From assembly GCA_947630705.1 (NCBI GenBank), contig CANRIK010000005.1:1-64000 (forward strand): 64,000 nt of DNA, written 5' to 3'. How positions within the stretch are numbered: the first letter of the stretch is position 1; every line of letters begins with the position of its first letter. Under the pieces are notes generated by a model, which made no database searches, was not told the origin of the DNA, and saw only the letters and a program-made list of their open reading frames with translations. Below are positions 1-64,000 of the stretch, piece after piece. Origin of the DNA: an uncultured Clostridia bacterium. Lineage in GTDB: Bacteria > Bacillota > Clostridia > Christensenellales > Borkfalkiaceae. A program made the position numbers and the translations under genes.

Positions 1-12
1 AAAACATAGCCG

Positions 13-50
13 AACGGCGTAACTGAAACGGTTACGTCGTTTTTCTTTTT
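13..50 (+). terminator. Intrinsic terminator of a gene left of the window
   Basis: An 11-bp stem (AACGGCGTAAC at 13-23 with GTTACGTCGTT at 31-41, one G-U pair) is followed by a T-rich run to position 50. It would end a plus-strand transcript that starts outside the window. Confidence 0.75.
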
Positions 51-146
51 GTCCTATCCCTATGGAGCAAATAGGAATCTTTTAATTTTCATTCACATTT
101 CTCCTCATATGTAATTTTCTTTTGTTTAATGTGTTGCTTTTGCTTA

Positions 147-224
147 TTTGTACAAAACATCTTATAACATATTGTATGTACAAAATATGTACATTTTTTT
201 AAATTATAGTACATAATATGTACA
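147..224. promoter_or_regulatory. Cluster of palindromic operator-like sites before an XRE gene
   Basis: Three related palindromes share a GTAC core: TTTGTACAAA at 147-156, TGTACA-N5-TGTACA at 177-193 and GTACATA-A-TATGTAC at 209-223. They lie just upstream of the XRE gene at 256, so self-repression by that protein is the natural inference. No clean promoter could be assigned in this AT-rich stretch. Confidence 0.6.
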
Positions 225-255
225 ATGTCAATAAATAATCAATTAATTTTTCAAT

Positions 256-465
256 GTGAATATGATAAAGATAGGATCAAAACTAAAAGAATTGAGAAAA
301 GTCGAAGGTCTCACTCAATCACAGTTAGCGGATATCCTTAAAATAAGCCGCGTAAATTATACTAGGTATGAGACCGACGTATCCAGACCCGATTTTGAGA
401 CTTTGGTTGCGATAGCAGATTATTACGAAATTTCTCTGGACGAGCTTTTTAATCGGGGAATTTAA
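256..465 (+). CDS. Small XRE-family helix-turn-helix regulator
   Basis: The 69-residue product is a single HTH_3/Cro-C1 domain: residues 5-60 read as the usual five-helix fold (IGSKLKELRKVEGLTQSQLA, then ISRVNYTRYE as recognition helix, then FETLVAIADYYEISLDELF). No effector domain is present, so it should act as a dimeric DNA-binding repressor. The start is GTG at 256 or ATG at 262; neither has a clear ribosome-binding site. Palindromic GTAC sites upstream suggest autoregulation. Targets beyond itself are not visible because the partner gene, if any, lies left of the window. Confidence 0.85.
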   Translation: MNMIKIGSKLKELRKVEGLTQSQLADILKISRVNYTRYETDVSRPDFETLVAIADYYEISLDELFNRGI

Positions 466-497
466 ATTTTAATCGTAGAATTTAAAATAAAACGTAA

Positions 498-528
498 GAG
501 CCGCGCGGACAAAAGTCCGCGCGGCTTT
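498..528 (+). terminator. Intrinsic terminator of the XRE gene
   Basis: A perfect 11-bp GC-rich stem (GCCGCGCGGAC at 500-510 with GTCCGCGCGGC at 515-525) with an AAAA loop is followed by a short T run. Confidence 0.8.
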
Positions 529-673
529 GTATATACGATGGTTATTCTGTGCGAATTAAGCATAAAAGAATGGGTAGGAGTGCGCTTTTCGAAAATTCGG
601 CGGCCGCCCGAAATTACGTGCGTTTAATTTTTATAAAAGTGTTGCGAAATGATATACTTTTTCAGGTTAAATA

Positions 674-682
674 TGGTATAAT
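674..682 (+). promoter_or_regulatory. Extended -10 promoter of fhs
   Basis: TG at 674-675, one base, then TATAAT at 677-682 form an extended -10 element 30 nt before the fhs start codon. No good -35 box is present, which is typical for extended -10 promoters. Confidence 0.5.
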
Positions 683-711
683 AAATCAAAAGATTTATTT
701 AGGAGAAAATT

Positions 712-2373
712 ATGCTGTCGGATATCGAAATTGCTGAAAGCTGTAAAATGACGGACATTCGCGTTATCGCCGCAAAACTCGGGCTGAAAGAGGACGACCT
801 CGAACTGTACGGAAAGTACAAGGCAAAGATAAATTTGCCGAAAGTAAATCCCAAATCGAAACTTGTGCTCGTTACCGCAATCAACCCCACCGCAAGCGGA
901 GAAGGTAAGACTACCGTCTCGATAGGACTTGCCGACGGCATGTCCAAAATAGGCAAGAAAGTCTGCCTTGCCCTTCGCGAGCCCTCGCTGGGCCCCGTAT
1001 TCGGCATAAAAGGCGGCGCGGCCGGCGGCGGATATGCGCAGGTTGTGCCCATGGCGGATATAAACCTTCATTTCACAGGAGATTTGCACGCGATAACGGC
1101 CGCAAACAATTTGCTCTGCGCAATGATAGACAACCATATTTTCCGCGGAAACGCCCTTAAAATCAAACACGTCTATTTCAAGCGTTGCATGGATATGAAC
1201 GACAGGTCTCTGCGCAACATAACTCTGCACAATCAGGCCGGCAACATGAAAGGTTGCGTAAGCTATGAAAGGGAAGAGGGCTTCGAAATAACCGCGGCGT
1301 CGGAAGTCATGGCAATCCTCTGTCTCGCCACGGATCTCGCCGACCTCAAAAAGAGGATAGGCAATATAGTTGTCGGAATTTCCGAAGACGGAGAATACGT
1401 CCGCGCTCGCGACCTTAAAGCCGACGGAGCAATGACCACTCTTTTGAAAGACGCCATAAAACCCAACCTCGTTCAGACTCTCGAAGGCACTCCGGCAATC
1501 GTGCACGGCGGACCTTTCGCGAATATAGCCCACGGCTGCAACTCGATACGCGCCACTTACACGGCGATGACCCTTGCCGATTACACCGTTACGGAGGCCG
1601 GATTCGGCGCGGATCTCGGCGCAGAAAAATTTCTCGATACAAAGTGCCGCATTGCCGGCATAGAACCCGACTGCGTAGTAGTCGTCGCAACGGTAAAAGC
1701 TCTTAAACTTCACGGCGGAGCCGATAAAACGGAGCTCTCAACCGAAAATATCGCGGCGTTGAGAGCCGGACTTCCCAATCTTTTAAAGCACATAGAAAAC
1801 GTCGTGAACGTATATAAGAAGCCCGTAGTCGTGGCAATGAACAGATTTGCAACGGATACGCAGGCCGAGATAGACGAGGTGCTCTCCGCATGCGAGAAGG
1901 TTGGGGCGCAGGCCGTATTTACCGACGTGTTCCTGAAAGGCGGCGAGGGCGGCAAAGAGCTTGCCAAAGCCGTAGTCGCGGCGTGCGACAAACATTCCAA
2001 ATTGCATTTTTCCTATAATCTGTCCGATTCGATTGTAAAGAAATGCAACGATATTGTCAAAAATGTATACGGCGGCGAAGGCGCCGATTTCTCCGAACTC
2101 GCAATGGAGAAAATCAATGAAATAGAAAGCAAGGGAATAACCGGACTTCCCGTTATAATCGCCAAGACTCAATATTCTCTCTCCGACGACGCGAAAAAAC
2201 TTGCCCGTCCCGAAGGTTTCAGAATTTATGTCAGAGACGTCATCTACAAGGGCGGCGCGAACTTCATAGTGGCCGTTGCCGGAGAGATAATGCTCATGCC
2301 GGGACTTTCGAAAGTACCTTGCGCGGAGCATATCGATATCGACGAAAACGGAGTCATAAGCGGTCTCTCCTGA
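712..2373 (+). CDS. fhs: Formate-tetrahydrofolate ligase
   Basis: This cytosolic enzyme joins formate to tetrahydrofolate using ATP, giving 10-formyl-THF for purine synthesis and one-carbon metabolism. The 553-residue length matches the family (about 555). A P-loop-like nucleotide site is visible at residues 60-68 (TASGEGKTT), followed by the conserved GPVFGIKGGAAGGGYAQVVPM region. The start has AGGAG 8 nt upstream and an extended -10 before it. It is the first gene of a plus-strand run with glnS and the CvpA-like gene. In acetogens this enzyme belongs to the Wood-Ljungdahl pathway, but no other gene of that pathway is here, so a biosynthetic role is the safer reading. Confidence 0.97.
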   Translation: MLSDIEIAESCKMTDIRVIAAKLGLKEDDLELYGKYKAKINLPKVNPKSKLVLVTAINPTASGEGKTTVSIGLADGMSKIGKKVCLALREPSLGPVFGIKGGAAGGGYAQVVPMADINLHFTGDLHAITAANNLLCAMIDNHIFRGNALKIKHVYFKRCMDMNDRSLRNITLHNQAGNMKGCVSYEREEGFEITAASEVMAILCLATDLADLKKRIGNIVVGISEDGEYVRARDLKADGAMTTLLKDAIKPNLVQTLEGTPAIVHGGPFANIAHGCNSIRATYTAMTLADYTVTEAGFGADLGAEKFLDTKCRIAGIEPDCVVVVATVKALKLHGGADKTELSTENIAALRAGLPNLLKHIENVVNVYKKPVVVAMNRFATDTQAEIDEVLSACEKVGAQAVFTDVFLKGGEGGKELAKAVVAACDKHSKLHFSYNLSDSIVKKCNDIVKNVYGGEGADFSELAMEKINEIESKGITGLPVIIAKTQYSLSDDAKKLARPEGFRIYVRDVIYKGGANFIVAVAGEIMLMPGLSKVPCAEHIDIDENGVISGLS

Positions 2374-2465
2374 CCTATTGTGCATTAAAGCATTTTCCGA
2401 TACGCATCGGTTTGGCGCTCTTTTACGCGTCTATACTCTCATTAATTAGCAAAAGGTTTTTAATA

Positions 2466-4109
2466 ATGCAAATTCCCGAGGCAACTAACTTTATAGAACA
2501 GTTCATAAACGAGGAGCTCGAAGCCGGAAAATTCGAGTCGGTTGGCAATAAAATACTCGTACGTTTTCCCCCCGAACCCAACGGCTATCTGCATATCGGC
2601 CACGTAAAAGCCATGTGCATAAATTTCGGCGTTAAAGAGAGGTACGGCGGCGAGTTGAATCTTCGCATGGACGACACGAATCCGGCCAAGGAAGATTACG
2701 AGTACGTAAATTCCATAGTCGAAGCCGTAAAATGGCTGGGCTTTAAGTACGACCGCCTTGTTTTTGCCTCCGATTACTATGAAAAACTTTACGAAATTGC
2801 GGAAAAATATATAAAGGAAGGCAACGCGTACGTATGCGACCTTTCCGCGGAGGAAATCACCGCAACTCGCGGCACCTTGACGGAGGTCGGCACGCCCTCT
2901 CCCTATCGCAACAGGAGCGTGGAGGAAAATTTGGAGCTCTTCCGAAATATGCGCGCCGGGAAATATCCCGACGGAGCGCGTGTTTTGAGAGCAAAAATCG
3001 ACATGTCCTCGCCCAATCTCAATATGCGCGATCCGGTATTATACAGGATTGCTCACGTCGAACATTATCGTACGGGCAACAAGTGGTGCATATATCCCAT
3101 GTACGATTTTGCACACCCTCTGTCCGACGCCATAGAGGGGATAACTCATTCGCTATGTTCTCTCGAATTCGAAAATCATCGTCCGCTCTACGATTGGGTG
3201 ATAGAAAAGGCTGGTTTTCCCAAGCCCGTACCCAGACAGATTGAGTTTGCGCGCCTCAACATAACAAACACTCTAATGTCCAAGCGCTATCTCAAAAAGT
3301 TGGTTGACGAGGGATTTGTGCGCGGCTGGGACGACCCTCGCATGCCTACTATAATGGGACTGAAAAACCGCGGAGTTCCCCCCGAGGCTTTGAAAAAATT
3401 CTGCGCCGACGTCGGCGTGGCAAAGGCCTATTCGGTTGTAAACGCCGCACAGCTCGACAGTTGCATACGCGATAATCTGAACGAGAACGCCGAGAGAGCC
3501 ATGGCAGTGCTCAATCCCGTAAAGCTCACCATAACAAATTATTCCGGAGAGGAGGAAGTGGATTTCGAAAAGAATCCCGTCAAAAACGTGGGCTCGCGTA
3601 AAATCAGATTTACGGGCAGCGTATATATAGACGGAGATGATTTTTCGCTCGACCCTCCTCCCAAATACAAAAGACTGCAAAAGGGCGGCACCGTCCGCCT
3701 CAAAGCGGCGTATATCGTACGTTGCGACGACGTGATTTTGGACGATGAAGGGAAAGTTAAAGAACTTCTGTGCACATATTTCCCCGAAAGTCGTAGCGGC
3801 AGCCAACAGCCTTGCGAAATTAAGGCAAAGGGAGTAATTCAGTGGGTGGACGCAAAGTACGGCGTGGACTGCGAGTTCAGACAGTACGAACCTCTGTTAA
3901 AAGACGAGGAGTATCCCGATCAGGACTACGGCGAACGCCTTAATCTCAACAGCGAAAAGATATTGCACGGCAAAGCCGAGCCCCGTCTCTTCGAAAGCGA
4001 GGACGGAACGCCCTTCCAGCTCATGCGCACGGGCTACTATAAAAAAGCCGAAGACAACGGACTTGTGCTGTCCGAAATAGTTTCTCTGAAAGACAACTTC
4101 AACAAATAA
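2466..4109 (+). CDS. glnS: Glutaminyl-tRNA synthetase
   Basis: The product charges tRNA-Gln directly with glutamine. The class I signature PEPNGYLHIGH lies near residues 32-42, and the KMSKS-type loop appears as LMSKR, as in other GlnRS proteins. The C-terminal half is the two-barrel anticodon-binding region; total length 547 residues is normal for the family. The open frame extends to 2319, but the extra 49 residues have no family counterpart and overlap fhs, so the ATG at 2466 (AAAGG about 8 nt upstream) is chosen. Most Bacillota use GatCAB transamidation instead; direct GlnRS is a minority trait in this phylum. Confidence 0.95.
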   Translation: MQIPEATNFIEQFINEELEAGKFESVGNKILVRFPPEPNGYLHIGHVKAMCINFGVKERYGGELNLRMDDTNPAKEDYEYVNSIVEAVKWLGFKYDRLVFASDYYEKLYEIAEKYIKEGNAYVCDLSAEEITATRGTLTEVGTPSPYRNRSVEENLELFRNMRAGKYPDGARVLRAKIDMSSPNLNMRDPVLYRIAHVEHYRTGNKWCIYPMYDFAHPLSDAIEGITHSLCSLEFENHRPLYDWVIEKAGFPKPVPRQIEFARLNITNTLMSKRYLKKLVDEGFVRGWDDPRMPTIMGLKNRGVPPEALKKFCADVGVAKAYSVVNAAQLDSCIRDNLNENAERAMAVLNPVKLTITNYSGEEEVDFEKNPVKNVGSRKIRFTGSVYIDGDDFSLDPPPKYKRLQKGGTVRLKAAYIVRCDDVILDDEGKVKELLCTYFPESRSGSQQPCEIKAKGVIQWVDAKYGVDCEFRQYEPLLKDEEYPDQDYGERLNLNSEKILHGKAEPRLFESEDGTPFQLMRTGYYKKAEDNGLVLSEIVSLKDNFNK

Positions 4110-4122
4110 ACGGAGTATAATT

Positions 4123-5184
4123 TTGATATTCGAAATAATTATCGGTATTTTCATCGGCCTTTTTGCTGTAATAGGTCTGATTATCGGATTGATAAAAGGC
4201 TATATCAAAGTGCAGACTTGGGCGGGAGAATACCTTGTGTCATCGCTTTTGACCATAAGCCTGGGCGCAATATTCAACGCCGTCGGAGTTGACCCGATGG
4301 TAAGCGGAATTATAGTCATAATTGCCGCCGTGCTCTTTTTGCTCGGTTGTATGGGACTTTCCAAACTGATTCGAAACCTCATTTCCAATTCGTTTGCAAA
4401 GCGCGACGAAGAACTCCGCAAATACGGCGCAGTGGGAGTGATAAACCGTATATGGGGCGGAATAGTTCTCGCCATAAAAGGTTTGATTATCTCGCTGTTT
4501 ATAGTTGTTCCCATTCTTGTAGCGCTCGATTTGTCGCAGTTGTCGGCAAATATGCCTGCGATGGCGAGCGTATACGACAGCGCGCTGTGGTACATGATTA
4601 AGCCGATAGCTTTCGACTTTATAGTGCTGGGATTTTTGAATATAGCCATACGCCACGGTTTTTCGAACGGCATTTCCTCCGCGCTGTGGGGGATAATAGT
4701 ATTCGGCCTTATTGTCGGAGCCGGATTTATGTCGTTTAATCTCGTTTTCAATTCCGGACTTTTTGCGGGCGCGAGCGCGTCATTCGGGGAAGTCGTGGCC
4801 GGTTGGTTCGGAGGTTTCCAACTTCCGGAAGGTATCCCCACGGCGATAGCGCAGTGGATAATCGTGGCCGGTATATTCCTCTTGCTTACGATAATTATAC
4901 TTCTTGTATCGTTTTTCGTTTCGAGAGTGCTGGTATTTGCCCGTCTCGGCCCTGCATTCTATATCGTGGACGGCATACTCGGAGCCATAGTGCTGTTTAT
5001 TCTCGTGACGGCAGTAATGCTATTCATAGGCTTTTTGGTACAGCCTATTTACGACCTCGAATTCATGGCGCCGCTCACAAGCTACTTCGATATGAGTACG
5101 GTTGCAAGATATTTCTATCAGGATAACTTCCTGTCTCTTTGCGGAATGCCGACGCTTATTCCGTTGAGGGATTGGCTGACATGA
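4123..5184 (+). CDS. CvpA-family membrane protein, apparently duplicated
   Basis: A 353-residue, highly hydrophobic protein. Residues 1-165 match the CvpA pattern: four helices, the motif GLIIGLIKGYIKVQTW after helix 1, and VINRIWGGIVLAIKG before helix 4. Residues 165-353 repeat a similar four-helix layout, so it looks like two CvpA units in tandem, twice the usual length of about 165. The start is TTG with CGGAG 8 nt upstream. CvpA proteins have been linked to colicin V production and envelope stress, but the biochemical role is unclear. It follows glnS by 13 nt, suggesting cotranscription. Confidence 0.75.
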   Translation: MIFEIIIGIFIGLFAVIGLIIGLIKGYIKVQTWAGEYLVSSLLTISLGAIFNAVGVDPMVSGIIVIIAAVLFLLGCMGLSKLIRNLISNSFAKRDEELRKYGAVGVINRIWGGIVLAIKGLIISLFIVVPILVALDLSQLSANMPAMASVYDSALWYMIKPIAFDFIVLGFLNIAIRHGFSNGISSALWGIIVFGLIVGAGFMSFNLVFNSGLFAGASASFGEVVAGWFGGFQLPEGIPTAIAQWIIVAGIFLLLTIIILLVSFFVSRVLVFARLGPAFYIVDGILGAIVLFILVTAVMLFIGFLVQPIYDLEFMAPLTSYFDMSTVARYFYQDNFLSLCGMPTLIPLRDWLT

Positions 5185-5211
5185 TTTCTCATTTCTGAAA
5201 ACAAAACAATT

Positions 5212-5241
5212 AAAGCCGCCCGTCATGCGACGGGCGGCTTT
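5212..5241. terminator. Bidirectional hairpin between the CvpA-like and DUF1540 genes
   Basis: A perfect 13-bp stem (AAAGCCGCCCGTC at 5212-5224 with its complement at 5229-5241) ends in A/T runs on both sides, so it can terminate the plus-strand CvpA-like gene and the minus-strand DUF1540 gene. Confidence 0.75.
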
Positions 5242-5266
5242 AAAAATTGCAAAGTTTATTTCCGCT

Positions 5267-5422
5267 TTAAATTTTTTCGGAATAGCTCTGGCAACATGTG
5301 CAGGCTTCGGCGTTGCATGTGCAGCCGACCTTGATTTTGGGAAGAGTGCAGTTGCAGCTTTGATAGTTGTGTCTGCAAGAAGAAACGTCGCAGGCGATAT
5401 CGATATTTACGTTGCTTTCCAT
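5267..5422 (-). CDS. DUF1540 small cysteine-rich protein
   Basis: A 51-residue minus-strand frame begins with ATG at 5422, preceded by a strong GGAGGT at about 7 nt. The product has nine cysteines (residues 11, 16, 23, 25, 34, 36, 41, 43, 44) in the DUF1540 arrangement: an ACDVSSCRHN start and a KVGCTCN...CTCCQSYSEK end. Such proteins are widespread in Clostridia and are presumed to bind metal; their function is unknown. It is below usual gene-finder limits, but the ribosome-binding site and family pattern make it convincing. It converges on the CvpA-like gene through a shared hairpin. Confidence 0.88.
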   Translation of the reverse strand: MESNVNIDIACDVSSCRHNYQSCNCTLPKIKVGCTCNAEACTCCQSYSEKI

Positions 5423-5475
5423 AGAATACCTCCGTCAGTATTTTGTGCCGTCCTCCGTAAAATATTCAAAGCCCC

Positions 5476-5504
5476 TTGACAAAATCACGTGCATGACATA
5501 AAAT
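5476..5504 (+). promoter_or_regulatory. Promoter of rplI
   Basis: TTGACA at 5476-5481, a 17-nt spacer and TAAAAT at 5499-5504 lie just before the rplI ribosome-binding site (AAAGGAG). Confidence 0.75.
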
Positions 5505-5522
5505 AAACGAAAGGAGAATTTT

Positions 5523-5966
5523 ATGAAAGTTATACTCTTGCAAGACGTTAAAGGACAGGGCAAAAAGGGAGAAGTAGTGGACGTAAACGAAGGTTACGCA
5601 CGTAATTTTCTCATCAAAAAAGGTTTGGCGGAAATCGCCACGGCGTCCAAGCTCAACGATATCTCTATGAAGAAATCCGCCGCCGATTTCCATAGAGCGG
5701 AGGAAATCAAAGCCACGCGCGAACTCGCGAGCACAATCTCCGGTAAAACGTTTAAAGTCGCAATAAAGGCAGGGCAGAACGGCAAAGTTTTCGGTTCGGT
5801 CACTTCCGGCAATATCTCCGATGCGCTATCCGCCGCCGGATATAACGTGGACAAAAAGAAAATAATCTTAAATCAACCCATAAAAAATCTCGGCGTATAC
5901 GAAGTGGAACTCAAACTCATGGAGGGGATATCCGCCAAGATAAATATCGACGTCGTAGCCGGTTGA
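5523..5966 (+). CDS. rplI: 50S ribosomal protein L9
   Basis: L9 binds 23S rRNA with its N-terminal domain and reaches out from the 50S subunit by a long helix. The family signature is clear at residues 1-40 ([25 protein letters not shown] is split here: [16 protein letters not shown] then [18 protein letters not shown]). The 147-residue length is normal, with the central helix around residues 40-75 and the C-terminal domain after it. The gene stands alone with its own promoter and terminator; the usual partners rpsF, ssb and rpsR are absent here. Confidence 0.97.
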
Positions 5967-5980
5967 ACCTTTTCGGCTTT

Positions 5981-6015
5981 AAAAAGCGGAACGCCATACA
6001 GCGTTCCGCTTTTTT
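5981..6015 (+). terminator. Terminator of rplI
   Basis: The stem AAAAAGCGGAACGC (5981-5994) pairs with 6001-6014 and runs into a T tract. The A tract on the other side lets it also serve the converging minus-strand DUF2207 gene. Confidence 0.85.
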
Positions 6016-6047
6016 ATATGTATGTAAGTCTGTAATCTGATGTGTTT

Positions 6048-7964
6048 TTATCTGCCTCGGCTGCCTCCGCCTCCGAAGCCTCCGCCGGAATGACCGCCGA
6101 AACTTCCCCCGAAGCCTCCGAACCCATTCATTCCTCCGCCGTTCATGCCCGAAGCCGACGGCCTTGAAATCATTCCCGACGCAATGCTCGTCATAGAATG
6201 TCTTATCAGACTGTTGAGTATCATGAAGTCGAGAGCGATTTCAAATGACGAGGAGGTGGCCCATGCCGGCGGCGCAACCGTCAGATTCTTGAATTTTTCT
6301 TCCCAGATATCCGAAACGTTCAGAACCTGTGCGTAAGGCAATACGTGATAGTAGTACTGCGGATCGCTTTCAAGCAGAGCTTCGAGTCTGTCCTTTTCCG
6401 CATACAGTATAAAGTTTCTGAATCCAACTATCTGGTTGAGCTTTTCCGTGTATTCGCGAGTTCTGCTTATTATGCATACGGCAACGGAAACGTTCGTAAA
6501 ACATATGAGACATATCAGCAGTTTCGGAATTAACGGCATTACCGAAGAGGGGATAATAAATGTAAACGCCGCGGTGCAAGCCAATATTCCCAACGCCAAA
6601 AGTACGCCGAAAAGCACGTTTTTTCCGCCTCTGTTTTTCAGTTTGTTGTACATAATCGATTCGGTAAAGCCGTACAGCACCAGCGCCGGTATGAGCGCGA
6701 TAAATCCGAACAGATACGTCATTAAAGACATGTTCATGATTCCCAGCACAAACGGAGCTATTCCTATAAGCAATCCGCTCAAAAGTGCGAATATAATGGA
6801 GACTCCGATGCTCGAACTCATATACAGTCCCTTTGCTTTTTCGTTTGCGAGAGCGGTGGCCCTCTCAAAGGTAGGATAGAACACGTATTTCAGATCGTTC
6901 GTCCGCACGGCGTCGCCGTTTTTGAAAAGTCCCGAAAATACCGTATGTTCGTAGCTCTCCGCCGTTGCCGGCAGGTTCTTTATCCTTATGATTGTGGGAT
7001 TGTCTTTGTCGTCGAGATTGATTTTCAGATATCCCTTGTCCGCCCAGTAGAATATGAGCGCGGTAACGTCCTCGGAGTTTACCTTGTTGTCTATGAGCTT
7101 GCCCATAATCAACGGGTCCATGCCCTCCGGAGCCTCGAAATTCACAACGGGCGTAAGGTTTGTCCTGCTGAACAGGAACAGCTTTACGCATATGGTCAGA
7201 AGCAACAGCGCGGCGGCGGCGATTACGAACCAGTAAGGAGTGAAATCGAAATACATTCCTATTGCACCCTCTTCGAACGCAAGATCGAAAGTCACCGCTG
7301 TCATTGGTTTCAAATTGGAAGTTTCTGTGGTGATAACCGTTCTTCCGTTTTCGTTGACAGTTTCGCTGTAAATTTTGTCGCCCGTATCGTCCTCGCCGAG
7401 CGCGCCCACATACCTCACCGCCGAACCGCTTATATAGCCATCGGGCAGAACGAGTGTAATTTTTGCGTGGTTTATGTTGCAGGAGTTTCCGCTTCCTATG
7501 GGATTAAGGCTCAACTTTCCCTCGTTGATTGTCGTGTTTCCCAGACAGTAGAGGTAGCTCAACCTGTAAGTCTCGCTCTTGCCAAACTTTCCGAGGGAAT
7601 CGCCTATATCCACCGTCACAAAATCGGAGTCGTCTATTCTGACCTCGTATGGCACGTCCGTGTCTCCCGTAATCAGTTTTACTCCCTCGACGGAAATGTC
7701 CTTAACCTGCGCTCCGGCATTGGTCGGAATATCTCTCATAAATCCCGTACTGTTTCTTCCGAGGTAATTTACTTTGATTACTTCCGTAACCCGAATTTCG
7801 GAATTTGCGCTTATGTCGTAAACTATGTTGTAGTCGTCAAATTCGTAACGGTAATCGCCCCCGTAAGTATCGGCGGAAGCGGTCGTCCCCGAAAATGCGA
7901 AAACGCACAATAGCGCGGCAAGAATAACCGACGCAAAGAGGGGCAATGCTATTCTTTTTCTCAT
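6048..7964 (-). CDS. DUF2207 membrane protein with Gly-rich tail
   Basis: The product of about 638 residues starts with a signal peptide (RKRIALPLFASVILAALLC, likely cleaved after ASA), followed by an extracytoplasmic beta-rich DUF2207 domain (to about residue 230), one membrane helix, a cytosolic part, two to four more helices near the middle, and a C-terminal tail of Gly-Gly-Phe/Ser repeats ending in RGR. The start at 7964 (AGGG upstream) places the signal peptide at the N terminus; ATG 7985 or TTG 8006 are alternatives, the last overlapping lemA. DUF2207 and LemA genes are often adjacent and are thought to act together at the membrane; the role is unknown. Confidence 0.85.
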   Translation of the reverse strand: MRKRIALPLFASVILAALLCVFAFSGTTASADTYGGDYRYEFDDYNIVYDISANSEIRVTEVIKVNYLGRNSTGFMRDIPTNAGAQVKDISVEGVKLITGDTDVPYEVRIDDSDFVTVDIGDSLGKFGKSETYRLSYLYCLGNTTINEGKLSLNPIGSGNSCNINHAKITLVLPDGYISGSAVRYVGALGEDDTGDKIYSETVNENGRTVITTETSNLKPMTAVTFDLAFEEGAIGMYFDFTPYWFVIAAAALLLLTICVKLFLFSRTNLTPVVNFEAPEGMDPLIMGKLIDNKVNSEDVTALIFYWADKGYLKINLDDKDNPTIIRIKNLPATAESYEHTVFSGLFKNGDAVRTNDLKYVFYPTFERATALANEKAKGLYMSSSIGVSIIFALLSGLLIGIAPFVLGIMNMSLMTYLFGFIALIPALVLYGFTESIMYNKLKNRGGKNVLFGVLLALGILACTAAFTFIIPSSVMPLIPKLLICLICFTNVSVAVCIISRTREYTEKLNQIVGFRNFILYAEKDRLEALLESDPQYYYHVLPYAQVLNVSDIWEEKFKNLTVAPPAWATSSSFEIALDFMILNSLIRHSMTSIASGMISRPSASGMNGGGMNGFGGFGGSFGGHSGGGFGGGGSRGR

Positions 7965-8002
7965 ATTTTTTCCCTGTGAAGGCATGTTTTGCCTTCGTAT
8001 TA

Positions 8003-8593
8003 TCAAAACTGAACTTTAACGTTCTGTCTTTCGGCAGCGTCGTCAACCTCGAAATAAGGCTGTTTTTCAAGTTTCATCATCTTTGCAATAATGTTGGACG
8101 GAATGGATTCTCTCTTCGTATTGAATGCCTTGACGACCGCATTGTAGTACTTGCGCGAATTGGCAATTTCGTTCTCGACTCCGCGCAAATCATTCTGCAA
8201 ATTCAGAAAGTTTTGGTTTGCTTTCAATTCGGGATATCTCTCCATTACGAGATTGAAAGAGCGCAGAGCCTGCGAAAGTTGTGCGTTTGCCTGAATCTTT
8301 TCGGCCGCGGTAGTTGCCGCCTGCGCGTTTGAACGCGCCTCGGTAACGCTTTGAAGCACTTGGCTTTCATGCTTTGCATAGCCCTTGACCGTTTCTACAA
8401 GGTTGGGGATGAGGTCGTATCTCTTTTTGAGATGCACGTCCATAGTTGAAAATGCCTCTTCAACGGACGAACGCATCGATACGAACTTGTTGTGAGTGGA
8501 AAATCCCCATATGAGAGCGATGATAATCAGCAGTCCCAAAACACTGCCGACCACAATTCCGGCAATGGCGCCCGTACTTAAAAGTAAATTCAT
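8003..8593 (-). CDS. lemA: LemA family protein
   Basis: A 196-residue protein with an N-terminal membrane helix (residues 7-29) and a long helical domain bearing the LemA pattern MRSSVEEAFSTMDVHLKKRY, LIPNLVETVKGYAKHE and VTEARSNA. LemA proteins are membrane-anchored helical bundles of unknown function. AAGGAG stands 7 nt before the ATG. It is followed almost directly by the DUF2207 gene, so the pair is probably one transcript led by the Nudix gene upstream. Confidence 0.93.
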   Translation of the reverse strand: MNLLLSTGAIAGIVVGSVLGLLIIIALIWGFSTHNKFVSMRSSVEEAFSTMDVHLKKRYDLIPNLVETVKGYAKHESQVLQSVTEARSNAQAATTAAEKIQANAQLSQALRSFNLVMERYPELKANQNFLNLQNDLRGVENEIANSRKYYNAVVKAFNTKRESIPSNIIAKMMKLEKQPYFEVDDAAERQNVKVQF

Positions 8594-8626
8594 AATTTTC
8601 TCCTTACATTAAAGTTTCTTTTTATT

Positions 8627-9118
8627 TTAGAGTTTCTTTATTTCCGCTATTGCGTTTTTGAGGAAGGTTTCGGCGGTCGAGCCTTTTTTAATGTTTTCGA
8701 GGGCTTCCTCGACGGTAAACCATTTAACTTCGTCGAGTTCCTTTGTGTCAATCTGCATTTCTCCGTCCTCTGCGATCATGAGAAAATTCAGCATAAGCAC
8801 GTTCCTCGGCTCATGATAGCGCGAGGACATGTATTTGGCTTTAACCGTATTTAAATTTGTCTCTTCCTTGAATTCCCTTGCCACGGTCTTTTCCGCAGTC
8901 TCTCCCTTTTTAATGTATCCGGCAAAGAGAATATATTCGTCCTGATTCTTATGACGGGCAAGTAAAATTTTATCTTTCGCACGGTTGGTGACTACCATGC
9001 TCACTGCCGTGGCAAACTGCGGAAAGCGATATTCCTTGCAATTTTTACAATAAGGCACGAGTCCTTCGCCCTGAACGTACATCAGTGTGAGCGGTTCTCC
9101 GCATTCTACGCAAAACAT
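8627..9118 (-). CDS. Nudix hydrolase with N-terminal zinc ribbon
   Basis: The 163-residue protein opens with a four-cysteine zinc ribbon (C3, C6, C23, C26) and continues with a Nudix domain. The Nudix box is visible as GYIKKGETAEKTVAREFKEE (G-x5-E-x7-RE-x2-EE). This resembles NudC-like NAD(H) pyrophosphatases in miniature, but the SQPWPFPxS motif that follows the box in true NudC is not seen, so the substrate is open. It is first in the Nudix-lemA-DUF2207 minus-strand run, with a good promoter and GGAGG ribosome-binding site. Confidence 0.85.
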   Translation of the reverse strand: MFCVECGEPLTLMYVQGEGLVPYCKNCKEYRFPQFATAVSMVVTNRAKDKILLARHKNQDEYILFAGYIKKGETAEKTVAREFKEETNLNTVKAKYMSSRYHEPRNVLMLNFLMIAEDGEMQIDTKELDEVKWFTVEEALENIKKGSTAETFLKNAIAEIKKL

Positions 9119-9160
9119 ATTTATCCTCCTTATTTTCGTTTCGTATTTCCGTACATATTA

Positions 9161-9189
9161 ATTATATACCTGATTTCAACGATTTTCAA
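9161..9189 (-). promoter_or_regulatory. Promoter of the Nudix-lemA-DUF2207 run
   Basis: On the minus strand TTGAAA (9184-9189), a 17-nt spacer and TATAAT (9161-9166) lie about 45 nt before the Nudix start. Confidence 0.75.
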
Positions 9190-9216
9190 TACCCTTTAAG
9201 CATTTTGCCATACCTG

Positions 9217-9245
9217 TTGACATATTTTTTACAATATAGTATAAT
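9217..9245 (+). promoter_or_regulatory. Consensus promoter of the UDP-sugar pyrophosphorylase gene
   Basis: TTGACA at 9217-9222 and TATAAT at 9240-9245 are separated by 17 nt: a full consensus promoter. It is divergent from the Nudix promoter 30 bp away. Confidence 0.85.
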
Positions 9246-9303
9246 CCTTTAAGTAAAACGTCGATTGATTTTTATGATCATTCGATATCGAAGGACGGCG
9301 TTT

Positions 9304-10518
9304 ATGGATTATTTATACGCAAAAGAATATCTGAAAAGTATAGGACAGAGCCAACTTTTAAAGTACTATGACGAGCTCGACGAAGACGAGAGAGCGCAGC
9401 TTCTCAAAGATATCGAAAGAACGGATTTCGGAGTGCTTGAAAACATAGGCGCGGAGCGCGCTCCGTTAGGCAAAATAGAACCGATAGCGCCGCTGGGACT
9501 CGAAGAGAGCGCAAGACGGCGAGAGGAATTCGAAAACAAAGGATTGCAACTTATTTCGGAGGGCAAAGTAGCGGCCGTGCTTCTCGCCGGCGGACAGGGC
9601 ACCCGTCTGGGTTTCGATAAACCGAAGGGCATGTTCAATATGGGGGAAAACAAATTTCTATCCATATTCGAGCTCCATATCAAAGATCTTTGCGGAGTCG
9701 CGGAGGCGGCCGGAAGATTTTGTCCGCTGTATATAATGACGAGCGAGACCAACAATGACGACACGGTAAAATTCTTCAAGGAAAACGCATATTTCGGCTA
9801 TCCCGAAGATAAAATACACTTCTTTATACAGGATGTGGCGCCTACGTGCGATTTTGACGGCAAGGTCTTTCTCGACGAAAAACATCGGGTATCTCTCGCG
9901 CCCAACGGCAACGGCGGTTGGTATAAATCCCTCGTTTCCCACGGTCTCGACAAAGTTCTCAAAAAAGAGGGAGCGGAGTGGATAAACGTCTGCGGAGTGG
10001 ACAACGTATTACAGCGCATATGCGATCCGGTGTTTGTCGGAGCAACCGTCTGTGGCGGATATGTCAGCGGCACGAAAATCGTGAGAAAAGAGAGACCCGA
10101 CGAGAACGTAGGTCTCCTTTGCAAGGTGGACGGCAGACCGTCGGTTATAGAGTACTACGAAATGGACGACTCTCTTAAAAATTTGAGCAAAGACGGCAAA
10201 CTCGTGTACTGTAACGGCATAATTTTGAATTATCTGTTCAATATAAGCGCGCTCGACAGGGCCGCGACGGAAAAATTTCCCTATCATTTAGCGGTAAAAA
10301 AGATAGCGCACGTAGAGAACGGAGAAAGGATAAAGCCGGAAGCTCCCTGCGGCTACAAGTTCGAAACGCTCGTAGTGGATATGGTGGCGGCCATGGAAAA
10401 TTGTCTGCCCTTCGAAGTTAGCAGAAAAAGCGAATTTGCGCCCGTAAAAAACGCAGTCGGCAACGACAGCGTAGATACAGCGCGAGCTCTCTTAAAGGAA
10501 AACGGCTTTTTGTTATGA
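9304..10518 (+). CDS. UDP-sugar pyrophosphorylase (UAP1/UGP2-like)
   Basis: A 404-residue UDPGP-family nucleotidyltransferase. The nucleotide loop LLAGGQGTRLGFDKPKGMF (about residues 95-113) is decisive; further family blocks are FFIQDVAPTCDFDGK, then LAPNGNGGWYKSL, and the sugar-site region ending in EYYEMDD. Such enzymes couple UTP to N-acetylglucosamine-1-phosphate or glucose-1-phosphate to give UDP-sugars for cell-wall or surface polymers. The eukaryote-like UAP form is less common in bacteria than GlmU or GalU. The ATG at 9304 has GAAGGA upstream; the frame extends to 9265 but without support. It overlaps the next gene by four bases. Confidence 0.88.
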   Translation: MDYLYAKEYLKSIGQSQLLKYYDELDEDERAQLLKDIERTDFGVLENIGAERAPLGKIEPIAPLGLEESARRREEFENKGLQLISEGKVAAVLLAGGQGTRLGFDKPKGMFNMGENKFLSIFELHIKDLCGVAEAAGRFCPLYIMTSETNNDDTVKFFKENAYFGYPEDKIHFFIQDVAPTCDFDGKVFLDEKHRVSLAPNGNGGWYKSLVSHGLDKVLKKEGAEWINVCGVDNVLQRICDPVFVGATVCGGYVSGTKIVRKERPDENVGLLCKVDGRPSVIEYYEMDDSLKNLSKDGKLVYCNGIILNYLFNISALDRAATEKFPYHLAVKKIAHVENGERIKPEAPCGYKFETLVVDMVAAMENCLPFEVSRKSEFAPVKNAVGNDSVDTARALLKENGFLL

Positions 10519-11825
10519 AAAAATGTATCTGTATTCTGTTATGTATATTCACGGTTTTAGCGCTGTCGTTTTCCGGCTGTGCCGTTTTAAATGGCAAGGA
10601 CGGAAAAGACGGCAAAGATTTGAACATTTACGACGTCTATGAAGCCACTAACGCGGCGCGAGAGGAGAAGGGACTCGAACAGCTCGACTTTCTCGAATTT
10701 GTCGAACAGTATCTCCACTATGAAGTGCAAATGACCGACGACGGAAATCTCCGTTCTTCCATTAACCGTTCGCTCCTCTGTTCGGTGGGCATAGTCGCAA
10801 AATTCAACTATCCGATATCCGAAAGCAAGTCTTTTGCCGGTTCGGGAGTAATAGTGGATATCGACAAGGAGAACGGCAACGCGTATGTAATAACCAACGC
10901 ACACGTTGTGTACGACACAAACGCTTCGCCGTCCGTCGTCAAATCGCTTGAAATCTATCTGTACGGCAATGACGACAGAAATATTACGGGCACCGAACCC
11001 ATAACCGAAGTTTCTCTTGTTACGTACGCTCTTTCCTACGACATAGCCCTTCTTAAAATAGAGGGCAGTGAAATTTTAAAGAACAGCGCCGCATGCGCCG
11101 CGGTATTTGCCGAGAGCGAAACGGTGAATATCGGCGAAGTCGTCTATACCGTCGGCTATCCCGCCGCGGAGGGTATCTCCGTAACGCAAGGCATAATCAG
11201 CAGAGAAAACGAGTATATAGGAATCGATTTTGCCGACGGCGACTCTTCCTCGTCGGATAATTCGGGTTCATCTTACGGCAAAGAAATTTATGTTCAGAGA
11301 GTAATGCGTACCGACGCGGCAGTAAACGGCGGAAGCTCCGGCGGCGCGCTCTTCGACGCCTCCGGCAGGATACTCGGAATAGTCAATTCCAAAGACCCCG
11401 AAACCGTAAACGAAAATATGGGATACGCGCTGTGCGGTTCTTACGTGAAGCGTCTTTGGAAACTTATGAGGGACGGCTATTTGAATTCGGAGTCAAGCTA
11501 CGGCGTTTGTCGCGCCGTGTTCCCTGCGGAAATAGGCTTCACCACCGACGTGGAATTCGATAACGTCACCAATCTCGTCGAACTTACGGATACGGTCTGC
11601 GTTCTCTCCGCCTACGGCAGTTTCAGAACGGGCGACATAATAAAGCGCGTGGAAATTATAGACGGCAGCGGAAATACGGTGGACGGACTCGATGTGGAGA
11701 GATATTTCAATATCGACGACGTGCTTCTCTCCGCGCGCAACGGCGATATTGTAGTTTACACGGTGGAGAGGGACGGTCAGACGCAACAGCTCCGATTCGA
11801 ACCGCTGTTCGAAAATTGCGCATAA
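10515..11825 (+). CDS. Lipoprotein trypsin-like serine protease (DegP/S1C-like)
   Basis: The 436-residue product begins with a lipoprotein signal peptide (lipidated Cys22 after FSG) and a GKDGKDGKD collagen-like linker. The protease domain spans about residues 85-310, with the catalytic triad visible as His130 (TNAHVV), Asp176 (YDIALL) and Ser275 (GGSSGGALF). The C-terminal 120 residues may be a degenerate PDZ-like domain (FRTGDIIKRVEI). It should act outside the membrane in protein quality control or processing. Its ATG overlaps the stop of the UDP-sugar pyrophosphorylase (ATGA), implying translational coupling of two functionally distant proteins. Confidence 0.85.
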   Translation: MKKCICILLCIFTVLALSFSGCAVLNGKDGKDGKDLNIYDVYEATNAAREEKGLEQLDFLEFVEQYLHYEVQMTDDGNLRSSINRSLLCSVGIVAKFNYPISESKSFAGSGVIVDIDKENGNAYVITNAHVVYDTNASPSVVKSLEIYLYGNDDRNITGTEPITEVSLVTYALSYDIALLKIEGSEILKNSAACAAVFAESETVNIGEVVYTVGYPAAEGISVTQGIISRENEYIGIDFADGDSSSSDNSGSSYGKEIYVQRVMRTDAAVNGGSSGGALFDASGRILGIVNSKDPETVNENMGYALCGSYVKRLWKLMRDGYLNSESSYGVCRAVFPAEIGFTTDVEFDNVTNLVELTDTVCVLSAYGSFRTGDIIKRVEIIDGSGNTVDGLDVERYFNIDDVLLSARNGDIVVYTVERDGQTQQLRFEPLFENCA

Positions 11826-11872
11826 GTTGAGAGCCAAACGACTATTCAATGTTAAAATAATTTTAATGACAT

Positions 11873-11910
11873 GCGGCGCGGAACGCAAAATGCGTTCCGC
11901 GCCGCTTATT
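11873..11910. terminator. Shared terminator between protease and metA
   Basis: A perfect 14-bp stem (11873-11886 with 11892-11905, GCGGCGCGGAACGC) is followed by TTATTTTTA on the plus strand, between two converging genes. Confidence 0.8.
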
Positions 11911-11921
11911 TTTAGTTATTT

Positions 11922-12851
11922 TCAGTTCTTTGCCTCTATGGTATTTATATCGTAAGGCGTAACCTGATATACGTAATAATTCAGCCAGTTTATGTAAAAC
12001 AGATTGGCGGTGGAAGTCCAGTTCATCTTGACTTCCGTCATGTCGTTGTCCGCAAAATAATTTACGGGCGGCTTTATGGGCAGACCCTTCGCCTTATCCC
12101 GCTCATATTCGTTTTTAAGGGTGTACCTGTCGTATTCCATGTGCCCCGTAACGAAAACTCTGCGGTTGTCCACGCTCTTGATTATAGAAGCTCCCGCGCG
12201 CTTCGAATACGCAAGAATTTTCAAATCGTCCACATGCATAATATCCTTGGCATATATAATCGTATGACGGGAATGAGGCATATGGAACTCGTCTGAAATA
12301 CCTCTCATAAGCGGTTCGGGCACGCCGTCGCGTATGCGTTGATGAGCAAAGATGCCGAAGCATTTGTCCTTTAAGGGGTGCTTTTTTATGCCGTAAAAAT
12401 GGTATAGCGCCGCCTGCGCGCCCCAGCAGATGAAGAGGGTGGAGGTCACGTTGGATTTTGTCCAGTCCAGAATATCCACCAGCTCGCGCCAATACGTCAC
12501 TTTTTCGAAAGGCAGATTTTCCACGGGCGCTCCCGTTATTATCATTCCGTCGAACTTCCTGTTTTCGATTTCGTTGAAAGTCTTGTAAAATCTGTCGAGA
12601 TATCCCTTTTCGGTGTGCGTGGCATTGTATGAAGAGGTGTTTATAAGAGTTATTTTGACTTGAAGGGGAGAGTTTGAGAGCAGTCGCATGAGCTGCGTCT
12701 CCGTCGTCTCCTTATTCGGCATGAGATTCAGAATTGCAATTTCAATCGGCCTTATATCTTGGTTGAAAGCGCGTTCGTGGTCCATGACGAACAGTCGCTC
12801 GCCTGTAAGAACTTTGTAGGCCGGAAGGTCTTTATCAATAATGATGGGCAA
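11922..12851 (-). CDS. metAA: Homoserine O-acetyltransferase (MetA/HTA)
   Basis: MetA-family enzyme (309 residues) that acylates homoserine in methionine synthesis. The nucleophile is Cys142 in LFICWGAQAALY. Residue 111 is Glu (GAPVENLPFEKV), the position where Glu goes with acetyl-CoA use and a small residue with succinyl-CoA in characterised homologues; hence O-acetylhomoserine is the inferred product, which fits the neighbouring MetY. The start codon is TTG with AAGGAG 9 nt upstream. It follows metY by 25 nt and is the last gene of the secG-rnr-smpB-metY-metA block. Confidence 0.93.
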   Translation of the reverse strand: MPIIIDKDLPAYKVLTGERLFVMDHERAFNQDIRPIEIAILNLMPNKETTETQLMRLLSNSPLQVKITLINTSSYNATHTEKGYLDRFYKTFNEIENRKFDGMIITGAPVENLPFEKVTYWRELVDILDWTKSNVTSTLFICWGAQAALYHFYGIKKHPLKDKCFGIFAHQRIRDGVPEPLMRGISDEFHMPHSRHTIIYAKDIMHVDDLKILAYSKRAGASIIKSVDNRRVFVTGHMEYDRYTLKNEYERDKAKGLPIKPPVNYFADNDMTEVKMNWTSTANLFYINWLNYYVYQVTPYDINTIEAKN

Positions 12852-12876
12852 AGTTATAAGCTCCTTCTAAAATATT

Positions 12877-14151
12877 TCAAACCTTATCGAGCGCTTGCGC
12901 GAGGTCGGCAATGAGGTCGTCCGCATTTTCTATGCCCACGGAGAGCCTCACGAGATTATGGGGAACTCCGGCGGCTTTAAGATCCTCCTCCGAAAGCTGT
13001 CTGTGAGTGGTGGAGGCCGGATGGAGAACGCAACTTCTCACGTCCGCCACGTGCGTTTCCTGCGTTATGAGTTTGAGCGACTCCATAAATTTCGCGCATT
13101 TTTCGACGTCGCCCCTGATTCCGAAACTCATCATTCCGCCCTGACCGTCGGGCAGATATTTCTGCGCCGTGGCGTAGTATTTGTCTCCTTTGAGAGAGGG
13201 ATGTTTTATCCACTCTATTTTGGGGTGTTTTGAAAGGTATTCGGCTATTTTTTTCGCGTTCTTGCTGTGTCTTTCCATGCGGAGCGCCAGCGTGTCGCAG
13301 CCTATGTATGACAAAAATCCGTTTTGGGGGCTCATGATCGCTCCCAAATCTCTTATCATCTGCGCCCTGCATTTTGTGCCGAAAGCAACGGGGAGGTCTG
13401 CATAGACAAGACCGTGATAGCTCTCGTCCGGCTCGTTGAAAGAACGGTATCTGGGATTGCCTTTAAAGTTGAAATTGCCGATATCCACGATAATACCGCC
13501 GAGCGCGGCCGCATGTCCGTCGAGATATTTTGAAGAGGAGTGGACAACTATATTTGCGCCCCATTCCGCCGGTCTGCAAAGAATGGGAGTGGCGAGAGTA
13601 TTGTCTACCACGAATAAAACGCCGTGCTTTTTGGAGATTTTTGCAAATTTTTCGAAGTCGAGAACAACTATGGAGGGATTTGCGATAGTCTCCGTAAAAA
13701 TCAGTTTTGTTTTGCCGTCAATAAGTTTTTCTATTTCTTCGGCCGGTGCGTCGGGGTCGAAAAATCTGCACTCTATGCCGAGCTTTGGCAAGGTCACGGA
13801 AAACAGGTTGTAGCTTCCGCCGTATATCGCGGAGGAAGATATGATATTGTCGCCGGCTCCCGCGACGCACATAACGGTAAGCGCCGTTGCCGACATGCCG
13901 GAGGAACAACCTATCGCACACGCGCCCTTTTCGAGCGCGGCTACCTTTCCCTCAAACGCCGCAACGGTCGGATTGGCAAGCCGAGAGTAGAAGTATCCGT
14001 CCGACTTCAAGTCGAAAAGGTCGGCCATGTCCTGCGTCTTTTCATATGCGTAAGTAGTGGACTGCACTATGGGCGGAATTCTCGCTTCGCCGCTTTTCGG
14101 CGAATATCCGGCCTGTACGCAAAGAGTATCCTGTTTGAGATTTTTATTCAT
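12877..14151 (-). CDS. metY: O-acetylhomoserine sulfhydrylase
   Basis: A 424-residue Cys/Met-metabolism PLP enzyme. The PLP lysine is Lys208 in VHSSSKYLDGHAAALGG, and the substrate-side motif YSRLANPTVAAFE is at about residues 55-67. The length exceeding 400 residues, with the long insert around GNPRYRSFNEPDESYHG, favours the O-acetylhomoserine aminocarboxypropyltransferase branch over cystathionine gamma-synthase. It uses sulfide to make homocysteine. GGAGGTGA precedes the ATG closely. No SAM riboswitch is seen upstream; only 20 nt separate it from smpB. Confidence 0.95.
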   Translation of the reverse strand: MNKNLKQDTLCVQAGYSPKSGEARIPPIVQSTTYAYEKTQDMADLFDLKSDGYFYSRLANPTVAAFEGKVAALEKGACAIGCSSGMSATALTVMCVAGAGDNIISSSAIYGGSYNLFSVTLPKLGIECRFFDPDAPAEEIEKLIDGKTKLIFTETIANPSIVVLDFEKFAKISKKHGVLFVVDNTLATPILCRPAEWGANIVVHSSSKYLDGHAAALGGIIVDIGNFNFKGNPRYRSFNEPDESYHGLVYADLPVAFGTKCRAQMIRDLGAIMSPQNGFLSYIGCDTLALRMERHSKNAKKIAEYLSKHPKIEWIKHPSLKGDKYYATAQKYLPDGQGGMMSFGIRGDVEKCAKFMESLKLITQETHVADVRSCVLHPASTTHRQLSEEDLKAAGVPHNLVRLSVGIENADDLIADLAQALDKV

Positions 14152-14171
14152 ATGTCACCTCCGATAGACGT

Positions 14172-14621
14172 TTATCTGTATTGTTTAAGTTCTCTGTCGA
14201 GTTCGCGCTTTCTGTCGCGCTCCGCAATGGTTTTCTTCTTGTCATAATTCTGCTTGCCGCGGCAGAGCGCTATCTGAACTTTTACGAGACTTCCCGAAAA
14301 GTAGATTGAAATCGGCACGAGAGTGTAGCCCTTTTCGTTGATTTTTCCGGCAAGTCTGGCAATTTCCGACTTGTGCATAAGCAGTCGTCTGTCGCGCTTG
14401 CTGTCCTTTGTGGAAAATGCGCCCGACTTGTCATAGACGGGTATATGCATGTTTTTAAGGGTCAGTTCGCCGCCGCGCAATAAGCAAAAACTGTCTTTCA
14501 GATTACAGTTTCCGGCTCGAAGCGATTTTACTTCCGAACCTTCGAGAACTATTCCCGCCTCGTATTTTTCGAGTATAAAATACTCGAAAGAGGCGTACTT
14601 GTTATAGGCAATCTGCGTCAT
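14172..14621 (-). CDS. smpB: SsrA-binding protein SmpB
   Basis: SmpB binds tmRNA and brings it to stalled ribosomes. The 149-residue protein shows the family core EKYEAGIVLEGSEVKSLRAG, then NLKDSFCLLRGGEL, and a basic C-terminal tail (KKTIAERDRKRELDRELKQ) that reaches into the decoding site. The ATG has no ribosome-binding site; instead a -10 box (TATAAT) lies 8 nt before it with TTTACT 17 nt further up, so a leaderless or nearly leaderless transcript is possible in addition to readthrough from rnr. The tmRNA gene itself is not in this window. Confidence 0.96.
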   Translation of the reverse strand: MTQIAYNKYASFEYFILEKYEAGIVLEGSEVKSLRAGNCNLKDSFCLLRGGELTLKNMHIPVYDKSGAFSTKDSKRDRRLLMHKSEIARLAGKINEKGYTLVPISIYFSGSLVKVQIALCRGKQNYDKKKTIAERDRKRELDRELKQYR

Positions 14622-14629
14622 TTTATCAA

Positions 14630-14658
14630 ATTATATCACAATAATTTTTATAAGTAAA
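14630..14658 (-). promoter_or_regulatory. Promoter abutting smpB
   Basis: Minus strand: TTTACT (14653-14658), 17-nt spacer, TATAAT (14630-14635), then 8 nt to the smpB ATG. This leaves essentially no room for a leader. Confidence 0.6.
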
Positions 14659-14663
14659 AACTT

Positions 14664-16592
14664 TTAAAGGCAAACTTTCATAATAACTTTCATTTTGCCG
14701 AGATCGCAGGCCATGATGCGAACTCGCAGGCTGTCGCCCATTCGGAAGCTGTGAGTTCTGCCCTTCAACATAAATTTATCGGCAAAAAATTCATAGCCGT
14801 CGTCCGGCAAGTCCTCGTAAGGAATAAGCCCCTCAACGGTATTTTCCAGCTCGCAGTAAACCCCGTGAGCGGTTACTCCCGAAACTATCGCGTCGAATTC
14901 TTCGCCCAACTTGTCGCTCATATATGCCAGCTTGTATAAATCGTCCACGTCGCGTTCGGCGCGCTCCGCGGTAATCTCTCTTTCTGAAAGTTCCGCTCCG
15001 GCCTTTTTTGCGAACTCGCGGTAGAGTTCCGCCGCCTTTTCCGCATTTTTGTGCAGAAAACATTTCAGCGAGCGATGTACGAACAGATCGGGATATCTTC
15101 TAATGGGTGATGTGAAATGGCAGTAGCACTCGGAGGCCAGCCCGAAATGTTTTAAGTTGTCCGAACAATATCTCGCCTTCTGCATGCTCCGCAGCATAAC
15201 TTTGTTGACCACTTTTCCGTACGGCTTGTCCGCAACTTTTTCAAGTATATTTTTGAAATCCCGAGGCTCCGTATCCTTGAAGCCGCCCTCGGTCTTTATG
15301 CCCAGATTGCGTATGAACGAGAAAAATTCTGCCGTCTTTTCGGGCGACGGTTTTTCATGGACGCGGTAGAGGCAGGGGAGGTCCTTTTCTCGCATGAATT
15401 CGGCTACGGTCTCGTTGGCGGCTATCATGAATTGCTCTATCATTCTCTCCGAAATAGTTCTCTCCGCCCTCGGAATCTCTATTTCTCCGTCCTCGTTCAC
15501 GTATATATGAGCGTCCGGCAAGTCCATGTCGATACAGCCCATGCTCTTTCTTCTCCCTTCGAGAATGAGACACAGCTCTTTCATCGCGTCAATGCTATCG
15601 GCTATGTCGGAGTACTTTAATCGAACGGACGGGTCGCCTTCGCATACGGCCGCGACCTCCCGATAGGTGGTTTTATGTCTGCTTCTTATCACACTTTCGA
15701 AAATTTTACGGTCGAGCCTCTTTCCGCTTTTGTCGAAGGTCATCTCGCAGGTAACCGCGTACCTTTCCTCGCCCTCGTTCAGCGAACATATGCCGTTTGA
15801 GTATTCTTTGGGCAGCATAGGCAATACCCTGTCGGGGAAGTAAACGGAAGTTCCTCTCTCGTAAGCCTCTCTGTCGGGAGCGGAACCGTATTTGACGTAG
15901 TGACTGACGTCGGCGATATGCACGCCCAAAATATAGCGATCGCCGCTTTTTTCTATGCTTACGGCGTCGTCCATATCGCGAGTGTCGTCGCCGTCCACCG
16001 TAAAGATTATTTTGTCTTTCAAATCCGTTCTGTCCGTCGGCACGGGATAGGTTTTTTCGGCTTTTTGCGCCTCTTTTACCGTCTCGTCGGAAAAATTCGT
16101 TTCAAGTCCGTAGGCACGTATAATGGAGAGCTCCTCCGCCGCCAAATCGCCCTCTTCGCCGATTATTTCGACTATTTTCCCAACGGGCGCTCTGCCTTTT
16201 GGGAACGACGTGATTTCGCATACGACTTTTTGTCCGTTTTTCGCGCCGTAAAGACAGCTCCGAGGAACGGAGGGGGTGGGGCGTTTTTCGTCGTCGGGGT
16301 ACACTCTTGCGGAGTTTCTCTCAAAAACGAGAGTGCCCACCACGGGCGAGGGGTTGCGTTCGGTCACCGACAAAATTACGGCTTCGTCGGCAGTGCCCTT
16401 CACGTGAGCAAAAATCACCTTATCGCCGTGGAACGCGCCGTTTGTCGCATGCACCGGCACAAAGTAATCCTCTCCGCCCGAATCGGGAGTAATAAACGCA
16501 AAGCCGCGTTCGTGTGCTCGGACGGTGCCGGTCATGCTTTTGGTTAAATTGTTTTTCGAACGGAATTTTCCGCGGTACGGAGTATTTTTCAT
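14664..16592 (-). CDS. rnr: Ribonuclease R
   Basis: A 3'-5' exoribonuclease of the RNB family, about 642 residues. N-terminal cold-shock-like OB domains (residues 20-150) precede the RNB catalytic domain, whose metal-binding aspartates are in the block FTVDGDDTRDMDDAVSIE; a C-terminal S1 domain follows. The start is uncertain: ATG 16592 is preferred because the longer frame from TTG 16625 runs into the upstream terminator hairpin, but neither has a strong ribosome-binding site. RNase R works with SmpB-tmRNA in degrading faulty mRNA, matching the gene order. Confidence 0.95.
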   Translation of the reverse strand: MKNTPYRGKFRSKNNLTKSMTGTVRAHERGFAFITPDSGGEDYFVPVHATNGAFHGDKVIFAHVKGTADEAVILSVTERNPSPVVGTLVFERNSARVYPDDEKRPTPSVPRSCLYGAKNGQKVVCEITSFPKGRAPVGKIVEIIGEEGDLAAEELSIIRAYGLETNFSDETVKEAQKAEKTYPVPTDRTDLKDKIIFTVDGDDTRDMDDAVSIEKSGDRYILGVHIADVSHYVKYGSAPDREAYERGTSVYFPDRVLPMLPKEYSNGICSLNEGEERYAVTCEMTFDKSGKRLDRKIFESVIRSRHKTTYREVAAVCEGDPSVRLKYSDIADSIDAMKELCLILEGRRKSMGCIDMDLPDAHIYVNEDGEIEIPRAERTISERMIEQFMIAANETVAEFMREKDLPCLYRVHEKPSPEKTAEFFSFIRNLGIKTEGGFKDTEPRDFKNILEKVADKPYGKVVNKVMLRSMQKARYCSDNLKHFGLASECYCHFTSPIRRYPDLFVHRSLKCFLHKNAEKAAELYREFAKKAGAELSEREITAERAERDVDDLYKLAYMSDKLGEEFDAIVSGVTAHGVYCELENTVEGLIPYEDLPDDGYEFFADKFMLKGRTHSFRMGDSLRVRIMACDLGKMKVIMKVCL

Positions 16593-16633
16593 CTCTATGT
16601 AACTTTTTCTTGCGCTGAATATCAAAAATCAAT

Positions 16634-16657
16634 AAAGGCGGCTTAAAGCCGCCTTTT
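16634..16657. terminator. Hairpin between secG and rnr
   Basis: A 9-bp stem (AAAGGCGGC with GCCGCCTTT) is bounded by T runs in both directions. On the minus strand it lies between secG and rnr and would partly separate their expression. Confidence 0.65.
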
Positions 16658-16667
16658 GTAGAAATAC

Positions 16668-16949
16668 TTAACCGAGTATGAGAGGGAAAACAATCTGTAC
16701 GATATAAACCGTTATTGCAAGCACGGTTATTACCGCAAGACTAACCCAAGTCCATTTTTTCAGTTTGGCTTCTATACTGTTGCCCTTGTGTTTTCCGAAG
16801 AACGTTTCGCTTGAAGCCGTAATTCCCTGAATACCCTCGGAATTGCTCTTTTGGAAGAGTACCATCAGAATGGTGACGAGAGCGGTAAGAAAGATAAGAA
16901 TTATGCAAATCGAACACAGCGTAACGTAAGTATACCACAACGCGTTCAT
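16668..16949 (-). CDS. secG: Protein translocase subunit SecG
   Basis: A 93-residue protein with two membrane helices (about residues 7-28 and 66-90) joined by the SecG loop with FQKSNSEGIQGITASSETFFGK (the typical Gly-rich, Ser/Phe loop) . It is the accessory subunit of the SecYEG translocon. The ATG at 16949 is chosen because GAGG stands 8 nt upstream; GTG 16958 would leave no site. It heads the secG-rnr-smpB block, an order conserved in Bacillota. Confidence 0.93.
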   Translation of the reverse strand: MNALWYTYVTLCSICIILIFLTALVTILMVLFQKSNSEGIQGITASSETFFGKHKGNSIEAKLKKWTWVSLAVITVLAITVYIVQIVFPLILG

Positions 16950-16989
16950 AATCAACACCTCAAAAGGTTTTTATCGTATTACTTGTACG

Positions 16990-17018
16990 ATTATATCATA
17001 AGGAAAATCATTTTACAA
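16990..17018 (-). promoter_or_regulatory. Promoter of secG
   Basis: Minus strand: TTGTAA (17013-17018), 17-nt spacer, TATAAT (16990-16995), 40 nt before the secG start. Confidence 0.65.
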
Positions 17019-17046
17019 TCAAAAAACCGTCCGTTTTGAAAAATTT

Positions 17047-18006
17047 TTATTCGGTTTTCTTAATAGAGGGTCTTTTTTCACCGAATTTGTTTATTACGAA
17101 TATGCCGAAGCATACAAGTGCGAGAGCGGCGAGTGTGAACCAACTCAAAAGCTGACCGCTTTCTCCCAGAATGAGCGCGGAGAAAAGCGCGCCGAAGAGC
17201 GGATTCGTACTCTTGAACACGGCCACTTTGGATACGGGATTGTATCTCAAAAGGAAACTCTGCAACGTAAACGCGCAAGCGGAGAGGAAGGCGAGATACA
17301 ACAGCATGAACGCCGCCCCTACGTCAATGTGCGTAATGCGACCGCCTGCGGCGAGCCCTATTATAACAAGCAGGAGACCTCCGCAGAGGAATTGCCAACC
17401 GCAAATTGCCGTCGTGTCCTCACGTTTTGAAAAAATTTTAACGAATCCGGCGGCCATTGCCGCAGAGAGTCCCGAAAAAATTATGAATCCCTCGCCCGTC
17501 AGCTTGAACTCGAAACTGAAATCTCCGCCGATATTGATTAGAATTACTCCGCCGAATCCCAAAACGCAGCCGAACAATTTAACGAGGTTGAATTTTTCCG
17601 TGCGGAATATAAAACATGCGGCTATTATGGTGAAAAAGACGCCCAATCCGTTCAGAACGGAAGATTTCACTCCCGTACAGTTTGCGAGCCCAATATAGAA
17701 GAACGTATACTGCAACGCCGTCTGAAACAGCGCGACTATCGCCACGCACCACCAATTTTTGGCCTTCGGTATCAGAAATTTTCTTTTGGAAACGCTTCCG
17801 AAAGCAATCACCAAAGCTCCGGCGAGAGAAAATCTCGTGCCGGCGAAAAGTATCAGCGATTGAGGCGAAGAGGTGTCTATTTCAAAGAGTTTATAGCCTA
17901 TTTTTACGCATGGAAAGGCGCTTCCCCACAGAATACAGCAGAAAATTGCACATATGCACACCACCCACGTCTTTGAAAAAGTTTTTTCCGGTTCTTTGAA
18001 TATCAC
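17047..18006 (-). CDS. EamA/DMT-family transporter
   Basis: About 319 residues with ten predicted membrane helices in two EamA repeats; each repeat begins with a pattern like ILWGSAFPCVKIGY. Drug/metabolite exporters of this kind export amino acids, nucleosides or other small compounds; the substrate cannot be read from sequence. The open frame reaches TTG 18060, but that lies inside the gpmI terminator. A promoter (18013-18041) places the -10 box 6 nt before GTG 18006, so a leaderless start there is the best reading; there is no ribosome-binding site. GTG codons at 17964 and 17961 are alternatives. Confidence 0.82.
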   Translation of the reverse strand: MIFKEPEKTFSKTWVVCICAIFCCILWGSAFPCVKIGYKLFEIDTSSPQSLILFAGTRFSLAGALVIAFGSVSKRKFLIPKAKNWWCVAIVALFQTALQYTFFYIGLANCTGVKSSVLNGLGVFFTIIAACFIFRTEKFNLVKLFGCVLGFGGVILINIGGDFSFEFKLTGEGFIIFSGLSAAMAAGFVKIFSKREDTTAICGWQFLCGGLLLVIIGLAAGGRITHIDVGAAFMLLYLAFLSACAFTLQSFLLRYNPVSKVAVFKSTNPLFGALFSALILGESGQLLSWFTLAALALVCFGIFVINKFGEKRPSIKKTE

Positions 18007-18012
18007 GCTATT

Positions 18013-18041
18013 ATTATATTTAAATTTCAAAAATAAGGCAA
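18013..18041 (-). promoter_or_regulatory. Promoter directly abutting the EamA start codon
   Basis: Minus strand: TTGCCT (18036-18041), 17-nt spacer, TATAAT (18013-18018), then 6 nt (AATAGC) to GTG 18006. Confidence 0.6.
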
Positions 18042-18046
18042 ATAAA

Positions 18047-18081
18047 AACGTCCGAGGCAAGAAATTTCTTGCCTCGGACGT
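18047..18081 (-). terminator. Terminator of gpmI
   Basis: A perfect 14-bp stem (ACGTCCGAGGCAAG, 18068-18081 with 18048-18061) followed on the minus strand by TTTTATTT. It lies between gpmI and the EamA promoter and touches the latter. Confidence 0.85.
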
Positions 18082-18121
18082 CTGAATAAAATTTGAATAG
18101 TGTCAGTTTATAATTCCGTAT

Positions 18122-19675
18122 TTAAACTATAAGGCTCTTTCCCGTCATCTCCTTGGGTATGGGCAATCCCATAACCGTCAGAAGAGTGGGGGCGAGGTCT
18201 GCAAGAATTCCGTCGTTGCGCAGGGTAACGTTCTTGTATTTTTCGGAAATGAGCACAACGGGCACGGGGTTCGTGGTATGCGCCGTGAAGGGCGAGCCGT
18301 CGTCGGAGAGAAGTTTGTCGGCGTTTCCGTGGTCTGCCGTAAGCAATAATGAGCCGCCCATGGAGAGTATCTTGTCCGCTACTTTCTTTACACATTCGTC
18401 CACGGTCCCCACGGCTTTGACGGCGGCTTCGATTACGCCGGTGTGCCCTACCATGTCGCAGTTTGCAAAGTTTAATATCATCACGTCGAACTTTCCGCTG
18501 TCAAGTTCTTCCAAAGCCTTTTCGGTAACGAGATATGCGCTCATTTCCGGCTGTAAATCGTAGGTAGCAACCTTCGGCGAGGGTATTAGGTCTCTCTGTT
18601 CGCCCTCGTTAGGAGCTTCCACGCCGCCGTTGAAGAAGAAGGTTACGTGAGCGTATTTCTCCGTTTCGGCTATGCGCAGTTGAGTTTTCCCCATCTTTGC
18701 AAGGTATTCCCCGAGAGTGTTTTCGAGCGTTGTTTTCGGGAACGCAATGTCCACACCCTCGAATTCGGCGTCGTAAACGGTAAAGCAGACGTAAGTGGGA
18801 TTGAGAAATCCGGTCTTTCTCTTGAAAGCGGTGCCCTTCGGAACAACAAATTCTCTCTGCGAAACGGCTCTCGTCATCTCTCTCGCACGGTCGGGACGGA
18901 AGTTGAAACAGATTACGCTGTCGCCCTCCTCTATGAGTCCGAGCGGTTTGCCGTTTTCGTAAATTTTGGTGGGCAGAACGAATTCGTCGGTCACGCCCTT
19001 CAAATAGCTCTCTTCAAGAGCTTCCACGGGGTCGCATGCGCGCTCTCCCGTGCCGAGAGTAAGCATATCGTAGGCTTTCTCTATTCTGTCCCAGTTGTTG
19101 TCGCGGTCCATCGCATAGTATCTTCCCGAAACGGACGCTATTTTCCCGAAGCCGAGCTTATCTATCTCCGCGCGCAATTCGCGCATGAACCCGACGCCGG
19201 AGGTGGGGGAAGTGTCCCTTCCGTCCATAAAACAGTGTACGTATGCAGTATCAAGTCCGCGCTCTTTTGCCATTTTGAGGAGAGCATAGAGGTGAGTGGA
19301 ATGACTGTGTACGCCCCCGGGTCCCAACAGTCCGTAAAGGTGCAGCTTCTTGCCCCTGTTTTTTGCCGTATCCATAGCTTTTATAAGAGCCGGATTTTTG
19401 AAAAAATCCCCGTCCTGTATGGCTTTGGTTATCTTTGTAAGGTCCTGATAAACTATTCTTCCGGCGCCCATATTGAGGTGTCCGACTTCGGAGTTGCCCA
19501 TCTGACCGTCCGGCAATCCTACGCTCATTCCGCTCGCGCCGAGCGTTGAAGAGGGATATTTTTTCATGAGCTCGCAGACGTTCTTGCTTCCGTTAAGGCA
19601 GACGCAGTTGCCGGGGCCGGCCGGAGCAATTCCGTAACCGTCCATAATGATTATCGCATAAGGTGTCTTTTTCAT
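18122..19675 (-). CDS. gpmI: 2,3-bisphosphoglycerate-independent phosphoglycerate mutase
   Basis: Interconverts 3- and 2-phosphoglycerate through a phosphoserine enzyme with two Mn ions. The 517-residue length is normal. The N-terminal metal site IIIMDGYG, the active serine Ser62 in GQMGNSEVGHLNMGAGR, and the C-terminal metal motif LTADHGNADKL are all present. The gene is separate from tpiA and pgk but on the same strand; no promoter of consensus quality was found in the 60 nt before it. Confidence 0.97.
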   Translation of the reverse strand: MKKTPYAIIIMDGYGIAPAGPGNCVCLNGSKNVCELMKKYPSSTLGASGMSVGLPDGQMGNSEVGHLNMGAGRIVYQDLTKITKAIQDGDFFKNPALIKAMDTAKNRGKKLHLYGLLGPGGVHSHSTHLYALLKMAKERGLDTAYVHCFMDGRDTSPTSGVGFMRELRAEIDKLGFGKIASVSGRYYAMDRDNNWDRIEKAYDMLTLGTGERACDPVEALEESYLKGVTDEFVLPTKIYENGKPLGLIEEGDSVICFNFRPDRAREMTRAVSQREFVVPKGTAFKRKTGFLNPTYVCFTVYDAEFEGVDIAFPKTTLENTLGEYLAKMGKTQLRIAETEKYAHVTFFFNGGVEAPNEGEQRDLIPSPKVATYDLQPEMSAYLVTEKALEELDSGKFDVMILNFANCDMVGHTGVIEAAVKAVGTVDECVKKVADKILSMGGSLLLTADHGNADKLLSDDGSPFTAHTTNPVPVVLISEKYKNVTLRNDGILADLAPTLLTVMGLPIPKEMTGKSLIV

Positions 19676-19813
19676 ATATCCGTCCTTGAAATTTTTCTAA
19701 CGGAATTATACTACAAACCTAATCCGTTTTCAAGTACTGAAAGCCTGATTTTGTAATTTTTCATGGATAATAAAAAGATTGCCCGTATCTCCGCGCTTAA
19801 TCGGAAAAATCGC

Positions 19814-19842
19814 TTGACATGTCGGCTTTTGCGGAATATCCT
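19814..19842 (+). promoter_or_regulatory. Promoter of the seven-helix membrane protein gene
   Basis: TTGACA (19814-19819), 17-nt spacer and TATCCT (19837-19842) precede a GGGAG ribosome-binding site. Confidence 0.6.
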
Positions 19843-19865
19843 ATTTTAATGGGAGAACACCAAAG

Positions 19866-20675
19866 ATGAATGTAAATTTGCTTGCCGCCGCGGAAGAAGT
19901 GGCCGCGATAGTTCCTACGCGCAACCTGAATATTCTGTATATAATTCTCGACTGCATATTCCTCGCCGTATTCATAGGGCTTTTAATATGGAAAAGGAGA
20001 TATTCCACCTTGATATTCGCCCTCTTCGGCGGAGTGCTCTACACAATAGTGGACTTCGGCGGCTTCTATCTTTTGAGCCATACTCGCACGGTCTATATCG
20101 ACGGCGTGCTTCAAGGCGCCGGAGGAACATTCCTCGTCCTTTTGTGGATGTCCATGAGCTACGGCATGACAAATTTTGCTTTCATATGGATACTTATAGG
20201 CAAAGACAGCTATGCAAAGTATTGGATTTTTTTGATTTTGATGTGGTGGATGATTTGTCCGTCAATAAGCGAGTTGGGCGGCGAACCCACAATTACAACG
20301 TCGCGCACGACGGGAGCGTATCACGGCTGGATGGGTGTCGCGCTGGTGGTAAGTTATCTCATTTTAATAATATTCCTTTTGATGAAATCCCCCAAAGAGG
20401 CCTTTGTCAACGTTCTGTATCTCTGTCTGATAGGCTTTGCCGTGCAGTTCGGCTGGGAATTTTCACTCCTCGTCAACGGCATACGCCCGATGAACGGAGC
20501 AAGCATACGCACGCTTATAGTTAATTCCTGTCTCGAAACCAATCTCGGAATGCCTTTGATATACGCAATCTTTTACTTCTGGCACAAGCGATTCAACGAG
20601 GATATGTCCGATTCTCGTAAAAAGGAGGAGGTTGCGTCGGAGCCCGAAGTCGCCGAACATTTGTCCGATCAATAA
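19866..20675 (+). CDS. Integral membrane protein, unrecognised
   Basis: I do not recognise this 269-residue protein. About seven membrane helices can be drawn (near residues 24-42, 49-68, 86-106, 117-136, 158-178, 186-206, 222-240), with an extracytoplasmic or loop segment rich in polar residues at 136-156 (PSISELGGEPTITTSRTTG) and a charged C-terminal tail (RKKEEVASEPEVAEH). There is no motif of a known transporter or enzyme. GGGAG precedes the ATG. It stands alone between gpmI and tpiA with its own promoter and terminator. Confidence 0.8.
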   Translation: MNVNLLAAAEEVAAIVPTRNLNILYIILDCIFLAVFIGLLIWKRRYSTLIFALFGGVLYTIVDFGGFYLLSHTRTVYIDGVLQGAGGTFLVLLWMSMSYGMTNFAFIWILIGKDSYAKYWIFLILMWWMICPSISELGGEPTITTSRTTGAYHGWMGVALVVSYLILIIFLLMKSPKEAFVNVLYLCLIGFAVQFGWEFSLLVNGIRPMNGASIRTLIVNSCLETNLGMPLIYAIFYFWHKRFNEDMSDSRKKEEVASEPEVAEHLSDQ

Positions 20676-20703
20676 AGTAACGAAATAATGTAAACGAGTT
20701 TAT

Positions 20704-20739
20704 AAAAAAGCCGCTGCGGAAAACCGCAGCGGCTTTTTT
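20704..20739. terminator. Bidirectional terminator between membrane gene and tpiA
   Basis: A perfect 16-bp stem (20704-20719 with 20724-20739) with an AAAA loop and A/T runs at both ends serves the two converging genes. Confidence 0.9.
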
Positions 20740-20751
20740 ATGAATTGAAAT

Positions 20752-21498
20752 TTATTTGTCGTAGTTTACTATCGTGGCGAAATCGAGTTTCAATGAAGCT
20801 CCGCCGATAAGTCCGCCGTCGATGTCTGGTTGCGCCATAAGTCCCTTGCAGTTTTTGGCGTTCATGGACCCACCGTACTGAATAATTACTTTCTCCGCGC
20901 ACTTCGGACAGAAGAGTTCGCCTATCTTTTTTCTTATATGAGCAATCGTCTCCTGCGCCTGTTCGTCGGTGGCGGTCTTTCCGGTGCCTATCGCCCATAC
21001 CGGCTCGTAAGCTATCACAACTTTGGTAACGTCGTCAATGCCTCCGAGACCGACGGTAAGCTGTCTGTCGAGAACCTTATCCGTTTTTCCGGCTTCGCGT
21101 TCGGAAAGCATTTCGCCGACGCATACTATGGGGGTAATTCCGGCTTTCAGCGCGGCATGAAGCCGCATGTTTACGCTCTCGTCAGTCTCACCGAAGTACT
21201 GCCTTCTCTCGCTGTGGCCTATAATGACGTACTCGACGCCGTACTCTTTCAGCATATCTGCCGAAATTTCTCCGGTATAAGCTCCGGAAGGCGCCCAGTG
21301 AATATTTTCCGCGCCGATCTTTATATTGCTGCCCTCTGCGGCCTTCACCATGGATGGTATAAGGATTGCCGGTACGCACAGCGCCACGTCGCAATTTGCG
21401 TCCTTGACAAGCGGTTTAAGTTCTTCTATGAGTTTTGCTCCGCTCGCGGCCGTCATATTCATTTTCCAGTTTCCGGCAATAAAAGGTTTTCTCGACAT
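20752..21498 (-). CDS. tpiA: Triosephosphate isomerase
   Basis: Interconverts dihydroxyacetone phosphate and glyceraldehyde-3-phosphate. All catalytic parts are visible in 248 residues: the N-terminal lysine in GNWKMN, the catalytic His in IIGHSERR, and the catalytic Glu with flexible loop in AYEPVWAIGTGKTAT. It follows pgk at about 110 nt with a hairpin in between. Confidence 0.98.
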   Translation of the reverse strand: MSRKPFIAGNWKMNMTAASGAKLIEELKPLVKDANCDVALCVPAILIPSMVKAAEGSNIKIGAENIHWAPSGAYTGEISADMLKEYGVEYVIIGHSERRQYFGETDESVNMRLHAALKAGITPIVCVGEMLSEREAGKTDKVLDRQLTVGLGGIDDVTKVVIAYEPVWAIGTGKTATDEQAQETIAHIRKKIGELFCPKCAEKVIIQYGGSMNAKNCKGLMAQPDIDGGLIGGASLKLDFATIVNYDK

Positions 21499-21557
21499 AT
21501 CAATCTCCCGAAAAATTTTTTACCCGAACATTATATCACAAACAATCGTCAAATGCA

Positions 21558-21592
21558 ACCGCCCGAACGCAAATAACTTGTGTTCGGGCGGT
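21558..21592 (-). terminator. Hairpin between pgk and tpiA
   Basis: An 11-bp stem (ACCGCCCGAAC at 21558-21568 with 21582-21592) has a 13-nt loop. On the minus strand the following bases are only weakly T-rich, so it may attenuate rather than fully stop pgk-tpiA readthrough, or protect a processed end. Confidence 0.5.
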
Positions 21593-21608
21593 ATTTGTTG
21601 GGTTAATT

Positions 21609-22919
21609 TTACTTCTTTTCGTTAAGGCAGGCAATGCCGGGAAGCACTTTGCCCTCGAACAGTTCGAGGGAAGCTCCGCCGCCGGTGGAGATATGGGTAA
21701 CCTTATCGGCAAAACCGAGCTGTTGAACCGCCGCCGCGGAATCTCCGCCGCCTATTATGGTCGTGCACTTTCCGTAAACGTCGGCAAGCGCCTGCGCAAC
21801 GGCGATGGTTCCCTTTGCGAGAATGGGATTTTCAAAAACGCCCATGGGTCCGTTCCATATGACCGACTTTGCATTTGCTATCTTGCTCGCATACAGCTTG
21901 CGAGTCTTTTCGCCTATATCCATTCCCATCTTGTCGGAAGGAATTTTGTCCGTGGGCACGGTTTCCACCGCGATTTCCGCGTCGATGGGGTCGGGGAAGG
22001 AGGAGGTCACGACGGTATCAATGGGAAGAACGAGTTCTTTCCCGAGTTTCTCCGCCTTTGCCATCATCTCCTTGCAGTAGTCGATTTTTTCCTCGTCCAA
22101 AAGCGAAGTTCCGACTTCGTAGCCCTTCGCTTTGAGGAAGGTGTATGCCATGCCGCCGCCGATAATAAGAGTATCGCACTTTTCGAGGAGATTTGAAATT
22201 ACGTTCAGTTTATCCGCAACCTTTGCGCCGCCGAGAATCGCAACGAACGGACGCTTGGGATTTTCGAGGGTGTCTGCCATGACGGTGAGTTCCTTTTCGA
22301 TGAGGAAGCCGCAAACGGCGGTCTTGATAATGCCGTACTCGACGATTGCGGCTGTGGAAGCGTGCGAGCGGTGAGCCGTGCCGAAAGCGTCGTTGACGTA
22401 TATTTCAGCGTCGTGCGCAAGAGCTTTGCAGAATCCTTCGTCTCTCTTTTCTTCCTCCCAGTGGAAACGCAGATTTTCCAGAAGTACCGCTTCGCCGTCT
22501 TTGAGAGCGTCGCGCTTTGCGGTTGCGTCGGGACCTATGACGTCCTTCGCAAATACTACCTTGCCGCCGAGGAGTTCGTTAAGTCTTGCGGCTACGGGAG
22601 CGAGAGTGAGCTTTTTGGGCTCGTCCTTTTTGATTTTCTCGATTAACGCTTCGGCGCTGGTTTCGCCGGAGTCGATTTTTTTCATATCTTTTTTGTTGAG
22701 CTTTATTTCTGCCGAATAAATAGAATGAGGTTTGCCCATATGCGAGCACAGCGTTACGCGCGCGCCGGCTTCAAGCAGATACTTTATGGTGGGCAGAGCG
22801 CCGATAATTCTGTTTTCGTCGGTTATAACTCCGTCCTTCATGGGTACGTTGAAGTCGCAACGCACCAATACTTTCTTTCCTTTAAGGTCTTTCAGATCCT
22901 TTACGGACATCTTGTTCAT
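21609..22919 (-). CDS. pgk: Phosphoglycerate kinase
   Basis: Transfers phosphate between 1,3-bisphosphoglycerate and ADP. The substrate-binding block [14 protein letters not shown] (residues 18-31), the hinge and nucleotide region [13 protein letters not shown], and the C-terminal loop [13 protein letters not shown] are present. At 436 residues it is longer than the usual 390-415: an insertion of about 30 residues (roughly 66-103, rich in Lys and Glu) sits right after SHMGKP. Related insertions occur in some clostridial Pgk proteins. A strong promoter lies upstream. Confidence 0.97.
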
Positions 22920-22952
22920 AACATAAAACTCCTTAAAATTTCATTCCAATCA

Positions 22953-22981
22953 ATTATAAGAAAAATTTCGCCGAAAGTCAA
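22953..22981 (-). promoter_or_regulatory. Promoter of pgk
   Basis: Minus strand: TTGACT (22976-22981), 17-nt spacer, TATAAT (22953-22958), with AAGGAG before the start. Confidence 0.8.
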
Positions 22982-23095
22982 TTATTTGCAAGTCAATATA
23001 GCGCTTCGGCCGATATTTTGTGCGATATGCAGTTTTCATAAAATTTTGTTTTCCGCAAATATGTGAACGCGGCTCTTATTTTTACTGCAAAATTA

Positions 23096-23124
23096 TTGTG
23101 TTTTGCCGCAAAATATGTTATAAT
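23096..23124 (+). promoter_or_regulatory. Promoter of tyrA
   Basis: TTGTGT (23096-23101), 17-nt spacer, TATAAT (23119-23124), 31 nt before the tyrA ATG. Confidence 0.65.
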
Positions 23125-23155
23125 TACGTAAATATTTTATAGCGCGGAGTGATAT

Positions 23156-24010
23156 ATGAAAATTTGCGTCGTCGGACTCGGCATAATAGGTGGTTCCATG
23201 TGCATGGCGTTAAACCGCGCCGGTCTGCGCGTATACGGCTGGAATCGCTCTCGCGCGCCGCTCGACTTTGCGCTTAAAAAGGGAATTATCTCCGAAGCCG
23301 CAAAAGATTTTACCGAATTCGACGTAGTGTTCGTGGCGCTTCCTCCGGAACCGACCGTAAATTTCATCAACTCCCATGCGTTTAAAGACAATGCCGTCGT
23401 TTCCGATATCTGCGGCGTCAAAGTTTGGCTCGAAAACGAAATTTACAAACTTCCCAGAAATTTCAGATATATCGGCTGTCATCCCATGGCGGGCAAGGAA
23501 GTTTCCACAATATACAACGCCTGCGAGGACCTTTTCGACAGGGCGAGCTTGATAATAACTCGCGGACCCAACACCGATTCCGAAGCGTTCGGGATTATTG
23601 CCGACCTCGCGAAAAAAATGGGATTTGCGAGAATGGTGGAATGTACCGCAAAGGTGCACGACGCGAAGATAGCTTACACTTCCCAACTTGCCCACGTGGT
23701 ATCCAACGCCTATGTGAAAAACGGCGAACTCGACGGCTGTATAGGTTTTACGGGCGGCAGTTTTCAGGACATGACCCGTATTGCCGGAGTGGACGAAACC
23801 GTCTGGTCGTCTCTGTATCTTAAAAACGCCGCAAACCTTTCGGCGAATATTACCGCGGTGATAGACGCCCTCGAAGAGGTGCGTTCCGCCGTTGACAGCG
23901 GCGACATAGCGCGGCTTGAAGAAATTTTGCGCGAAGGCAGAGAATTGTTCGAAGCTCGCCGAGAGGAGAGAACTTTCCGCGACGATATAAGGATAACGGA
24001 ATTCAAATGA
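23156..24010 (+). CDS. tyrA: Prephenate dehydrogenase
   Basis: A 284-residue NAD(P)-dependent dehydrogenase of tyrosine synthesis. The Rossmann motif VGLGIIGGS is at residues 5-13; the catalytic region IGCHPMAGKE carries the conserved histidine, and a helical dimerisation domain follows (residues 160-284). No ACT domain is fused, so feedback control by tyrosine through that route is not evident. GGAG stands before the ATG. It leads a plus-strand run that continues through rho-like and obgE. Confidence 0.9.
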   Translation: MKICVVGLGIIGGSMCMALNRAGLRVYGWNRSRAPLDFALKKGIISEAAKDFTEFDVVFVALPPEPTVNFINSHAFKDNAVVSDICGVKVWLENEIYKLPRNFRYIGCHPMAGKEVSTIYNACEDLFDRASLIITRGPNTDSEAFGIIADLAKKMGFARMVECTAKVHDAKIAYTSQLAHVVSNAYVKNGELDGCIGFTGGSFQDMTRIAGVDETVWSSLYLKNAANLSANITAVIDALEEVRSAVDSGDIARLEEILREGRELFEARREERTFRDDIRITEFK

Positions 24011-24041
24011 TTATTTACGGCAACTTGTAAAGTGCTTGCCG

Positions 24042-24067
24042 AGCGGTATAAAGAAGCGGTATAAAGA
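24042..24067 (+). repeat. 13-nt tandem duplication before the DUF1934 gene
   Basis: AGCGGTATAAAGA occurs twice back to back (24042-24054 and 24055-24067), ending two bases before the DUF1934 ATG. It may be a replication-slippage product in the translation initiation region. Confidence 0.8.
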
Positions 24068-24068
24068 T

Positions 24069-24446
24069 ATGAAGTGTTACGTCACTATCCGCGGTTCGCG
24101 CGACAGCGAAGAGGTGCGTTCCGACGGCGAAATAACATTCGACGACAGGGGATTTGAAGTCAAATATTCCATTCTCGGCGACCGTTGCTCGTTCGCAGTG
24201 CGCGGCAACGCCGTTACGCAGAGTCGTCGCGGCGACGTGAACACCGATATAACCTTTGTCGAAGGCAGGGATACCGTCTGTATGTTGCTTTCGGGAGAGC
24301 TTACGGGCAGTATACCCGTAAAAACCGTTTTACTCGAAATATTATCCACCGCAACCGAAAGGACGGTGAACATAGATTACTATCTCGGCGGAGCCGAAAT
24401 AAATTTAAGGCTTACCGCTCATTTTTCACCCAAGGAGACATTATGA
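24069..24446 (+). CDS. DUF1934 family protein (YwiB-like)
   Basis: About 125 residues, almost entirely beta strands, matching the lipocalin-like DUF1934 fold (YVTIRGSRDSEE near the start, VNIDYYLGGAEINLRLTAHF near the end). Function unknown. The frame opens at 24036, but the ATG at 24069 fits family length better; its ribosome-binding site is weak, within a 13-nt duplication. The end overlaps the next gene by four bases (ATGA), so the two are translationally coupled. Confidence 0.75.
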   Translation: MKCYVTIRGSRDSEEVRSDGEITFDDRGFEVKYSILGDRCSFAVRGNAVTQSRRGDVNTDITFVEGRDTVCMLLSGELTGSIPVKTVLLEILSTATERTVNIDYYLGGAEINLRLTAHFSPKETL

Positions 24447-25087
24447 AAATTCAGTATCTCGGACATTCGTCTTTCAAACTTACGGAGAGTACAGGAACGA
24501 CTATCGTCACCGACCCGTATTCTCCCGAAATCGGTTTCAGAATGCCGAGCGTTTCCGCAGACGCCGTTACGGTTTCGCACCATCATTTCGACCATGACAA
24601 CGTTTCCGCGGTCGGCGGCAATCCTCGCATAATCGACAGCGAAGCGAGTTATGAGCTTCCGGGCGTGGAAATCAACGCGGTAAAGAGCTTTCATGACAAC
24701 GTGCGCGGCAAAAAGCGCGGCGAAAACGTAATTTTCAAATTCCGTATGGACGGTATAGACGTCTGCCATCTCGGAGATTTGGGGGAGTCCTGTACGGCGG
24801 AGCTTTTAGAGCTCATTCTTCCGGTTGACGTCCTATTGATACCCGTAGGCGGCAACTATACCATAGACGCTGAAACGGCAAAGGAGTACGTTGACAGACT
24901 CATGCCGGAAATCGTAATACCCATGCATTACCGCTCGAAAGATTGCAGGATTGATATAGAGAAAGTTGACGAGTTCGTCGATCTTTTCGACGACGAGGTT
25001 GTGGAGGAGTCGGAATCCTCCGAAATCGAGCTTTCGCGGAGCGATTTGACGGGCGATACGCGCATAATAGTTTTGAGGAGGGCGTAA
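24443..25087 (+). CDS. Metallo-beta-lactamase-fold hydrolase
   Basis: A 214-residue MBL-fold protein of the UlaG-like/DUF type. The metal motif is SHHHFDHDN near residue 45, with further ligands in FHD, GDLG and MHYR. These enzymes often hydrolyse phosphodiesters, lactones or nucleotides; the substrate is not evident. AAGGAG precedes the ATG, which overlaps the DUF1934 stop. It ends one base before the rho-like gene. Confidence 0.88.
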   Translation: MKIQYLGHSSFKLTESTGTTIVTDPYSPEIGFRMPSVSADAVTVSHHHFDHDNVSAVGGNPRIIDSEASYELPGVEINAVKSFHDNVRGKKRGENVIFKFRMDGIDVCHLGDLGESCTAELLELILPVDVLLIPVGGNYTIDAETAKEYVDRLMPEIVIPMHYRSKDCRIDIEKVDEFVDLFDDEVVEESESSEIELSRSDLTGDTRIIVLRRA

Positions 25088-25088
25088 T

Positions 25089-26402
25089 ATGTCCGGCACG
25101 GATATGCTTGCCGACATCCGCGAGAGGTTGCGCAGAAAGTCCATTTACGAGGTACGTCCCATAGCTCGCGTTGTGGGCGTTCAGTGCCCCACGGACGGCA
25201 AAAAGGATAGGCTCATAGAAGATATCATAGCCATAGCTTCCTGCAAGATTGCGCCGGCGCCCCGTTCCGCGCGCGGAGCGCCTCCGAAGTCCACCGATTT
25301 CGACGAGGCTCTCGTGGCGGATATCCGCGAATGTATAAAACTTTATTCCGCAAAGCTCTCCGAAAACGGTGTCGCTTTCAATGATACGGTAGTTTCCGAC
25401 AACTCCGAAGAGCGGCCGTGTTCAGGCATACTCGAAGTCGGCAGATTTGCGGTTTTGAGAGCCAAGGGTTTTGCGGCTTCCGACGACGACGTGTTTGTCG
25501 CCGATACCATAATCAATCGCTTCGGTCTGAAAGAGGGAGATAGGGTAGACGGCATTTGCAGACGCAAAACCGAGAAAGAAATTGCCGGCCTAGTGGCGGT
25601 GACATATATCAACGGCTTCACTCCCGATTCCCTTCGCCGTGGGGACTTTGAGAATCTCACGCCCGTCTATCCCGATAAACGTCTGCGTTTGGGCGTGCGC
25701 AAAGAAGATATTCTCACTCGCATGGCAGACATGTTCGCGCCTGTCGGACTTGGGCAGAGAGCGGTAATTTCCGTTCCGGCAGATTTGGGCAGAACAACGC
25801 TTTTAAGACAGATTGCCGCGGCAATATGCGGCAACGAAATGTTAAAACCTATATTTTTCCTCGTCTCGGCGGCGCCCGAAGATTTTACGTGCGTTAAGAG
25901 CTTTGCCGAGGGCGCGGAAGTGTTTTTTACTCCGCTTTCCGCCAGACCCGACGAAAACGTAAGCGCTTCGGAATTTGTGATTCGCCGCTGTAAGCGGCTT
26001 GCGGAGTCGGGCGCGAACGTTGTGTTGATTGTGGACGGCGCTTCCAGACTTCGGAATTCGGCCGTGCCCTTAATTTCATCGGCATTGAATGCGGCGGAGG
26101 GCGGTTCTCTCACCATAATCGCCACCGTAAGCGCCGAAGGCGAGTATTCTTCGGAGTTTTCTCCCGAATTGTTGAGCGCCGCAAATATGCGCCTTATAAT
26201 ACGCTCCGCGGCCTCCGACGTTCCGCATATCGATGTGGCAAAATCTTTCACGCTTCACCGAGAACTTCTTCAAAGTCCGCGCGAAATGGCGGCGGCGGAC
26301 GGACTGCGCGCGCGCTGTGCGAGCGCGGAAGGTCTGAAAGAGGTTCAAAAACTCTTTAAAGAAACCGAAAATAACGAACAAATCATAGGCTGCGATGGCT
26401 GA
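25089..26402 (+). CDS. Degenerate Rho-family protein, probable pseudoenzyme
   Basis: A 437-residue intact frame with the whole Rho layout: N-terminal helical domain (10-52), linker, OB-fold RNA-binding domain (112-175; GILEVGRFAVLR in place of the RNP1 GFGFLR), the junction FENLTP and a RecA-like motor domain (200-437). The motor is altered at its key sites: the Walker A motif reads PADLGRTT (230-237), with Arg235 where E. coli Rho has Lys181; LIDERPEE becomes LVSAAPED, losing the catalytic Glu211 (Ala261 here); and the Q-loop stretch between Walker B (LIVD316) and EGGSLTIIAT is about 20 residues shorter. ATP hydrolysis and RNA translocation are therefore doubtful. GAGGAGG stands upstream; the end overlaps obgE by 8 bases. 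Confidence 0.85.
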   Translation: MSGTDMLADIRERLRRKSIYEVRPIARVVGVQCPTDGKKDRLIEDIIAIASCKIAPAPRSARGAPPKSTDFDEALVADIRECIKLYSAKLSENGVAFNDTVVSDNSEERPCSGILEVGRFAVLRAKGFAASDDDVFVADTIINRFGLKEGDRVDGICRRKTEKEIAGLVAVTYINGFTPDSLRRGDFENLTPVYPDKRLRLGVRKEDILTRMADMFAPVGLGQRAVISVPADLGRTTLLRQIAAAICGNEMLKPIFFLVSAAPEDFTCVKSFAEGAEVFFTPLSARPDENVSASEFVIRRCKRLAESGANVVLIVDGASRLRNSAVPLISSALNAAEGGSLTIIATVSAEGEYSSEFSPELLSAANMRLIIRSAASDVPHIDVAKSFTLHRELLQSPREMAAADGLRARCASAEGLKEVQKLFKETENNEQIIGCDG

Positions 26403-27672
26403 CAAACTGTTTACCGATAAGGTCAAAATAACAATAAAATCAGGCGACGGCGGCGACGGAATGAATTCCTTCAAGTCCTATAAGGGCAAGCCGGCGTGCG
26501 GACCGGACGGCGGCGACGGCGGAAACGGCGGCAACATCTATATGCTTGCCGACAGTTCCGTCAACGACCTGCTGTCTTTTCGCTATGTCGGCAAGTATGT
26601 CGCCGGCAACGGAGAGAGAGGCGGCTCGAACAAGTGCTTCGGCAAGTTCGGCGAGGACGTGATAATAAGAGTTCCCGTAGGCACAGTCGTGCGCGACGAG
26701 CAATCGGGAACGGTCATAGCCGATATGTTTTCCGACGGCGAAAAGAAACTTATTGCCGAGGGCGGAAGAGGAGGCAAGGGCAACGTCCGCTTTACAACTT
26801 CCAGACGCCATGCTCCTAATTTTGCGCAAAAGGGAGAAAAGACGGAGCCTCACACTCTTATTCTCGAATTGAAAGTTATAGCCGACGTCGGCATAATAGG
26901 ATTTCCTAACGTAGGAAAATCCACCCTTCTCTCGAAAATTTCCGCCGCAAAGCCCAAAATAGCAAACTATCATTTCACTACTCTGTCCCCCAATCTCGGA
27001 GTAGTGAAGTACTACGACAACTCCTTTGTGGCCGCGGATATTCCGGGACTTATCGAAGGCGCCTCCGACGGCGCCGGTCTCGGCCACGACTTTTTGAGAC
27101 ATATCGAGCGCACGCGCATGCTGCTGCACGTAGTGGATATATCCGGAGTGGAGGGAAGGGATCCGACGGAGGATTTTTCCAAGATAAACAGGGAGCTTGA
27201 AAATTATTCCGAAGTCCTCGCAAAGCGTCCGCAGATAATCGCGCTCAACAAGTGCGATATATCGGGAGCCGACGAAAATATTGCGGCGTTCGTAAAGAAA
27301 TACGGCAAAAAATATAAGATTTATCGGATTTCCGCCGTTGACGGAGGCGGTCTCGAAGAGCTTGTAAAGGGCGTGTTCGAAAAACTGTCCTCTCTTCCGC
27401 CCGTGCAGAGAGTGGAGAGCGACGAAACGTTCACATACCGAAAGAGCGGAGACCTCGGCTTTGAGATATATCTCGACGACGGAGTATATGTAGTCGTCGG
27501 TGCTCTCGTCGATATGCTCTGCCGCAACGTAGTGCTGTCCGACCCCGACTCCATGGCGTATTTCCAGAAAATTCTTCGTGAAAAGGGAGTTATTTCTCGC
27601 CTCGTCGATATGGGCGCGAAAGAGGGCGATACCGTGAGCATCGGCGAGGTGGAATTCGATTTTATCCCTTAA
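26395..27672 (+). CDS. obgE: GTPase Obg/CgtA
   Basis: A 425-residue ribosome-assembly GTPase. The Gly-rich Obg domain (residues 1-158) has the repeated GGDGG pattern; the G domain starts at GFPNVGKSTLL (G1), with DIPGLIEGA (G3) and NKCD (G4); the OCT domain closes the protein. It binds the 50S subunit and responds to the nucleotide state and ppGpp. The ATG lies inside the rho-like gene (8-base overlap), so translation of the two is coupled. Confidence 0.97.
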   Translation: MADKLFTDKVKITIKSGDGGDGMNSFKSYKGKPACGPDGGDGGNGGNIYMLADSSVNDLLSFRYVGKYVAGNGERGGSNKCFGKFGEDVIIRVPVGTVVRDEQSGTVIADMFSDGEKKLIAEGGRGGKGNVRFTTSRRHAPNFAQKGEKTEPHTLILELKVIADVGIIGFPNVGKSTLLSKISAAKPKIANYHFTTLSPNLGVVKYYDNSFVAADIPGLIEGASDGAGLGHDFLRHIERTRMLLHVVDISGVEGRDPTEDFSKINRELENYSEVLAKRPQIIALNKCDISGADENIAAFVKKYGKKYKIYRISAVDGGGLEELVKGVFEKLSSLPPVQRVESDETFTYRKSGDLGFEIYLDDGVYVVVGALVDMLCRNVVLSDPDSMAYFQKILREKGVISRLVDMGAKEGDTVSIGEVEFDFIP

Positions 27673-27705
27673 AAACTCAACACGTATACGGGAAGGTGAA
27701 AAAAT

Positions 27706-27999
27706 ATGCTGACTTCCAAACAGCGCTCCAAATTAAAAAGCCTTGCCGCGAACCTGTCTCCGATAGGACAGGTCGGCAAGGAAGGTATAGGCCCGAACAT
27801 GCTTTCGGGATTTTCCGATTGCCTTGAAAAGCGCGAACTTATCAAGGTAAATATTCTCGAAAACGCCGACGGCGATCCGAAAGAGATAGGGCGCGAGCTC
27901 GCCGAAAAACTCTCCGCCGAATGTGTGATAGTTATCGGCAGAAAGGCCGTGCTCTACCGTAACTCTTCAAGAGACGACGTTGAGCATATAGTTTTGTGA
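27706..27999 (+). CDS. yhbY: CRS1/YhbY-type RNA-binding protein
   Basis: A 97-residue CRM domain. The family pattern KQRSKLKSLAANLSPIGQVGKEGI at the N terminus and the GRKAVLYRNS end (GxxG-like RNA-binding surface) are clear. YhbY associates with pre-50S particles, matching its place after obgE. AAGGTG stands about 8 nt before the ATG. Confidence 0.93.
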   Translation: MLTSKQRSKLKSLAANLSPIGQVGKEGIGPNMLSGFSDCLEKRELIKVNILENADGDPKEIGRELAEKLSAECVIVIGRKAVLYRNSSRDDVEHIVL

Positions 28000-28008
28000 A
28001 TACTTCCG

Positions 28009-28749
28009 TCACGCGATTACAAGCGACAGCGCGGAGAGCACGAGCAGGACGGAACCGCTGACAAGATAATATATCGGGAAAAAGGTGAAATAACTCAAAG
28101 CGAGCAGCCCCAATCCCGACCAGAACAGCGGCGCGGCGAGTCTGCGGTTGAATCTCGACTTTATTTTTTTGAAAAATCCCACTTTTTTCGCGCCCTCGTA
28201 AACATATTTTTCGGGGAGCAGATTTTTATCTTTCAACGCGGAATATACCCCGTCTATTCCTATTATTTCAATGAGAAAGTTCGAGGCGAGCGCGGCGGCG
28301 TCGGGAAGAGCGGATACGCAATAGATTCTCTTTTTCGATTCCGTTCTGTACTTTATAACTTTTGCGATATCGTCCTCCGTAAGAGGCTGCATTTTAAAAC
28401 GGAAAAAGTTTGCCGTATCCTTGAAAACCACTTTTTGGCCGCAGATTTTCGCGCCTTCGCCGAACAGCTCTTTGAAAAGTTTTTTAACATATTCGTCGGA
28501 CGAGAGCGAGAGATGCAGCGAAAGAAGTTTTTTGTTCTTTTCGTCACGGGATAAAAGCAGATTTTTGTTCTGTTTGCGGCTTATGTAGACGTACGCCAGC
28601 GCGCCGAAAAGAATGAGAGCCGCAATTCCGAACCCCAACGCGAGGGCCGCGTTCTCCGTGTAAAATCTGACGGCGGTAAAAAATAACAAAAAGGCGCATA
28701 CTCCGGCAAAGAGAGTATCCAATACAAGAGGCAGATTCAATCTATTCAT
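28009..28749 (-). CDS. Membrane protein with soluble middle domain, unrecognised
   Basis: A 246-residue protein with two N-terminal helices (about 9-30 and 35-55) and two C-terminal helices (about 203-220 and 224-245) around a cytosolic domain of some 140 residues. The segment KRIYCVSALPDAAALASNF then IEIIGIDGVYSALKDKNLL reads as the beta-alpha-beta ending seen in restriction-endonuclease-like (Mrr-type) domains, but I find no PD-(D/E)xK catalytic set. That resemblance is inference. GAGG precedes the ATG. It sits divergently from the nadD-yqeK gene. Confidence 0.75.
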   Translation of the reverse strand: MNRLNLPLVLDTLFAGVCAFLLFFTAVRFYTENAALALGFGIAALILFGALAYVYISRKQNKNLLLSRDEKNKKLLSLHLSLSSDEYVKKLFKELFGEGAKICGQKVVFKDTANFFRFKMQPLTEDDIAKVIKYRTESKKRIYCVSALPDAAALASNFLIEIIGIDGVYSALKDKNLLPEKYVYEGAKKVGFFKKIKSRFNRRLAAPLFWSGLGLLALSYFTFFPIYYLVSGSVLLVLSALSLVIA

Positions 28750-28787
28750 ATCTTTTTTATTGCCTCGCGAAGATATAAATATACTTT

Positions 28788-29918
28788 ATGAAAATAGCTA
28801 TTTTCGGCGGAACGTTCAATCCCGTCCACAATGAACACATAAATATGGCGCTTGCCGCAAAGCGAGAGCTGGGTCTTGATAAGGTTATCGTCGTGCCCAC
28901 CAATCTTTCGCCGCACAAGAGCGGAAACCTTTCGCTCCGCGCAAGGGACAGACTTGCGCTGTGCCGTCTTGCATTCGAAAAATATGACGGCGTGGAGGTC
29001 TCCGACTGCGAGATAAAGCGCGGCGGAGTGAGTTATTCCTATGTCACATGCCGGAGGTTTAAAAAGCTGTATCCGGACGCCGAATTATACTTCCTCATGG
29101 GCGCGGACATGCTCGCAAGTTTCGCCTCGTGGAGGGAGCCGGAGGAGATCTTGAAATGCGCCGCTTTGGCGGTGTGTTCAAGAGGTAATTCGCCGGAGCT
29201 TATGCCGCTCGTAAAGGCATTTTCTTCAAAATTCAAAGGCGATATAGTAACTTTTTCATATGTCGGAAAGGACATAGGCTCCACGAGGATTCGCGCGTTG
29301 GCCGCGCTCGGCGAAGATATCTCCGGATTTGTTCCGGAAGAGGTAAAAAACTCAATACGTTTGCACAATTACTATGCCATGCCAGAGGTATGGGGCGTAA
29401 AAAAACTACTTACCGAAGAGCGCTGGCGGCACACCGTGCGCGTTGCTGAACTCGCCGCAAAATACGCTCCGAAAGTCAGAGTTTTCGAATATGACGCCAT
29501 ACTTGCCGCCGCCCTGCACGACTGCGCCAAATATCTTTCCGAAAATTCCCCGTATCTTAAAGGTTTTGAGATTCCCGAGGGCGTTCCGGCTCCCGTACTT
29601 CACCAATATACGGGCGCGTACGTCGCCGAACATACTTTCGGAATAACCGATAAAAACGTTCTTAACGCCATACGCTATCATACGAGCGGCCGCGAGAACA
29701 TGAGTCCCCTCGAAAAGCTCATATTTTTGTCGGACATGCTCGAATCGGGCAGGGATTTCGAGGGCGTGGAAAAGCTCCGCAAACTTTTCGACGAAAACAC
29801 GGACAAATGTCTCATGGAGTCGCTCGCCCATCAGCTCGAATATCTCAAAAAACAGAAAAAACCCGTTTATTCTCTTACTGAACGGGCATACGTATACTTA
29901 AAGGAACAAAAATTATGA
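28788..29918 (+). CDS. nadD-yqeK: Fused nicotinate-nucleotide adenylyltransferase / YqeK HD phosphohydrolase
   Basis: A 376-residue two-domain protein. Residues 1-195 are NadD, making nicotinate adenine dinucleotide: GGTFNPVHNEHIN at the start and the STRIRALAALGEDISGFVP end. Residues 205-376 are a YqeK-type HD domain: RWRHTVRVAELAAKYA, the metal motif ALHDCAKYL, and AIRYHTSGRENMSPLEK. YqeK enzymes cleave Ap4A symmetrically. In Bacillus the two are separate neighbouring genes; here they are one chain. The next gene, rsfS, overlaps by four bases, keeping the classic nadD-yqeK-rsfS order. Confidence 0.93.
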   Translation: MKIAIFGGTFNPVHNEHINMALAAKRELGLDKVIVVPTNLSPHKSGNLSLRARDRLALCRLAFEKYDGVEVSDCEIKRGGVSYSYVTCRRFKKLYPDAELYFLMGADMLASFASWREPEEILKCAALAVCSRGNSPELMPLVKAFSSKFKGDIVTFSYVGKDIGSTRIRALAALGEDISGFVPEEVKNSIRLHNYYAMPEVWGVKKLLTEERWRHTVRVAELAAKYAPKVRVFEYDAILAAALHDCAKYLSENSPYLKGFEIPEGVPAPVLHQYTGAYVAEHTFGITDKNVLNAIRYHTSGRENMSPLEKLIFLSDMLESGRDFEGVEKLRKLFDENTDKCLMESLAHQLEYLKKQKKPVYSLTERAYVYLKEQKL

Positions 29919-30265
29919 CAAGTCTCGAAAAAACTCGCGCAATCTGCAAGGCGCTGTCCACAAGAAAGGCGAAGGGAATAGTGTATCTGGCGGTCGAAGA
30001 TAAAACTTCCGTGTGCGATTACTTTGTGATATGCGGCGGCTCTTCCAAGACTCAGGTAAAATCCCTCGCCGAAAACCTCGAAGAAAAAATGCGTAAAGAG
30101 TATGAGCTCGTTCCCCGTCGGCTCGAAGGCGTCCGCGAGGGCCGCTGGGCGGTGCTCGACTATTCTGACGTAATAGTCCACATTTTCGGCGATCAGGAGC
30201 GCGATTTCTACAATCTCGAACGCCTTTGGGAGGACGGCAACAATCTCGTCCGTTACGAAGATTGA
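29915..30265 (+). CDS. rsfS: Ribosomal silencing factor RsfS
   Basis: A 116-residue protein that binds L14 on the 50S subunit and blocks subunit joining under starvation. The family core DKTSVCDYFVICGGSS and EGRWAVLDYSDVIVHIF is intact. Its ATG overlaps the nadD-yqeK stop (ATGA). Confidence 0.95.
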   Translation: MTSLEKTRAICKALSTRKAKGIVYLAVEDKTSVCDYFVICGGSSKTQVKSLAENLEEKMRKEYELVPRRLEGVREGRWAVLDYSDVIVHIFGDQERDFYNLERLWEDGNNLVRYED

Positions 30266-30272
30266 CGGATAG

Positions 30273-30497
30273 TTATTTCTTGAATTCTATTTCTTTGGGA
30301 TTCGAATAGCTTTTTTTGGTGCGTCTCCTCTCCACGATATAATATACGGGCTCGGGCTTCTTTTCAGGCTCGGGCTTTTTTTCGGGCTCGACAGGTCTTT
30401 TGAGATAGGAAATTCCGAGCCTTGCAAGTTTGAGAATAACCACAAGAATAAAAGAAAGTAAAAAGGTCAACAACAAATAGAGAATCCCGATAAACAT
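30273..30497 (-). CDS. Small membrane protein with PEPEKK repeat
   Basis: A 74-residue frame: one membrane helix (residues 3-25), a basic juxtamembrane stretch, a PEKKPEP repeat (residues 37-50) and a positively charged tail. I do not recognise a family. There is no ribosome-binding site; a TATAAT lies exactly 6 nt before the ATG (30504-30509), though its -35 box is poor. The coding reading is supported by the helix-linker-tail layout and good fit between converging rsfS and divergent deoC-like genes. Confidence 0.6.
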   Translation of the reverse strand: MFIGILYLLLTFLLSFILVVILKLARLGISYLKRPVEPEKKPEPEKKPEPVYYIVERRRTKKSYSNPKEIEFKK

Positions 30498-30569
30498 ATC
30501 AGAATTATATCGCGCCGTGTCCGCAGAATCTTAATACATATTGTAAATTTTTGGGAGATATGTAAGAAT

Positions 30570-31328
30570 ATGAACGACTTCACGGAATACAAAAAGGACG
30601 AAGAGGCTCTTTTCGAGGATTTCAGGCGCAAAATAAATCTGCAAGCGGCATACGCGCAGATAAGAAAAATAGAGTACAATTTATCGGATATAACGACAGG
30701 ATTATCAGCGCTTAAAACGGCTTGCACCGACGCCACAAACTTGCAGTTGGGCGGAGTATGCGTAGCCCCCAGCTTTGTAAGATCGTGTTCGGTATTTCTG
30801 GGCTCCGCCGCCAAGCGCAAGAGCTCGCTTATAGCGTGTATAAGTTATCCCAACGGCGGAGATACGACCGACATAAAGGTCAAAGCCGTAAAGCGCGCCA
30901 TAAAAGACGGAGCGGACGAGGTGGAGGTTACTGCGCCGATAGCGCAGATTCGCGACGGAAATTTCCAATACGTGAAGAGGGAGATAAAAAAACTGCGTCG
31001 CGCGGCAAAAAACCGTTCGCTCCGCATTTCGGCGGAATGTTCGCTTCTTACCAAACACGACGTAATGCGGCTGTGTATAATCGCCGCAGACTGCCGCGTG
31101 AATTCGGTTAAAACGGCTTCCGGAGGATATGGCGGCGAAGAGAGTAAAACAATAGCCGATATCCGTACGGCTGTAAAGGATAAGTGCACTATAAAGGCGG
31201 AGGGAGTTTCCTCCGTAACGGAACTTTCCGCGGCGGTGGATATGGGCGCCGGAGTTGTCGGCAGTAAAAACGCGCCCTCGGTGGCGCGTTACATTCTCGC
31301 GGCGGCGAAAAACGAAAATCTCGCATAG
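30570..31328 (+). CDS. DeoC-like aldolase, divergent
   Basis: A 252-residue class I aldolase of the deoxyribose-phosphate aldolase family. The Schiff-base lysine is Lys181 in VKTASGGYG and the second lysine is Lys209 in IKAEGVSS. It departs from typical DeoC: the Asp of the EVDVV motif (Asp102 in E. coli) is Glu119 in ADEVEVTAPI, the early LDHTLL-like motif is missing, and the phosphate-loop GGIR is absent from KAEGVSS. A changed substrate or a non-deoxyribose role is possible. GGGAG precedes the ATG at 13 nt. No deoxynucleoside-catabolism genes are nearby. Confidence 0.8.
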   Translation: MNDFTEYKKDEEALFEDFRRKINLQAAYAQIRKIEYNLSDITTGLSALKTACTDATNLQLGGVCVAPSFVRSCSVFLGSAAKRKSSLIACISYPNGGDTTDIKVKAVKRAIKDGADEVEVTAPIAQIRDGNFQYVKREIKKLRRAAKNRSLRISAECSLLTKHDVMRLCIIAADCRVNSVKTASGGYGGEESKTIADIRTAVKDKCTIKAEGVSSVTELSAAVDMGAGVVGSKNAPSVARYILAAAKNENLA

Positions 31329-31351
31329 CCTCTGCATATTCTGCTTTAAAG

Positions 31352-31379
31352 AATGCCCCCTAATGCAATAGGGGGCATT
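31352..31379. terminator. Bidirectional terminator between deoC-like and LRR lipoprotein genes
   Basis: An 11-bp stem (AATGCCCCCTA with TAGGGGGCATT) ends in TATATTTATT on the plus side and in T-rich sequence on the minus side. Confidence 0.75.
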
Positions 31380-31383
31380 ATAT

Positions 31384-33015
31384 TTATTGCTTGCGTATCC
31401 ATTCGTGATATTTATATGCAGAGAGAAGCGAGGCGTTTTGTTCCGGTGTGCTCAAAGATATCTCCGTTCTGCCATAAGAGTATGAAGACTCAATGGCTTC
31501 CCAACCGACAGAGTTTTCAAACGTAACGCTTTCAAGATTTGCGCCCGCGAACGCTCCGCTGCCGATAGCGGTAACTCCTTTGCCGATTGCTACATTTTTG
31601 AGACTTGTGCAACCTGCGAACGCTCCGTTGCCGACGGAGATAACTCCGTCCGGTATAGATATTTCCGCAAGACTTGTGCAGTTTCTGAACGCATATCTGC
31701 CGATTGCCGTAACTTTGTTGCCGATCGTTACGCTTTGAAGGCTCGTGCAATCCTTGAAAGCCCTTTCGCCTATCGAAGTAACGCTGTCGGGTATGGAAAT
31801 GCCCGTAAGTTCTGCGCGGCCTCTGAACGCCTCGCCGTTTACGGAAGTAACGCCTTCCGGTATCGAGGCGGAGCCCTTTATTGCAAGCGGAACGATTGTA
31901 ATGCGCGGCAGTCCTTCATCGTTATATTTGTATACTATCCCGTCACGACTCGAATATACGGAGTTGTTTTCGTCAACTTCGATGCTTTCAAGCCTCTCGC
32001 AATAATTAAACGCATTGTCGTCGATACGTGTAACGCCGTCCGGTATTCTGACTGACTTTTTCCCCGTCGGAACTCTGATAAGTACGGTTTTGTTTTTATT
32101 GAATAGTAATCCGTCCTCGCTTGAATAAACGCCATTGCCCTCGGCCACCGTTATAGCGGTAAAGAACGGACACTTTGCGAATTCGTCGCCGTCCAAATCG
32201 ATATAAGTAATGCTTTCGGGAATTGTCAGACTCGTAAGATTTTCGCACTTTGCGAAAGCAATATTTGCAATTTGCGTTACGGGTTTTCCTGCGTACATCG
32301 TGGGAACAGTTACGGACGTTCCGTAAATTTCGGATAATACGGCGTATTTGCTGAAAATTTGAAATTTTAACGATGAAGCAAGCGCTGCTCCACAGCCCGA
32401 GCAAACGGCCGTAGATTTATCTCTTTCGATATAGTGGGCGTTGGGGTCAACGGGAAGTTCTTCATCGACATTTTCTCCGCAACGGTCGCATAGACCGGAT
32501 ATTCTGCCTGCTCGCTTACAGGTAGCCGGAAGAAAATCAATGCTGTTGCCGGCAGTGTCGTGACCGAGCGCCGATATTGGCAGTCTCTCGATTTCTCCGC
32601 ATGCGCAACTCCGCATTTTCACGCCCGAACGCGTGCAGGTAGGCTCAACCGCAACCTGCCATTTCCCGAAGGAATGGGGGAGAGCTGTCCCCTCTTTGCA
32701 ATACGTGGTGACGCCGGAAAGTCCTTCGAGAACCAATTTATCGCTGCCCGTTCCGCCTTTTTTATATATCGTTTGTCTGCCGAAAGACTTGATGTATAAA
32801 TAGATGAAGCCGTCGTTGATTTCGTATGAGCCTTCCATGCCGTGGGAATCGCTCCAACTTCCGTCGCCGAGCGCTATGTATTCCGACTTTATATATTCTC
32901 CGTTGTCGTAAAGATAGTAAATGCTTTCGTTCCGTTCGCCGCAGGCGGAGAACCCGAAAGCAAAACAAACTATTCCAATCAACGCAAGAATTGTTATAAG
33001 TATTTTATTTTTCAA
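31384..33015 (-). CDS. BspA-like leucine-rich-repeat lipoprotein (LRR_5)
   Basis: A 543-residue surface protein. A lipoprotein signal peptide ends at Cys25 (GFSAC). Residues 110-210 hold three short CxxC-type cysteine segments of the kind found in gut BspA-like proteins (CTRSGVKMRSCACGE, CKRAGRISGLCDRCGE, VCSGCG). From about residue 225 to 510 the LRR_5 repeats follow with the pattern SIPDSVTSIGERAFKDCTSL. Such proteins are surface-exposed and often bind host or bacterial ligands; the ligand here is unknown. The start is TTG with a weak site. It diverges from an XRE gene across a long palindrome. Confidence 0.88.
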   Translation of the reverse strand: MKNKILITILALIGIVCFAFGFSACGERNESIYYLYDNGEYIKSEYIALGDGSWSDSHGMEGSYEINDGFIYLYIKSFGRQTIYKKGGTGSDKLVLEGLSGVTTYCKEGTALPHSFGKWQVAVEPTCTRSGVKMRSCACGEIERLPISALGHDTAGNSIDFLPATCKRAGRISGLCDRCGENVDEELPVDPNAHYIERDKSTAVCSGCGAALASSLKFQIFSKYAVLSEIYGTSVTVPTMYAGKPVTQIANIAFAKCENLTSLTIPESITYIDLDGDEFAKCPFFTAITVAEGNGVYSSEDGLLFNKNKTVLIRVPTGKKSVRIPDGVTRIDDNAFNYCERLESIEVDENNSVYSSRDGIVYKYNDEGLPRITIVPLAIKGSASIPEGVTSVNGEAFRGRAELTGISIPDSVTSIGERAFKDCTSLQSVTIGNKVTAIGRYAFRNCTSLAEISIPDGVISVGNGAFAGCTSLKNVAIGKGVTAIGSGAFAGANLESVTFENSVGWEAIESSYSYGRTEISLSTPEQNASLLSAYKYHEWIRKQ

Positions 33016-33039
33016 TAGAAATTAAGTCTCTCGTTACAT

Positions 33040-33069
33040 TTATTTTGCACTTATACGAGTGCAAAATAA
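33040..33069. promoter_or_regulatory. Palindromic operator between LRR lipoprotein and XRE genes
   Basis: A perfect inverted repeat with 12-bp arms, TTATTTTGCACT-N6-AGTGCAAAATAA. It lies just downstream of the lipoprotein -10 box and upstream of the XRE -10 box, as expected for a shared repressor site. Confidence 0.75.
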
Positions 33070-33097
33070 TTATATGTCTTATTTATAATGAAGTCAA
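33069..33097 (-). promoter_or_regulatory. Promoter of the LRR lipoprotein
   Basis: Minus strand: TTGACT (33092-33097), 17-nt spacer, TATAAT (33069-33074). A plus-strand TATAAT for the XRE gene (33084-33089) lies inside the same interval, so the two promoters overlap face to face. Confidence 0.75.
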
Positions 33098-33132
33098 GTG
33101 TTCCGAATTAAATTAGTGCGAGAGAGATTTTT

Positions 33133-33357
33133 ATGAACAAAGAAACGGAAAAGCGCATAGGCGCAAATATCCGCAGATTACGAGAAAAGGCCGGCTTGAC
33201 GCAGGAGTATCTGTCAATAAAATTGCAGATAGCCGGTTGCGATATAACGCGCAGTGCGGTTGCGAAGATAGAGGTGGGGCAAAGGCATCTTTATCCCGAC
33301 GAAATTATTCTGATAAAGGAAATATTAAAGGTGAGTTACGAAGAGATTTTTACATAA
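33133..33357 (+). CDS. XRE-family regulator paired with LRR lipoprotein
   Basis: A 74-residue single-domain HTH protein: GANIRRLREKAGLTQEYLS, then a recognition helix in ITRSAVAKIEVGQRHLYPDE, then IILIKEILKVSYEEIF. GAGAGAG precedes the ATG. It is divergent from the LRR lipoprotein gene, with a 30-bp palindrome between them that it probably binds, giving joint control of itself and the surface protein. Confidence 0.88.
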   Translation: MNKETEKRIGANIRRLREKAGLTQEYLSIKLQIAGCDITRSAVAKIEVGQRHLYPDEIILIKEILKVSYEEIFT

Positions 33358-33391
33358 AAATTAAAATAAAATCAACATGTATAGCTGAAAT

Positions 33392-33430
33392 AAAGCGGCG
33401 AGCGCGTCAGGACGCGCTCGCCGCTTTTGA
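33392..33430. terminator. Terminator between XRE and helicase genes
   Basis: A 16-bp stem (33392-33407 with 33412-33427, core GCGGCGAGCGCG) with CAGG loop and A/T ends serves the converging XRE and helicase genes. Confidence 0.85.
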
Positions 33431-33459
33431 TTTTTAATTGTAATAAAAGTCTTGAAAAG

Positions 33460-34674
33460 CTATCTCACCAGAATCAATTTGCGTTTTGCCCTCGTTATGG
33501 CCGTGTAAAGCCAGCGGTTTCTGTCCTCCTTGAAGGCATAGCTCTCATCAAAGACGATTACGTTGTCAAATTCAGAGCCCTGCGCCTTATGGCAGGATAT
33601 GCAATATCCGTATTCGAATCTGTTAAGGGTGAAAGCTCCTGAAATTTTGCCGTTCTTGTCGGTCTTTTCAAAATAATCTCCGCGCTTATATCGATAGTTT
33701 CCGTCCAGAAAGATTCCAATGTCGAACGGCAGCGCAGACGGACAGTATTCGCTTAAAAAATCGGGCATGAACTGCATAAATCCTATGGCCTTCGGCAGGT
33801 CGTAAACCGTGTCGTAAGCCGTGCCTATCAATCCGTTCACGAGGTTGAATTTCATCTCCCCGTCAATAAAAGTTTCCCAGTTGTTCTGCGTGCAAATCAG
33901 CTTGTCGCCCGTCTCGGGGAGCGCTCCCAAGCCCTTCAACTTCCGAACCTCGTCGTTTATGAGCGACCGTGTTTTGTTTGTTCCGCAAATTATCTGGTCG
34001 GCGTTTAAAAGAGCGCTACTCCTTCGGTCGCCCGAAAAATATCTTCCCGAAATTACCGTAACGTTGTCGCCGTATCTTCCGTACGGAATATATTGTCCTT
34101 CGCGAGCCATTTTGGAAAGTTTTATTATGGGATTGTCCCGTTCCTGTCTGACAATGCTTTTTAAAGTAAAATCGGGATTGATGAGACTGCTGTTGAAGCC
34201 TTCCACGGGCGGAAGTTGAGCGTTATCGCCGCAAAGCAACAGCTTCACGCCGAAGCCGGCCAGGTCGCCTATGATTTCGTCTGAAACCATAGAGGCCTCG
34301 TCGAGGACTATAAGTTTTATCGACTTGTCAATGTTTTCCCTTCTTTTGAACGTCAGTTTTTCGACGGTGACTTTTTTGCCGTTTACCTCTATTTCCTGTT
34401 CAACCGCTATGGATTGATAAATAAGTCTGTGGAGAGTGGTTGCCGGAATTCCCGAGCGTATAAGCACGTTGGCGGCCTTGCCGGTTGGCGTTACGAATGC
34501 CGCCGAAACATCGGGGACGAGCCCCAATGCGTCGGTAACAACCCTTCTTAAAAGTGTGGTTTTTCCCGTGCCTGCGTAACCTGTAAGCACAAAAATCTGT
34601 TCGGGGGATCTGAAATACCAGTCGGCAATCAGTCCGTAAGCCTGTATCTGGTCTTGCGAGAACGAATAGTCCAT
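33460..34674 (-). CDS. SF1B DNA helicase, RecD/Dda-like
   Basis: A 404-residue ATPase. Walker A is LTGYAGTGKTTLLRR (residues 31-45), Walker B is LIVLDEASM, motif III-like LLLCGDNAQLPPV follows, and the C-terminal UvrD_C_2 part has YCISCHKAQGSEFDNVIV and WLYTAITRAKRKL. This is the layout of phage Dda and the RecD2 helicase core without N-terminal extensions. It likely unwinds DNA 5' to 3'. The ATG at 34674 is chosen over 34710 because a promoter (TTGCAC-N18-TATAAT) ends exactly 6 nt before it; there is no ribosome-binding site, so the mRNA may be leaderless. Confidence 0.88.
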   Translation of the reverse strand: MDYSFSQDQIQAYGLIADWYFRSPEQIFVLTGYAGTGKTTLLRRVVTDALGLVPDVSAAFVTPTGKAANVLIRSGIPATTLHRLIYQSIAVEQEIEVNGKKVTVEKLTFKRRENIDKSIKLIVLDEASMVSDEIIGDLAGFGVKLLLCGDNAQLPPVEGFNSSLINPDFTLKSIVRQERDNPIIKLSKMAREGQYIPYGRYGDNVTVISGRYFSGDRRSSALLNADQIICGTNKTRSLINDEVRKLKGLGALPETGDKLICTQNNWETFIDGEMKFNLVNGLIGTAYDTVYDLPKAIGFMQFMPDFLSEYCPSALPFDIGIFLDGNYRYKRGDYFEKTDKNGKISGAFTLNRFEYGYCISCHKAQGSEFDNVIVFDESYAFKEDRNRWLYTAITRAKRKLILVR

Positions 34675-34680
34675 GACCGA

Positions 34681-34710
34681 ATTATAACTTATAAACAATA
34701 GTTTGTGCAA
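34681..34710 (-). promoter_or_regulatory. Promoter abutting the helicase start codon
   Basis: Minus strand: TTGCAC (34705-34710), 18-nt spacer, TATAAT (34681-34686), then TCGGTC and the ATG. Confidence 0.65.
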
Positions 34711-34759
34711 GCGATTGAGGTAAAATCGGTAAAAAATTCATCAAATTTTTCCTTTGCTA

Positions 34760-34788
34760 TTGACTATATGGTAATAATAAGTTATAAT
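34760..34788 (+). promoter_or_regulatory. Promoter of pgi
   Basis: TTGACT (34760-34765), 17-nt spacer, TATAAT (34783-34788), 50 nt before the pgi ATG. Confidence 0.8.
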
Positions 34789-34837
34789 ATCATTTGGAAA
34801 TGTTGCTTTTAAGCAATAACATGGAGGGAAAAAATTA

Positions 34838-36274
34838 ATGGCTTATAAGACAAAAGATTGGCGCAATTCCATGCGCGTAACCGTAGATTACAACTATATG
34901 ATGTCCAAGTCGTTGGGCGATAAGGGTATAACGGATACAGAGCTTCGTCAGATTAAAGACAAGGCTCAGGAAGCGTTCGACTATGTAGCTGCCAACCGCG
35001 GAAGAGACGACCTGTATATGGGATGGACGGAACTTCCCTATAATCAGGAAGCGATAGTAAACGACATCATAGCTACCGCCAAGGAAGTGAGAAAGAAGTT
35101 CAAGTATTTCGTCGTTCTCGGCATCGGCGGCAGTGCGCTCGGCCCCATAATGGCGTTCAACGCGCTCAAACATCTTCACTATAACGAGCTTCCGCAAAAA
35201 CTTCGCGGCGGTCCCAAGTTCTATGTGGAGGACAATGTGGACCCCGTCAGAATGCAGGCTTTGCTCGACGTAATCGAGCCCGAAAAGACCTGCTTCAACG
35301 TAATCTCCAAATCGGGCGCCACGTCGGAGACTATGACCCAGTTTCTCATAATTTCCGATATACTTCAAAAGAAGGGAGTTAATCTTCCCGACAATATGAT
35401 TTTCACCACCGACGCCAGCCGTGGAAATCTTATCAAAATAGACGAAAAATTCGGCGGAAAATTCAAAAAATATGTTCTTCCCGACGGCGTAGGCGGAAGA
35501 TTCTCCGAGCTCTGCCCCGTGGGACTTCTCCCCGCAGCCGTTCTCGGAATAGATATAAAGGGAATGCTCGCCGGCGCAGCCTATATGGACAGTCTCTGCT
35601 CCAAGCCCAATATCGCAAAAAATCCGGCTCTCGCATGCGCGGCTCTGCAATACATATCAATGAAACAGGGCAAAAATATCCATGTGCTCATGCCCTATTC
35701 CGACAATCTCAAACTTATGGCGGATTGGTACTGCCAGCTTTGGGCGGAATCCCTCGGCAAGGCGGTTGATTACGCCGGAAATACGGTAAACGCAGGAACG
35801 ACCCCCGTAAAGAGTTTGGGCGTGACCGATCAACATTCGCAAGTTCAGCTCTATATAGAGGGACCTTTCGATAAAGTCATAACCTTTATCTCCGTCGGGA
35901 AATACGCCACGCCCATGCCCATTGCGCACGGTTGCGAAGATATACCCGACGTAGGCTTCCTCGGCGGACATACGATGCAGGAACTCATTCAGGCGGAAAA
36001 CAAAGCGACGGCATACGCTTTGATGAGAGCCGGAAGAATGAACTATACAATAAATCTTCCCGAAGTAAACGCTTTCACTTTGGGACAGCTCATGTTCCTG
36101 CTTGAAATGCAGACGGCTTACACGGGCGCCATGCTCAATATCAATACGTTTAACCAGCCCGGCGTGGAAAACGGCAAGAAGGCTACTTTCGCTCTTCTCG
36201 GCAAGAAAGGCTATGAGGAGAAGAAGGCGGAAATCGACTCTGCGCCCGCTCTCGACGATAAATATATCGTCTGA
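34838..36274 (+). CDS. pgi: Glucose-6-phosphate isomerase
   Basis: Interconverts glucose-6-phosphate and fructose-6-phosphate. In 478 residues the sugar-phosphate sites are clear: GIGGSALGPIMAF (about residues 94-106), SKSGATSETMTQF, and the C-terminal block FLGGHTMQELIQAEN with GVENGKK near the end. Length is between the short (about 450) and long (about 550) bacterial forms. GGAGGG precedes the ATG; own promoter and terminator make it a single-gene unit. Confidence 0.96.
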   Translation: MAYKTKDWRNSMRVTVDYNYMMSKSLGDKGITDTELRQIKDKAQEAFDYVAANRGRDDLYMGWTELPYNQEAIVNDIIATAKEVRKKFKYFVVLGIGGSALGPIMAFNALKHLHYNELPQKLRGGPKFYVEDNVDPVRMQALLDVIEPEKTCFNVISKSGATSETMTQFLIISDILQKKGVNLPDNMIFTTDASRGNLIKIDEKFGGKFKKYVLPDGVGGRFSELCPVGLLPAAVLGIDIKGMLAGAAYMDSLCSKPNIAKNPALACAALQYISMKQGKNIHVLMPYSDNLKLMADWYCQLWAESLGKAVDYAGNTVNAGTTPVKSLGVTDQHSQVQLYIEGPFDKVITFISVGKYATPMPIAHGCEDIPDVGFLGGHTMQELIQAENKATAYALMRAGRMNYTINLPEVNAFTLGQLMFLLEMQTAYTGAMLNINTFNQPGVENGKKATFALLGKKGYEEKKAEIDSAPALDDKYIV

Positions 36275-36291
36275 TCGAATAAAAATTCAAC

Positions 36292-36320
36292 GTGGGGCGG
36301 CGAAAGCCGCCCCACTTTCT
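36292..36320 (+). terminator. Terminator of pgi
   Basis: A perfect 10-bp stem (GTGGGGCGGC with GCCGCCCCAC) with a GAAA loop is followed by a short T-rich run. Confidence 0.8.
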
Positions 36321-36332
36321 CGATTTTAAGAT

Positions 36333-37316
36333 ATGATTACTACTCTGTGTATTGCGTTAGCCGTAGTTTTCGGCATTATACTTTTGACAGTTTTGATTCT
36401 CTTTTGCATGGCTTTTTTGATAAAGAAAGCCGTTTTCGGTTCTCGGTGCGATAAAAATCCGTTGCTCAAATATTTTTCCGCCGTCGATTTCGGTTTGAAT
36501 TGCCGCATACTCGAATTGAAGGAATTTAAAAAAGGAAGTTTTCTCCGCGGAGCGCTGTACTTCAAGGGCAAAGAGGAGGACGCCAAAAAAGAGCTTATAA
36601 TTTTTTGCCACGGCATGGGCGCCGGACACGTTGCCTACACTACGGAAATTGCGTATTTCTGCAACTTGGGCTACGCCGTGCTCGCGCCCGATTACATGGG
36701 TTGCAATCTCTCCGACGGCAAGAGCATTAAAAATTTCGGTAACGGCACAAAAACAATAATTGCGGCGGCTGAATATGCGCGAGCGGAATTGAAGGAATTC
36801 GATAAAATTTATCTCGTCGGACACAGCTGGGGCGGCTATTCCGCGCTGACGGTGGCCGCGCTCGCAAAGGCGGATAAGGTCGTGGCGATTTCCGCGCCCG
36901 ATAAACCTTCAAAGGCCGTCTATAACGGAGTTTACGCCCGTTCGCATTTTCTCGCCAAAATTCTTTATCCGTTTCTGGCTGTCGTCTGCGGCGGAGATAG
37001 CGCGGTATCGTGCGCAAACCGTCTGAAAGTTCCGGCGTTACTTGTGCACGGAGAGAACGACGCGACGGTGCCGCCTTCCGACGCGGCAATATACGGCACA
37101 TTCGGCGAAAATATCAAAAAGATATTGGTCGAGGGGCGAGGACACAACCCCTACAACACACGAGAGGCCGAACAAAAACTCGCGGAACTTTCGTCCGCTC
37201 TTTCGGGTATTAAGAGCGGCTCCGTCTCAAAGGATTACTTCGCGTCATTCGATTTCAGCGCGGCCACGGAGGAGGACGTGGAAGTCATGGGAGAAATAGC
37301 TCGTTTCCTCGAATAA
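36333..37316 (+). CDS. Membrane-anchored alpha/beta hydrolase
   Basis: A 327-residue protein with an N-terminal membrane helix (residues 4-32) and an alpha/beta-hydrolase domain. The oxyanion turn is HGMGAG, and the triad is Ser165 (GHSWGG), Asp243 (GENDATVPP) and His271 (GRGHNPY). Relatives include serine aminopeptidase-S33 and BAAT-like esterases; the substrate is not evident. No consensus ribosome-binding site is seen before the ATG, which comes 13 nt after the pgi terminator. Confidence 0.85.
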   Translation: MITTLCIALAVVFGIILLTVLILFCMAFLIKKAVFGSRCDKNPLLKYFSAVDFGLNCRILELKEFKKGSFLRGALYFKGKEEDAKKELIIFCHGMGAGHVAYTTEIAYFCNLGYAVLAPDYMGCNLSDGKSIKNFGNGTKTIIAAAEYARAELKEFDKIYLVGHSWGGYSALTVAALAKADKVVAISAPDKPSKAVYNGVYARSHFLAKILYPFLAVVCGGDSAVSCANRLKVPALLVHGENDATVPPSDAAIYGTFGENIKKILVEGRGHNPYNTREAEQKLAELSSALSGIKSGSVSKDYFASFDFSAATEEDVEVMGEIARFLE

Positions 37317-37334
37317 AATACAATTTAAAAATCA

Positions 37335-37363
37335 TTGACAAAACTTTGCGTTTATTATATACT
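37335..37363 (+). promoter_or_regulatory. Promoter of the structured RNA
   Basis: TTGACA (37335-37340), 17-nt spacer, TATACT (37358-37363). Transcription would start near 37370. Confidence 0.8.
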
Positions 37364-37369
37364 TTTATC

Positions 37370-37640
37370 GGTATGACGATTAAAGAGTCATGCAAATATT
37401 GAAGCGGCCTTTCGCCGCATTATTGATTGAGTTAAGAGCTCAAATTTTATAAGTTGATTACTTTATAATCAAAGCCGGAAGGCGTCACTTGTGAAACGGT
37501 CAATAAGAGTAGTAAAAGTATTTGCTATATAGACTCTGCAAAAAGTCCAACCCACGAACATAAAAGTGCATACAGCGGAATATTTTCCGCTTTTAAAGCA
37601 GTTTTAAGACGACCTTTCGTAAGGTCGTCTTTATTTTTTA
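37370..37640 (+). ncRNA. Structured RNA of about 270 nt, family not identified
   Basis: This 345-nt gap before the polyamine operon has no plausible ORF but has a promoter and a strong terminator. The RNA can close on itself: AGAGTC (37384-37389) plus GCAAATA (37392-37398) pair with TATTTGC (37519-37525) plus GACTCT (37532-37537), leaving an internal bulge. Inside are hairpins at 37404-37418 (GCGGC/GCCGC), 37427-37443 (TTGAG/CTCAA) and 37454-37472 (TTGATTA/TAATCAA), then a GC-rich stretch around 37474-37500; a hairpin at 37574-37591 (AGCGGAA/TTCCGCT) precedes the terminator. It could be a free small RNA or a leader that controls the operon. I see no match to SRP RNA, RNase P or tmRNA. Confidence 0.7.
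37606..37640 (+). terminator. Terminator ending the structured RNA
   Basis: A perfect 11-bp stem (AAGACGACCTT at 37606-37616 with 37621-37631) with a TCGT loop and a run of T. It ends 22 nt before the speA start, so the polyamine operon would need readthrough, antitermination or another promoter. Confidence 0.9.
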
Positions 37641-37661
37641 CTTCAACGAGGAATCCAACAG

Positions 37662-39104
37662 ATGTCAGATCAGACAAAAGCCCCACTCTATGAGGCTCTC
37701 GAACGTTTCCGAAAACAGAGAATAGTGCCGTTCGACGTGCCCGGGCATAAGCGAGGACGCGGCAATCCCGAACTTGTCCAGCTCTTGGGCGAAAAATGCG
37801 TCGGTTTAGATGTTAATTCAATGAAGCCTCTCGACGATCTCTGTCACCCTTCGTCTGTGATACGGGAGGCGGAATCCCTCGCTGCCGAGGCGTTCGGCGC
37901 GGCCAACTCCTTCTTTATGGTGGGCGGAACCACAAGCGCCGTGCAGAGCATGATTTTTTCGGTCTGCAAAGAGGGCGACAAAATAATCATGCCTCGCAAC
38001 GTGCATAAGAGCGCAATTAACGCCCTTGTGCTTTGCGGCGCTATTCCGGTATACGTAAATCCCGAAGTCGATAAAAACCTCGGCATCTCATTGGGAATGG
38101 AGCCGGCCAAGCTCGAACAGGCCGTAAAGGACAATCCCGACGCCGTGGCAGTGCTTGTGAACAACCCCACATATTACGGAATTTGCTCGGATATGCGTTC
38201 CATAGTAAATATAGCTCACAGCCGAGGCATGAAAGTTCTTGCAGACGAGGCTCACGGCACGCACTTCTCTTTTAACGACGATTTGCCCGTTTCGGCAATG
38301 AGCGCCGGAGCCGATATGTCCGCCGTATCCATGCATAAGTCGGGCGGAAGTTTGACGCAGAGCTCCATATTATTGCTCAACAAGACGGTAAACGCGGACT
38401 ATGTTCGTCAGATAATCAACCTTACGCAGACGACCAGCGCAAGCTATCTGCTGATGTCGAGTCTCGATATTTCCCGTCGCAATCTTGCGCTGCACGGCAG
38501 GGAATCCTTCCGCAACGTAATGGAGATGGCGAGCTATGCGCGCGGCGAAATAAATGCGATAGGCGATTATTACGCTTACGGAAAGGAGCTGATAAACGGT
38601 ACGTCCGTCTATGATTTCGACGTGACCAAACTTGCGGTGTACACTCGCGATTTGGGGCTCGCCGGAATCGAGGTCTACGATATCCTTCGCGACGAATACG
38701 GCATACAGATAGAGTTCGGAGATATTTCCAACATACTTGCATATGTGTCCATAGGCGACAGATTGCAGGATATCGAGAGACTTGTCGGCGCTCTCGACGA
38801 CATAAAGAGACTTTTCAAGAGGGATAAAACGGGCATGCTTTTTGCGGAATATATAGCTCCGAAAGTGGAGGTTCCTCCGCGCAAGGCGTTCTATTCCGAA
38901 AAGGTTTCGCTTCCGCTCAAAGAGGCGGAGGGTAAAATTTGCACGGAGTTCGTAATGTGCTATCCGCCGGGGATTCCCGTTCTCGCGCCGGGCGAACTCA
39001 TTACAAAAGAAGTTATCGAGTATGTGCGTTACGCCAAAGAAAAGGGCTGTAACATTCAGGGCACAGAGGATTTTTCGGTAGAAAAAATAAACGTGCTTCG
39101 GTAA
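37662..39104 (+). CDS. speA: Orn/Lys/Arg decarboxylase, probably arginine decarboxylase
   Basis: A 480-residue PLP enzyme of the aspartate-aminotransferase-fold decarboxylases, the short Bacillus SpeA/YaaO form without the wing domain. The PLP lysine is Lys226 in SMHKSGGSLTQSS; other family blocks are FDVPGHKRGRG (24-34) and LADEAHGTHF (193-202). Lysine or ornithine as substrate cannot be excluded from this family alone, but AguA and AguB in the same operon argue for arginine to agmatine. GAGG stands 12 nt before the ATG. It is the first gene of the operon. Confidence 0.92.
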   Translation: MSDQTKAPLYEALERFRKQRIVPFDVPGHKRGRGNPELVQLLGEKCVGLDVNSMKPLDDLCHPSSVIREAESLAAEAFGAANSFFMVGGTTSAVQSMIFSVCKEGDKIIMPRNVHKSAINALVLCGAIPVYVNPEVDKNLGISLGMEPAKLEQAVKDNPDAVAVLVNNPTYYGICSDMRSIVNIAHSRGMKVLADEAHGTHFSFNDDLPVSAMSAGADMSAVSMHKSGGSLTQSSILLLNKTVNADYVRQIINLTQTTSASYLLMSSLDISRRNLALHGRESFRNVMEMASYARGEINAIGDYYAYGKELINGTSVYDFDVTKLAVYTRDLGLAGIEVYDILRDEYGIQIEFGDISNILAYVSIGDRLQDIERLVGALDDIKRLFKRDKTGMLFAEYIAPKVEVPPRKAFYSEKVSLPLKEAEGKICTEFVMCYPPGIPVLAPGELITKEVIEYVRYAKEKGCNIQGTEDFSVEKINVLR

Positions 39105-39155
39105 CTTCGCTATTCAGAAGAAAGGGCGGCATGCGCCGCAATGAGGTCAGAATCT

Positions 39156-40016
39156 ATGGAAATGTGGTTTTCGGATATTCATACTCCGAATATAAAGTTG
39201 AATATTCGCGTAAAGAAGCAGCTCTTTTCGGAGCGCAGCGACATACAGCAGGTTGACGTTTTCGAAAGCGACGACCTCGGGAAGTTTATTTCGTTGGACG
39301 GAGAAGTGGTGTTTTCCGAAGCCGACGAGTTCATATACGACGAAATGGTTACGCATGTTCCCATGGCCGTGCATCCGCACGTTAAAAACGTGCTTGTAAT
39401 CGGCGGCGGCGACGGCGGAGTTGCAAAGGAACTCTGCCGCTATCCCGAGATTGAAAAAATAGACGTGGTAGAAGAGGACGAAATGTTTGTATACGTTTCG
39501 CGTAAATTCTTCCCCGAGACGGCGGACGGCCTCAACGATCCGCGCGTAAACCTCTATATTCAGGACGGTCTCAAATTTATCCGCAATAAAGTGGGAGAAT
39601 ACGATTTGATAATCAACGATTCTACCGACCCTTTCGGACCCACGGAGGGGCTGTTCACCAAAGAGTTTTACGGCAGTTGCTACAAGGCGTTGAACGACGA
39701 GGGGATAATGGTATATCAGCACGGCAGTCCGTTTTACGATGAGGACGAAGCCGAGTGCCGTAAAATGCACCGCAAGGTTTTCAGATGCTTCCCCATTTCA
39801 AGGGTATATCAGGCGCATATTCCCACTTGTTCGTCGGGCTATTGGCTGTTCGGTTTCGCCAGCAAGAAGTATCATCCGCTTAAAGACTTCAATCCCACGA
39901 AATGGTGCGCTCGCAATATCCCCACACAATATTACACGACAAATCTGCATACGGGCGCGTTCATGCTTCCGAAATATGTTGAAGAAATTTTAAAAGGAGC
40001 GGAGGAAGAAAAATGA
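39156..40016 (+). CDS. speE: Polyamine aminopropyltransferase (SpeE-like)
   Basis: A 286-residue spermidine-synthase-family protein. The decarboxylated-SAM site LVIGGGDGGVAKELCRYPE and the catalytic region INDSTDPFGPTEGLFTKEFY are intact. GAGGT 8 nt before ATG 39156 fixes the start (ATG 39141 overlaps that site). SpeE needs decarboxylated SAM from SpeD, which is not in this window, and the same operon encodes an SAM-independent route, so its acceptor and role are open. Its end overlaps the next gene by four bases. Confidence 0.93.
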   Translation: MEMWFSDIHTPNIKLNIRVKKQLFSERSDIQQVDVFESDDLGKFISLDGEVVFSEADEFIYDEMVTHVPMAVHPHVKNVLVIGGGDGGVAKELCRYPEIEKIDVVEEDEMFVYVSRKFFPETADGLNDPRVNLYIQDGLKFIRNKVGEYDLIINDSTDPFGPTEGLFTKEFYGSCYKALNDEGIMVYQHGSPFYDEDEAECRKMHRKVFRCFPISRVYQAHIPTCSSGYWLFGFASKKYHPLKDFNPTKWCARNIPTQYYTTNLHTGAFMLPKYVEEILKGAEEEK

Positions 40017-41269
40017 AAATACTGATAATAGGCTGCGGCGGCGTCGCGCAGGTTGCAATAAAAAAGTGCTGTCAGGCGGACGACGTGTTCACGGAAATTC
40101 TAATAGCCAGCCGCACAAAGTCAAAGTGCGACGCTGTGGCGGAGGAAATGAAAAACAGAACCAAAGCCAAAATAACCACCGCAAAAGTGAACGCGGACGA
40201 TATAGGCGAGCTTGTCGCTCTCATTTCATCATTCAAGCCGTCGGCGGTATTGAACGTCGCTCTGCCCTATCAGGATTTGACTATAATGGAGGCTTGCCTC
40301 AAAACGGGCGTAGACTATATAGATACCGCCAATTACGAGTGTGAGGACACCGACGATCCGAAATGGCGTAAAATATATGAAAAGCGCGTAAAGGAAAAGG
40401 GATTTACTGCATATTTCGACTACTCGTGGCAGTGGGCCTATCGCGAGAAATTCGAAAAGGCCGGAATTTGCGCCCTTCTCGGTTCGGGTTTCGACCCGGG
40501 CGTGACGCAGGTGTTCAGCGCCTATGCGCAAAAGCATTACTTCGACACGATAGAAACCATAGATATCCTCGATTGCAACGGCGGCGACCACGGCTACGCG
40601 TTTGCCACGAATTTCAATCCGGAAATAAATCTCCGCGAAGTTTCCGCCAACGGCTCCTATTGGGAGAACGGCAAGTGGATAGAGACAAAACCTCTTGAAA
40701 TCAAGCGCGAGTACGATTTCGACGGAGTAGGCAAAAAGGATATGTATCTGTTGCATCACGAGGAAATCGAGAGTCTCGCCGAAAATATAAAGGGAGTAAA
40801 GCGCATACGCTTTTTTATGACTTTCGGACAGAGCTATATACAGCATATGCAGTGTCTTAAAGACGTCGGAATGCTCTCCACGGTTCCCGTAAAATTCGAG
40901 GGTGGGGAGATTGTTCCCATACAGTTTTTGAAAGCTCTGCTGCCCGACCCTTCCACTCTCGGCCCTCGCACAAAAGGCAAAACGAATATAGGCTGTATTT
41001 TTACCGGTTACAAGGACGGAAAGAAAAAGTCGCTTTATATCTACAACGTATGCGACCATCAGGAATGTTATAGGGAAGTGGGCTCGCAGGCCATCTCATA
41101 CACTACGGGCGTTCCGGCAATGATAGGCGCAATGCTCGTCGTGAAGGGGATTTGGAAAAAGGCCGGCGTATTTACCGCCGAGGAGTTCGACCCCGACCCC
41201 TATATGGAGGCTCTGAACAAATACGGCTTGCCGTGGCGGATTTCGGAAGACCCCGTCTTGGTGGATTGA
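40013..41269 (+). CDS. Carboxyspermidine/carboxynorspermidine dehydrogenase (saccharopine-dehydrogenase family)
   Basis: A 418-residue NAD(P)H-dependent enzyme: Rossmann motif IIGCGGVAQVAI at residues 4-15, then ALPYQDLTIMEACL and DTANYE of the Lys9-like family. With NspC next door it should condense putrescine (or another diamine, or agmatine) with aspartate beta-semialdehyde and reduce the imine to a carboxy-polyamine. It overlaps speE by four bases and is one base from nspC. Confidence 0.92.
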   Translation: MKILIIGCGGVAQVAIKKCCQADDVFTEILIASRTKSKCDAVAEEMKNRTKAKITTAKVNADDIGELVALISSFKPSAVLNVALPYQDLTIMEACLKTGVDYIDTANYECEDTDDPKWRKIYEKRVKEKGFTAYFDYSWQWAYREKFEKAGICALLGSGFDPGVTQVFSAYAQKHYFDTIETIDILDCNGGDHGYAFATNFNPEINLREVSANGSYWENGKWIETKPLEIKREYDFDGVGKKDMYLLHHEEIESLAENIKGVKRIRFFMTFGQSYIQHMQCLKDVGMLSTVPVKFEGGEIVPIQFLKALLPDPSTLGPRTKGKTNIGCIFTGYKDGKKKSLYIYNVCDHQECYREVGSQAISYTTGVPAMIGAMLVVKGIWKKAGVFTAEEFDPDPYMEALNKYGLPWRISEDPVLVD

Positions 41270-41270
41270 A

Positions 41271-42383
41271 ATGTTGCTTAACGAACTGCCCACGCCCGTC
41301 TATGTGATAGACGAGGATAAACTCAAAAAGAATCTCGAAATTCTCGCCGGCGTGCAGAGACGTACGGGCTGTAAAATTCTGCTCGCGCAAAAGGCCTTCT
41401 CATGCTATCAGTTCTATCCGCTTATATCCGAATACCTTTGCGGAGCTTCTTCGAGCGGACTGTTCGAGGCACGGCTTGCGCATGAAGAGATGGGAGGGGA
41501 GAACCATGTCTACTGTCCGGCGTATCTTGAAAGCGAATTCGAAGAACTTTCAACGATTTGCGACCACATAATTTTCAATTCCGTGGCGCAGGTCTGTAAG
41601 TTTGCGCCCGAATCCAAGGGCAAAAGTTTGGGGTTGCGGATAAATCCGCAGTTTTCCACGCAGGCCTCTTCGATATACGACCCGTGCGCGCCTCATTCCC
41701 GTCTGGGAGTCACAAAAGAAAACTTTTGTGAGGACGTGTTGAGTTTTTTGCAAGGTTTTCATATCCATACTCTCTGCGAACAGGGCGCAGAGGACTTTGT
41801 TGCCACCGTTCGCGCCTTCGAAAAAGACTTCGGAAAATATTTCAAGCGTTTGCAATGGCTGAACCTCGGCGGCGGACACCATATAACGAAAGAGGGCTAT
41901 AATATCTCTCTCCTCGAAGACGAGTTGAAGAGGCTTTCCGATAAATACGGAGTGCAGATCTATCTCGAACCGGGCGAAGCCGTGGCTCTGAACGCCGGAT
42001 ATCTCTATACGCGCGTTCTCGATATAGTCGAGAATCATGGCGAAATAGCCGTTCTCGACTGCTCTGCCGAGTGTCACATGCCGGACGTCCTCGAAATGCC
42101 CTACCGTCCGCACCTTGAAAACGGCGGCACAGTCGGCGAAAAGAAGTACTCTTATCGCCTTTCTTCGCGCACTTGTCTTGCCGGAGACGTAATAGGCGAC
42201 TATTCGTTTGACCGTCCGTTGCGTTGCGGAGACATTCTGCGCTTTGACGACATGGCAATATACACCATTGTCAAGAACAATACGTTCAACGGCATGCCCT
42301 TGCCGGCAATAGCCAAAGTGAAGGGCGGAGAATACACCCTTGTCAGAACGTTCGGGTATTCGGATTTCAAATCGCGTTTATGA
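41271..42383 (+). CDS. nspC: Carboxynorspermidine/carboxyspermidine decarboxylase
   Basis: A 370-residue fold-III PLP decarboxylase (alanine-racemase-like barrel plus beta domain). The PLP lysine is Lys41 in LLAQKAFSC, followed by the glycine-rich NLGGGHH phosphate site and ending DMAIYTIVKNNTFNGMPLP. It removes CO2 from carboxyspermidine to give spermidine. It overlaps aguA by four bases, so the pathway enzymes are tightly coupled. Confidence 0.94.
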   Translation: MLLNELPTPVYVIDEDKLKKNLEILAGVQRRTGCKILLAQKAFSCYQFYPLISEYLCGASSSGLFEARLAHEEMGGENHVYCPAYLESEFEELSTICDHIIFNSVAQVCKFAPESKGKSLGLRINPQFSTQASSIYDPCAPHSRLGVTKENFCEDVLSFLQGFHIHTLCEQGAEDFVATVRAFEKDFGKYFKRLQWLNLGGGHHITKEGYNISLLEDELKRLSDKYGVQIYLEPGEAVALNAGYLYTRVLDIVENHGEIAVLDCSAECHMPDVLEMPYRPHLENGGTVGEKKYSYRLSSRTCLAGDVIGDYSFDRPLRCGDILRFDDMAIYTIVKNNTFNGMPLPAIAKVKGGEYTLVRTFGYSDFKSRL

Positions 42384-43435
42384 AAAATTTATATATGCCG
42401 GCGGAGTGGGAAAGGCACTTCGGCACGATAATGATATGGCCCGAAAGAACGGGCAGTTGGCCGTACGGAGCAAGATATGCCCGTCCGGTTTTTGCGCGGA
42501 TAATCAAATTCATCTGTTCGGGAGAGAGAGTATTTCTCGCTCTTTCAAAGAGGGGCGAAAAGTCCGCAAGGGAGCTTTTAGAGGCCGAGATATCCTCCGG
42601 AAAAGTCACTTTATGGCAAGTCGAAACGGACGACTGCTGGGCGCGAGACATGGCGCCGACATTTGTAAAGAGAGGCAAAAAGACAGTCGGCAACGATTGG
42701 GCTTTCAACGCTTGGGGCGGCTCTTTCAACGGTCTATATAAGAATTGGTTCAAAGACGACGCCTTTGCCGCCTATGTGTGCAACGCGCTCGGAACGGACA
42801 GAGTGGACGCTCATCCGTTTGTGCTCGAAGGCGGGGCAATTCACTCCGACGGATGCGGCACGCTGATTGTAACGGAGGAATGTCTGTTGAGCGAGGGCCG
42901 CAATCCCACGCTCGATAGGGCGGAGATAGAGGGCAATTTGAAGCGCTATCTCGGCGCGGAGCGCATAATTTGGTTAAAACGCGGAATTTGCGGCGATGAA
43001 ACGGACGGTCACGTCGATAATATCTGCGCTTTCGTTTCAGAGGGGACAGTAGTCCTTGCTTGGGACGAGAGGGGAATTCAGGGAGATATCTGCCGAGAGA
43101 ATTATAAAATTCTTGCCGACAGCGGTCTGAAAGTCATAAAACTTCCGATGCCCGAAAATCACGTTTCGATAACGGAGGACGATATGGGCGGCTTTGTTTT
43201 CGAGGAGGGCGAAGCCGAGCGTGAAGTCGGCGAAATACTTGCCGCAAGCTATGTTAATTTTTATATCTGCAATGCCGGAGTCATTGTGCCTCAATTTGGC
43301 GACAAGAACGACAAAGCAGCAGTAAAAATTCTCGAAGAGGCGTTCCCGAACAGAAAAATTTTCCCTGTAAACGCCCGTGCTCTTATTGTGGGCGGCGGCA
43401 ATATACATTGTCTTACACAGCAAATACCGGAGTGA
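42380..43435 (+). CDS. aguA: Agmatine deiminase
   Basis: A 351-residue guanidine-modifying enzyme that converts agmatine to N-carbamoylputrescine. The catalytic cysteine is Cys344 in GGGNIHCLTQQIPE near the C terminus; the acid/base parts are in WARDMAPTF, LEGGAIHSDGCGTL and GDETDGHVDNICAF. Length matches the family (about 350-370). The ATG overlaps the nspC stop. Confidence 0.95.
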   Translation: MKNLYMPAEWERHFGTIMIWPERTGSWPYGARYARPVFARIIKFICSGERVFLALSKRGEKSARELLEAEISSGKVTLWQVETDDCWARDMAPTFVKRGKKTVGNDWAFNAWGGSFNGLYKNWFKDDAFAAYVCNALGTDRVDAHPFVLEGGAIHSDGCGTLIVTEECLLSEGRNPTLDRAEIEGNLKRYLGAERIIWLKRGICGDETDGHVDNICAFVSEGTVVLAWDERGIQGDICRENYKILADSGLKVIKLPMPENHVSITEDDMGGFVFEEGEAEREVGEILAASYVNFYICNAGVIVPQFGDKNDKAAVKILEEAFPNRKIFPVNARALIVGGGNIHCLTQQIPE

Positions 43436-43470
43436 ATTTCATATCCGGAAAAATATAATACGGTGAAAAA

Positions 43471-44346
43471 ATGCGCAACGTTAAAGTGTCCGCAGTTCAG
43501 ATGCGGTGTTTTCAATCGCGTGAAGAGAATATTGAAAAAGCGATAAATTTTGTGGAAAAGGCTTCGGAAGGAGGTGCAAACGTAATCTTGCTTCCGGAGC
43601 TGTTCGAGCGCCCCTATTTTTGTCAGGAGCGCAACTACGACTATTACGCCTATGCGGAAGAGCCCCGTTCGAATACGGCAATAAAGGCCCTCATGCCGAT
43701 ATCGGCGAAGTACAAGACGGTAATCCCCGTCAGCTTTTACGAGAAGTGCGGAAATCTGCTTTTCAATTCTGTGGAAATAATCGACTGCGGAAAATTGAAG
43801 GGTATTTATCGCAAGACGCATATTCCGGACGACCACTATTATCAGGAAAAATTCTATTTCACCCCGGGCGATACGGGCTTTAAGACATTCAGAACAACTT
43901 ATGGCACGATAGGCGTGGGTATATGCTGGGATCAGTGGTTTCCCGAAACGGCGCGCGCTCTTGCCTTGAACGGAGCGGAAATTCTGCTTTTCCCCACGGC
44001 GATAGGCTCCGAACCCATTTTGGACACGGACAGTTCCGCACATTGGAGGCGCGTTATGTGCGGTCATGCGGCCGCAAATCTTATGCCGGTAGTCGCCGCC
44101 AACAGAATAGGGGAAGAGAGGGTCGAACCTACGGGGAAAAACGGCAATCAAAGTTCGTCGTTGACCTTTTACGGTTCGTCGTTCATAACCGACGGCACGG
44201 GCGAGACCATAGCCTCGCTCGGCAGGGAAGAAGAGGGGATAATTACGGCGGAATTCGACTTGGATAAACTTCAAAAACAGCGCCTTGAATGGGGTTTGTT
44301 CCGCGACCGTCGCCCCCTTGTCTATAAGGATATAGTGAAAAAATGA
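43471..44346 (+). CDS. aguB: N-carbamoylputrescine amidase
   Basis: A 291-residue nitrilase-superfamily enzyme that hydrolyses N-carbamoylputrescine to putrescine, CO2 and ammonia. The Glu-Lys-Cys triad is Glu43 (LLPELFE), Lys115 (YRKTHIPD) and Cys152 (GVGICWDQWFPE). It completes the AguA step. It lies 35 nt after aguA and shares its transcript. Confidence 0.95.
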   Translation: MRNVKVSAVQMRCFQSREENIEKAINFVEKASEGGANVILLPELFERPYFCQERNYDYYAYAEEPRSNTAIKALMPISAKYKTVIPVSFYEKCGNLLFNSVEIIDCGKLKGIYRKTHIPDDHYYQEKFYFTPGDTGFKTFRTTYGTIGVGICWDQWFPETARALALNGAEILLFPTAIGSEPILDTDSSAHWRRVMCGHAAANLMPVVAANRIGEERVEPTGKNGNQSSSLTFYGSSFITDGTGETIASLGREEEGIITAEFDLDKLQKQRLEWGLFRDRRPLVYKDIVKK

Positions 44347-44353
44347 TAAAATT

Positions 44354-45002
44354 ATGAAAAGAAGCTATTGGATTCACTTTTCCGTTTTTTCGGCCGAAAT
44401 AGCGGCGAGCCTTATTGTAATGCACCTTGCATTGCTTTTAAGTTTTGATAAATGGGTGTTTATCGGCGCGGCAATCGGAATAGAGGTAATCTCCGTAACG
44501 CTCCTCATAGTGTTGCGCAAGCGCAAACCGCAGATTTGGTTTCCGTTAATCAACGCGCTTGCTACGGGACTTGCGCTTGCCGGATTTTACGTTCACTTCG
44601 GTTTGACTCCTATTATCTGGCAATCGTCGGCTATATTCGGAGCGGCTGTGGCGGCATATCTTATTTACGGAGCCATTCTGGCAATTCCGGCCTTTGACCG
44701 TCACCGGAATCTGACGGCTGTTGTATTCCTTCTGCTTACTGCGGCTTCAATAGTCATAGGGGGAGTACTTGCAATGGATATGGTATTTGCTCTCTCCGCG
44801 TTTATTTGGCTGTATTTAGTTTCCTATTCCATATCTTACATATTTCCGCAAAGGAAATGGACGGCCTTTGAAATATCCCGTATATGCTTCGTTTATAGCC
44901 GCGGCGTTGATTATTTTTATAGTATTGATAGTGGTGACCGAAGGCGACGCTGTAAACGGATTTGCTCCCGACGCTTCCTCGCGCAAAAAGAAAAATAAAT
45001 AG
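44354..45002 (+). pseudogene. Membrane protein gene with a +1 frameshift near its 3' end
   Basis: The first frame gives about 165 residues with five or six membrane helices (for example residues 33-52, 63-82, 92-110, 115-140, 146-166). Near 44840-44870 this frame turns into a basic, helix-free tail, while the next frame reads on as a typical last helix and tail: LKYPVYASFIAAALIIFIVL then IVVTEGDAVNGFAPDASS, ending at TAG 45000-45002. One base insertion explains this; it may be a sequencing error or true decay. I do not recognise the family. It follows aguB by 7 nt and may belong to the polyamine operon. Confidence 0.7.
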
Positions 45003-45101
45003 ATATCCGCATAAAACATCGAAATCTTCGCGTAAAATCCGTTTTTAACACCTAAACTTCGGCTGAAACTGACTAAAATCTAAATCTCCGACTAAATTAA
45101 C

Positions 45102-45135
45102 GCGGCGCGGCAATGAAAATTGCCGCGCCGCATAA
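45102..45135. terminator. Bidirectional hairpin, copy 1 of a repeated element
   Basis: A 13-bp stem (GCGGCGCGGCAAT with ATTGCCGCGCCGC) with GAAA loop lies between the frameshifted gene and the minus-strand gene at 45174. An almost identical hairpin occurs at 46151-46180. Confidence 0.8.
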
Positions 45136-45173
45136 TTCTTTATTTAAAAATAATAAAATTCCATTAAAGATAT

Positions 45174-45782
45174 TTATAAAAGCTCTTGCGCTTCCATAAC
45201 GAGCCTTTGCGTGTCCTGCTCTATTTCAGCCATGCGAGCATAGTAAACTTTTCTGCGCTTATTTTGTCTTATAAATAAAACAACGGTCAAAACGCTTAAT
45301 ACAATATCCGCGGCGAGAAACAGCCAATCCCAACTCGGCGTAAGCATATATTCCAAACTATTGTCTTGAATCCATAAGGACGTCAAAGACCATAGCGCAA
45401 TGGTTATGATAAGTAAAACAATAAAAGGTTTAAAGGACGGTTCGGGAGTATTGAACTCAATCAAATCATTTTCAAATCTATCGTCAAGTTCTTTGAGTTT
45501 TGCATAATTTGGCATTTCGGTGTCGCGCACAAATTGCAAAGTTACATAGTTTGTCACGTGGACGCTTTTATTCACTTTGACTTTTCCGTCCGCACCCGTC
45601 CAGCCTTTCATAAATCCGCCGCCTATGCCGTCGCCGTAGGCAGTCAATTCAACGCTGTCGATTGACTCTTGTCTGTTGTAAATTTGTTGCCTGTTTTCAA
45701 GTTTCCACCCAAAATATTCATACCGCTTTATACATTCCTGCTCATCGGGCGGATTGACATTCTTTGTGACATGTTCAAGCAT
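45174..45782 (-). CDS. Two-helix membrane protein, unrecognised, paired with XRE
   Basis: A 202-residue protein with a soluble N-terminal region (1-120), two membrane helices (about 121-137 and 150-168) and a charged helical C terminus (EIEQDTQRLVMEAQELL, possible coiled coil). No family recognised. GGAG precedes the ATG. Its promoter overlaps ATTGTAA half-sites, and an XRE gene diverges from it, so it is probably the target of that regulator. Confidence 0.75.
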   Translation of the reverse strand: MLEHVTKNVNPPDEQECIKRYEYFGWKLENRQQIYNRQESIDSVELTAYGDGIGGGFMKGWTGADGKVKVNKSVHVTNYVTLQFVRDTEMPNYAKLKELDDRFENDLIEFNTPEPSFKPFIVLLIITIALWSLTSLWIQDNSLEYMLTPSWDWLFLAADIVLSVLTVVLFIRQNKRRKVYYARMAEIEQDTQRLVMEAQELL

Positions 45783-45845
45783 TAATTTCCTCCGTTATTT
45801 AAGTTTCGATTTAATACGCCAAAATACGACTATATTTGCAAATAA

Positions 45846-45874
45846 ATAGTATCACAAGAATAATTGTAAGTCAA
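45846..45874 (-). promoter_or_regulatory. Promoter of the two-helix membrane protein
   Basis: Minus strand: TTGACT (45869-45874), 17-nt spacer, TACTAT (45846-45851). An ATTGTAA half-site at 45863-45869 touches the -35 box. Confidence 0.65.
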
Positions 45875-45897
45875 GTATTTTACAATAATAATTGTAA
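45863..45897. promoter_or_regulatory. ATTGTAA operator sites
   Basis: A near-perfect palindrome TTACAAT-AATA-ATTGTAA at 45880-45897 and a further ATTGTAA at 45863-45869 lie between the divergent genes; the palindrome overlaps the likely -10 box of the XRE gene (TAAAAT, 45895-45900). Confidence 0.65.
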
Positions 45898-45907
45898 AAT
45901 GTAAATA

Positions 45908-46120
45908 ATGATTAAAAATAAGTTTCCGGAAAATTTAAAATCTTTCAGAAAAGAGAAAAAGTTATCGCAACACGAAATTTCAAAAATGCTGGGAGTGACC
46001 CAGCAGTGTGTAAGTGAGTGGGAGTTGGGCAATACCGATCCGACCTTAACATATTTATGGTTGATTGCCGACATATTCGAGATATCGATAGACGTTTTAT
46101 GCGGCAGAAAGGAATATTGA
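45908..46120 (+). CDS. XRE-family regulator, second pair
   Basis: A 70-residue HTH protein: NLKSFRKEKKLSQHEISKML, then TQQCVSEWELGNTDP, then YLWLIADIFEISIDVL. There is no ribosome-binding site; a TAAAAT box lies 7 nt before the ATG, suggesting a leaderless mRNA. It is divergent from the two-helix membrane protein and probably represses both genes through ATTGTAA sites. Confidence 0.87.
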   Translation: MIKNKFPENLKSFRKEKKLSQHEISKMLGVTQQCVSEWELGNTDPTLTYLWLIADIFEISIDVLCGRKEY

Positions 46121-46150
46121 TTAGTTAGAAATTATATTCAATAAAAAGAT

Positions 46151-46186
46151 GCGGCACGGCAATGAAAATTGCCGCGCCGTTTTCTA
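46151..46186. terminator. Bidirectional hairpin, copy 2 of a repeated element
   Basis: GCGGCACGGCAAT pairs with ATTGCCGCGCCG (one mismatch) around GAAA, then TTTTC. The sequence matches the hairpin at 45102-45131 almost base for base. It lies between two converging XRE genes. Confidence 0.8.
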
Positions 46187-46195
46187 TTTTGTTAT

Positions 46196-46411
46196 TTATT
46201 GTTTGTCCAATCCGAGCAAATAATCGGCAGAAACGTCAAGGTATTTGCAAATAAGATACAGTGTATCTATACTCGGAACGCTTTTCCCTGATTTATAATC
46301 GGATATACACTGTTTTGAAACGTTTGATGCTTTGGCGAGTTCGGTTTGTTTAACATACGAATAGTTCAATACTTCGTTGAATCTTTCCTTGAATTTTGTG
46401 ATTTTGTCCAT
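46196..46411 (-). CDS. XRE-family regulator, third pair
   Basis: About 71 residues: KITKFKERFNEVLNYSYVKQ, then TELAKASNVSKQCISDYKSG, then SVPSIDTLYLICKYLDVSAD. The ATG at 46411 is preferred over 46450 because a TATAAT lies exactly 6 nt upstream (46418-46423) and the longer frame would run through the promoter. No ribosome-binding site is present. It diverges from the second LRR lipoprotein, whose promoter contains a perfect palindrome. Confidence 0.85.
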   Translation of the reverse strand: MDKITKFKERFNEVLNYSYVKQTELAKASNVSKQCISDYKSGKSVPSIDTLYLICKYLDVSADYLLGLDKQ

Positions 46412-46440
46412 ACAAAAATTATACGCGAGTAGTACGCTTA

Positions 46441-46473
46441 TACTTGACAAGTACGTTAATAACGTACTATAAT
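46441..46473 (+). promoter_or_regulatory. Promoter with embedded operators for the second LRR lipoprotein
   Basis: TTGACA (46444-46449), 18-nt spacer, TATAAT (46468-46473). The spacer is filled by the perfect palindrome GTACGTTA-A-TAACGTAC (46451-46467), and the -35 box sits in a second palindrome TACTTG-A-CAAGTA (46441-46453). A bound repressor would block RNA polymerase directly. Confidence 0.85.
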
Positions 46474-46496
46474 AAATAAAAAATAAAGGAGCACAT

Positions 46497-48227
46497 ATGA
46501 AAAAGTACTATAAAATTATTTTAATGACATTTATGATACTGTCGTTGATTTGCATTGTCTTTTCTGCATGTAACACAAACTGCAATGGTTGCGGCGGACA
46601 TGAACATACATGGCGAGAATGGCAAAAGAATTCTACCGAACATTGGCGCGAGTGCACGCTTTGCGGAGCGGAGGAAAGAGAAAATCACAACATGTTAGAC
46701 GGTGAGTGTACTATCTGCGGCTACAAAGTCGGACAGCATACGCACACATGGGGAGAGTGGCAAAAGAATTCTACCGAACATTGGCGCGAGTGCACGTCGG
46801 GCGATGCGGAGGAGAGGGAAAATCATAATATATCAGACGGCGAGTGTACTATCTGCGGCTACATAGTCGGACAACATACGCACACATGGGGAGAGTGGCA
46901 AAAGAACTCAACCGAACATTGGCGTAAGTGCACGTCGGGCGATGCGGAACAACGTGAAAATCATACTTTTAACGGCGGAACCTGCGAAGTCTGCGGATAT
47001 GTTGAAAATATTATACGTGGGCTTGTGTTTTCTACTGCCGAAGAGGGGTCGGGATATTCCGTTGCTTCTGACAAATCGTTTGATCAAACTTCTGTAAGTA
47101 TTCCCTCGCATTACTTGGGTAAACCTGTTACAGAGCTTGACGATGGTGCTTTTCGAAACAATAAAACGCTTAATTCAATAACCTTGCCGAACACGCTTAA
47201 AAAGATAGGCTCGTCCGCTTTTGCCGGTTGCACTTCGCTGAAAACTATCGACGTTCCGGATTCTGTTGAACAAATAGATAGTTTAACCTTCTCCGGTTGT
47301 ACAAATCTCACTTCCGCGCAACTCCATACGGGACTGAAAATCATAAAAAATAACGCATTTGAAAGATGCGGATTGACCTCGATCAGAGTTCCGGAAGGCG
47401 TAACTTCAATAGGTTATAACGCATTCTGCGACTGTACAATGCTGTCAAGCGTGAAATTTCCCTCTACGTTGACGTCTGTATCGAATTGTCTGACAGGCAC
47501 ACAATTTTATAATGATACGGGTAACTGGGATGATGGTGTTCTATATGTAGATGGTTGTTGTCTGGCGATAAAATTTGACAACGGCTCTTCTCAAAGTACG
47601 ATAAACGTTAAAGTCGGTACAACTATTTTGGCCGATTCTGTGTTTAGCAGTTCATCTATAAATAGCATAACATTGCCGTCCGGATTGAAATATATTGGTG
47701 AAATGGCTTTTAATATTGCGAATATAAGCCAAATAAATATTCCGAACAGTGTTGAAAAGATTGGAGCAAAGGCATTTGCCGGTTGTAAAAACTTAACTTC
47801 GATAACAGGCGGAAGTGCAAATTATACTATAAAAGATAATTGTATTATCGAAAAGTCAACAAAAAAGTTAATTGCCGTATGCAAAAATTGCGTAATTCCC
47901 ACCGACGGAACAGTTCAAACAATAGGAAGCGGAGTATTTTCAAATATGGGCATATCTTCGATTGTATTGCCTGAAAGCGTAACAACCATTGAAGCAGGAG
48001 CTTTCAGTTTTGAACCCTTCGGCGGAATAAGTACCATTTATTATCTCGGGGATTCAGAAAAGTTTTCCCGAATAAGCGTGGGGGAAGATAACGGCAATTT
48101 CACTGAAAACAGAGTGTATTACTATTCATTTAATGAACCGCAAAAAATTCAAGACGGCACTGCATATAACGGAAGATATTGGCATTACGACAGCAATACT
48201 CCTAAAAAATGGGTAGTCGAAAATTAA
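46497..48227 (+). CDS. BspA-like LRR lipoprotein with triplicated Cys-rich repeat
   Basis: A 576-residue surface lipoprotein (signal peptide, lipidated Cys25 in VFSAC). Residues 37-170 are three copies of a 46-residue unit starting HTWxEWQKNSTEHWR and ending GECTICGY, with CxxC pairs. LRR_5 repeats follow from about 180 to 540 (LPNTLKKIGSSAFAGCTSL and similar), interrupted by a less regular stretch at 330-400. AAAGGAG precedes the ATG. It should be displayed on the cell surface; ligand unknown. Codon use is more AT-rich than in the flanking housekeeping genes, suggesting an accessory gene. Confidence 0.88.
   Translation: MKKYYKIILMTFMILSLICIVFSACNTNCNGCGGHEHTWREWQKNSTEHWRECTLCGAEERENHNMLDGECTICGYKVGQHTHTWGEWQKNSTEHWRECTSGDAEERENHNISDGECTICGYIVGQHTHTWGEWQKNSTEHWRKCTSGDAEQRENHTFNGGTCEVCGYVENIIRGLVFSTAEEGSGYSVASDKSFDQTSVSIPSHYLGKPVTELDDGAFRNNKTLNSITLPNTLKKIGSSAFAGCTSLKTIDVPDSVEQIDSLTFSGCTNLTSAQLHTGLKIIKNNAFERCGLTSIRVPEGVTSIGYNAFCDCTMLSSVKFPSTLTSVSNCLTGTQFYNDTGNWDDGVLYVDGCCLAIKFDNGSSQSTINVKVGTTILADSVFSSSSINSITLPSGLKYIGEMAFNIANISQINIPNSVEKIGAKAFAGCKNLTSITGGSANYTIKDNCIIEKSTKKLIAVCKNCVIPTDGTVQTIGSGVFSNMGISSIVLPESVTTIEAGAFSFEPFGGISTIYYLGDSEKFSRISVGEDNGNFTENRVYYYSFNEPQKIQDGTAYNGRYWHYDSNTPKKWVVEN
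46605..47006 (+). repeat. Three tandem 138-nt repeats inside the LRR lipoprotein gene
   Basis: Units begin near 46605, 46743 and 46881. Long stretches such as the segment coding WQKNSTEHWR are nearly identical at base level, including silent sites, which points to recent duplication. The third unit drifts towards its end. Confidence 0.85.
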
Positions 48228-48256
48228 TTATATTTTAACTTTAAAATCAAAATTTA

Positions 48257-48290
48257 ATGGCGGCGCCGAAAGGCGCCGCCATATTTGTCT
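48257..48290 (+). terminator. Terminator of the second LRR lipoprotein
   Basis: An 11-bp stem (ATGGCGGCGCC with GGCGCCGCCAT) with GAAA loop followed by T-rich sequence. The rest of the gap to nifJ (to 48425) shows no gene; a small GCGGCG/CGCCGC hairpin lies close to the nifJ stop. Confidence 0.8.
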
Positions 48291-48425
48291 TTTGTATATG
48301 CTATACTTGCCGTAAAACAAGTTAAGCTGTTAAGTAATTAAGAACGTCCGTGAGATTTTCACGTTGGAGCAGAAGCAAGTCAACCGCGCAGATAATTAAG
48401 ACACCTGTCCGCGGCGACACGCCGC

Positions 48426-51400
48426 TCACTTGCCTGCGAGTTTCTTGTAGCCTTCGAGTCTTTCCTTTGCGGCCTCTTCGGTTTTCTTGAAGAGCTCGCT
48501 TGCAACTTCGGGACCCTGAGTCTTGGCGAGGGAGGTGTATCTCGTTTCGCCAGCAAGGAACGCTTGGTAATCTCCGGTAGGATCTTTCGAGTCAAGCGTA
48601 AATACTTCGCCTTCGGGGTTATATCTGTAAAGCTGCCAGTAACCGCAGTCGACCGCCGCCTTCTCTTCGAGCTGGCTCTTGGTCATATTGATACCGTGGT
48701 TGATGCAAGGAGCATAGCAGATGATGAGCGAAGGTCCGTGATATGCTTCGGCCTCGGTGAGCGCTTTAAGAAGCTGTGCGGGGTTGGAACCCATAGCGCA
48801 CTGCGCAACGTATACGTATCCGTAGGTCTTTGCAATCATGCCGAGATCCTTCTTCTTAACTCTCTTGCCGGCGGAAGCGAATTTCGCAACTGCGCCGATA
48901 TTCGTGGACTTACTTGCCTGACCGCCGGTGTTGGAATAAACTTCGGTATCGAGAACGAGTACGTTCACATCCTCGCCGGAGGCAAGTACGTGGTCGAGAC
49001 CGCCGTAACCGATATCGTATGCCCAGCCGTCGCCGCCGAATATCCATATGGACTTCTTTGCAAGGCAATCCTTGTCTGCAAGTATTTCTTTTGCGAGAGT
49101 TCCGGCTTCGCCTTCGAGCTTATGGCAATTTTCAAGAGCTTCAACCAAAGCGGCGGCCGCTTTCTTGGAGGGCTCTCTGTCTGCGAATGCGGCAAGATAT
49201 GCCTCGCAAGCCGCTTTGCCTTCTCCGCAAGCAAGTTCCGCAAGTCTTTCGACCTTTGCCTTTACGGCATTGCGTCTTGCGGTGTAAGCAAGATTTATAC
49301 CGTAGCCGAATTCCGCGTTATCTTCGAACAGGGAGTTAGCCCATGCGGGGCCGCGACCCTGCTTGTTTGTGGTGTAGGGACATGTGGGTGAAGAACCGCC
49401 GTAAATGGAGGAGCAGCCCGTTGCATTGGCGATTACCATATCTTCGCCGAAGAGCTGTGTTACAACCTTTACGTAAGGAGTTTCGCCGCAGCCTGCGCAT
49501 GCGCCGGAGAACTCAAACAGAGGAGTGGCGAACTGGCAACCCTTAACGGTGTCCTTCTTGAACTTGGAAGTATCTGCTTCGGGAAGTTCAACGGCATATT
49601 CCCAGTTCTTGTCCTCGCCTTTTTCAAGCGATTCCGCAAGAGGTATCATCTTTATGGCTCCGCCGTCCTTTACGGGGCAAACGGTAGCGCAGACGCCGCA
49701 ACCCATGCAGTCGAGAGGGGATACCTGCATCTTGTATTCGTATCCGGCAAGACCGATAGCCTTCTTCGTTTCGAGAGTGGAGGGCTTTTCGGCTCCTTCC
49801 TTAACGAGCGCCGGACGCAAGCAAGCGTGAGGGCAAACGAACGAGCAGGTGCCGCACTGAATACATTTTGCAAGATCTATTTCGGGAACGAGTACGGCAA
49901 CGCCGCGCTTTTCGTACTTGGTGGTGCCGGTGGGTACGTGACCGTCGGCATTGAACTGCGAAGATTTGAGCTCGTCGCCTTTGAGATAGAGGATGGGCTT
50001 GATAATCTCCTGATAATATGCGTTGTCGGCGCCCTTGACCATTTCGGCGCCGGTGGTGGCATTTGCCCACGATGCAGGAACGTCGATTTTGATGAGATGC
50101 GAATCGGCGCTGTCGATAGCGTCATAGTTCATCTGAACTACGGCGTCGCCCTTTCTGCCGAAGGACTTTTTAGCCATATACTTCATGTATTCCACAGCTT
50201 TGTCATAGGGCATGATCTGCGGATTGACCTTGAAGAACGCGGACTGCAAAATGGTGTTCGTTCTGCCCTTCAAGCCGAGTTTGCCGGCGATTGCTATGGC
50301 GTCTATAACATAAAGATTTACATGCTTTTTAGCTATATCCTGCTTAACTTTCGCGGGGAGGAACTCTTCCAGAGCTTCAACCGTGGTTGCGTTCGTATTG
50401 AGAAGGAATGTGCCGCCCTCTTTGATATCGCTCGTCATATCGTAACGCGTTACGTATGAAGGGTTGGAGCACTGAACGAAGTCGGCGGAGTCGATAAGAT
50501 ATTCGGACTGAATGGGCGTGTCGCCGAAACGGAGGTGGGAAACGGTGATGCCGCCCGACTTCTTCGAATCGTAGAAGAAGTACGCCTGCGCGTGCTTGTC
50601 CGTATGGTCGCCGATTATCTTAATGGAGTTCTTGTTCGCGCCTACGGTGCCGTCGGAGCCGAGTCCGTAGAACTTGCAGCTCGTTGAGCCTGCCGGAGCG
50701 GCGTCGAATTTCTCCGAGAAATCGAGGGAGGAGTTGGTAACGTCCTCGTGAATACCGATGGTGAAGTGATTCTTGGGTTCGGACTTTTCAAGGTTTTTGT
50801 AGATTGCAAGAACCATCGAAGGAGTGAACTCTTTGGAGCCGAGTCCGTATCTGCCGCCGACGACTTTTGCTTTCGTAACTCCCTTTTCGAGGAGAGCGGA
50901 GCATACGTCGAGGTACAGAGGTTCGCCGAGCGAGCCGGGCTCTTTCGTTCTGTCGAGAACGGCAATCTTCTTAACGCTCTTGGGAAGGGCGGCGACGAAT
51001 GCGTCCGCAACGAAAGGACGATACAGACGTACTTTTACAAGGCCGTACTTCTTGCCCATCGTGTTGAGTTTGTTTATGGATTCTTCGATAGTTTCGCAGC
51101 CGGAGCCCATTGCAACTATAACTTCCTGTGCGTCGGGAGCGCCTACATAGTCGAAGAGGTGATATTTTCTTCCGCAGTGCTTTGAAACGACGTCCATCAT
51201 CTTCTGAACGATAGCCGGAGTAGCGGCATAGTAGCTGTTGGCGGTCTCTCTGTTCTGGAAGTATGTATCGCCGTTCTGAGCCGTGCCCTTCTGTATGGGA
51301 TGCTCGGGGTTTAAGGAGCGGCTCTTGAAGTCCGCTATGTCGGCCGGCGTGCCTACTTCGTCGCAGATTGCGCGGATTTCGGCATAATTGTCCGTCTCGT

Positions 51401-51956
51401 CCCAAACGTCGATTTTGGCAACTTCATGGCTGGTTCTGAAACCGTCGAAGAAGTTGATAAAGGGAACTTTGGCTTTAAGAGTGGAGAGATGCGCTACCAG
51501 CGCAAGGTCCATAACTTCCTGTACGGAACCGTCGCAGAGCATTGCAAAACCCGTCTGACGGCAAGCCATTACGTCGGCATGATCGCCGAAGATGTTGAGC
51601 GAGTGAGCGGCAAGCGCGCGCGCCGAAACGTGCATGACCATGGGCATAAGTTCGCCCGAGATCTTGTACATGTTGGGGATCATCAAGAGAAGTCCCTGCG
51701 AAGCGGTGTACGTGCTTGTGAGCGCACCTGCGCAGAGCGAGCCGTGAACCGCGCCCGCTGCGCCGCCTTCGGACTGCATTTCTGCAATCTTTACTTTCTG
51801 ACCCCACATGTTGGTTCTGCCTGCGGTGGCCCATTCATCGGCAACTTCCGCCATGGGAGAAGAAGGGGTGATGGGATAGATCGCCGCTACTTCCGAGAAG
51901 GCGTAAGCAACGTGGCTGGCGGCGGTATTGCCGTCGATAGTCAATTTTTTCATCAA
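48426..51956 (-). CDS. nifJ: Pyruvate:ferredoxin (flavodoxin) oxidoreductase
   Basis: A single-chain, 1176-residue PFOR that oxidises pyruvate to acetyl-CoA and CO2 while reducing ferredoxin. Domain order is as in other homodimeric PFORs: the N-terminal pyrimidine-binding part (ITPSSPMAEVADEWA), domain II, the gamma-like part, a two-cluster ferredoxin domain (CIQCGTCSFVCPHAC and CMGCGVCATVCPVKD near residues 695-760), the proximal-cluster Cys in CAGCGETPY, and the thiamine-diphosphate motif GDGWAYDIGYGGLDHVL near residue 970. It marks a strictly fermentative anaerobic metabolism. GGAGGT precedes the ATG and a strong promoter lies upstream. Confidence 0.98.
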   Translation of the reverse strand: MMKKLTIDGNTAASHVAYAFSEVAAIYPITPSSPMAEVADEWATAGRTNMWGQKVKIAEMQSEGGAAGAVHGSLCAGALTSTYTASQGLLLMIPNMYKISGELMPMVMHVSARALAAHSLNIFGDHADVMACRQTGFAMLCDGSVQEVMDLALVAHLSTLKAKVPFINFFDGFRTSHEVAKIDVWDETDNYAEIRAICDEVGTPADIADFKSRSLNPEHPIQKGTAQNGDTYFQNRETANSYYAATPAIVQKMMDVVSKHCGRKYHLFDYVGAPDAQEVIVAMGSGCETIEESINKLNTMGKKYGLVKVRLYRPFVADAFVAALPKSVKKIAVLDRTKEPGSLGEPLYLDVCSALLEKGVTKAKVVGGRYGLGSKEFTPSMVLAIYKNLEKSEPKNHFTIGIHEDVTNSSLDFSEKFDAAPAGSTSCKFYGLGSDGTVGANKNSIKIIGDHTDKHAQAYFFYDSKKSGGITVSHLRFGDTPIQSEYLIDSADFVQCSNPSYVTRYDMTSDIKEGGTFLLNTNATTVEALEEFLPAKVKQDIAKKHVNLYVIDAIAIAGKLGLKGRTNTILQSAFFKVNPQIMPYDKAVEYMKYMAKKSFGRKGDAVVQMNYDAIDSADSHLIKIDVPASWANATTGAEMVKGADNAYYQEIIKPILYLKGDELKSSQFNADGHVPTGTTKYEKRGVAVLVPEIDLAKCIQCGTCSFVCPHACLRPALVKEGAEKPSTLETKKAIGLAGYEYKMQVSPLDCMGCGVCATVCPVKDGGAIKMIPLAESLEKGEDKNWEYAVELPEADTSKFKKDTVKGCQFATPLFEFSGACAGCGETPYVKVVTQLFGEDMVIANATGCSSIYGGSSPTCPYTTNKQGRGPAWANSLFEDNAEFGYGINLAYTARRNAVKAKVERLAELACGEGKAACEAYLAAFADREPSKKAAAALVEALENCHKLEGEAGTLAKEILADKDCLAKKSIWIFGGDGWAYDIGYGGLDHVLASGEDVNVLVLDTEVYSNTGGQASKSTNIGAVAKFASAGKRVKKKDLGMIAKTYGYVYVAQCAMGSNPAQLLKALTEAEAYHGPSLIICYAPCINHGINMTKSQLEEKAAVDCGYWQLYRYNPEGEVFTLDSKDPTGDYQAFLAGETRYTSLAKTQGPEVASELFKKTEEAAKERLEGYKKLAGK

Positions 51957-52022
51957 ATAACCTCCGATTTTTATTATATAATTTTATTTGCTTCTACGTG
52001 CGCGTTACGTTCGCGCTACATT

Positions 52023-52051
52023 ATTATACTTTAAGGTCTTTAAAAAGTCAA
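52023..52051 (-). promoter_or_regulatory. Promoter of nifJ
   Basis: Minus strand: TTGACT (52046-52051), 17-nt spacer, TATAAT (52023-52028). The leader of about 60 nt contains a short GCGCG/CGCGC hairpin. Confidence 0.8.
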
Positions 52052-52151
52052 TATGCCTTTCGGATTTTGTCACAAAAAATCGCTTATTTTTTATCGATTT
52101 CCTCACGTCGCAAAAAAATCCGTTACTTTTCCAAAAACTGTGAATTTATAG

Positions 52152-52180
52152 TTGTGAAAAATTTGCGGTTTTGTTATAAT
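52152..52180 (+). promoter_or_regulatory. Promoter of the ecf-truA operon
   Basis: TTGTGA (52152-52157), 17-nt spacer, TATAAT (52175-52180). The 78-nt leader has a possible long stem (ACGGC at 52201-52205 with GCCGT at 52237-52241); I could not match it to a riboswitch class. The remaining part of the 308-nt gap between nifJ and this promoter shows no gene. Confidence 0.75.
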
Positions 52181-52264
52181 AAAATAAATCTGTCATAGGT
52201 ACGGCAGGAGCTTTCCGCGCTTTTATGGGTAAGTCCGCCGTTTGAAAATATTCGGGAAAGACAA

Positions 52265-54085
52265 GTGGAAGAACCGGTTATCGTATGTGAAAATTTAAAA
52301 TATTCCTATTCCGGTCAGGACGGCTACGCCGTCAACGGGGTCGATTTCACCGTTGCAAAGGGTGAATTTGTATCTGTAATCGGGCATAACGGCAGCGGCA
52401 AATCCACTCTCGCCCGTCTTATAAACGGACTTCTTGAAGCAGACGAGGGCAAGGTGACGGTATTCGGCATGGACGTAAACGAGGGTTCCAACGCCGTCGA
52501 AGTCAGAAAGCGCGTCGGTATAGTCTTTCAGAATCCCGACAATCAGATGGTCGCCTCGATAGTGGAGGACGACATAGCTTTCGGCCCCGAGAACATAGGT
52601 ATCGACCGCGAAGAGATAGGCAGGCGAATAGATTGGGCTCTCTCCGCCGTCGGAATGGAAAAATACCGACATTCCACACCGGCAAAACTTTCGGGCGGAC
52701 AGAAACAGAGGATAGCGGTCGCCGGAGTGCTCGCCATAAAGCCCGAAGTGCTCATTCTCGACGAGTCCACCGCAATGCTCGACCCCAGAGGCAGAAGAGA
52801 GGTTATCGACGTGGTGCGCCGTCTCAACAAGGAAGAGGGCATGACCATTATACTCATAACCCATTTCATGGAGGAGGCCCTCCTCGCCGACCGCACGATA
52901 GTAATGAACCGCGGAGAGATAGTTCTTTCCGGCACGCCCGAACAAATCTTCGAAAGCGGAGAAGCTCTCGAAACATATAATCTTTCTCTTCCGAGAATAA
53001 GCGTAATTGCCGAAAATCTCCGCTCCGCCGGCATGAATATAGGCAATGTTTTAAAGCCCGAAGCTCTCGCCGACGAAATATTGGAAAATCTCAATAGTCG
53101 CGGCATATATACGGGCGAATCGTCCGCAGATTGTATTCCGGAATCGGATATAAAGGGCGAATGGGATATAGATATAAAGAATCTCGCGTATACTTATTCG
53201 CGCAAATCTCCTTTTGCCGCAAAAGCGCTCAACGGCATAAATCTTCATATCCGCGACGGGGAATTTTTCGGAATAATCGGACACACCGGAAGCGGAAAAT
53301 CCACGCTCGTACAGCACCTCAACGCTCTCATTAAACTTCCTCAGGCCGAAAAACATTACCGTAAACCCAAGGTAAAGAAGGGAGAGCCTCTTCCGGCGCT
53401 TCCCTCTGTCACAGTCGGGAATTTCGACCTCGCCGACAAAAAAACCGATTTCAAATCCCTTCGCGCCAACGTTGGCATGGTATTTCAGTATCCAGAGTAT
53501 CAGCTCTTTGCCGAAACGGTCTTTGCGGACGTGGCGTTCGGACTGAAAAATTTCAATAAAAAATTATCGGCGGAGGAAGTGGAAGCCGCCGTAAAAAGCA
53601 GTATAGAGATTGTCGGACTTAACTATGACGAGGTGAAGGACAAGTCTCCTTTCGACCTGTCCGGAGGCCAGAAGCGCCGCGCGGCAATCGCCGGCGTGAT
53701 AGTTACGAAACCTCACATTCTCATTTTGGACGAGCCGGCGGCCGGTCTCGACCCCAAGGGCAAGAAGGAGATAATGGAACTCTTGCACAAACTCCACAGA
53801 GAGTGGTGCAAGACGGTTATAATAGTTTCGCACGACATGGACGAAGTTGCCGAAAACTGTACGCGTGCGGCTGTAATTTCGGAGGGCGAGGTGTTTGCTT
53901 GCGAGAGACCTTCGGAACTTTTCTCCCGTCCGGAAGAATTGAAACGGCTCGGTCTCGACGTGCCTCTCACCGCAAAAATCTCAACACGTCTCGGGCAAAA
54001 CGGCATAATTGTGCACAGCGATTGCACAGTAAAAGACTTTTCGGAAAAAGTGATTGAAATTTATTCGGGAGGCGGAAATGCTTAA
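52265..54085 (+). CDS. ecfA1A2: Fused EcfA1-EcfA2 ATPase of an ECF vitamin transporter
   Basis: A 606-residue protein with two complete ABC ATPase domains. Domain 1: Walker A GHNGSGKST (about 40-48), signature LSGGQKQRIAVAG, Walker B VLILDESTAML. Domain 2: Walker A GHTGSGKST (about 340), signature LSGGQKRRAAIAG, Walker B ILILDEPAAGLD. These match EcfA1 and EcfA2, which are usually two neighbouring genes. With EcfT they form the shared energising module for vitamin and metal S components, none of which is encoded here. Start is GTG with GGGAAAG upstream. It overlaps ecfT by 8 bases. Confidence 0.95.
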   Translation: MEEPVIVCENLKYSYSGQDGYAVNGVDFTVAKGEFVSVIGHNGSGKSTLARLINGLLEADEGKVTVFGMDVNEGSNAVEVRKRVGIVFQNPDNQMVASIVEDDIAFGPENIGIDREEIGRRIDWALSAVGMEKYRHSTPAKLSGGQKQRIAVAGVLAIKPEVLILDESTAMLDPRGRREVIDVVRRLNKEEGMTIILITHFMEEALLADRTIVMNRGEIVLSGTPEQIFESGEALETYNLSLPRISVIAENLRSAGMNIGNVLKPEALADEILENLNSRGIYTGESSADCIPESDIKGEWDIDIKNLAYTYSRKSPFAAKALNGINLHIRDGEFFGIIGHTGSGKSTLVQHLNALIKLPQAEKHYRKPKVKKGEPLPALPSVTVGNFDLADKKTDFKSLRANVGMVFQYPEYQLFAETVFADVAFGLKNFNKKLSAEEVEAAVKSSIEIVGLNYDEVKDKSPFDLSGGQKRRAAIAGVIVTKPHILILDEPAAGLDPKGKKEIMELLHKLHREWCKTVIIVSHDMDEVAENCTRAAVISEGEVFACERPSELFSRPEELKRLGLDVPLTAKISTRLGQNGIIVHSDCTVKDFSEKVIEIYSGGGNA

Positions 54086-54923
54086 CGACGTAACTTTCGG
54101 TCAATACTATCCCGTAAAATCATTTGTTCACAGGCTCGACCCCCGATTCAAAATTCTCGCGCTCATAGCTTATATAGTTATGCTCTTTGTGGCGGACAAT
54201 TTTTATGCGCTCGGCGCCTGCGCTCTTGTACTTACAGCGGCAATAATCGCGTCGCGCGTTCCCATAGGAAGCGTGCTCCGGTCCGTAAAGGGAATAATAT
54301 TCATTCTGATTTTCACCTCCTTTCTCAATATATTTTTTCATAAAGGCGAGACGGTGTATTGGCAGTGGGGGATAATGACAGTCACCCTCGAAGGCATAAT
54401 CTTTTCGGGATTTCTGATATTGCGGCTGTTCTTTTTGGTTATGGCTTCCTCGGTACTGACTCTTACAACCACTCCGGTGTCGCTTACCGACGGCATAGAG
54501 AGCCTTTTGAAACCTCTGAAATATATCAGATTCCCCGTACACGAACTTGCGCTTATCATGTCGATAGCTCTTCGGTTCATACCGACTTTAATAGACGAAA
54601 CGAACAGAATCATTTCCGCCCAAAAGGCGAGGGGAGCCGATTTCGAAAGCGGAAACATTTTCAAGCGCGTAAAGGCAATGATACCCGTACTGATTCCCCT
54701 TCTCATAAGCGCCTTCCGCCGTGCCGAAGAACTCGGCGACGCCATGGACGCCAGATGCTATTCGGGCTCGAAAAACAGGACGAAGTATAAAAAACTGAAA
54801 TTCGGGTGGCGAGATGCGTTTGCGTTGTTTTTCTTCTGCGCGCTCATTGCCGGCGTGGTTCTTTTCAACATATATTGTTACGATATTTTTCCGGAAATCT
54901 ACGCATATATAAGGATTTCATAA
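54078..54923 (+). CDS. ecfT: ECF transporter membrane subunit EcfT
   Basis: A 281-residue integral membrane protein with about five helices and the coupling helices between them; the two short EcfT motifs are seen as QKARGADF and RAEELGDAMDAR (Ala-Arg-Gly type). GGGAGG stands just before ATG 54078, inside the fused ATPase gene. It links the ATPase to interchangeable S components at the membrane. Confidence 0.93.
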   Translation: MLNDVTFGQYYPVKSFVHRLDPRFKILALIAYIVMLFVADNFYALGACALVLTAAIIASRVPIGSVLRSVKGIIFILIFTSFLNIFFHKGETVYWQWGIMTVTLEGIIFSGFLILRLFFLVMASSVLTLTTTPVSLTDGIESLLKPLKYIRFPVHELALIMSIALRFIPTLIDETNRIISAQKARGADFESGNIFKRVKAMIPVLIPLLISAFRRAEELGDAMDARCYSGSKNRTKYKKLKFGWRDAFALFFFCALIAGVVLFNIYCYDIFPEIYAYIRIS

Positions 54924-55690
54924 TGAGATACGCTCTTTTGATTTCGTACGACGGCACCGATTACGGCGGTTGGCAGATTCAGCCCAACTGCGTCTCCGTA
55001 CAGAGCAAGTTGGAGGCCGCTGCGGCCGATCTTTTCGGTAAGAGGACGCCCGTTGTCGCCAGCGGCAGAACGGACAGCGGAGTTCATGCGCGAGCTCAGG
55101 TCTGCCATTTCGACGCGGATACGTCAATACCGCCCGAAAAGTTGGCGGACGCTTTCAACGCGCGGCTTCCCGAAGATATTTCCGTGCTTTGCTCCGCGGC
55201 GGCGCCCGACGGCTTCGACTGCAACAGGAGCGCGAAGAGAAAGACGTATTGCTATCGTATGTACGTTTCTCCCCGTCGCTCTCCGTTGAAAGACAGATAT
55301 TTTGCGTGGGTAAAAAACGGCGCCGATGCCGAGAAAATGAAATATATCGCCAAGGTTTTCGAGGGGGAGCACGACTTCAAAGCGTATACGAAGAGCGGTT
55401 CCACCGCAAAAACCACCATACGCACGGTGTATTCGGTCACGGTTAAAAGTTCGGAAAGCCTCGGCGCGACCGACGTGGAAATTTATGTGACGGGCAACGG
55501 ATTTCTGTACAATATGGTTCGCACGATAGCCGGAACCATGCTTTGTTTTTCGCAGGGCTCGATAGACGAAGATAGGATAATCCGTTCTCTCAAATACGGG
55601 GAGAGGCAGCTTGTCGGGAAGACAATGCCGGCTTGCGGACTTACTCTCGAAAGCGTGGACTACGGATTTCCGCTCTTTCCCGTCGGATAA
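54923..55690 (+). CDS. truA: tRNA pseudouridine synthase A
   Basis: A 255-residue enzyme making pseudouridine at positions 38-40 of tRNA. The catalytic aspartate is Asp51 in ASGRTDSGVHA; LLISYDGTDYGGWQ at the N terminus and GNGFLYNMVRTIAGTML near the end are family blocks. ATG 54923 overlaps the ecfT stop by one base (TAATG). ecfA-ecfT-truA is a standard Bacillota gene order. Confidence 0.97.
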   Translation: MRYALLISYDGTDYGGWQIQPNCVSVQSKLEAAAADLFGKRTPVVASGRTDSGVHARAQVCHFDADTSIPPEKLADAFNARLPEDISVLCSAAAPDGFDCNRSAKRKTYCYRMYVSPRRSPLKDRYFAWVKNGADAEKMKYIAKVFEGEHDFKAYTKSGSTAKTTIRTVYSVTVKSSESLGATDVEIYVTGNGFLYNMVRTIAGTMLCFSQGSIDEDRIIRSLKYGERQLVGKTMPACGLTLESVDYGFPLFPVG

Positions 55691-55780
55691 TTTTACTGAT
55701 TTTTCACAAAGTATTTTTGATTTCTACATTTATTTGAAATATATTTTTAAATTGCAAACATATTTTAAAGAGGGAATATT

Positions 55781-56686
55781 ATGGAATTTTTCCAATACGC
55801 TTCTTACGTAAATGCGTTGACGAGTCAATTCAACGGCACTACTTACCTTTGGGTTTCCTTCCTTGTGGGCGGATTGTGTTTTGCGATCGTCTATGTTTTC
55901 CGTTCGGTAGGACTGTTCGTCATAGCCGGACATGAGGGACTGCCCAATAAATGGATGGCGTTCGTTCCGTTTTTGAGCACGTATTATATAGGCGTGTGCG
56001 GACAGAAAAACAGATTTTTCAATATTGACACGAAGGCGGTAGGAATTGTCTCCGCAGTATTAGAGGTCGTAATGGTAGCGCTGTATGTGCTCGATATCGT
56101 GGCATTTGTATCTGTGGAGCCATTCATAGTGCAGACCACCGAATATTACGAATATCTGGGTCAGCAGATTCCCGTCACCGCCGACACGCTCAACGTTCAG
56201 GCCATGCTCGCCGCAAATCCCACGCTGGGCTGGGCGGGTTGGTGCTATAACTATCTCGACGCATATATAATAAGTTGGATGCAGCTTCTGGATATGCTCG
56301 TAATGGTAGTGCTTCTGAATTGCTTTTTCCAGACCTATTCCGCGCGCCGCTATTTCCTCTTTACGATTACCAGCGTGCTTTTCCCCGTGGAAGGCATACT
56401 TATTTTCGCCGTGAGAAACAATAAGGGAATGAGCTACGCCGAATACACCCGTATGGTACAGGAGAGAATGTACAGGGAATACCGCAGTCAGCAGAATTTT
56501 GACCGCAACCCCTATAACAATAATCCGTACACAAACGGATACGACCGTCCTCCGTATCAGAACAATCCAGACTCCGGCAACGCCTCGCAGGGGAATTCAA
56601 ACGGCTCCGCGACGGACGACCCCTTCGGAGAGTACTCCTCCGGCGCGCCGAAGGACGACGACCCCTTCGACGAGTTCAAAAACTGA
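55781..56686 (+). CDS. Membrane protein with Asn/Pro-rich tail, unrecognised
   Basis: A 301-residue protein. Four or five membrane helices lie at about residues 24-45, 88-108, 150-185 and 195-215; from residue 225 a hydrophilic, low-complexity tail rich in Asn, Pro, Tyr and Asp follows (NNNPYTNGYDRPPYQ) and ends in repeated DDPF motifs. Related proteins of unknown function occur in Clostridia. AGAGGGA precedes the ATG. It has its own terminator and lies 90 nt after truA. Confidence 0.78.
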   Translation: MEFFQYASYVNALTSQFNGTTYLWVSFLVGGLCFAIVYVFRSVGLFVIAGHEGLPNKWMAFVPFLSTYYIGVCGQKNRFFNIDTKAVGIVSAVLEVVMVALYVLDIVAFVSVEPFIVQTTEYYEYLGQQIPVTADTLNVQAMLAANPTLGWAGWCYNYLDAYIISWMQLLDMLVMVVLLNCFFQTYSARRYFLFTITSVLFPVEGILIFAVRNNKGMSYAEYTRMVQERMYREYRSQQNFDRNPYNNNPYTNGYDRPPYQNNPDSGNASQGNSNGSATDDPFGEYSSGAPKDDDPFDEFKN

Positions 56687-56692
56687 CCTTTT

Positions 56693-56720
56693 ACGCGCTC
56701 TTAAAAGAGCGCGTTTTTTG
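56693..56720 (+). terminator. Terminator before mnmE
   Basis: ACGCGCTCT pairs with AGAGCGCGT around a short AT loop and is followed by a run of six T. Confidence 0.85.
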
Positions 56721-56786
56721 TTTACTTTTTTACGGGAGTATGATATAATCATAAAAGTTGACATAAGCTGAATTTATACATATAAG
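56721..56786 (+). promoter_or_regulatory. Two tandem promoters of mnmE
   Basis: P1: TTTACT (56721-56726), 17 nt, TATAAT (56744-56749). P2: TTGACA (56758-56763), 17 nt, TATAAG (56781-56786). P1 starts directly after the upstream terminator. Confidence 0.7.
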
Positions 56787-56810
56787 TTTTTTTGATACAG
56801 ACGGAGAGAT

Positions 56811-58109
56811 ATGCGCGAATGTATAGCGGCCATATCCACGGCGCACGGAACCGGCGGAGTGGCCATAATAAGAATAAGCGGAAAGGACGCGCTCGACATA
56901 GGCATGAAAATGTTCGAGCCGACTCATGAAATCGTCAAAGCGGAGCCCAATTACATGTACACGGGCAGGATTCTCGGAAGCGGATTCAAAGATTACGGTT
57001 TCATGGTTTATTTCGCCGCGCCGAAATCTTTCACGGGCGAGGATATCGTCGAATTTCACTGTCACGGCGGAGTTCAGATAGCTCGCGGCGTGCTCTCAAA
57101 GGCCCTTTCGTTGGGGGCGAGAGCCGCGGAACGCGGAGAGTTCACTCGCAGAGCTTTTTTAAACGGCAAACTGACTCTCTCTTCGGCGGAGGGCATGATA
57201 GATATGATAAACGCCGAAAGTCTCGCTCTATTGCGCGCCGGAAGTATGCTCTATACCGAAAAACTTTCGGGCGAAGTCCGGAAGATTCAGTCGTCTCTGA
57301 CCGATATTTTAGCGGCCGTCGCCGCGGAACTCGACTATCCGGAGGAAGACCTCGACGGTCTCGATTTTGAAAAAATAAAGCTGTCGTTAAAGGATATCAA
57401 CGCCCGAATCGGCGCGCTCGCCGACAGCTATTCGATAGGTCGGAAGATAAAGAGCGGAGTGCTCGTGGCCATATGCGGCAAGCCGAACGTCGGGAAGAGC
57501 TCCCTTTTAAACGCACTCGTCGGCTATGAAAAGGCAATAGTGTCCGAAGAGGAGGGCACTACGCGCGACGCGGTTGAAGGCGCGGTGGAAATAGACGGCG
57601 TTACGTTTAATCTGGTAGACACCGCCGGCATACGCGAGCGAGCCGGAGCTGTGGAAAAAATAGGTATAGAGCGAGCAAAAAAAGCCATACGCACCGCCGA
57701 TATTGTACTGTTTTTAACCGACGGTAAAATGCAGCCGCCTACCGATTACAGCGGAAAACTTATTACCGTATTCAATAAATGCGATATTTCGGAGCCGAAA
57801 GGGGAATACGACGTTGCCGTCTCGGCAAAGACGGGCGAGGGCATAGAGGCTCTCAAAAAGTTGCTCGCACAAACTTCCGTAATAGGCGCGCTCGACGAAA
57901 ATTATATTGTGGAGGAGAGGCATTACGACGCTCTTTGCCGCGCTCGCGACAGCATAGCCGAAGCGGTTGAAAACATAGGCTCAATCACTCCCGACCTCGT
58001 TGCGGTTGAACTGAAAGAGAGCTGGGAAGCTCTCGGTGAAATTACAGGCGAAACGGCGAACGAGGAGATTATAAACGCCGTATTCGAAAAATTCTGCGTT
58101 GGCAAATGA
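56811..58109 (+). CDS. mnmE: tRNA modification GTPase MnmE
   Basis: With MnmG it forms cmnm5U at the wobble position of certain tRNAs. In 432 residues: N-terminal THF-binding domain (AAISTAHGTGGVAIIRISG), helical domain, inserted G domain (GKPNVGKSSLLNAL near 222-235, DTAGIRE, NKCD) and the C-terminal CVGK that holds the reactive cysteine. The length is slightly short but complete. mnmG is not adjacent. Two promoters precede it. Confidence 0.97.
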   Translation: MRECIAAISTAHGTGGVAIIRISGKDALDIGMKMFEPTHEIVKAEPNYMYTGRILGSGFKDYGFMVYFAAPKSFTGEDIVEFHCHGGVQIARGVLSKALSLGARAAERGEFTRRAFLNGKLTLSSAEGMIDMINAESLALLRAGSMLYTEKLSGEVRKIQSSLTDILAAVAAELDYPEEDLDGLDFEKIKLSLKDINARIGALADSYSIGRKIKSGVLVAICGKPNVGKSSLLNALVGYEKAIVSEEEGTTRDAVEGAVEIDGVTFNLVDTAGIRERAGAVEKIGIERAKKAIRTADIVLFLTDGKMQPPTDYSGKLITVFNKCDISEPKGEYDVAVSAKTGEGIEALKKLLAQTSVIGALDENYIVEERHYDALCRARDSIAEAVENIGSITPDLVAVELKESWEALGEITGETANEEIINAVFEKFCVGK

Positions 58110-58165
58110 CGGTTAAATCTTCCGCGCAACGACGCGTTAATTTCGATCGCGAGACAAAGAAGATA

Positions 58166-58207
58166 AAGAAGATAATCTAATTAAAAAAGAAGATAATTTA
58201 ATTAAAA
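58166..58207 (+). repeat. 21-nt tandem repeat upstream of the LysR gene
   Basis: AAGAAGATAATCTAATTAAAA (58166-58186) is followed directly by a copy with one C-to-T change (58187-58207). No other gene or clear promoter is visible in the 139-nt gap. Confidence 0.8.
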
Positions 58208-58248
58208 AAGCAACACGTCCGCGCAAAAAGCGGAAAAGAGGTGTTATT

Positions 58249-59136
58249 ATGGTAAATCTTGAACTTTACAGAGTATTCTATACGGTGGCCAGATGCGGTT
58301 CGCTTACGAAGGCGGCGCAGGAGCTGTTTATCTCCCAGCCGGCGGTATCACAATCGATAAAACAGTTGGAGGGTCAGCTCGGAATATCGCTCTTCAACCG
58401 CACGCACAGGGGAATGGAACTCTCCGCCGCCGGCGGCAAGCTCATATACAAACAGGTGGAGGACGCCCTCCGTCTTTTAGACGAGGCGGAGAACACTCTT
58501 ACGGAACTCAAAACCACGGCCACGGGAACCATCAGAATAGGCGCCACCGACTCGATATTCTATCATCTTCTCGCGGACAAAATAGCGCAATACAATCTGA
58601 AATATCCTGCGGTCAAGTTCGAACTTATCTCGTCCACTTCGCCGTATACGGTAAGCCAGTTGAAAGAGGGCAGATGCGACATAGCTTTCATCAATCTTCC
58701 CATGGAGGACGACGACGTTAAGTTTTACGGAACGATTGCCCATCTGACGGACGTATTCGTGGCCGGAGAGCGCTTTTCCGAGCTCAAAGGTCAGACCGTT
58801 CCCATAAAGAGATTGCAGGAATTGCCATTGCTCATGATAGAGGAAAACACCGTCGCGCGACGGGCGCTTTCAGGCTTTTTGGAGAATTTAGGCATACAGC
58901 TTCATCCCGATATAGAAGTCGCCAACTGGGATTTTATGATTAAACTTGCCGTGAAAGGCATGGGAGTGGGCTGTATTCCGAGGGAATATTGCGAGAGCGA
59001 GTTGAAGGACGGCTCGCTGTTCGAATTGAACGTGTTCCCGGGACTGCCTGCGAGGGGAGTGGGTATAGCGCTTGCCAAAAACGTTCCGCCCTCGTTCGCC
59101 ATGAAAGAGTTTATAGCCATGTTCAATCAAGAATAG
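58249..59136 (+). CDS. LysR-type transcriptional regulator
   Basis: A 295-residue LTTR. The winged HTH (residues 1-60) reads LYRVFYTVARCGSLTKAAQE, LFISQPAVSQSIKQLE; the effector domain (90-295) has the usual two-lobed pattern starting GTIRIGATDSI. The ligand is unknown. AAGAGGTG precedes the ATG. It is followed at 12 nt by the acyltransferase, so it may be in one operon with it instead of regulating a divergent neighbour as many LTTRs do. Confidence 0.93.
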   Translation: MVNLELYRVFYTVARCGSLTKAAQELFISQPAVSQSIKQLEGQLGISLFNRTHRGMELSAAGGKLIYKQVEDALRLLDEAENTLTELKTTATGTIRIGATDSIFYHLLADKIAQYNLKYPAVKFELISSTSPYTVSQLKEGRCDIAFINLPMEDDDVKFYGTIAHLTDVFVAGERFSELKGQTVPIKRLQELPLLMIEENTVARRALSGFLENLGIQLHPDIEVANWDFMIKLAVKGMGVGCIPREYCESELKDGSLFELNVFPGLPARGVGIALAKNVPPSFAMKEFIAMFNQE

Positions 59137-59148
59137 AGCGGTGATTCG

Positions 59149-59955
59149 ATGAAATTACAAAAGGTTTATTACTATTCCGACGAGGTAAACGACGACTTCG
59201 CCGGCACACATATAACTCGTAAAGAGCTTCCCGAAGATTACGAATATCTCAACAAGGGATTTTGGCTCAAACTCCGCAGACTGATAGTCTATCACTGCAT
59301 AATTCAGCCGGTGGCGTTTATTTACAGAAAATTCATAAAGCGCGTAAAGTTCGTGGACAAAAAGAAGATGAAGGGCTTTAAAAAGCGCGGAGTTTTCCTC
59401 TACGGAAATCATACTTCCATGATTCTCGACGCGATAAATCCCTCATGCCTCGCCTATCCGAGGTCGGCAGACGTCATAATCAACGCCGACGCCATGTCCA
59501 TAAAGGGAATACGTTGGTTATTAAAGACGATAGGCGGTTTCCCCATTCCCGAAGGATTTCACGCCATGTCGCGCTTCAACGACGCCATAAAAGAGGCGAT
59601 AGGCAAAAAGCACTGGGTGGCAATCTATCCGGAAGCCCATATATGGCATTACTACACCAAGATAAGACCGTTCCCCTCGACGTCTTTCGCATACCCCGTA
59701 AAGTGCGACGCGCCGGTGTTCTCGTATACCATGACCTATCACAAGCGCAAACATTCCAAATATCCCAAACGTATCTTATATATCGACGGCCCGTTCTTTG
59801 CCGATAAAACCCTTCCATTCAAGGCGGCAGTACAGAAACTTCGCGACGAGGTATACGCCGCAATGTGCAAACGCGCGGAGTCGAGCGACTGTGAGTATAT
59901 AAAGTACGTATACAGACCGAAAGAAGAGACTGAAAAAGCGGAGGCGGAGCAATGA
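59149..59955 (+). CDS. PlsC-like acyltransferase
   Basis: A 268-residue protein of the lysophosphatidate acyltransferase superfamily. Motif I appears as NHTSMILD, with five instead of the usual four residues between His and Asp; motif III is YPEAHIW instead of FPEGTRS. A hydrophobic stretch at residues 46-65 may attach it to the membrane. These changes occur together in a clostridial subgroup I recall, so it is probably active on a lipid or glycolipid substrate that cannot be named. It overlaps holA by four bases. Confidence 0.8.
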   Translation: MKLQKVYYYSDEVNDDFAGTHITRKELPEDYEYLNKGFWLKLRRLIVYHCIIQPVAFIYRKFIKRVKFVDKKKMKGFKKRGVFLYGNHTSMILDAINPSCLAYPRSADVIINADAMSIKGIRWLLKTIGGFPIPEGFHAMSRFNDAIKEAIGKKHWVAIYPEAHIWHYYTKIRPFPSTSFAYPVKCDAPVFSYTMTYHKRKHSKYPKRILYIDGPFFADKTLPFKAAVQKLRDEVYAAMCKRAESSDCEYIKYVYRPKEETEKAEAEQ

Positions 59956-60932
59956 AGTTCACCGAGTTTAAGGAGAACTTGTCGGAGGGTGCAAGGCAGA
60001 TATACCTTCTCGAAGGCGACGACGCCTACTTTCTCCTCAAAGGCGAGGAGATGATAAAGAGCGCCTTTCTGGAAATGCCCGAACTCAATTTCTCCTCATT
60101 CGAGGGAGAAACATTAAAGGGCTCCGCAATTTCCGCGCTCGTATCCGCGGTAAAAAACTATCCTTTTATGTCGGAAAAGCGCATAGTCAAAGTCACCGAT
60201 TTCTATCCGACGGAATCGGAGTTCGAAACTTATTTAAAGCCGTTATTCGAAAACTTTCCGGCTTCGTCGATACTTCTTATTGTAAACCGCGGCGGCAGAA
60301 AGGGCGTCGATTTAAAGAGGAAGAAGGGCGTCGTTTTTGTGGACTGCGGCAGGGCGGAGCCCGAAACCGTCGTTCGTTGGGTGTATCTGACCTTGAAGCG
60401 AGCCGGTATTTTTTGTCCGACGTCGGCGTGCGAGGCGCTCGCGGCATATTGCCTCTATAATATGTCGCGTGTGTCGGTTGAAGTACAAAAACTCATAGAC
60501 TATAAGGGGACGGGAGAGCTTACTCGGAATGAAATAGACGAACTTGTATACAAAGACGCGGACTATCGGGTATACGAGATGACGAACGCCGTCGCTCGCA
60601 AAGATTTTACGAGTTACTGCGCCATTTCAAACGACTTGAAGAGCAAGGGGTCAGATGAGATTTCCGTTCTCAACGGACTGTTCTCCTATTTCCGCACGCT
60701 GCTCTCCGCCATATCTTCGGGGCTCTCCGACGGCGCATACGCCGCCGCGAACGGCATGAAAGAGTACGCCGTAAAAAAGACGAGGGAGCAGGCGTATATG
60801 ATAGGCGCAAACAATTTGGAAAATTACGTAAACTTACTGTATGAGAATATTTCCGACGTAAAAAGCGGAAGAATAACGCCTTCTTCCGCCCTTCAAATAT
60901 GCCAAAATGCGCTATTTTTCTCGGGCAAGTAG
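59952..60932 (+). CDS. holA: DNA polymerase III subunit delta
   Basis: The clamp-loader delta subunit, 326 residues, opens the beta clamp. The N-terminal AAA-like part has IYLLEGDDAYFLLKGEEMI and the beta-clamp contact region around NYPFMSEKRIVKV; the helical collar domain forms the C-terminal third. The ATG overlaps the acyltransferase stop (ATGA). Confidence 0.9.
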   Translation: MKFTEFKENLSEGARQIYLLEGDDAYFLLKGEEMIKSAFLEMPELNFSSFEGETLKGSAISALVSAVKNYPFMSEKRIVKVTDFYPTESEFETYLKPLFENFPASSILLIVNRGGRKGVDLKRKKGVVFVDCGRAEPETVVRWVYLTLKRAGIFCPTSACEALAAYCLYNMSRVSVEVQKLIDYKGTGELTRNEIDELVYKDADYRVYEMTNAVARKDFTSYCAISNDLKSKGSDEISVLNGLFSYFRTLLSAISSGLSDGAYAAANGMKEYAVKKTREQAYMIGANNLENYVNLLYENISDVKSGRITPSSALQICQNALFFSGK

Positions 60933-60952
60933 ATTTTTGTGTGTAAAATCGC

Positions 60953-60981
60953 TTTATTTTTCTCGCCGTTAATTATATAAT
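60953..60981 (+). promoter_or_regulatory. Possible promoter of cdaA
   Basis: TTTATT (60953-60958), 17-nt spacer, TATAAT (60976-60981), 33 nt before the cdaA ATG. Confidence 0.5.
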
Positions 60982-61014
60982 AATTAGCAATCATACTGTA
61001 AAAAGGTAGAAACT

Positions 61015-61836
61015 ATGGAAAATTGGAACGTTCTGTGGGAAAATCTTAAAAATTTTTTCCTGAATGAAATAGCCGCCAACTATATTGCGCTCATTTTGCA
61101 ATTTCTCCTTCTGGCGATAGTCTATTTCTACATTTTCAAAGTCCTCAAAGGCAATAAAGCTACAAAGTTTATACCGGTCGTGGTATTTTTCGTGATATTC
61201 TGCGGCATAACTTTTGCTTTCACGAAATTCGATACCTACTTGCTGTTGCTCATAGTGATAATGATAGCTCTGCTTATCTTCACCATGTTCCACTCTGAAA
61301 TCAAGCGTCAGCTGCTCGACTCCAACAGCAAACACTCCAAAGACGGACTCACGGTGTCCGGCGTTCAGCTCATAATAGACGAAACTATCCGCGCCGTACA
61401 GAACATGTCCAAAAAAGACATAGGCGCGCTCATAGTGCTCTCTAATGAAAACCTTCCCGAGGGTATAATTCAGAGCGGCACGGTGGTAAACGCCTCCATA
61501 ACTTCGCAGATGATAGAAGCCGTATTCTTCCCCAAGGCTCCCCTTCACGACGGAGCTATGATAATCGAGGGCAACAAGATTTACGCCGCCGGCTGTTTCC
61601 TGCCCGTCTTGCAGAGCGAAAATCTTCCGAAAGACATGGGCAGCCGTCACCGTGCGGCCCTCGGTATTACCGCAGTGGCAAGCGTTACCGCCATAGTGGT
61701 ATCGGAGGAAACGGGTATAATTTCGATAGTTAAGAACGGCGCAATCAAGAAGCGTTATGCAGACGCTTCCGATCTCAAAAACGCATTGAGCGAGTATTAC
61801 TGGTCCGATTTGACCGCGGAGGGTAAAAGAATATGA
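61015..61836 (+). CDS. cdaA: Diadenylate cyclase CdaA
   Basis: Makes the second messenger c-di-AMP from two ATP. Three N-terminal membrane helices (about 22-42, 50-69, 74-92) precede the DAC domain, whose motifs DGA (179-181, APLHDGAMII) and RHR (211-213, GSRHRAALG) are intact. Length 273 is normal. AAAGGTAG precedes the ATG. The usual operon order is cdaA-cdaR-glmM; here the cdaR slot holds only a 35-codon frame. Confidence 0.97.
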   Translation: MENWNVLWENLKNFFLNEIAANYIALILQFLLLAIVYFYIFKVLKGNKATKFIPVVVFFVIFCGITFAFTKFDTYLLLLIVIMIALLIFTMFHSEIKRQLLDSNSKHSKDGLTVSGVQLIIDETIRAVQNMSKKDIGALIVLSNENLPEGIIQSGTVVNASITSQMIEAVFFPKAPLHDGAMIIEGNKIYAAGCFLPVLQSENLPKDMGSRHRAALGITAVASVTAIVVSEETGIISIVKNGAIKKRYADASDLKNALSEYYWSDLTAEGKRI

Positions 61837-61940
61837 AAAATTTCGGTAAATTTTTAAAAGACCTCTTCACCAAAGACCTGCCCATAAAATTGCTTGCGAT
61901 AGGTCTCGCGGTCGTCACAGTGATTTTTATAAATATCTGA
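61833..61940 (+). CDS. 35-residue CdaR-like membrane stub
   Basis: An ATG overlapping the cdaA stop (ATGA) opens a 35-codon frame: a short basic-acidic head (MKNFGKFLKDLFTKD) and one membrane helix (LPIKLLAIGLAVVTVIFINI). This is just how CdaR/YbbR proteins begin (short head, KxxxLxx-LAIxLA helix), but the YbbR repeats that should follow are absent: the frame stops and DUF1015 starts 5 nt later. It could be a remnant or a functional single-helix partner of CdaA. Too short for usual gene calling; position, coupling and pattern support it. Confidence 0.7.
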   Translation: MKNFGKFLKDLFTKDLPIKLLAIGLAVVTVIFINI

Positions 61941-61944
61941 ACCG

Positions 61945-63120
61945 ATGAATACCATTTCAATTCCGCATATTCTTTTGCCGGCAAACGCCGATATCGGCAC
62001 GTGGGCGGTCAACGCCTGCGACCAGTTCACTTCCGACTTCGCATATTGGGAAGAGGTGGAGCGCAAGACGGAGGGCAAACCCTCTGCTTTTCACCTTATC
62101 CTTCCGGAAATATACCTCAAAGATAACGCTCCGAAGCGCATAGCCGCGGCTAACTCGGCCATGGAGGAGTATCTCGAAGAGGGTGTTTTCAAGGAACTTG
62201 AAGAGGGATTTATTCTTGTTGAGCGCGCCACAGAATCCGGCGTGCGCACGGGCATAGTCCTTGCGATAGATCTTGAAGATTATTCTTTCGAAAAGGGAGC
62301 GAAAACTCCCGTCCGTTCCACGGAAGCCACCATTCTCGAAAGGATACCTCCGCGCGTGGAGATTAGAAAGAACGCTCCGATTGAACTTCCGCACGTAATG
62401 CTCTTGTACGACGATCCGCAAAATTCCGTGTTGACCTCGGTACGCAGAGGAAGAGTTCTCTACGACGCCGAACTTATGATGAACGGCGGAAAAGTAAAGG
62501 GTACTTTCATTGAAAACGCGAGAGAGGTGATTTCGCGCTTTTACTCGCTCGTGGCGGATAAAGAGGATAAATTTCTTTTTGCGGTAGGCGACGGAAATCA
62601 TTCGCTGGCCACTGCAAAGACATGTTGGGAAAATACAAAAAAGCATTTGAAAGCCGACGAAATCGCCGCTCATCCGGCGAGGTATGCGCTTGTCGAGGCT
62701 GTAAATATTTACGATTCCGCCTTAAAATTCGAACCTATTCACAGGCTCGTAAAAACCTCCGACCCCGAAAAATTCGCGTCGGGCTTGGCTATGGAAGGCA
62801 GCGGCGCGGCGGAACTCTCCGTCAACGGCAATTTGAAGAAGATACCTTTTCCGTGTGATATTCCGAACGGAATACGTTATCTCGACGGTTACATATCGAA
62901 GTATCTCGCCGAAAACGGCGGCGACGTGGACTATATTCACGGCAGAAGCGAATTGATAAATTTCACCCGTTCGGGCGGAGTCGGCGTAATTCTTCCGCCG
63001 ATATCGAAGGGCGATTTCTTCCCGTTGATTTCCTCCGGAGGGAATCTTCCGAAAAAGACGTTCAGCATGGGCGAAGGAAACGAGAAGCGATACTATATAG
63101 AGGCTAAAAAAATCAGATAA
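61945..63120 (+). CDS. DUF1015 family protein
   Basis: A 391-residue protein of the DUF1015 family, recognisable from CDQFTSDFAYW near residue 25 and the core FLFAVGDGNHSLATAKTCWE (residues 212-231), with the SxATAK-type segment. Function is unknown; in clostridia it is often found near serine or phosphoglycerate metabolism genes, which I do not see here. It lies 5 nt after the CdaR-like stub and so is probably cotranscribed with cdaA. Confidence 0.85.
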   Translation: MNTISIPHILLPANADIGTWAVNACDQFTSDFAYWEEVERKTEGKPSAFHLILPEIYLKDNAPKRIAAANSAMEEYLEEGVFKELEEGFILVERATESGVRTGIVLAIDLEDYSFEKGAKTPVRSTEATILERIPPRVEIRKNAPIELPHVMLLYDDPQNSVLTSVRRGRVLYDAELMMNGGKVKGTFIENAREVISRFYSLVADKEDKFLFAVGDGNHSLATAKTCWENTKKHLKADEIAAHPARYALVEAVNIYDSALKFEPIHRLVKTSDPEKFASGLAMEGSGAAELSVNGNLKKIPFPCDIPNGIRYLDGYISKYLAENGGDVDYIHGRSELINFTRSGGVGVILPPISKGDFFPLISSGGNLPKKTFSMGEGNEKRYYIEAKKIR

Positions 63121-63169
63121 ACGTTAAAACATAATTCTCCATAAACGGAGAAGAGGCATAAGAGATAAA

Positions 63170-64000
63170 ATGGCAATAAAAGTATGTAAATTCGGCGGAA
63201 CGTCCATGGCGGACGGCAACATAATAAAATCCGTAAAAAAGATAATAGAGAGCGATCCGGAGCGGAAATACATAGTGGTTTCCGCCCCGGGCAAGCGTTA
63301 TTCGGGCGATACAAAGGTAACCGACCTACTGTACGCATGCTATAAATCTCTTACGGAGAACGGCGTGTGCGCCGCCGGCTTTGCGCCCGTACGCGCCCGT
63401 TTCGAATCTCTTGTCAGAGAACTCAATATGAATATCGATATAGACGACGTTCTCGACGCTACCGAAAAGAGAATAGACGAGGAAAAGAGCGAGGACTTTA
63501 CCGCGTCAAGGGGAGAATATCTCTGCGCGTGGGTCGTTTCAAAAGTGCTCGGCGCAAAGTTTATCGACAGCGAAAACGTAGTGTATTTCAAAGAAAACGG
63601 TAAACTTGACGGAGAGAGAACGTATAAAGCAATAAAGGAAGCCTGCGCCGACTGCGAGCTTGCGGTGTTCCCGGGCTTTTACGGTCAGGATATAAACGGA
63701 AAAGTAAAGACGTTTTCGCGCGGCGGTTCGGATATTTCCGGAGCCATAGTCGCGCGCGCAATGCAGGCCTCTCTCTATGAAAATTGGACGGACGTATCGG
63801 GTTTTCTGGCGTGCGACCCCAGAATCGTAGACAGCCCCAAGCCCATAAAAAAGCTCTCTTATAAAGAACTGCGCGAGTTGAGCTATATGGGAGCCAACGT
63901 TCTGCACAGCGACAGCATTTTTCCGGTACGCAAGGCAAATATACCTATTCAGATAAAGAACACATTCCGTCCGCAGGACGAGGGGACGTCCATTCTTCCG
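63170..64000 (+). CDS. Aspartate kinase, N-terminal part (runs off the window)
   Basis: The frame opens at ATG 63170 and stays open to the edge, giving 277 residues. The kinase motif VCKFGGTSMADG (residues 5-16), FPGFYGQDINGKVKTFSRGG and SDISGAIVARAM (the ATP/Asp site) and DPRIV are those of aspartokinase. The C-terminal ACT domains, which would tell which amino acid inhibits it, are outside. AGAAGAGGC lies upstream, in a small TTCTCC/GGAGAA hairpin that could mask it. It starts the pathway to aspartate semialdehyde, methionine, threonine and lysine, and supplies the carboxy-polyamine route. Confidence 0.93.
   Translation, partial: MAIKVCKFGGTSMADGNIIKSVKKIIESDPERKYIVVSAPGKRYSGDTKVTDLLYACYKSLTENGVCAAGFAPVRARFESLVRELNMNIDIDDVLDATEKRIDEEKSEDFTASRGEYLCAWVVSKVLGAKFIDSENVVYFKENGKLDGERTYKAIKEACADCELAVFPGFYGQDINGKVKTFSRGGSDISGAIVARAMQASLYENWTDVSGFLACDPRIVDSPKPIKKLSYKELRELSYMGANVLHSDSIFPVRKANIPIQIKNTFRPQDEGTSILP

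Follow-up and report, generated by a model that had tools for sequence, protein, structure and literature searches.

The gene at 25089..26402 on the forward strand of the window, as we call the whole 64,000-nucleotide stretch analysed here from an uncultured Clostridia bacterium, encodes a 437-aa Rho homologue, recognized by Pfam and TIGR00767 profiles and by alignment, whose motor sites are lost. This gene and its motorless relatives are not plain pseudogenes. The motor has been lost repeatedly in the genus, one of these losses being basal to a clade of 44 sampled species that includes the window genome, and we put at an even chance the explanation that the protein is a Rho pseudoenzyme whose N-terminal module carries most of the retained work, on a folded, non-motor scaffold. 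An earlier reading of the window made from its letters alone (the sequence-only reading) had proposed a possible Rho pseudoenzyme coupled to obgE; the several motor losses, the rho deletions in relatives and the shift of constraint to the N-terminal module are new beyond it.

Layout and motor sites of the window gene

The ORF has an ATG start and an uninterrupted frame. It starts one base after the stop of a gene for a beta-lactamase-fold hydrolase (24458..25087, +; Lactamase_B_3), its upstream neighbour genus-wide, and shares an 8-base overlap with the downstream obgE ORF (26395..27672, +); both neighbours lie outside the function claimed here. A small ORF of unknown function stands between the prephenate dehydrogenase and hydrolase genes, at 24036–24446 of the window and also at 7294–7677 of locus L088 in the rho-less genome G025.

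The Rho_RNA_bind profile (PF07497) matched the window protein with 49 bits, above its cut-off of 27, locating the OB fold with the primary RNA site at residues 112–180 (25422..25628, +). All 14 PDB matches listed were Rho or the Rho RNA-binding domain, and structure prediction returned a Rho fold, V-ATPase chains being present among its structural matches at ranks far below Rho. The full-length, uninterrupted Rho layout described in the sequence-only reading was thus borne out. Scores against the family profiles fell under the curated cut-offs, at 177.6 bits against 509.45 for TIGR00767 and 168 bits against 628 for NF041509 (Rho2). The N-terminal module (residues 1–93; 25089..25367, +), delimited on the predicted structure, shows the smallest rate shift among the parts of Rho, and helices are predicted in it at residues 3–16, 19–29, 39–50 (Rho_N region) and 73–93.

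The window protein was aligned site by site with Rho of E. coli K-12 and with relatives, and sites are given in E. coli numbering. Its Walker A motif reads GRT rather than GK[TS]: Lys184 is replaced by Arg235 (25791..25793, +) and Lys181 by Asp232, and Thr185 is kept as Thr236. In the catalytic region Glu211 has become Ala261 (25869..25871, +) and Arg212 Ala262; further on, Arg347 corresponds to Ser373, Arg353 falls in a gap, and the arginine finger, Arg366, is replaced by Leu389 (26253..26255, +). The Q-loop is absent, all 20 counted columns (E. coli 276–295) being gaps, and the site of the missing segment lies at 26052..26075 (+; limits approximate). Retained are the Walker B Asp265, as Asp316 (26034..26036, +), Arg269, as Arg320, and F, R and F at the checked primary RNA-site positions 62, 66 and 80, with V at position 64. 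Catalytic residues are thus gone from a full-length protein, as in a pseudoenzyme. The alignment agrees with the sequence-only reading on the residue numbers of Arg235 and Ala261, on a Q-loop region about 20 residues shorter, and on the loss of the Walker A lysine, the catalytic Glu and the arginine finger; that reading was silent on the retained Walker B Asp and on the primary-site residues at 62, 66 and 80.

A search for a canonical rho elsewhere in the same genome, which the earlier reading had suggested, found none: TIGR00767 matched the window locus only (1.59 Mb, 18 contigs, 97.05% complete). PF00006 returned, besides the window locus, a weak match on contig C18 and two strong ones that were rotary-ATPase-like. 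At this completeness the absence of a second rho is likely, though short of proof, and, as far as the assembly shows, the window protein is not a paralogue beside a canonical Rho.

Motor loss and rho deletion in the genus and the order

Rho-like matches were found in 84 of 93 genomes of the genus and none in nine. The TIGR00767 cut-off was passed by 0 of the 93, genomes with intact motors included, the scores forming a high group and a long tail. The motif alignment comprised 81 sequences from 80 genomes, G021, G063, G078 and G109 being omitted because their rho is fragmentary or broken; all seven scored motor residues are kept in 33 of these sequences and not in the other 48. The broken frame is that of G021, which belongs to the same clade as the window genome. 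Four genomes (G025, G070, G071 and G072) have a clean deletion, in which the hydrolase gene and obgE adjoin and obgE is kept, and a stand-alone N-terminal module gave no match in these four at E<=0.01. The remaining five rho-negative genomes could not be scored for deletion, since obgE is incomplete or not found at E<=1e-20 (G079, G092, G093) or the contig starts at or near obgE (G009, G076). Separately, the G085 assembly holds two different intact rho copies (L144 on C31 and L145 on C3), each in the order hydrolase-rho-obgE, which may reflect a bin that mixes two strains, and a 92-aa ORF at G024:C9:830-1033, a possible stand-alone Rho_N protein, has a weak match to Rho residues 7–74 (E 1.5e-5).

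Directly after rho stands obgE in 32 of 33 intact sequences, the stretch of the 33rd ending before obgE, and in 48 of 48 motor-damaged ones; the hydrolase gene precedes rho in 33/33 and 46/48, respectively. Because obgE follows rho whether the motor is intact or damaged, the link predates motor loss and does not explain it. The sequence-only reading had taken the 8-base overlap as a hint of a special tie, with an RNA- or nucleotide-binding pseudoenzyme perhaps working at the ribosome together with ObgE. The arrangement is ancestral, motorless genomes do not show the overlap more often (25/48, against 24/32 intact), and obgE is kept where rho has been deleted. We therefore rejected ribosome or obgE coupling as the explanation, and regard such a ribosomal partner of ObgE as very improbable. 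What stands of that interpretation is the lack of any other rho found in the genome, the lost motor sites, the conserved clade and the selection.

A species tree was built with FastTree from ObgE, YhbY, NadD and prephenate dehydrogenase (96 taxa, 1182 columns; the placement of G089 is weak, its obgE piece comprising only 46 codons). The window genome lies within a clade of 44 tips (support 0.86) that contains no intact motor: 39 tips carry a complete motorless gene, 2 a fragment and 2 a deletion, and 1 has a contig break. Further losses occur here and there among intact relatives. When absence is scored as a loss, the minimum number of losses is 9 on the tree as drawn and 8, 6, 6 and 4 when branches below 0.7, 0.8, 0.9 and 0.95 are collapsed. 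The motorless form is thus a conserved clade, a point on which the sequence-only reading had wanted a check. It had also held that intact motors at this locus in near relatives, or dN/dS near 1, would mean recent decay. The outcome is mixed: intact motors do occur at the same locus in relatives within the genus, yet in no member of the 44-species clade, and dN/dS stays well away from 1.

None of the 39 sequences of this old clade retains Arg366 or Arg347; Gly287 of the Q-loop survives in 2 and Glu211 in 6, the last being replaced by Ala in 20 and Gly in 7. The nucleotide pocket keeps Lys184 in 31, Thr or Ser at 185 in 30 and Asp265 in 32, and the primary RNA site has Phe or Tyr at position 64 in 33 and at position 80 in 29. 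Mean retention is 0.52 over 90 motor columns that do not vary among intact forms and hardly do so among 18 outgroup Rhos; Gly171, Glu214, Ala304 and Thr314 are retained in 39/39. The nine scattered motor-damaged sequences keep Arg366 in 6, Glu211 in 3, Lys184 in 7 and Asp265 in all 9. By these counts the sites of hydrolysis and translocation disappear, whereas residues of the fold are retained and the nucleotide pocket often is too; on the branch of the window itself the Walker A lysine is gone as well.

In a sample of 396 genomes of the order, 313 had a Rho match at E<=1e-20 and 215 passed the TIGR00767 cut-off. Within the same family but outside the genus, Glu211 is lost in 4 of the 9 Rhos inspected (g28, g29) and the other 5 are intact (g26, g27, g31); a tenth genome gave no Rho match. 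Among 27 genomes of family f4, all seven residues are present in 13, one or two sites differ in 3, Glu211 is lost in 7 (g68, g92), and both Lys184 and Asp265 are lost in 4 (g4). The g68 and g92 Rhos (L290-L295 and L298, from G233, G393, G170, G267, G308, G339 and G188) score 398–430 bits against TIGR00767, and their catalytic Glu has been replaced by Val, Leu, Met or Ile; they are well-conserved forms and probably hydrolysis-dead. Since dN/dS is no lower in intact f4 pairs (0.149–0.325) than in g68 and g92 (0.067–0.176), the f4 figures do not discriminate. The g4 Rhos (L208, L209, L211 and L301, from G376, G278, G149 and G039) are a parallel case in another family: about 570–610 aa long and without the Walker A Lys and Walker B Asp, they share a GARAWHNP motif in a disordered N-terminal arm (4/4, against 0/23 other f4 Rhos), and 3 of the 4 also have a VMT motif there by the pattern used. 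Single further damaged-motor Rhos were seen in families f9 (L297, G044), f28 (L214, G183) and f6 (L300, G300).

Selection on motorless genes and the distribution of constraint

Pooled dN/dS was 0.135 (bootstrap 0.117–0.154) for 8 close motorless pairs and 0.090 (0.080–0.102) for 8 intact pairs, and for the motor part alone 0.121 (0.103–0.155) versus 0.072 (0.058–0.084), the pairs having been hand-picked for closeness and dS being saturated in several. The two closest motorless pairs (dS 0.11 and 0.31) gave 0.166 and 0.131, so the low ratio is not an effect of saturation alone. Under neutrality the window gene would gain 39 stop codons per neutral substitution per site, which amounts to about 50 stops over three complete motorless pairs with a dS sum of 1.3; despite this expectation, the frames in those three pairs are complete. 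Ratios far below 1 indicate that selection acts on motorless rho, as the sequence-only reading had argued from the intact frame when it proposed a dN/dS check, and with 39 complete frames in the 44-tip clade this purifying selection is long-term.

Rates of the parts of Rho were compared by fitting branch lengths on the fixed species tree (68 taxa, 27 intact) relative to ObgE. The motorless/intact rate ratio was 1.17 for the NadD control and 1.57 for the N-terminal module (residues 1–90), and rose to 5.60 for the motor and 8.47 for the OB fold. That the OB fold relaxes most speaks against primary-site RNA binding as the retained task; the sequence-only reading had considered RNA or nucleotide binding as possibly retained, and constraint has shifted to the N-terminal module instead. 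Within the motorless class, the module has a dN of 0.114, lower than the 0.147 of the motor but not by much. The module also houses RGAPPKS (residues 62–68 by alignment; 25272..25292, +), followed by a helix, as the most conserved linear motif of the protein; its G63 and P66 are present in 39/39 sequences of the motorless clade. At this position RGRPPK occurs in several canonical Rhos of the order, a sequence that we take to resemble an AT-hook. At E<=1 the Rho_N profile matched 39 of 63 aligned members, the window protein itself not being among them.

Genome-level signs of lost termination were also sought. Coding-strand purine bias is weaker in Bacilli without rho, according to PMC13323073. 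Purine content did not fall here, either in five conserved genes (0.541 in 33 intact, 0.520 in 9 other damaged, 0.544 in 40 old-clade and 0.558 in 4 rho-less genomes) or in larger stretches of 21 genomes (0.527 in 9 intact, 0.532 in 8 motorless and 0.547 in 4 rho-less); since the rho-less genomes shift in the wrong direction, the test may not work in this genus. At fourfold sites the 9 scattered motor-damaged genomes had lower purine content (0.329 versus 0.388, p=0.0003), which we read as kinship because the related intact genomes G087 and G089 are low as well (0.287 and 0.281). A first look at intrinsic terminators, mostly in stretches around rho, gave 96/287 ends in the old motorless clade versus 49/259 (p=0.0008), but new stretches did not repeat the excess (44/103 versus 84/182, p=0.42), and the idea that the motorless clade uses more of them was dropped. 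Neither the purine nor the terminator test gave a sign of lost termination, and the results are compatible with termination that has changed, is unchanged or was unimportant beforehand.

Readings of the motorless protein and comparison with known systems

If the protein is a Rho pseudoenzyme working mainly through its N-terminal module, the ancestor of the 44-species clade would have lost the machinery of ATP hydrolysis and RNA translocation, and purifying selection would then have retained the protein in its motorless form. It would not terminate transcription by motor action. The module, with its Rho_N region, RGAPPKS motif and helix 73–93, may dock to a nucleic acid or protein partner, for which nascent RNA or RNA polymerase is our first guess, and the OB fold and RecA-like core would form the folded scaffold, possibly still oligomeric. 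The module was lost along with the rest of rho in the four genomes with clean deletions, so its task is dispensable there, and repeated loss and faster evolution fit slow decay too. Such decay is the main rival, and in our view an unlikely one: a dispensable rho would be held for a time by weak residual constraint, such as folding, avoidance of toxic misfolding or minor binding, and then deleted. It would account for the several independent losses (9 to 4 by support threshold), the clean deletions, the broken frame in G021 and the 5.6- to 8.5-fold acceleration of the motor and OB fold, and terminator use and purine content are alike in intact and motorless genomes, as if Rho mattered little even when intact. 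It sits poorly, however, with the pooled dN/dS, with 39 complete frames among 44 tips, with fold-critical columns kept in 39/39 and with the nearly unchanged rate of the N-terminal module.

A protein that still terminates or pauses transcription without translocation, as an RNA-polymerase-bound Rho that inhibits elongation allosterically, seems improbable to us. Said, in 2021, reportedly proposed such inhibition for early steps of E. coli Rho; the kept fold and some kept primary-site residues agree with it, and purine content and terminator use equal to those of intact genomes are what unchanged termination would give. But the genome tests lack power, as the purine bias of rho-less genomes is no weaker than that of intact ones (0.547 versus 0.527), and the OB fold is the most relaxed part. 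Moreover, PMC4499133 describes inefficient transcript release by hydrolysis-dead M. tuberculosis Rho.

That the motor is lost and the gene nevertheless kept by selection suggests a second Rho job that needs no motor. We propose tentatively, giving it somewhat less than an even chance, that a motor-free function residing mainly in the N-terminal module has repeatedly outlived the motor in the order, the independent motorless lineages being the window genus, g28 and g29 of its family and, in f4, g68 and g92 (a substituted Glu in an otherwise well-kept motor) and g4 (no working motor sites, but a new conserved motif in the disordered N-terminal arm). Rho has been studied almost only as an ATP-driven terminator, and a set of near relatives whose motors are intact, damaged or deleted at one and the same gene neighbourhood separates the role of the motor from that of the remaining protein. 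Should the motorless forms have a task, there is a motor-independent role of Rho, which ordinary Rhos may also have without its having been noticed; should they lack one, the genus cleanly illustrates the stepwise dismantling of a global terminator. Either way, labelling such genes terminator Rho, or scoring Rho as present in surveys of termination, would mislead. Literature searches, mostly of titles and abstract openings, returned no paper on a natural motorless Rho, the novelty being unchecked against Moreira 2024 and Said 2021.

With E. coli Rho and the TIGR00767 family, the window protein shares the fold, the domain order, the OB domain and the Walker B Asp; it descends vertically at the locus of the genus's intact rho and is best explained as the inherited rho of its lineage. 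It differs in scoring far under the family cut-off and in lacking the Walker A Lys, the catalytic Glu, the Q-loop and the arginine finger. The non-catalytic subunits of rotary ATPases, F1-alpha and V-ATPase B, are likewise RecA-like ASCE proteins whose catalysis is gone and which persist as structural components of a ring, but they adjoin a catalytic partner, whereas no catalytic Rho partner was found for the window protein. Rho2 (NF041509), a short-form paralogue, is also a Rho homologue, with 168 bits to the window protein, which in contrast stays under the Rho2 cut-off of 628 and is the only Rho found, not a paralogue. Bacilli lineages, according to PMC13323073, show outright loss of rho and thus a similar repeated loss of Rho function among Gram-positive bacteria; there the gene is absent and purine bias is weakened, whereas in the window genus that weakening is not seen and most affected genomes keep the motorless protein. 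The hydrolysis-dead laboratory mutants E. coli E211A and M. tuberculosis E386A resemble the window protein in having Ala at the catalytic Glu, and in them, according to PMC4499133, ATP binding and oligomer formation persist without hydrolysis; those are man-made point changes, whereas the window lineage has lost many sites in nature and its gene has been kept by selection.
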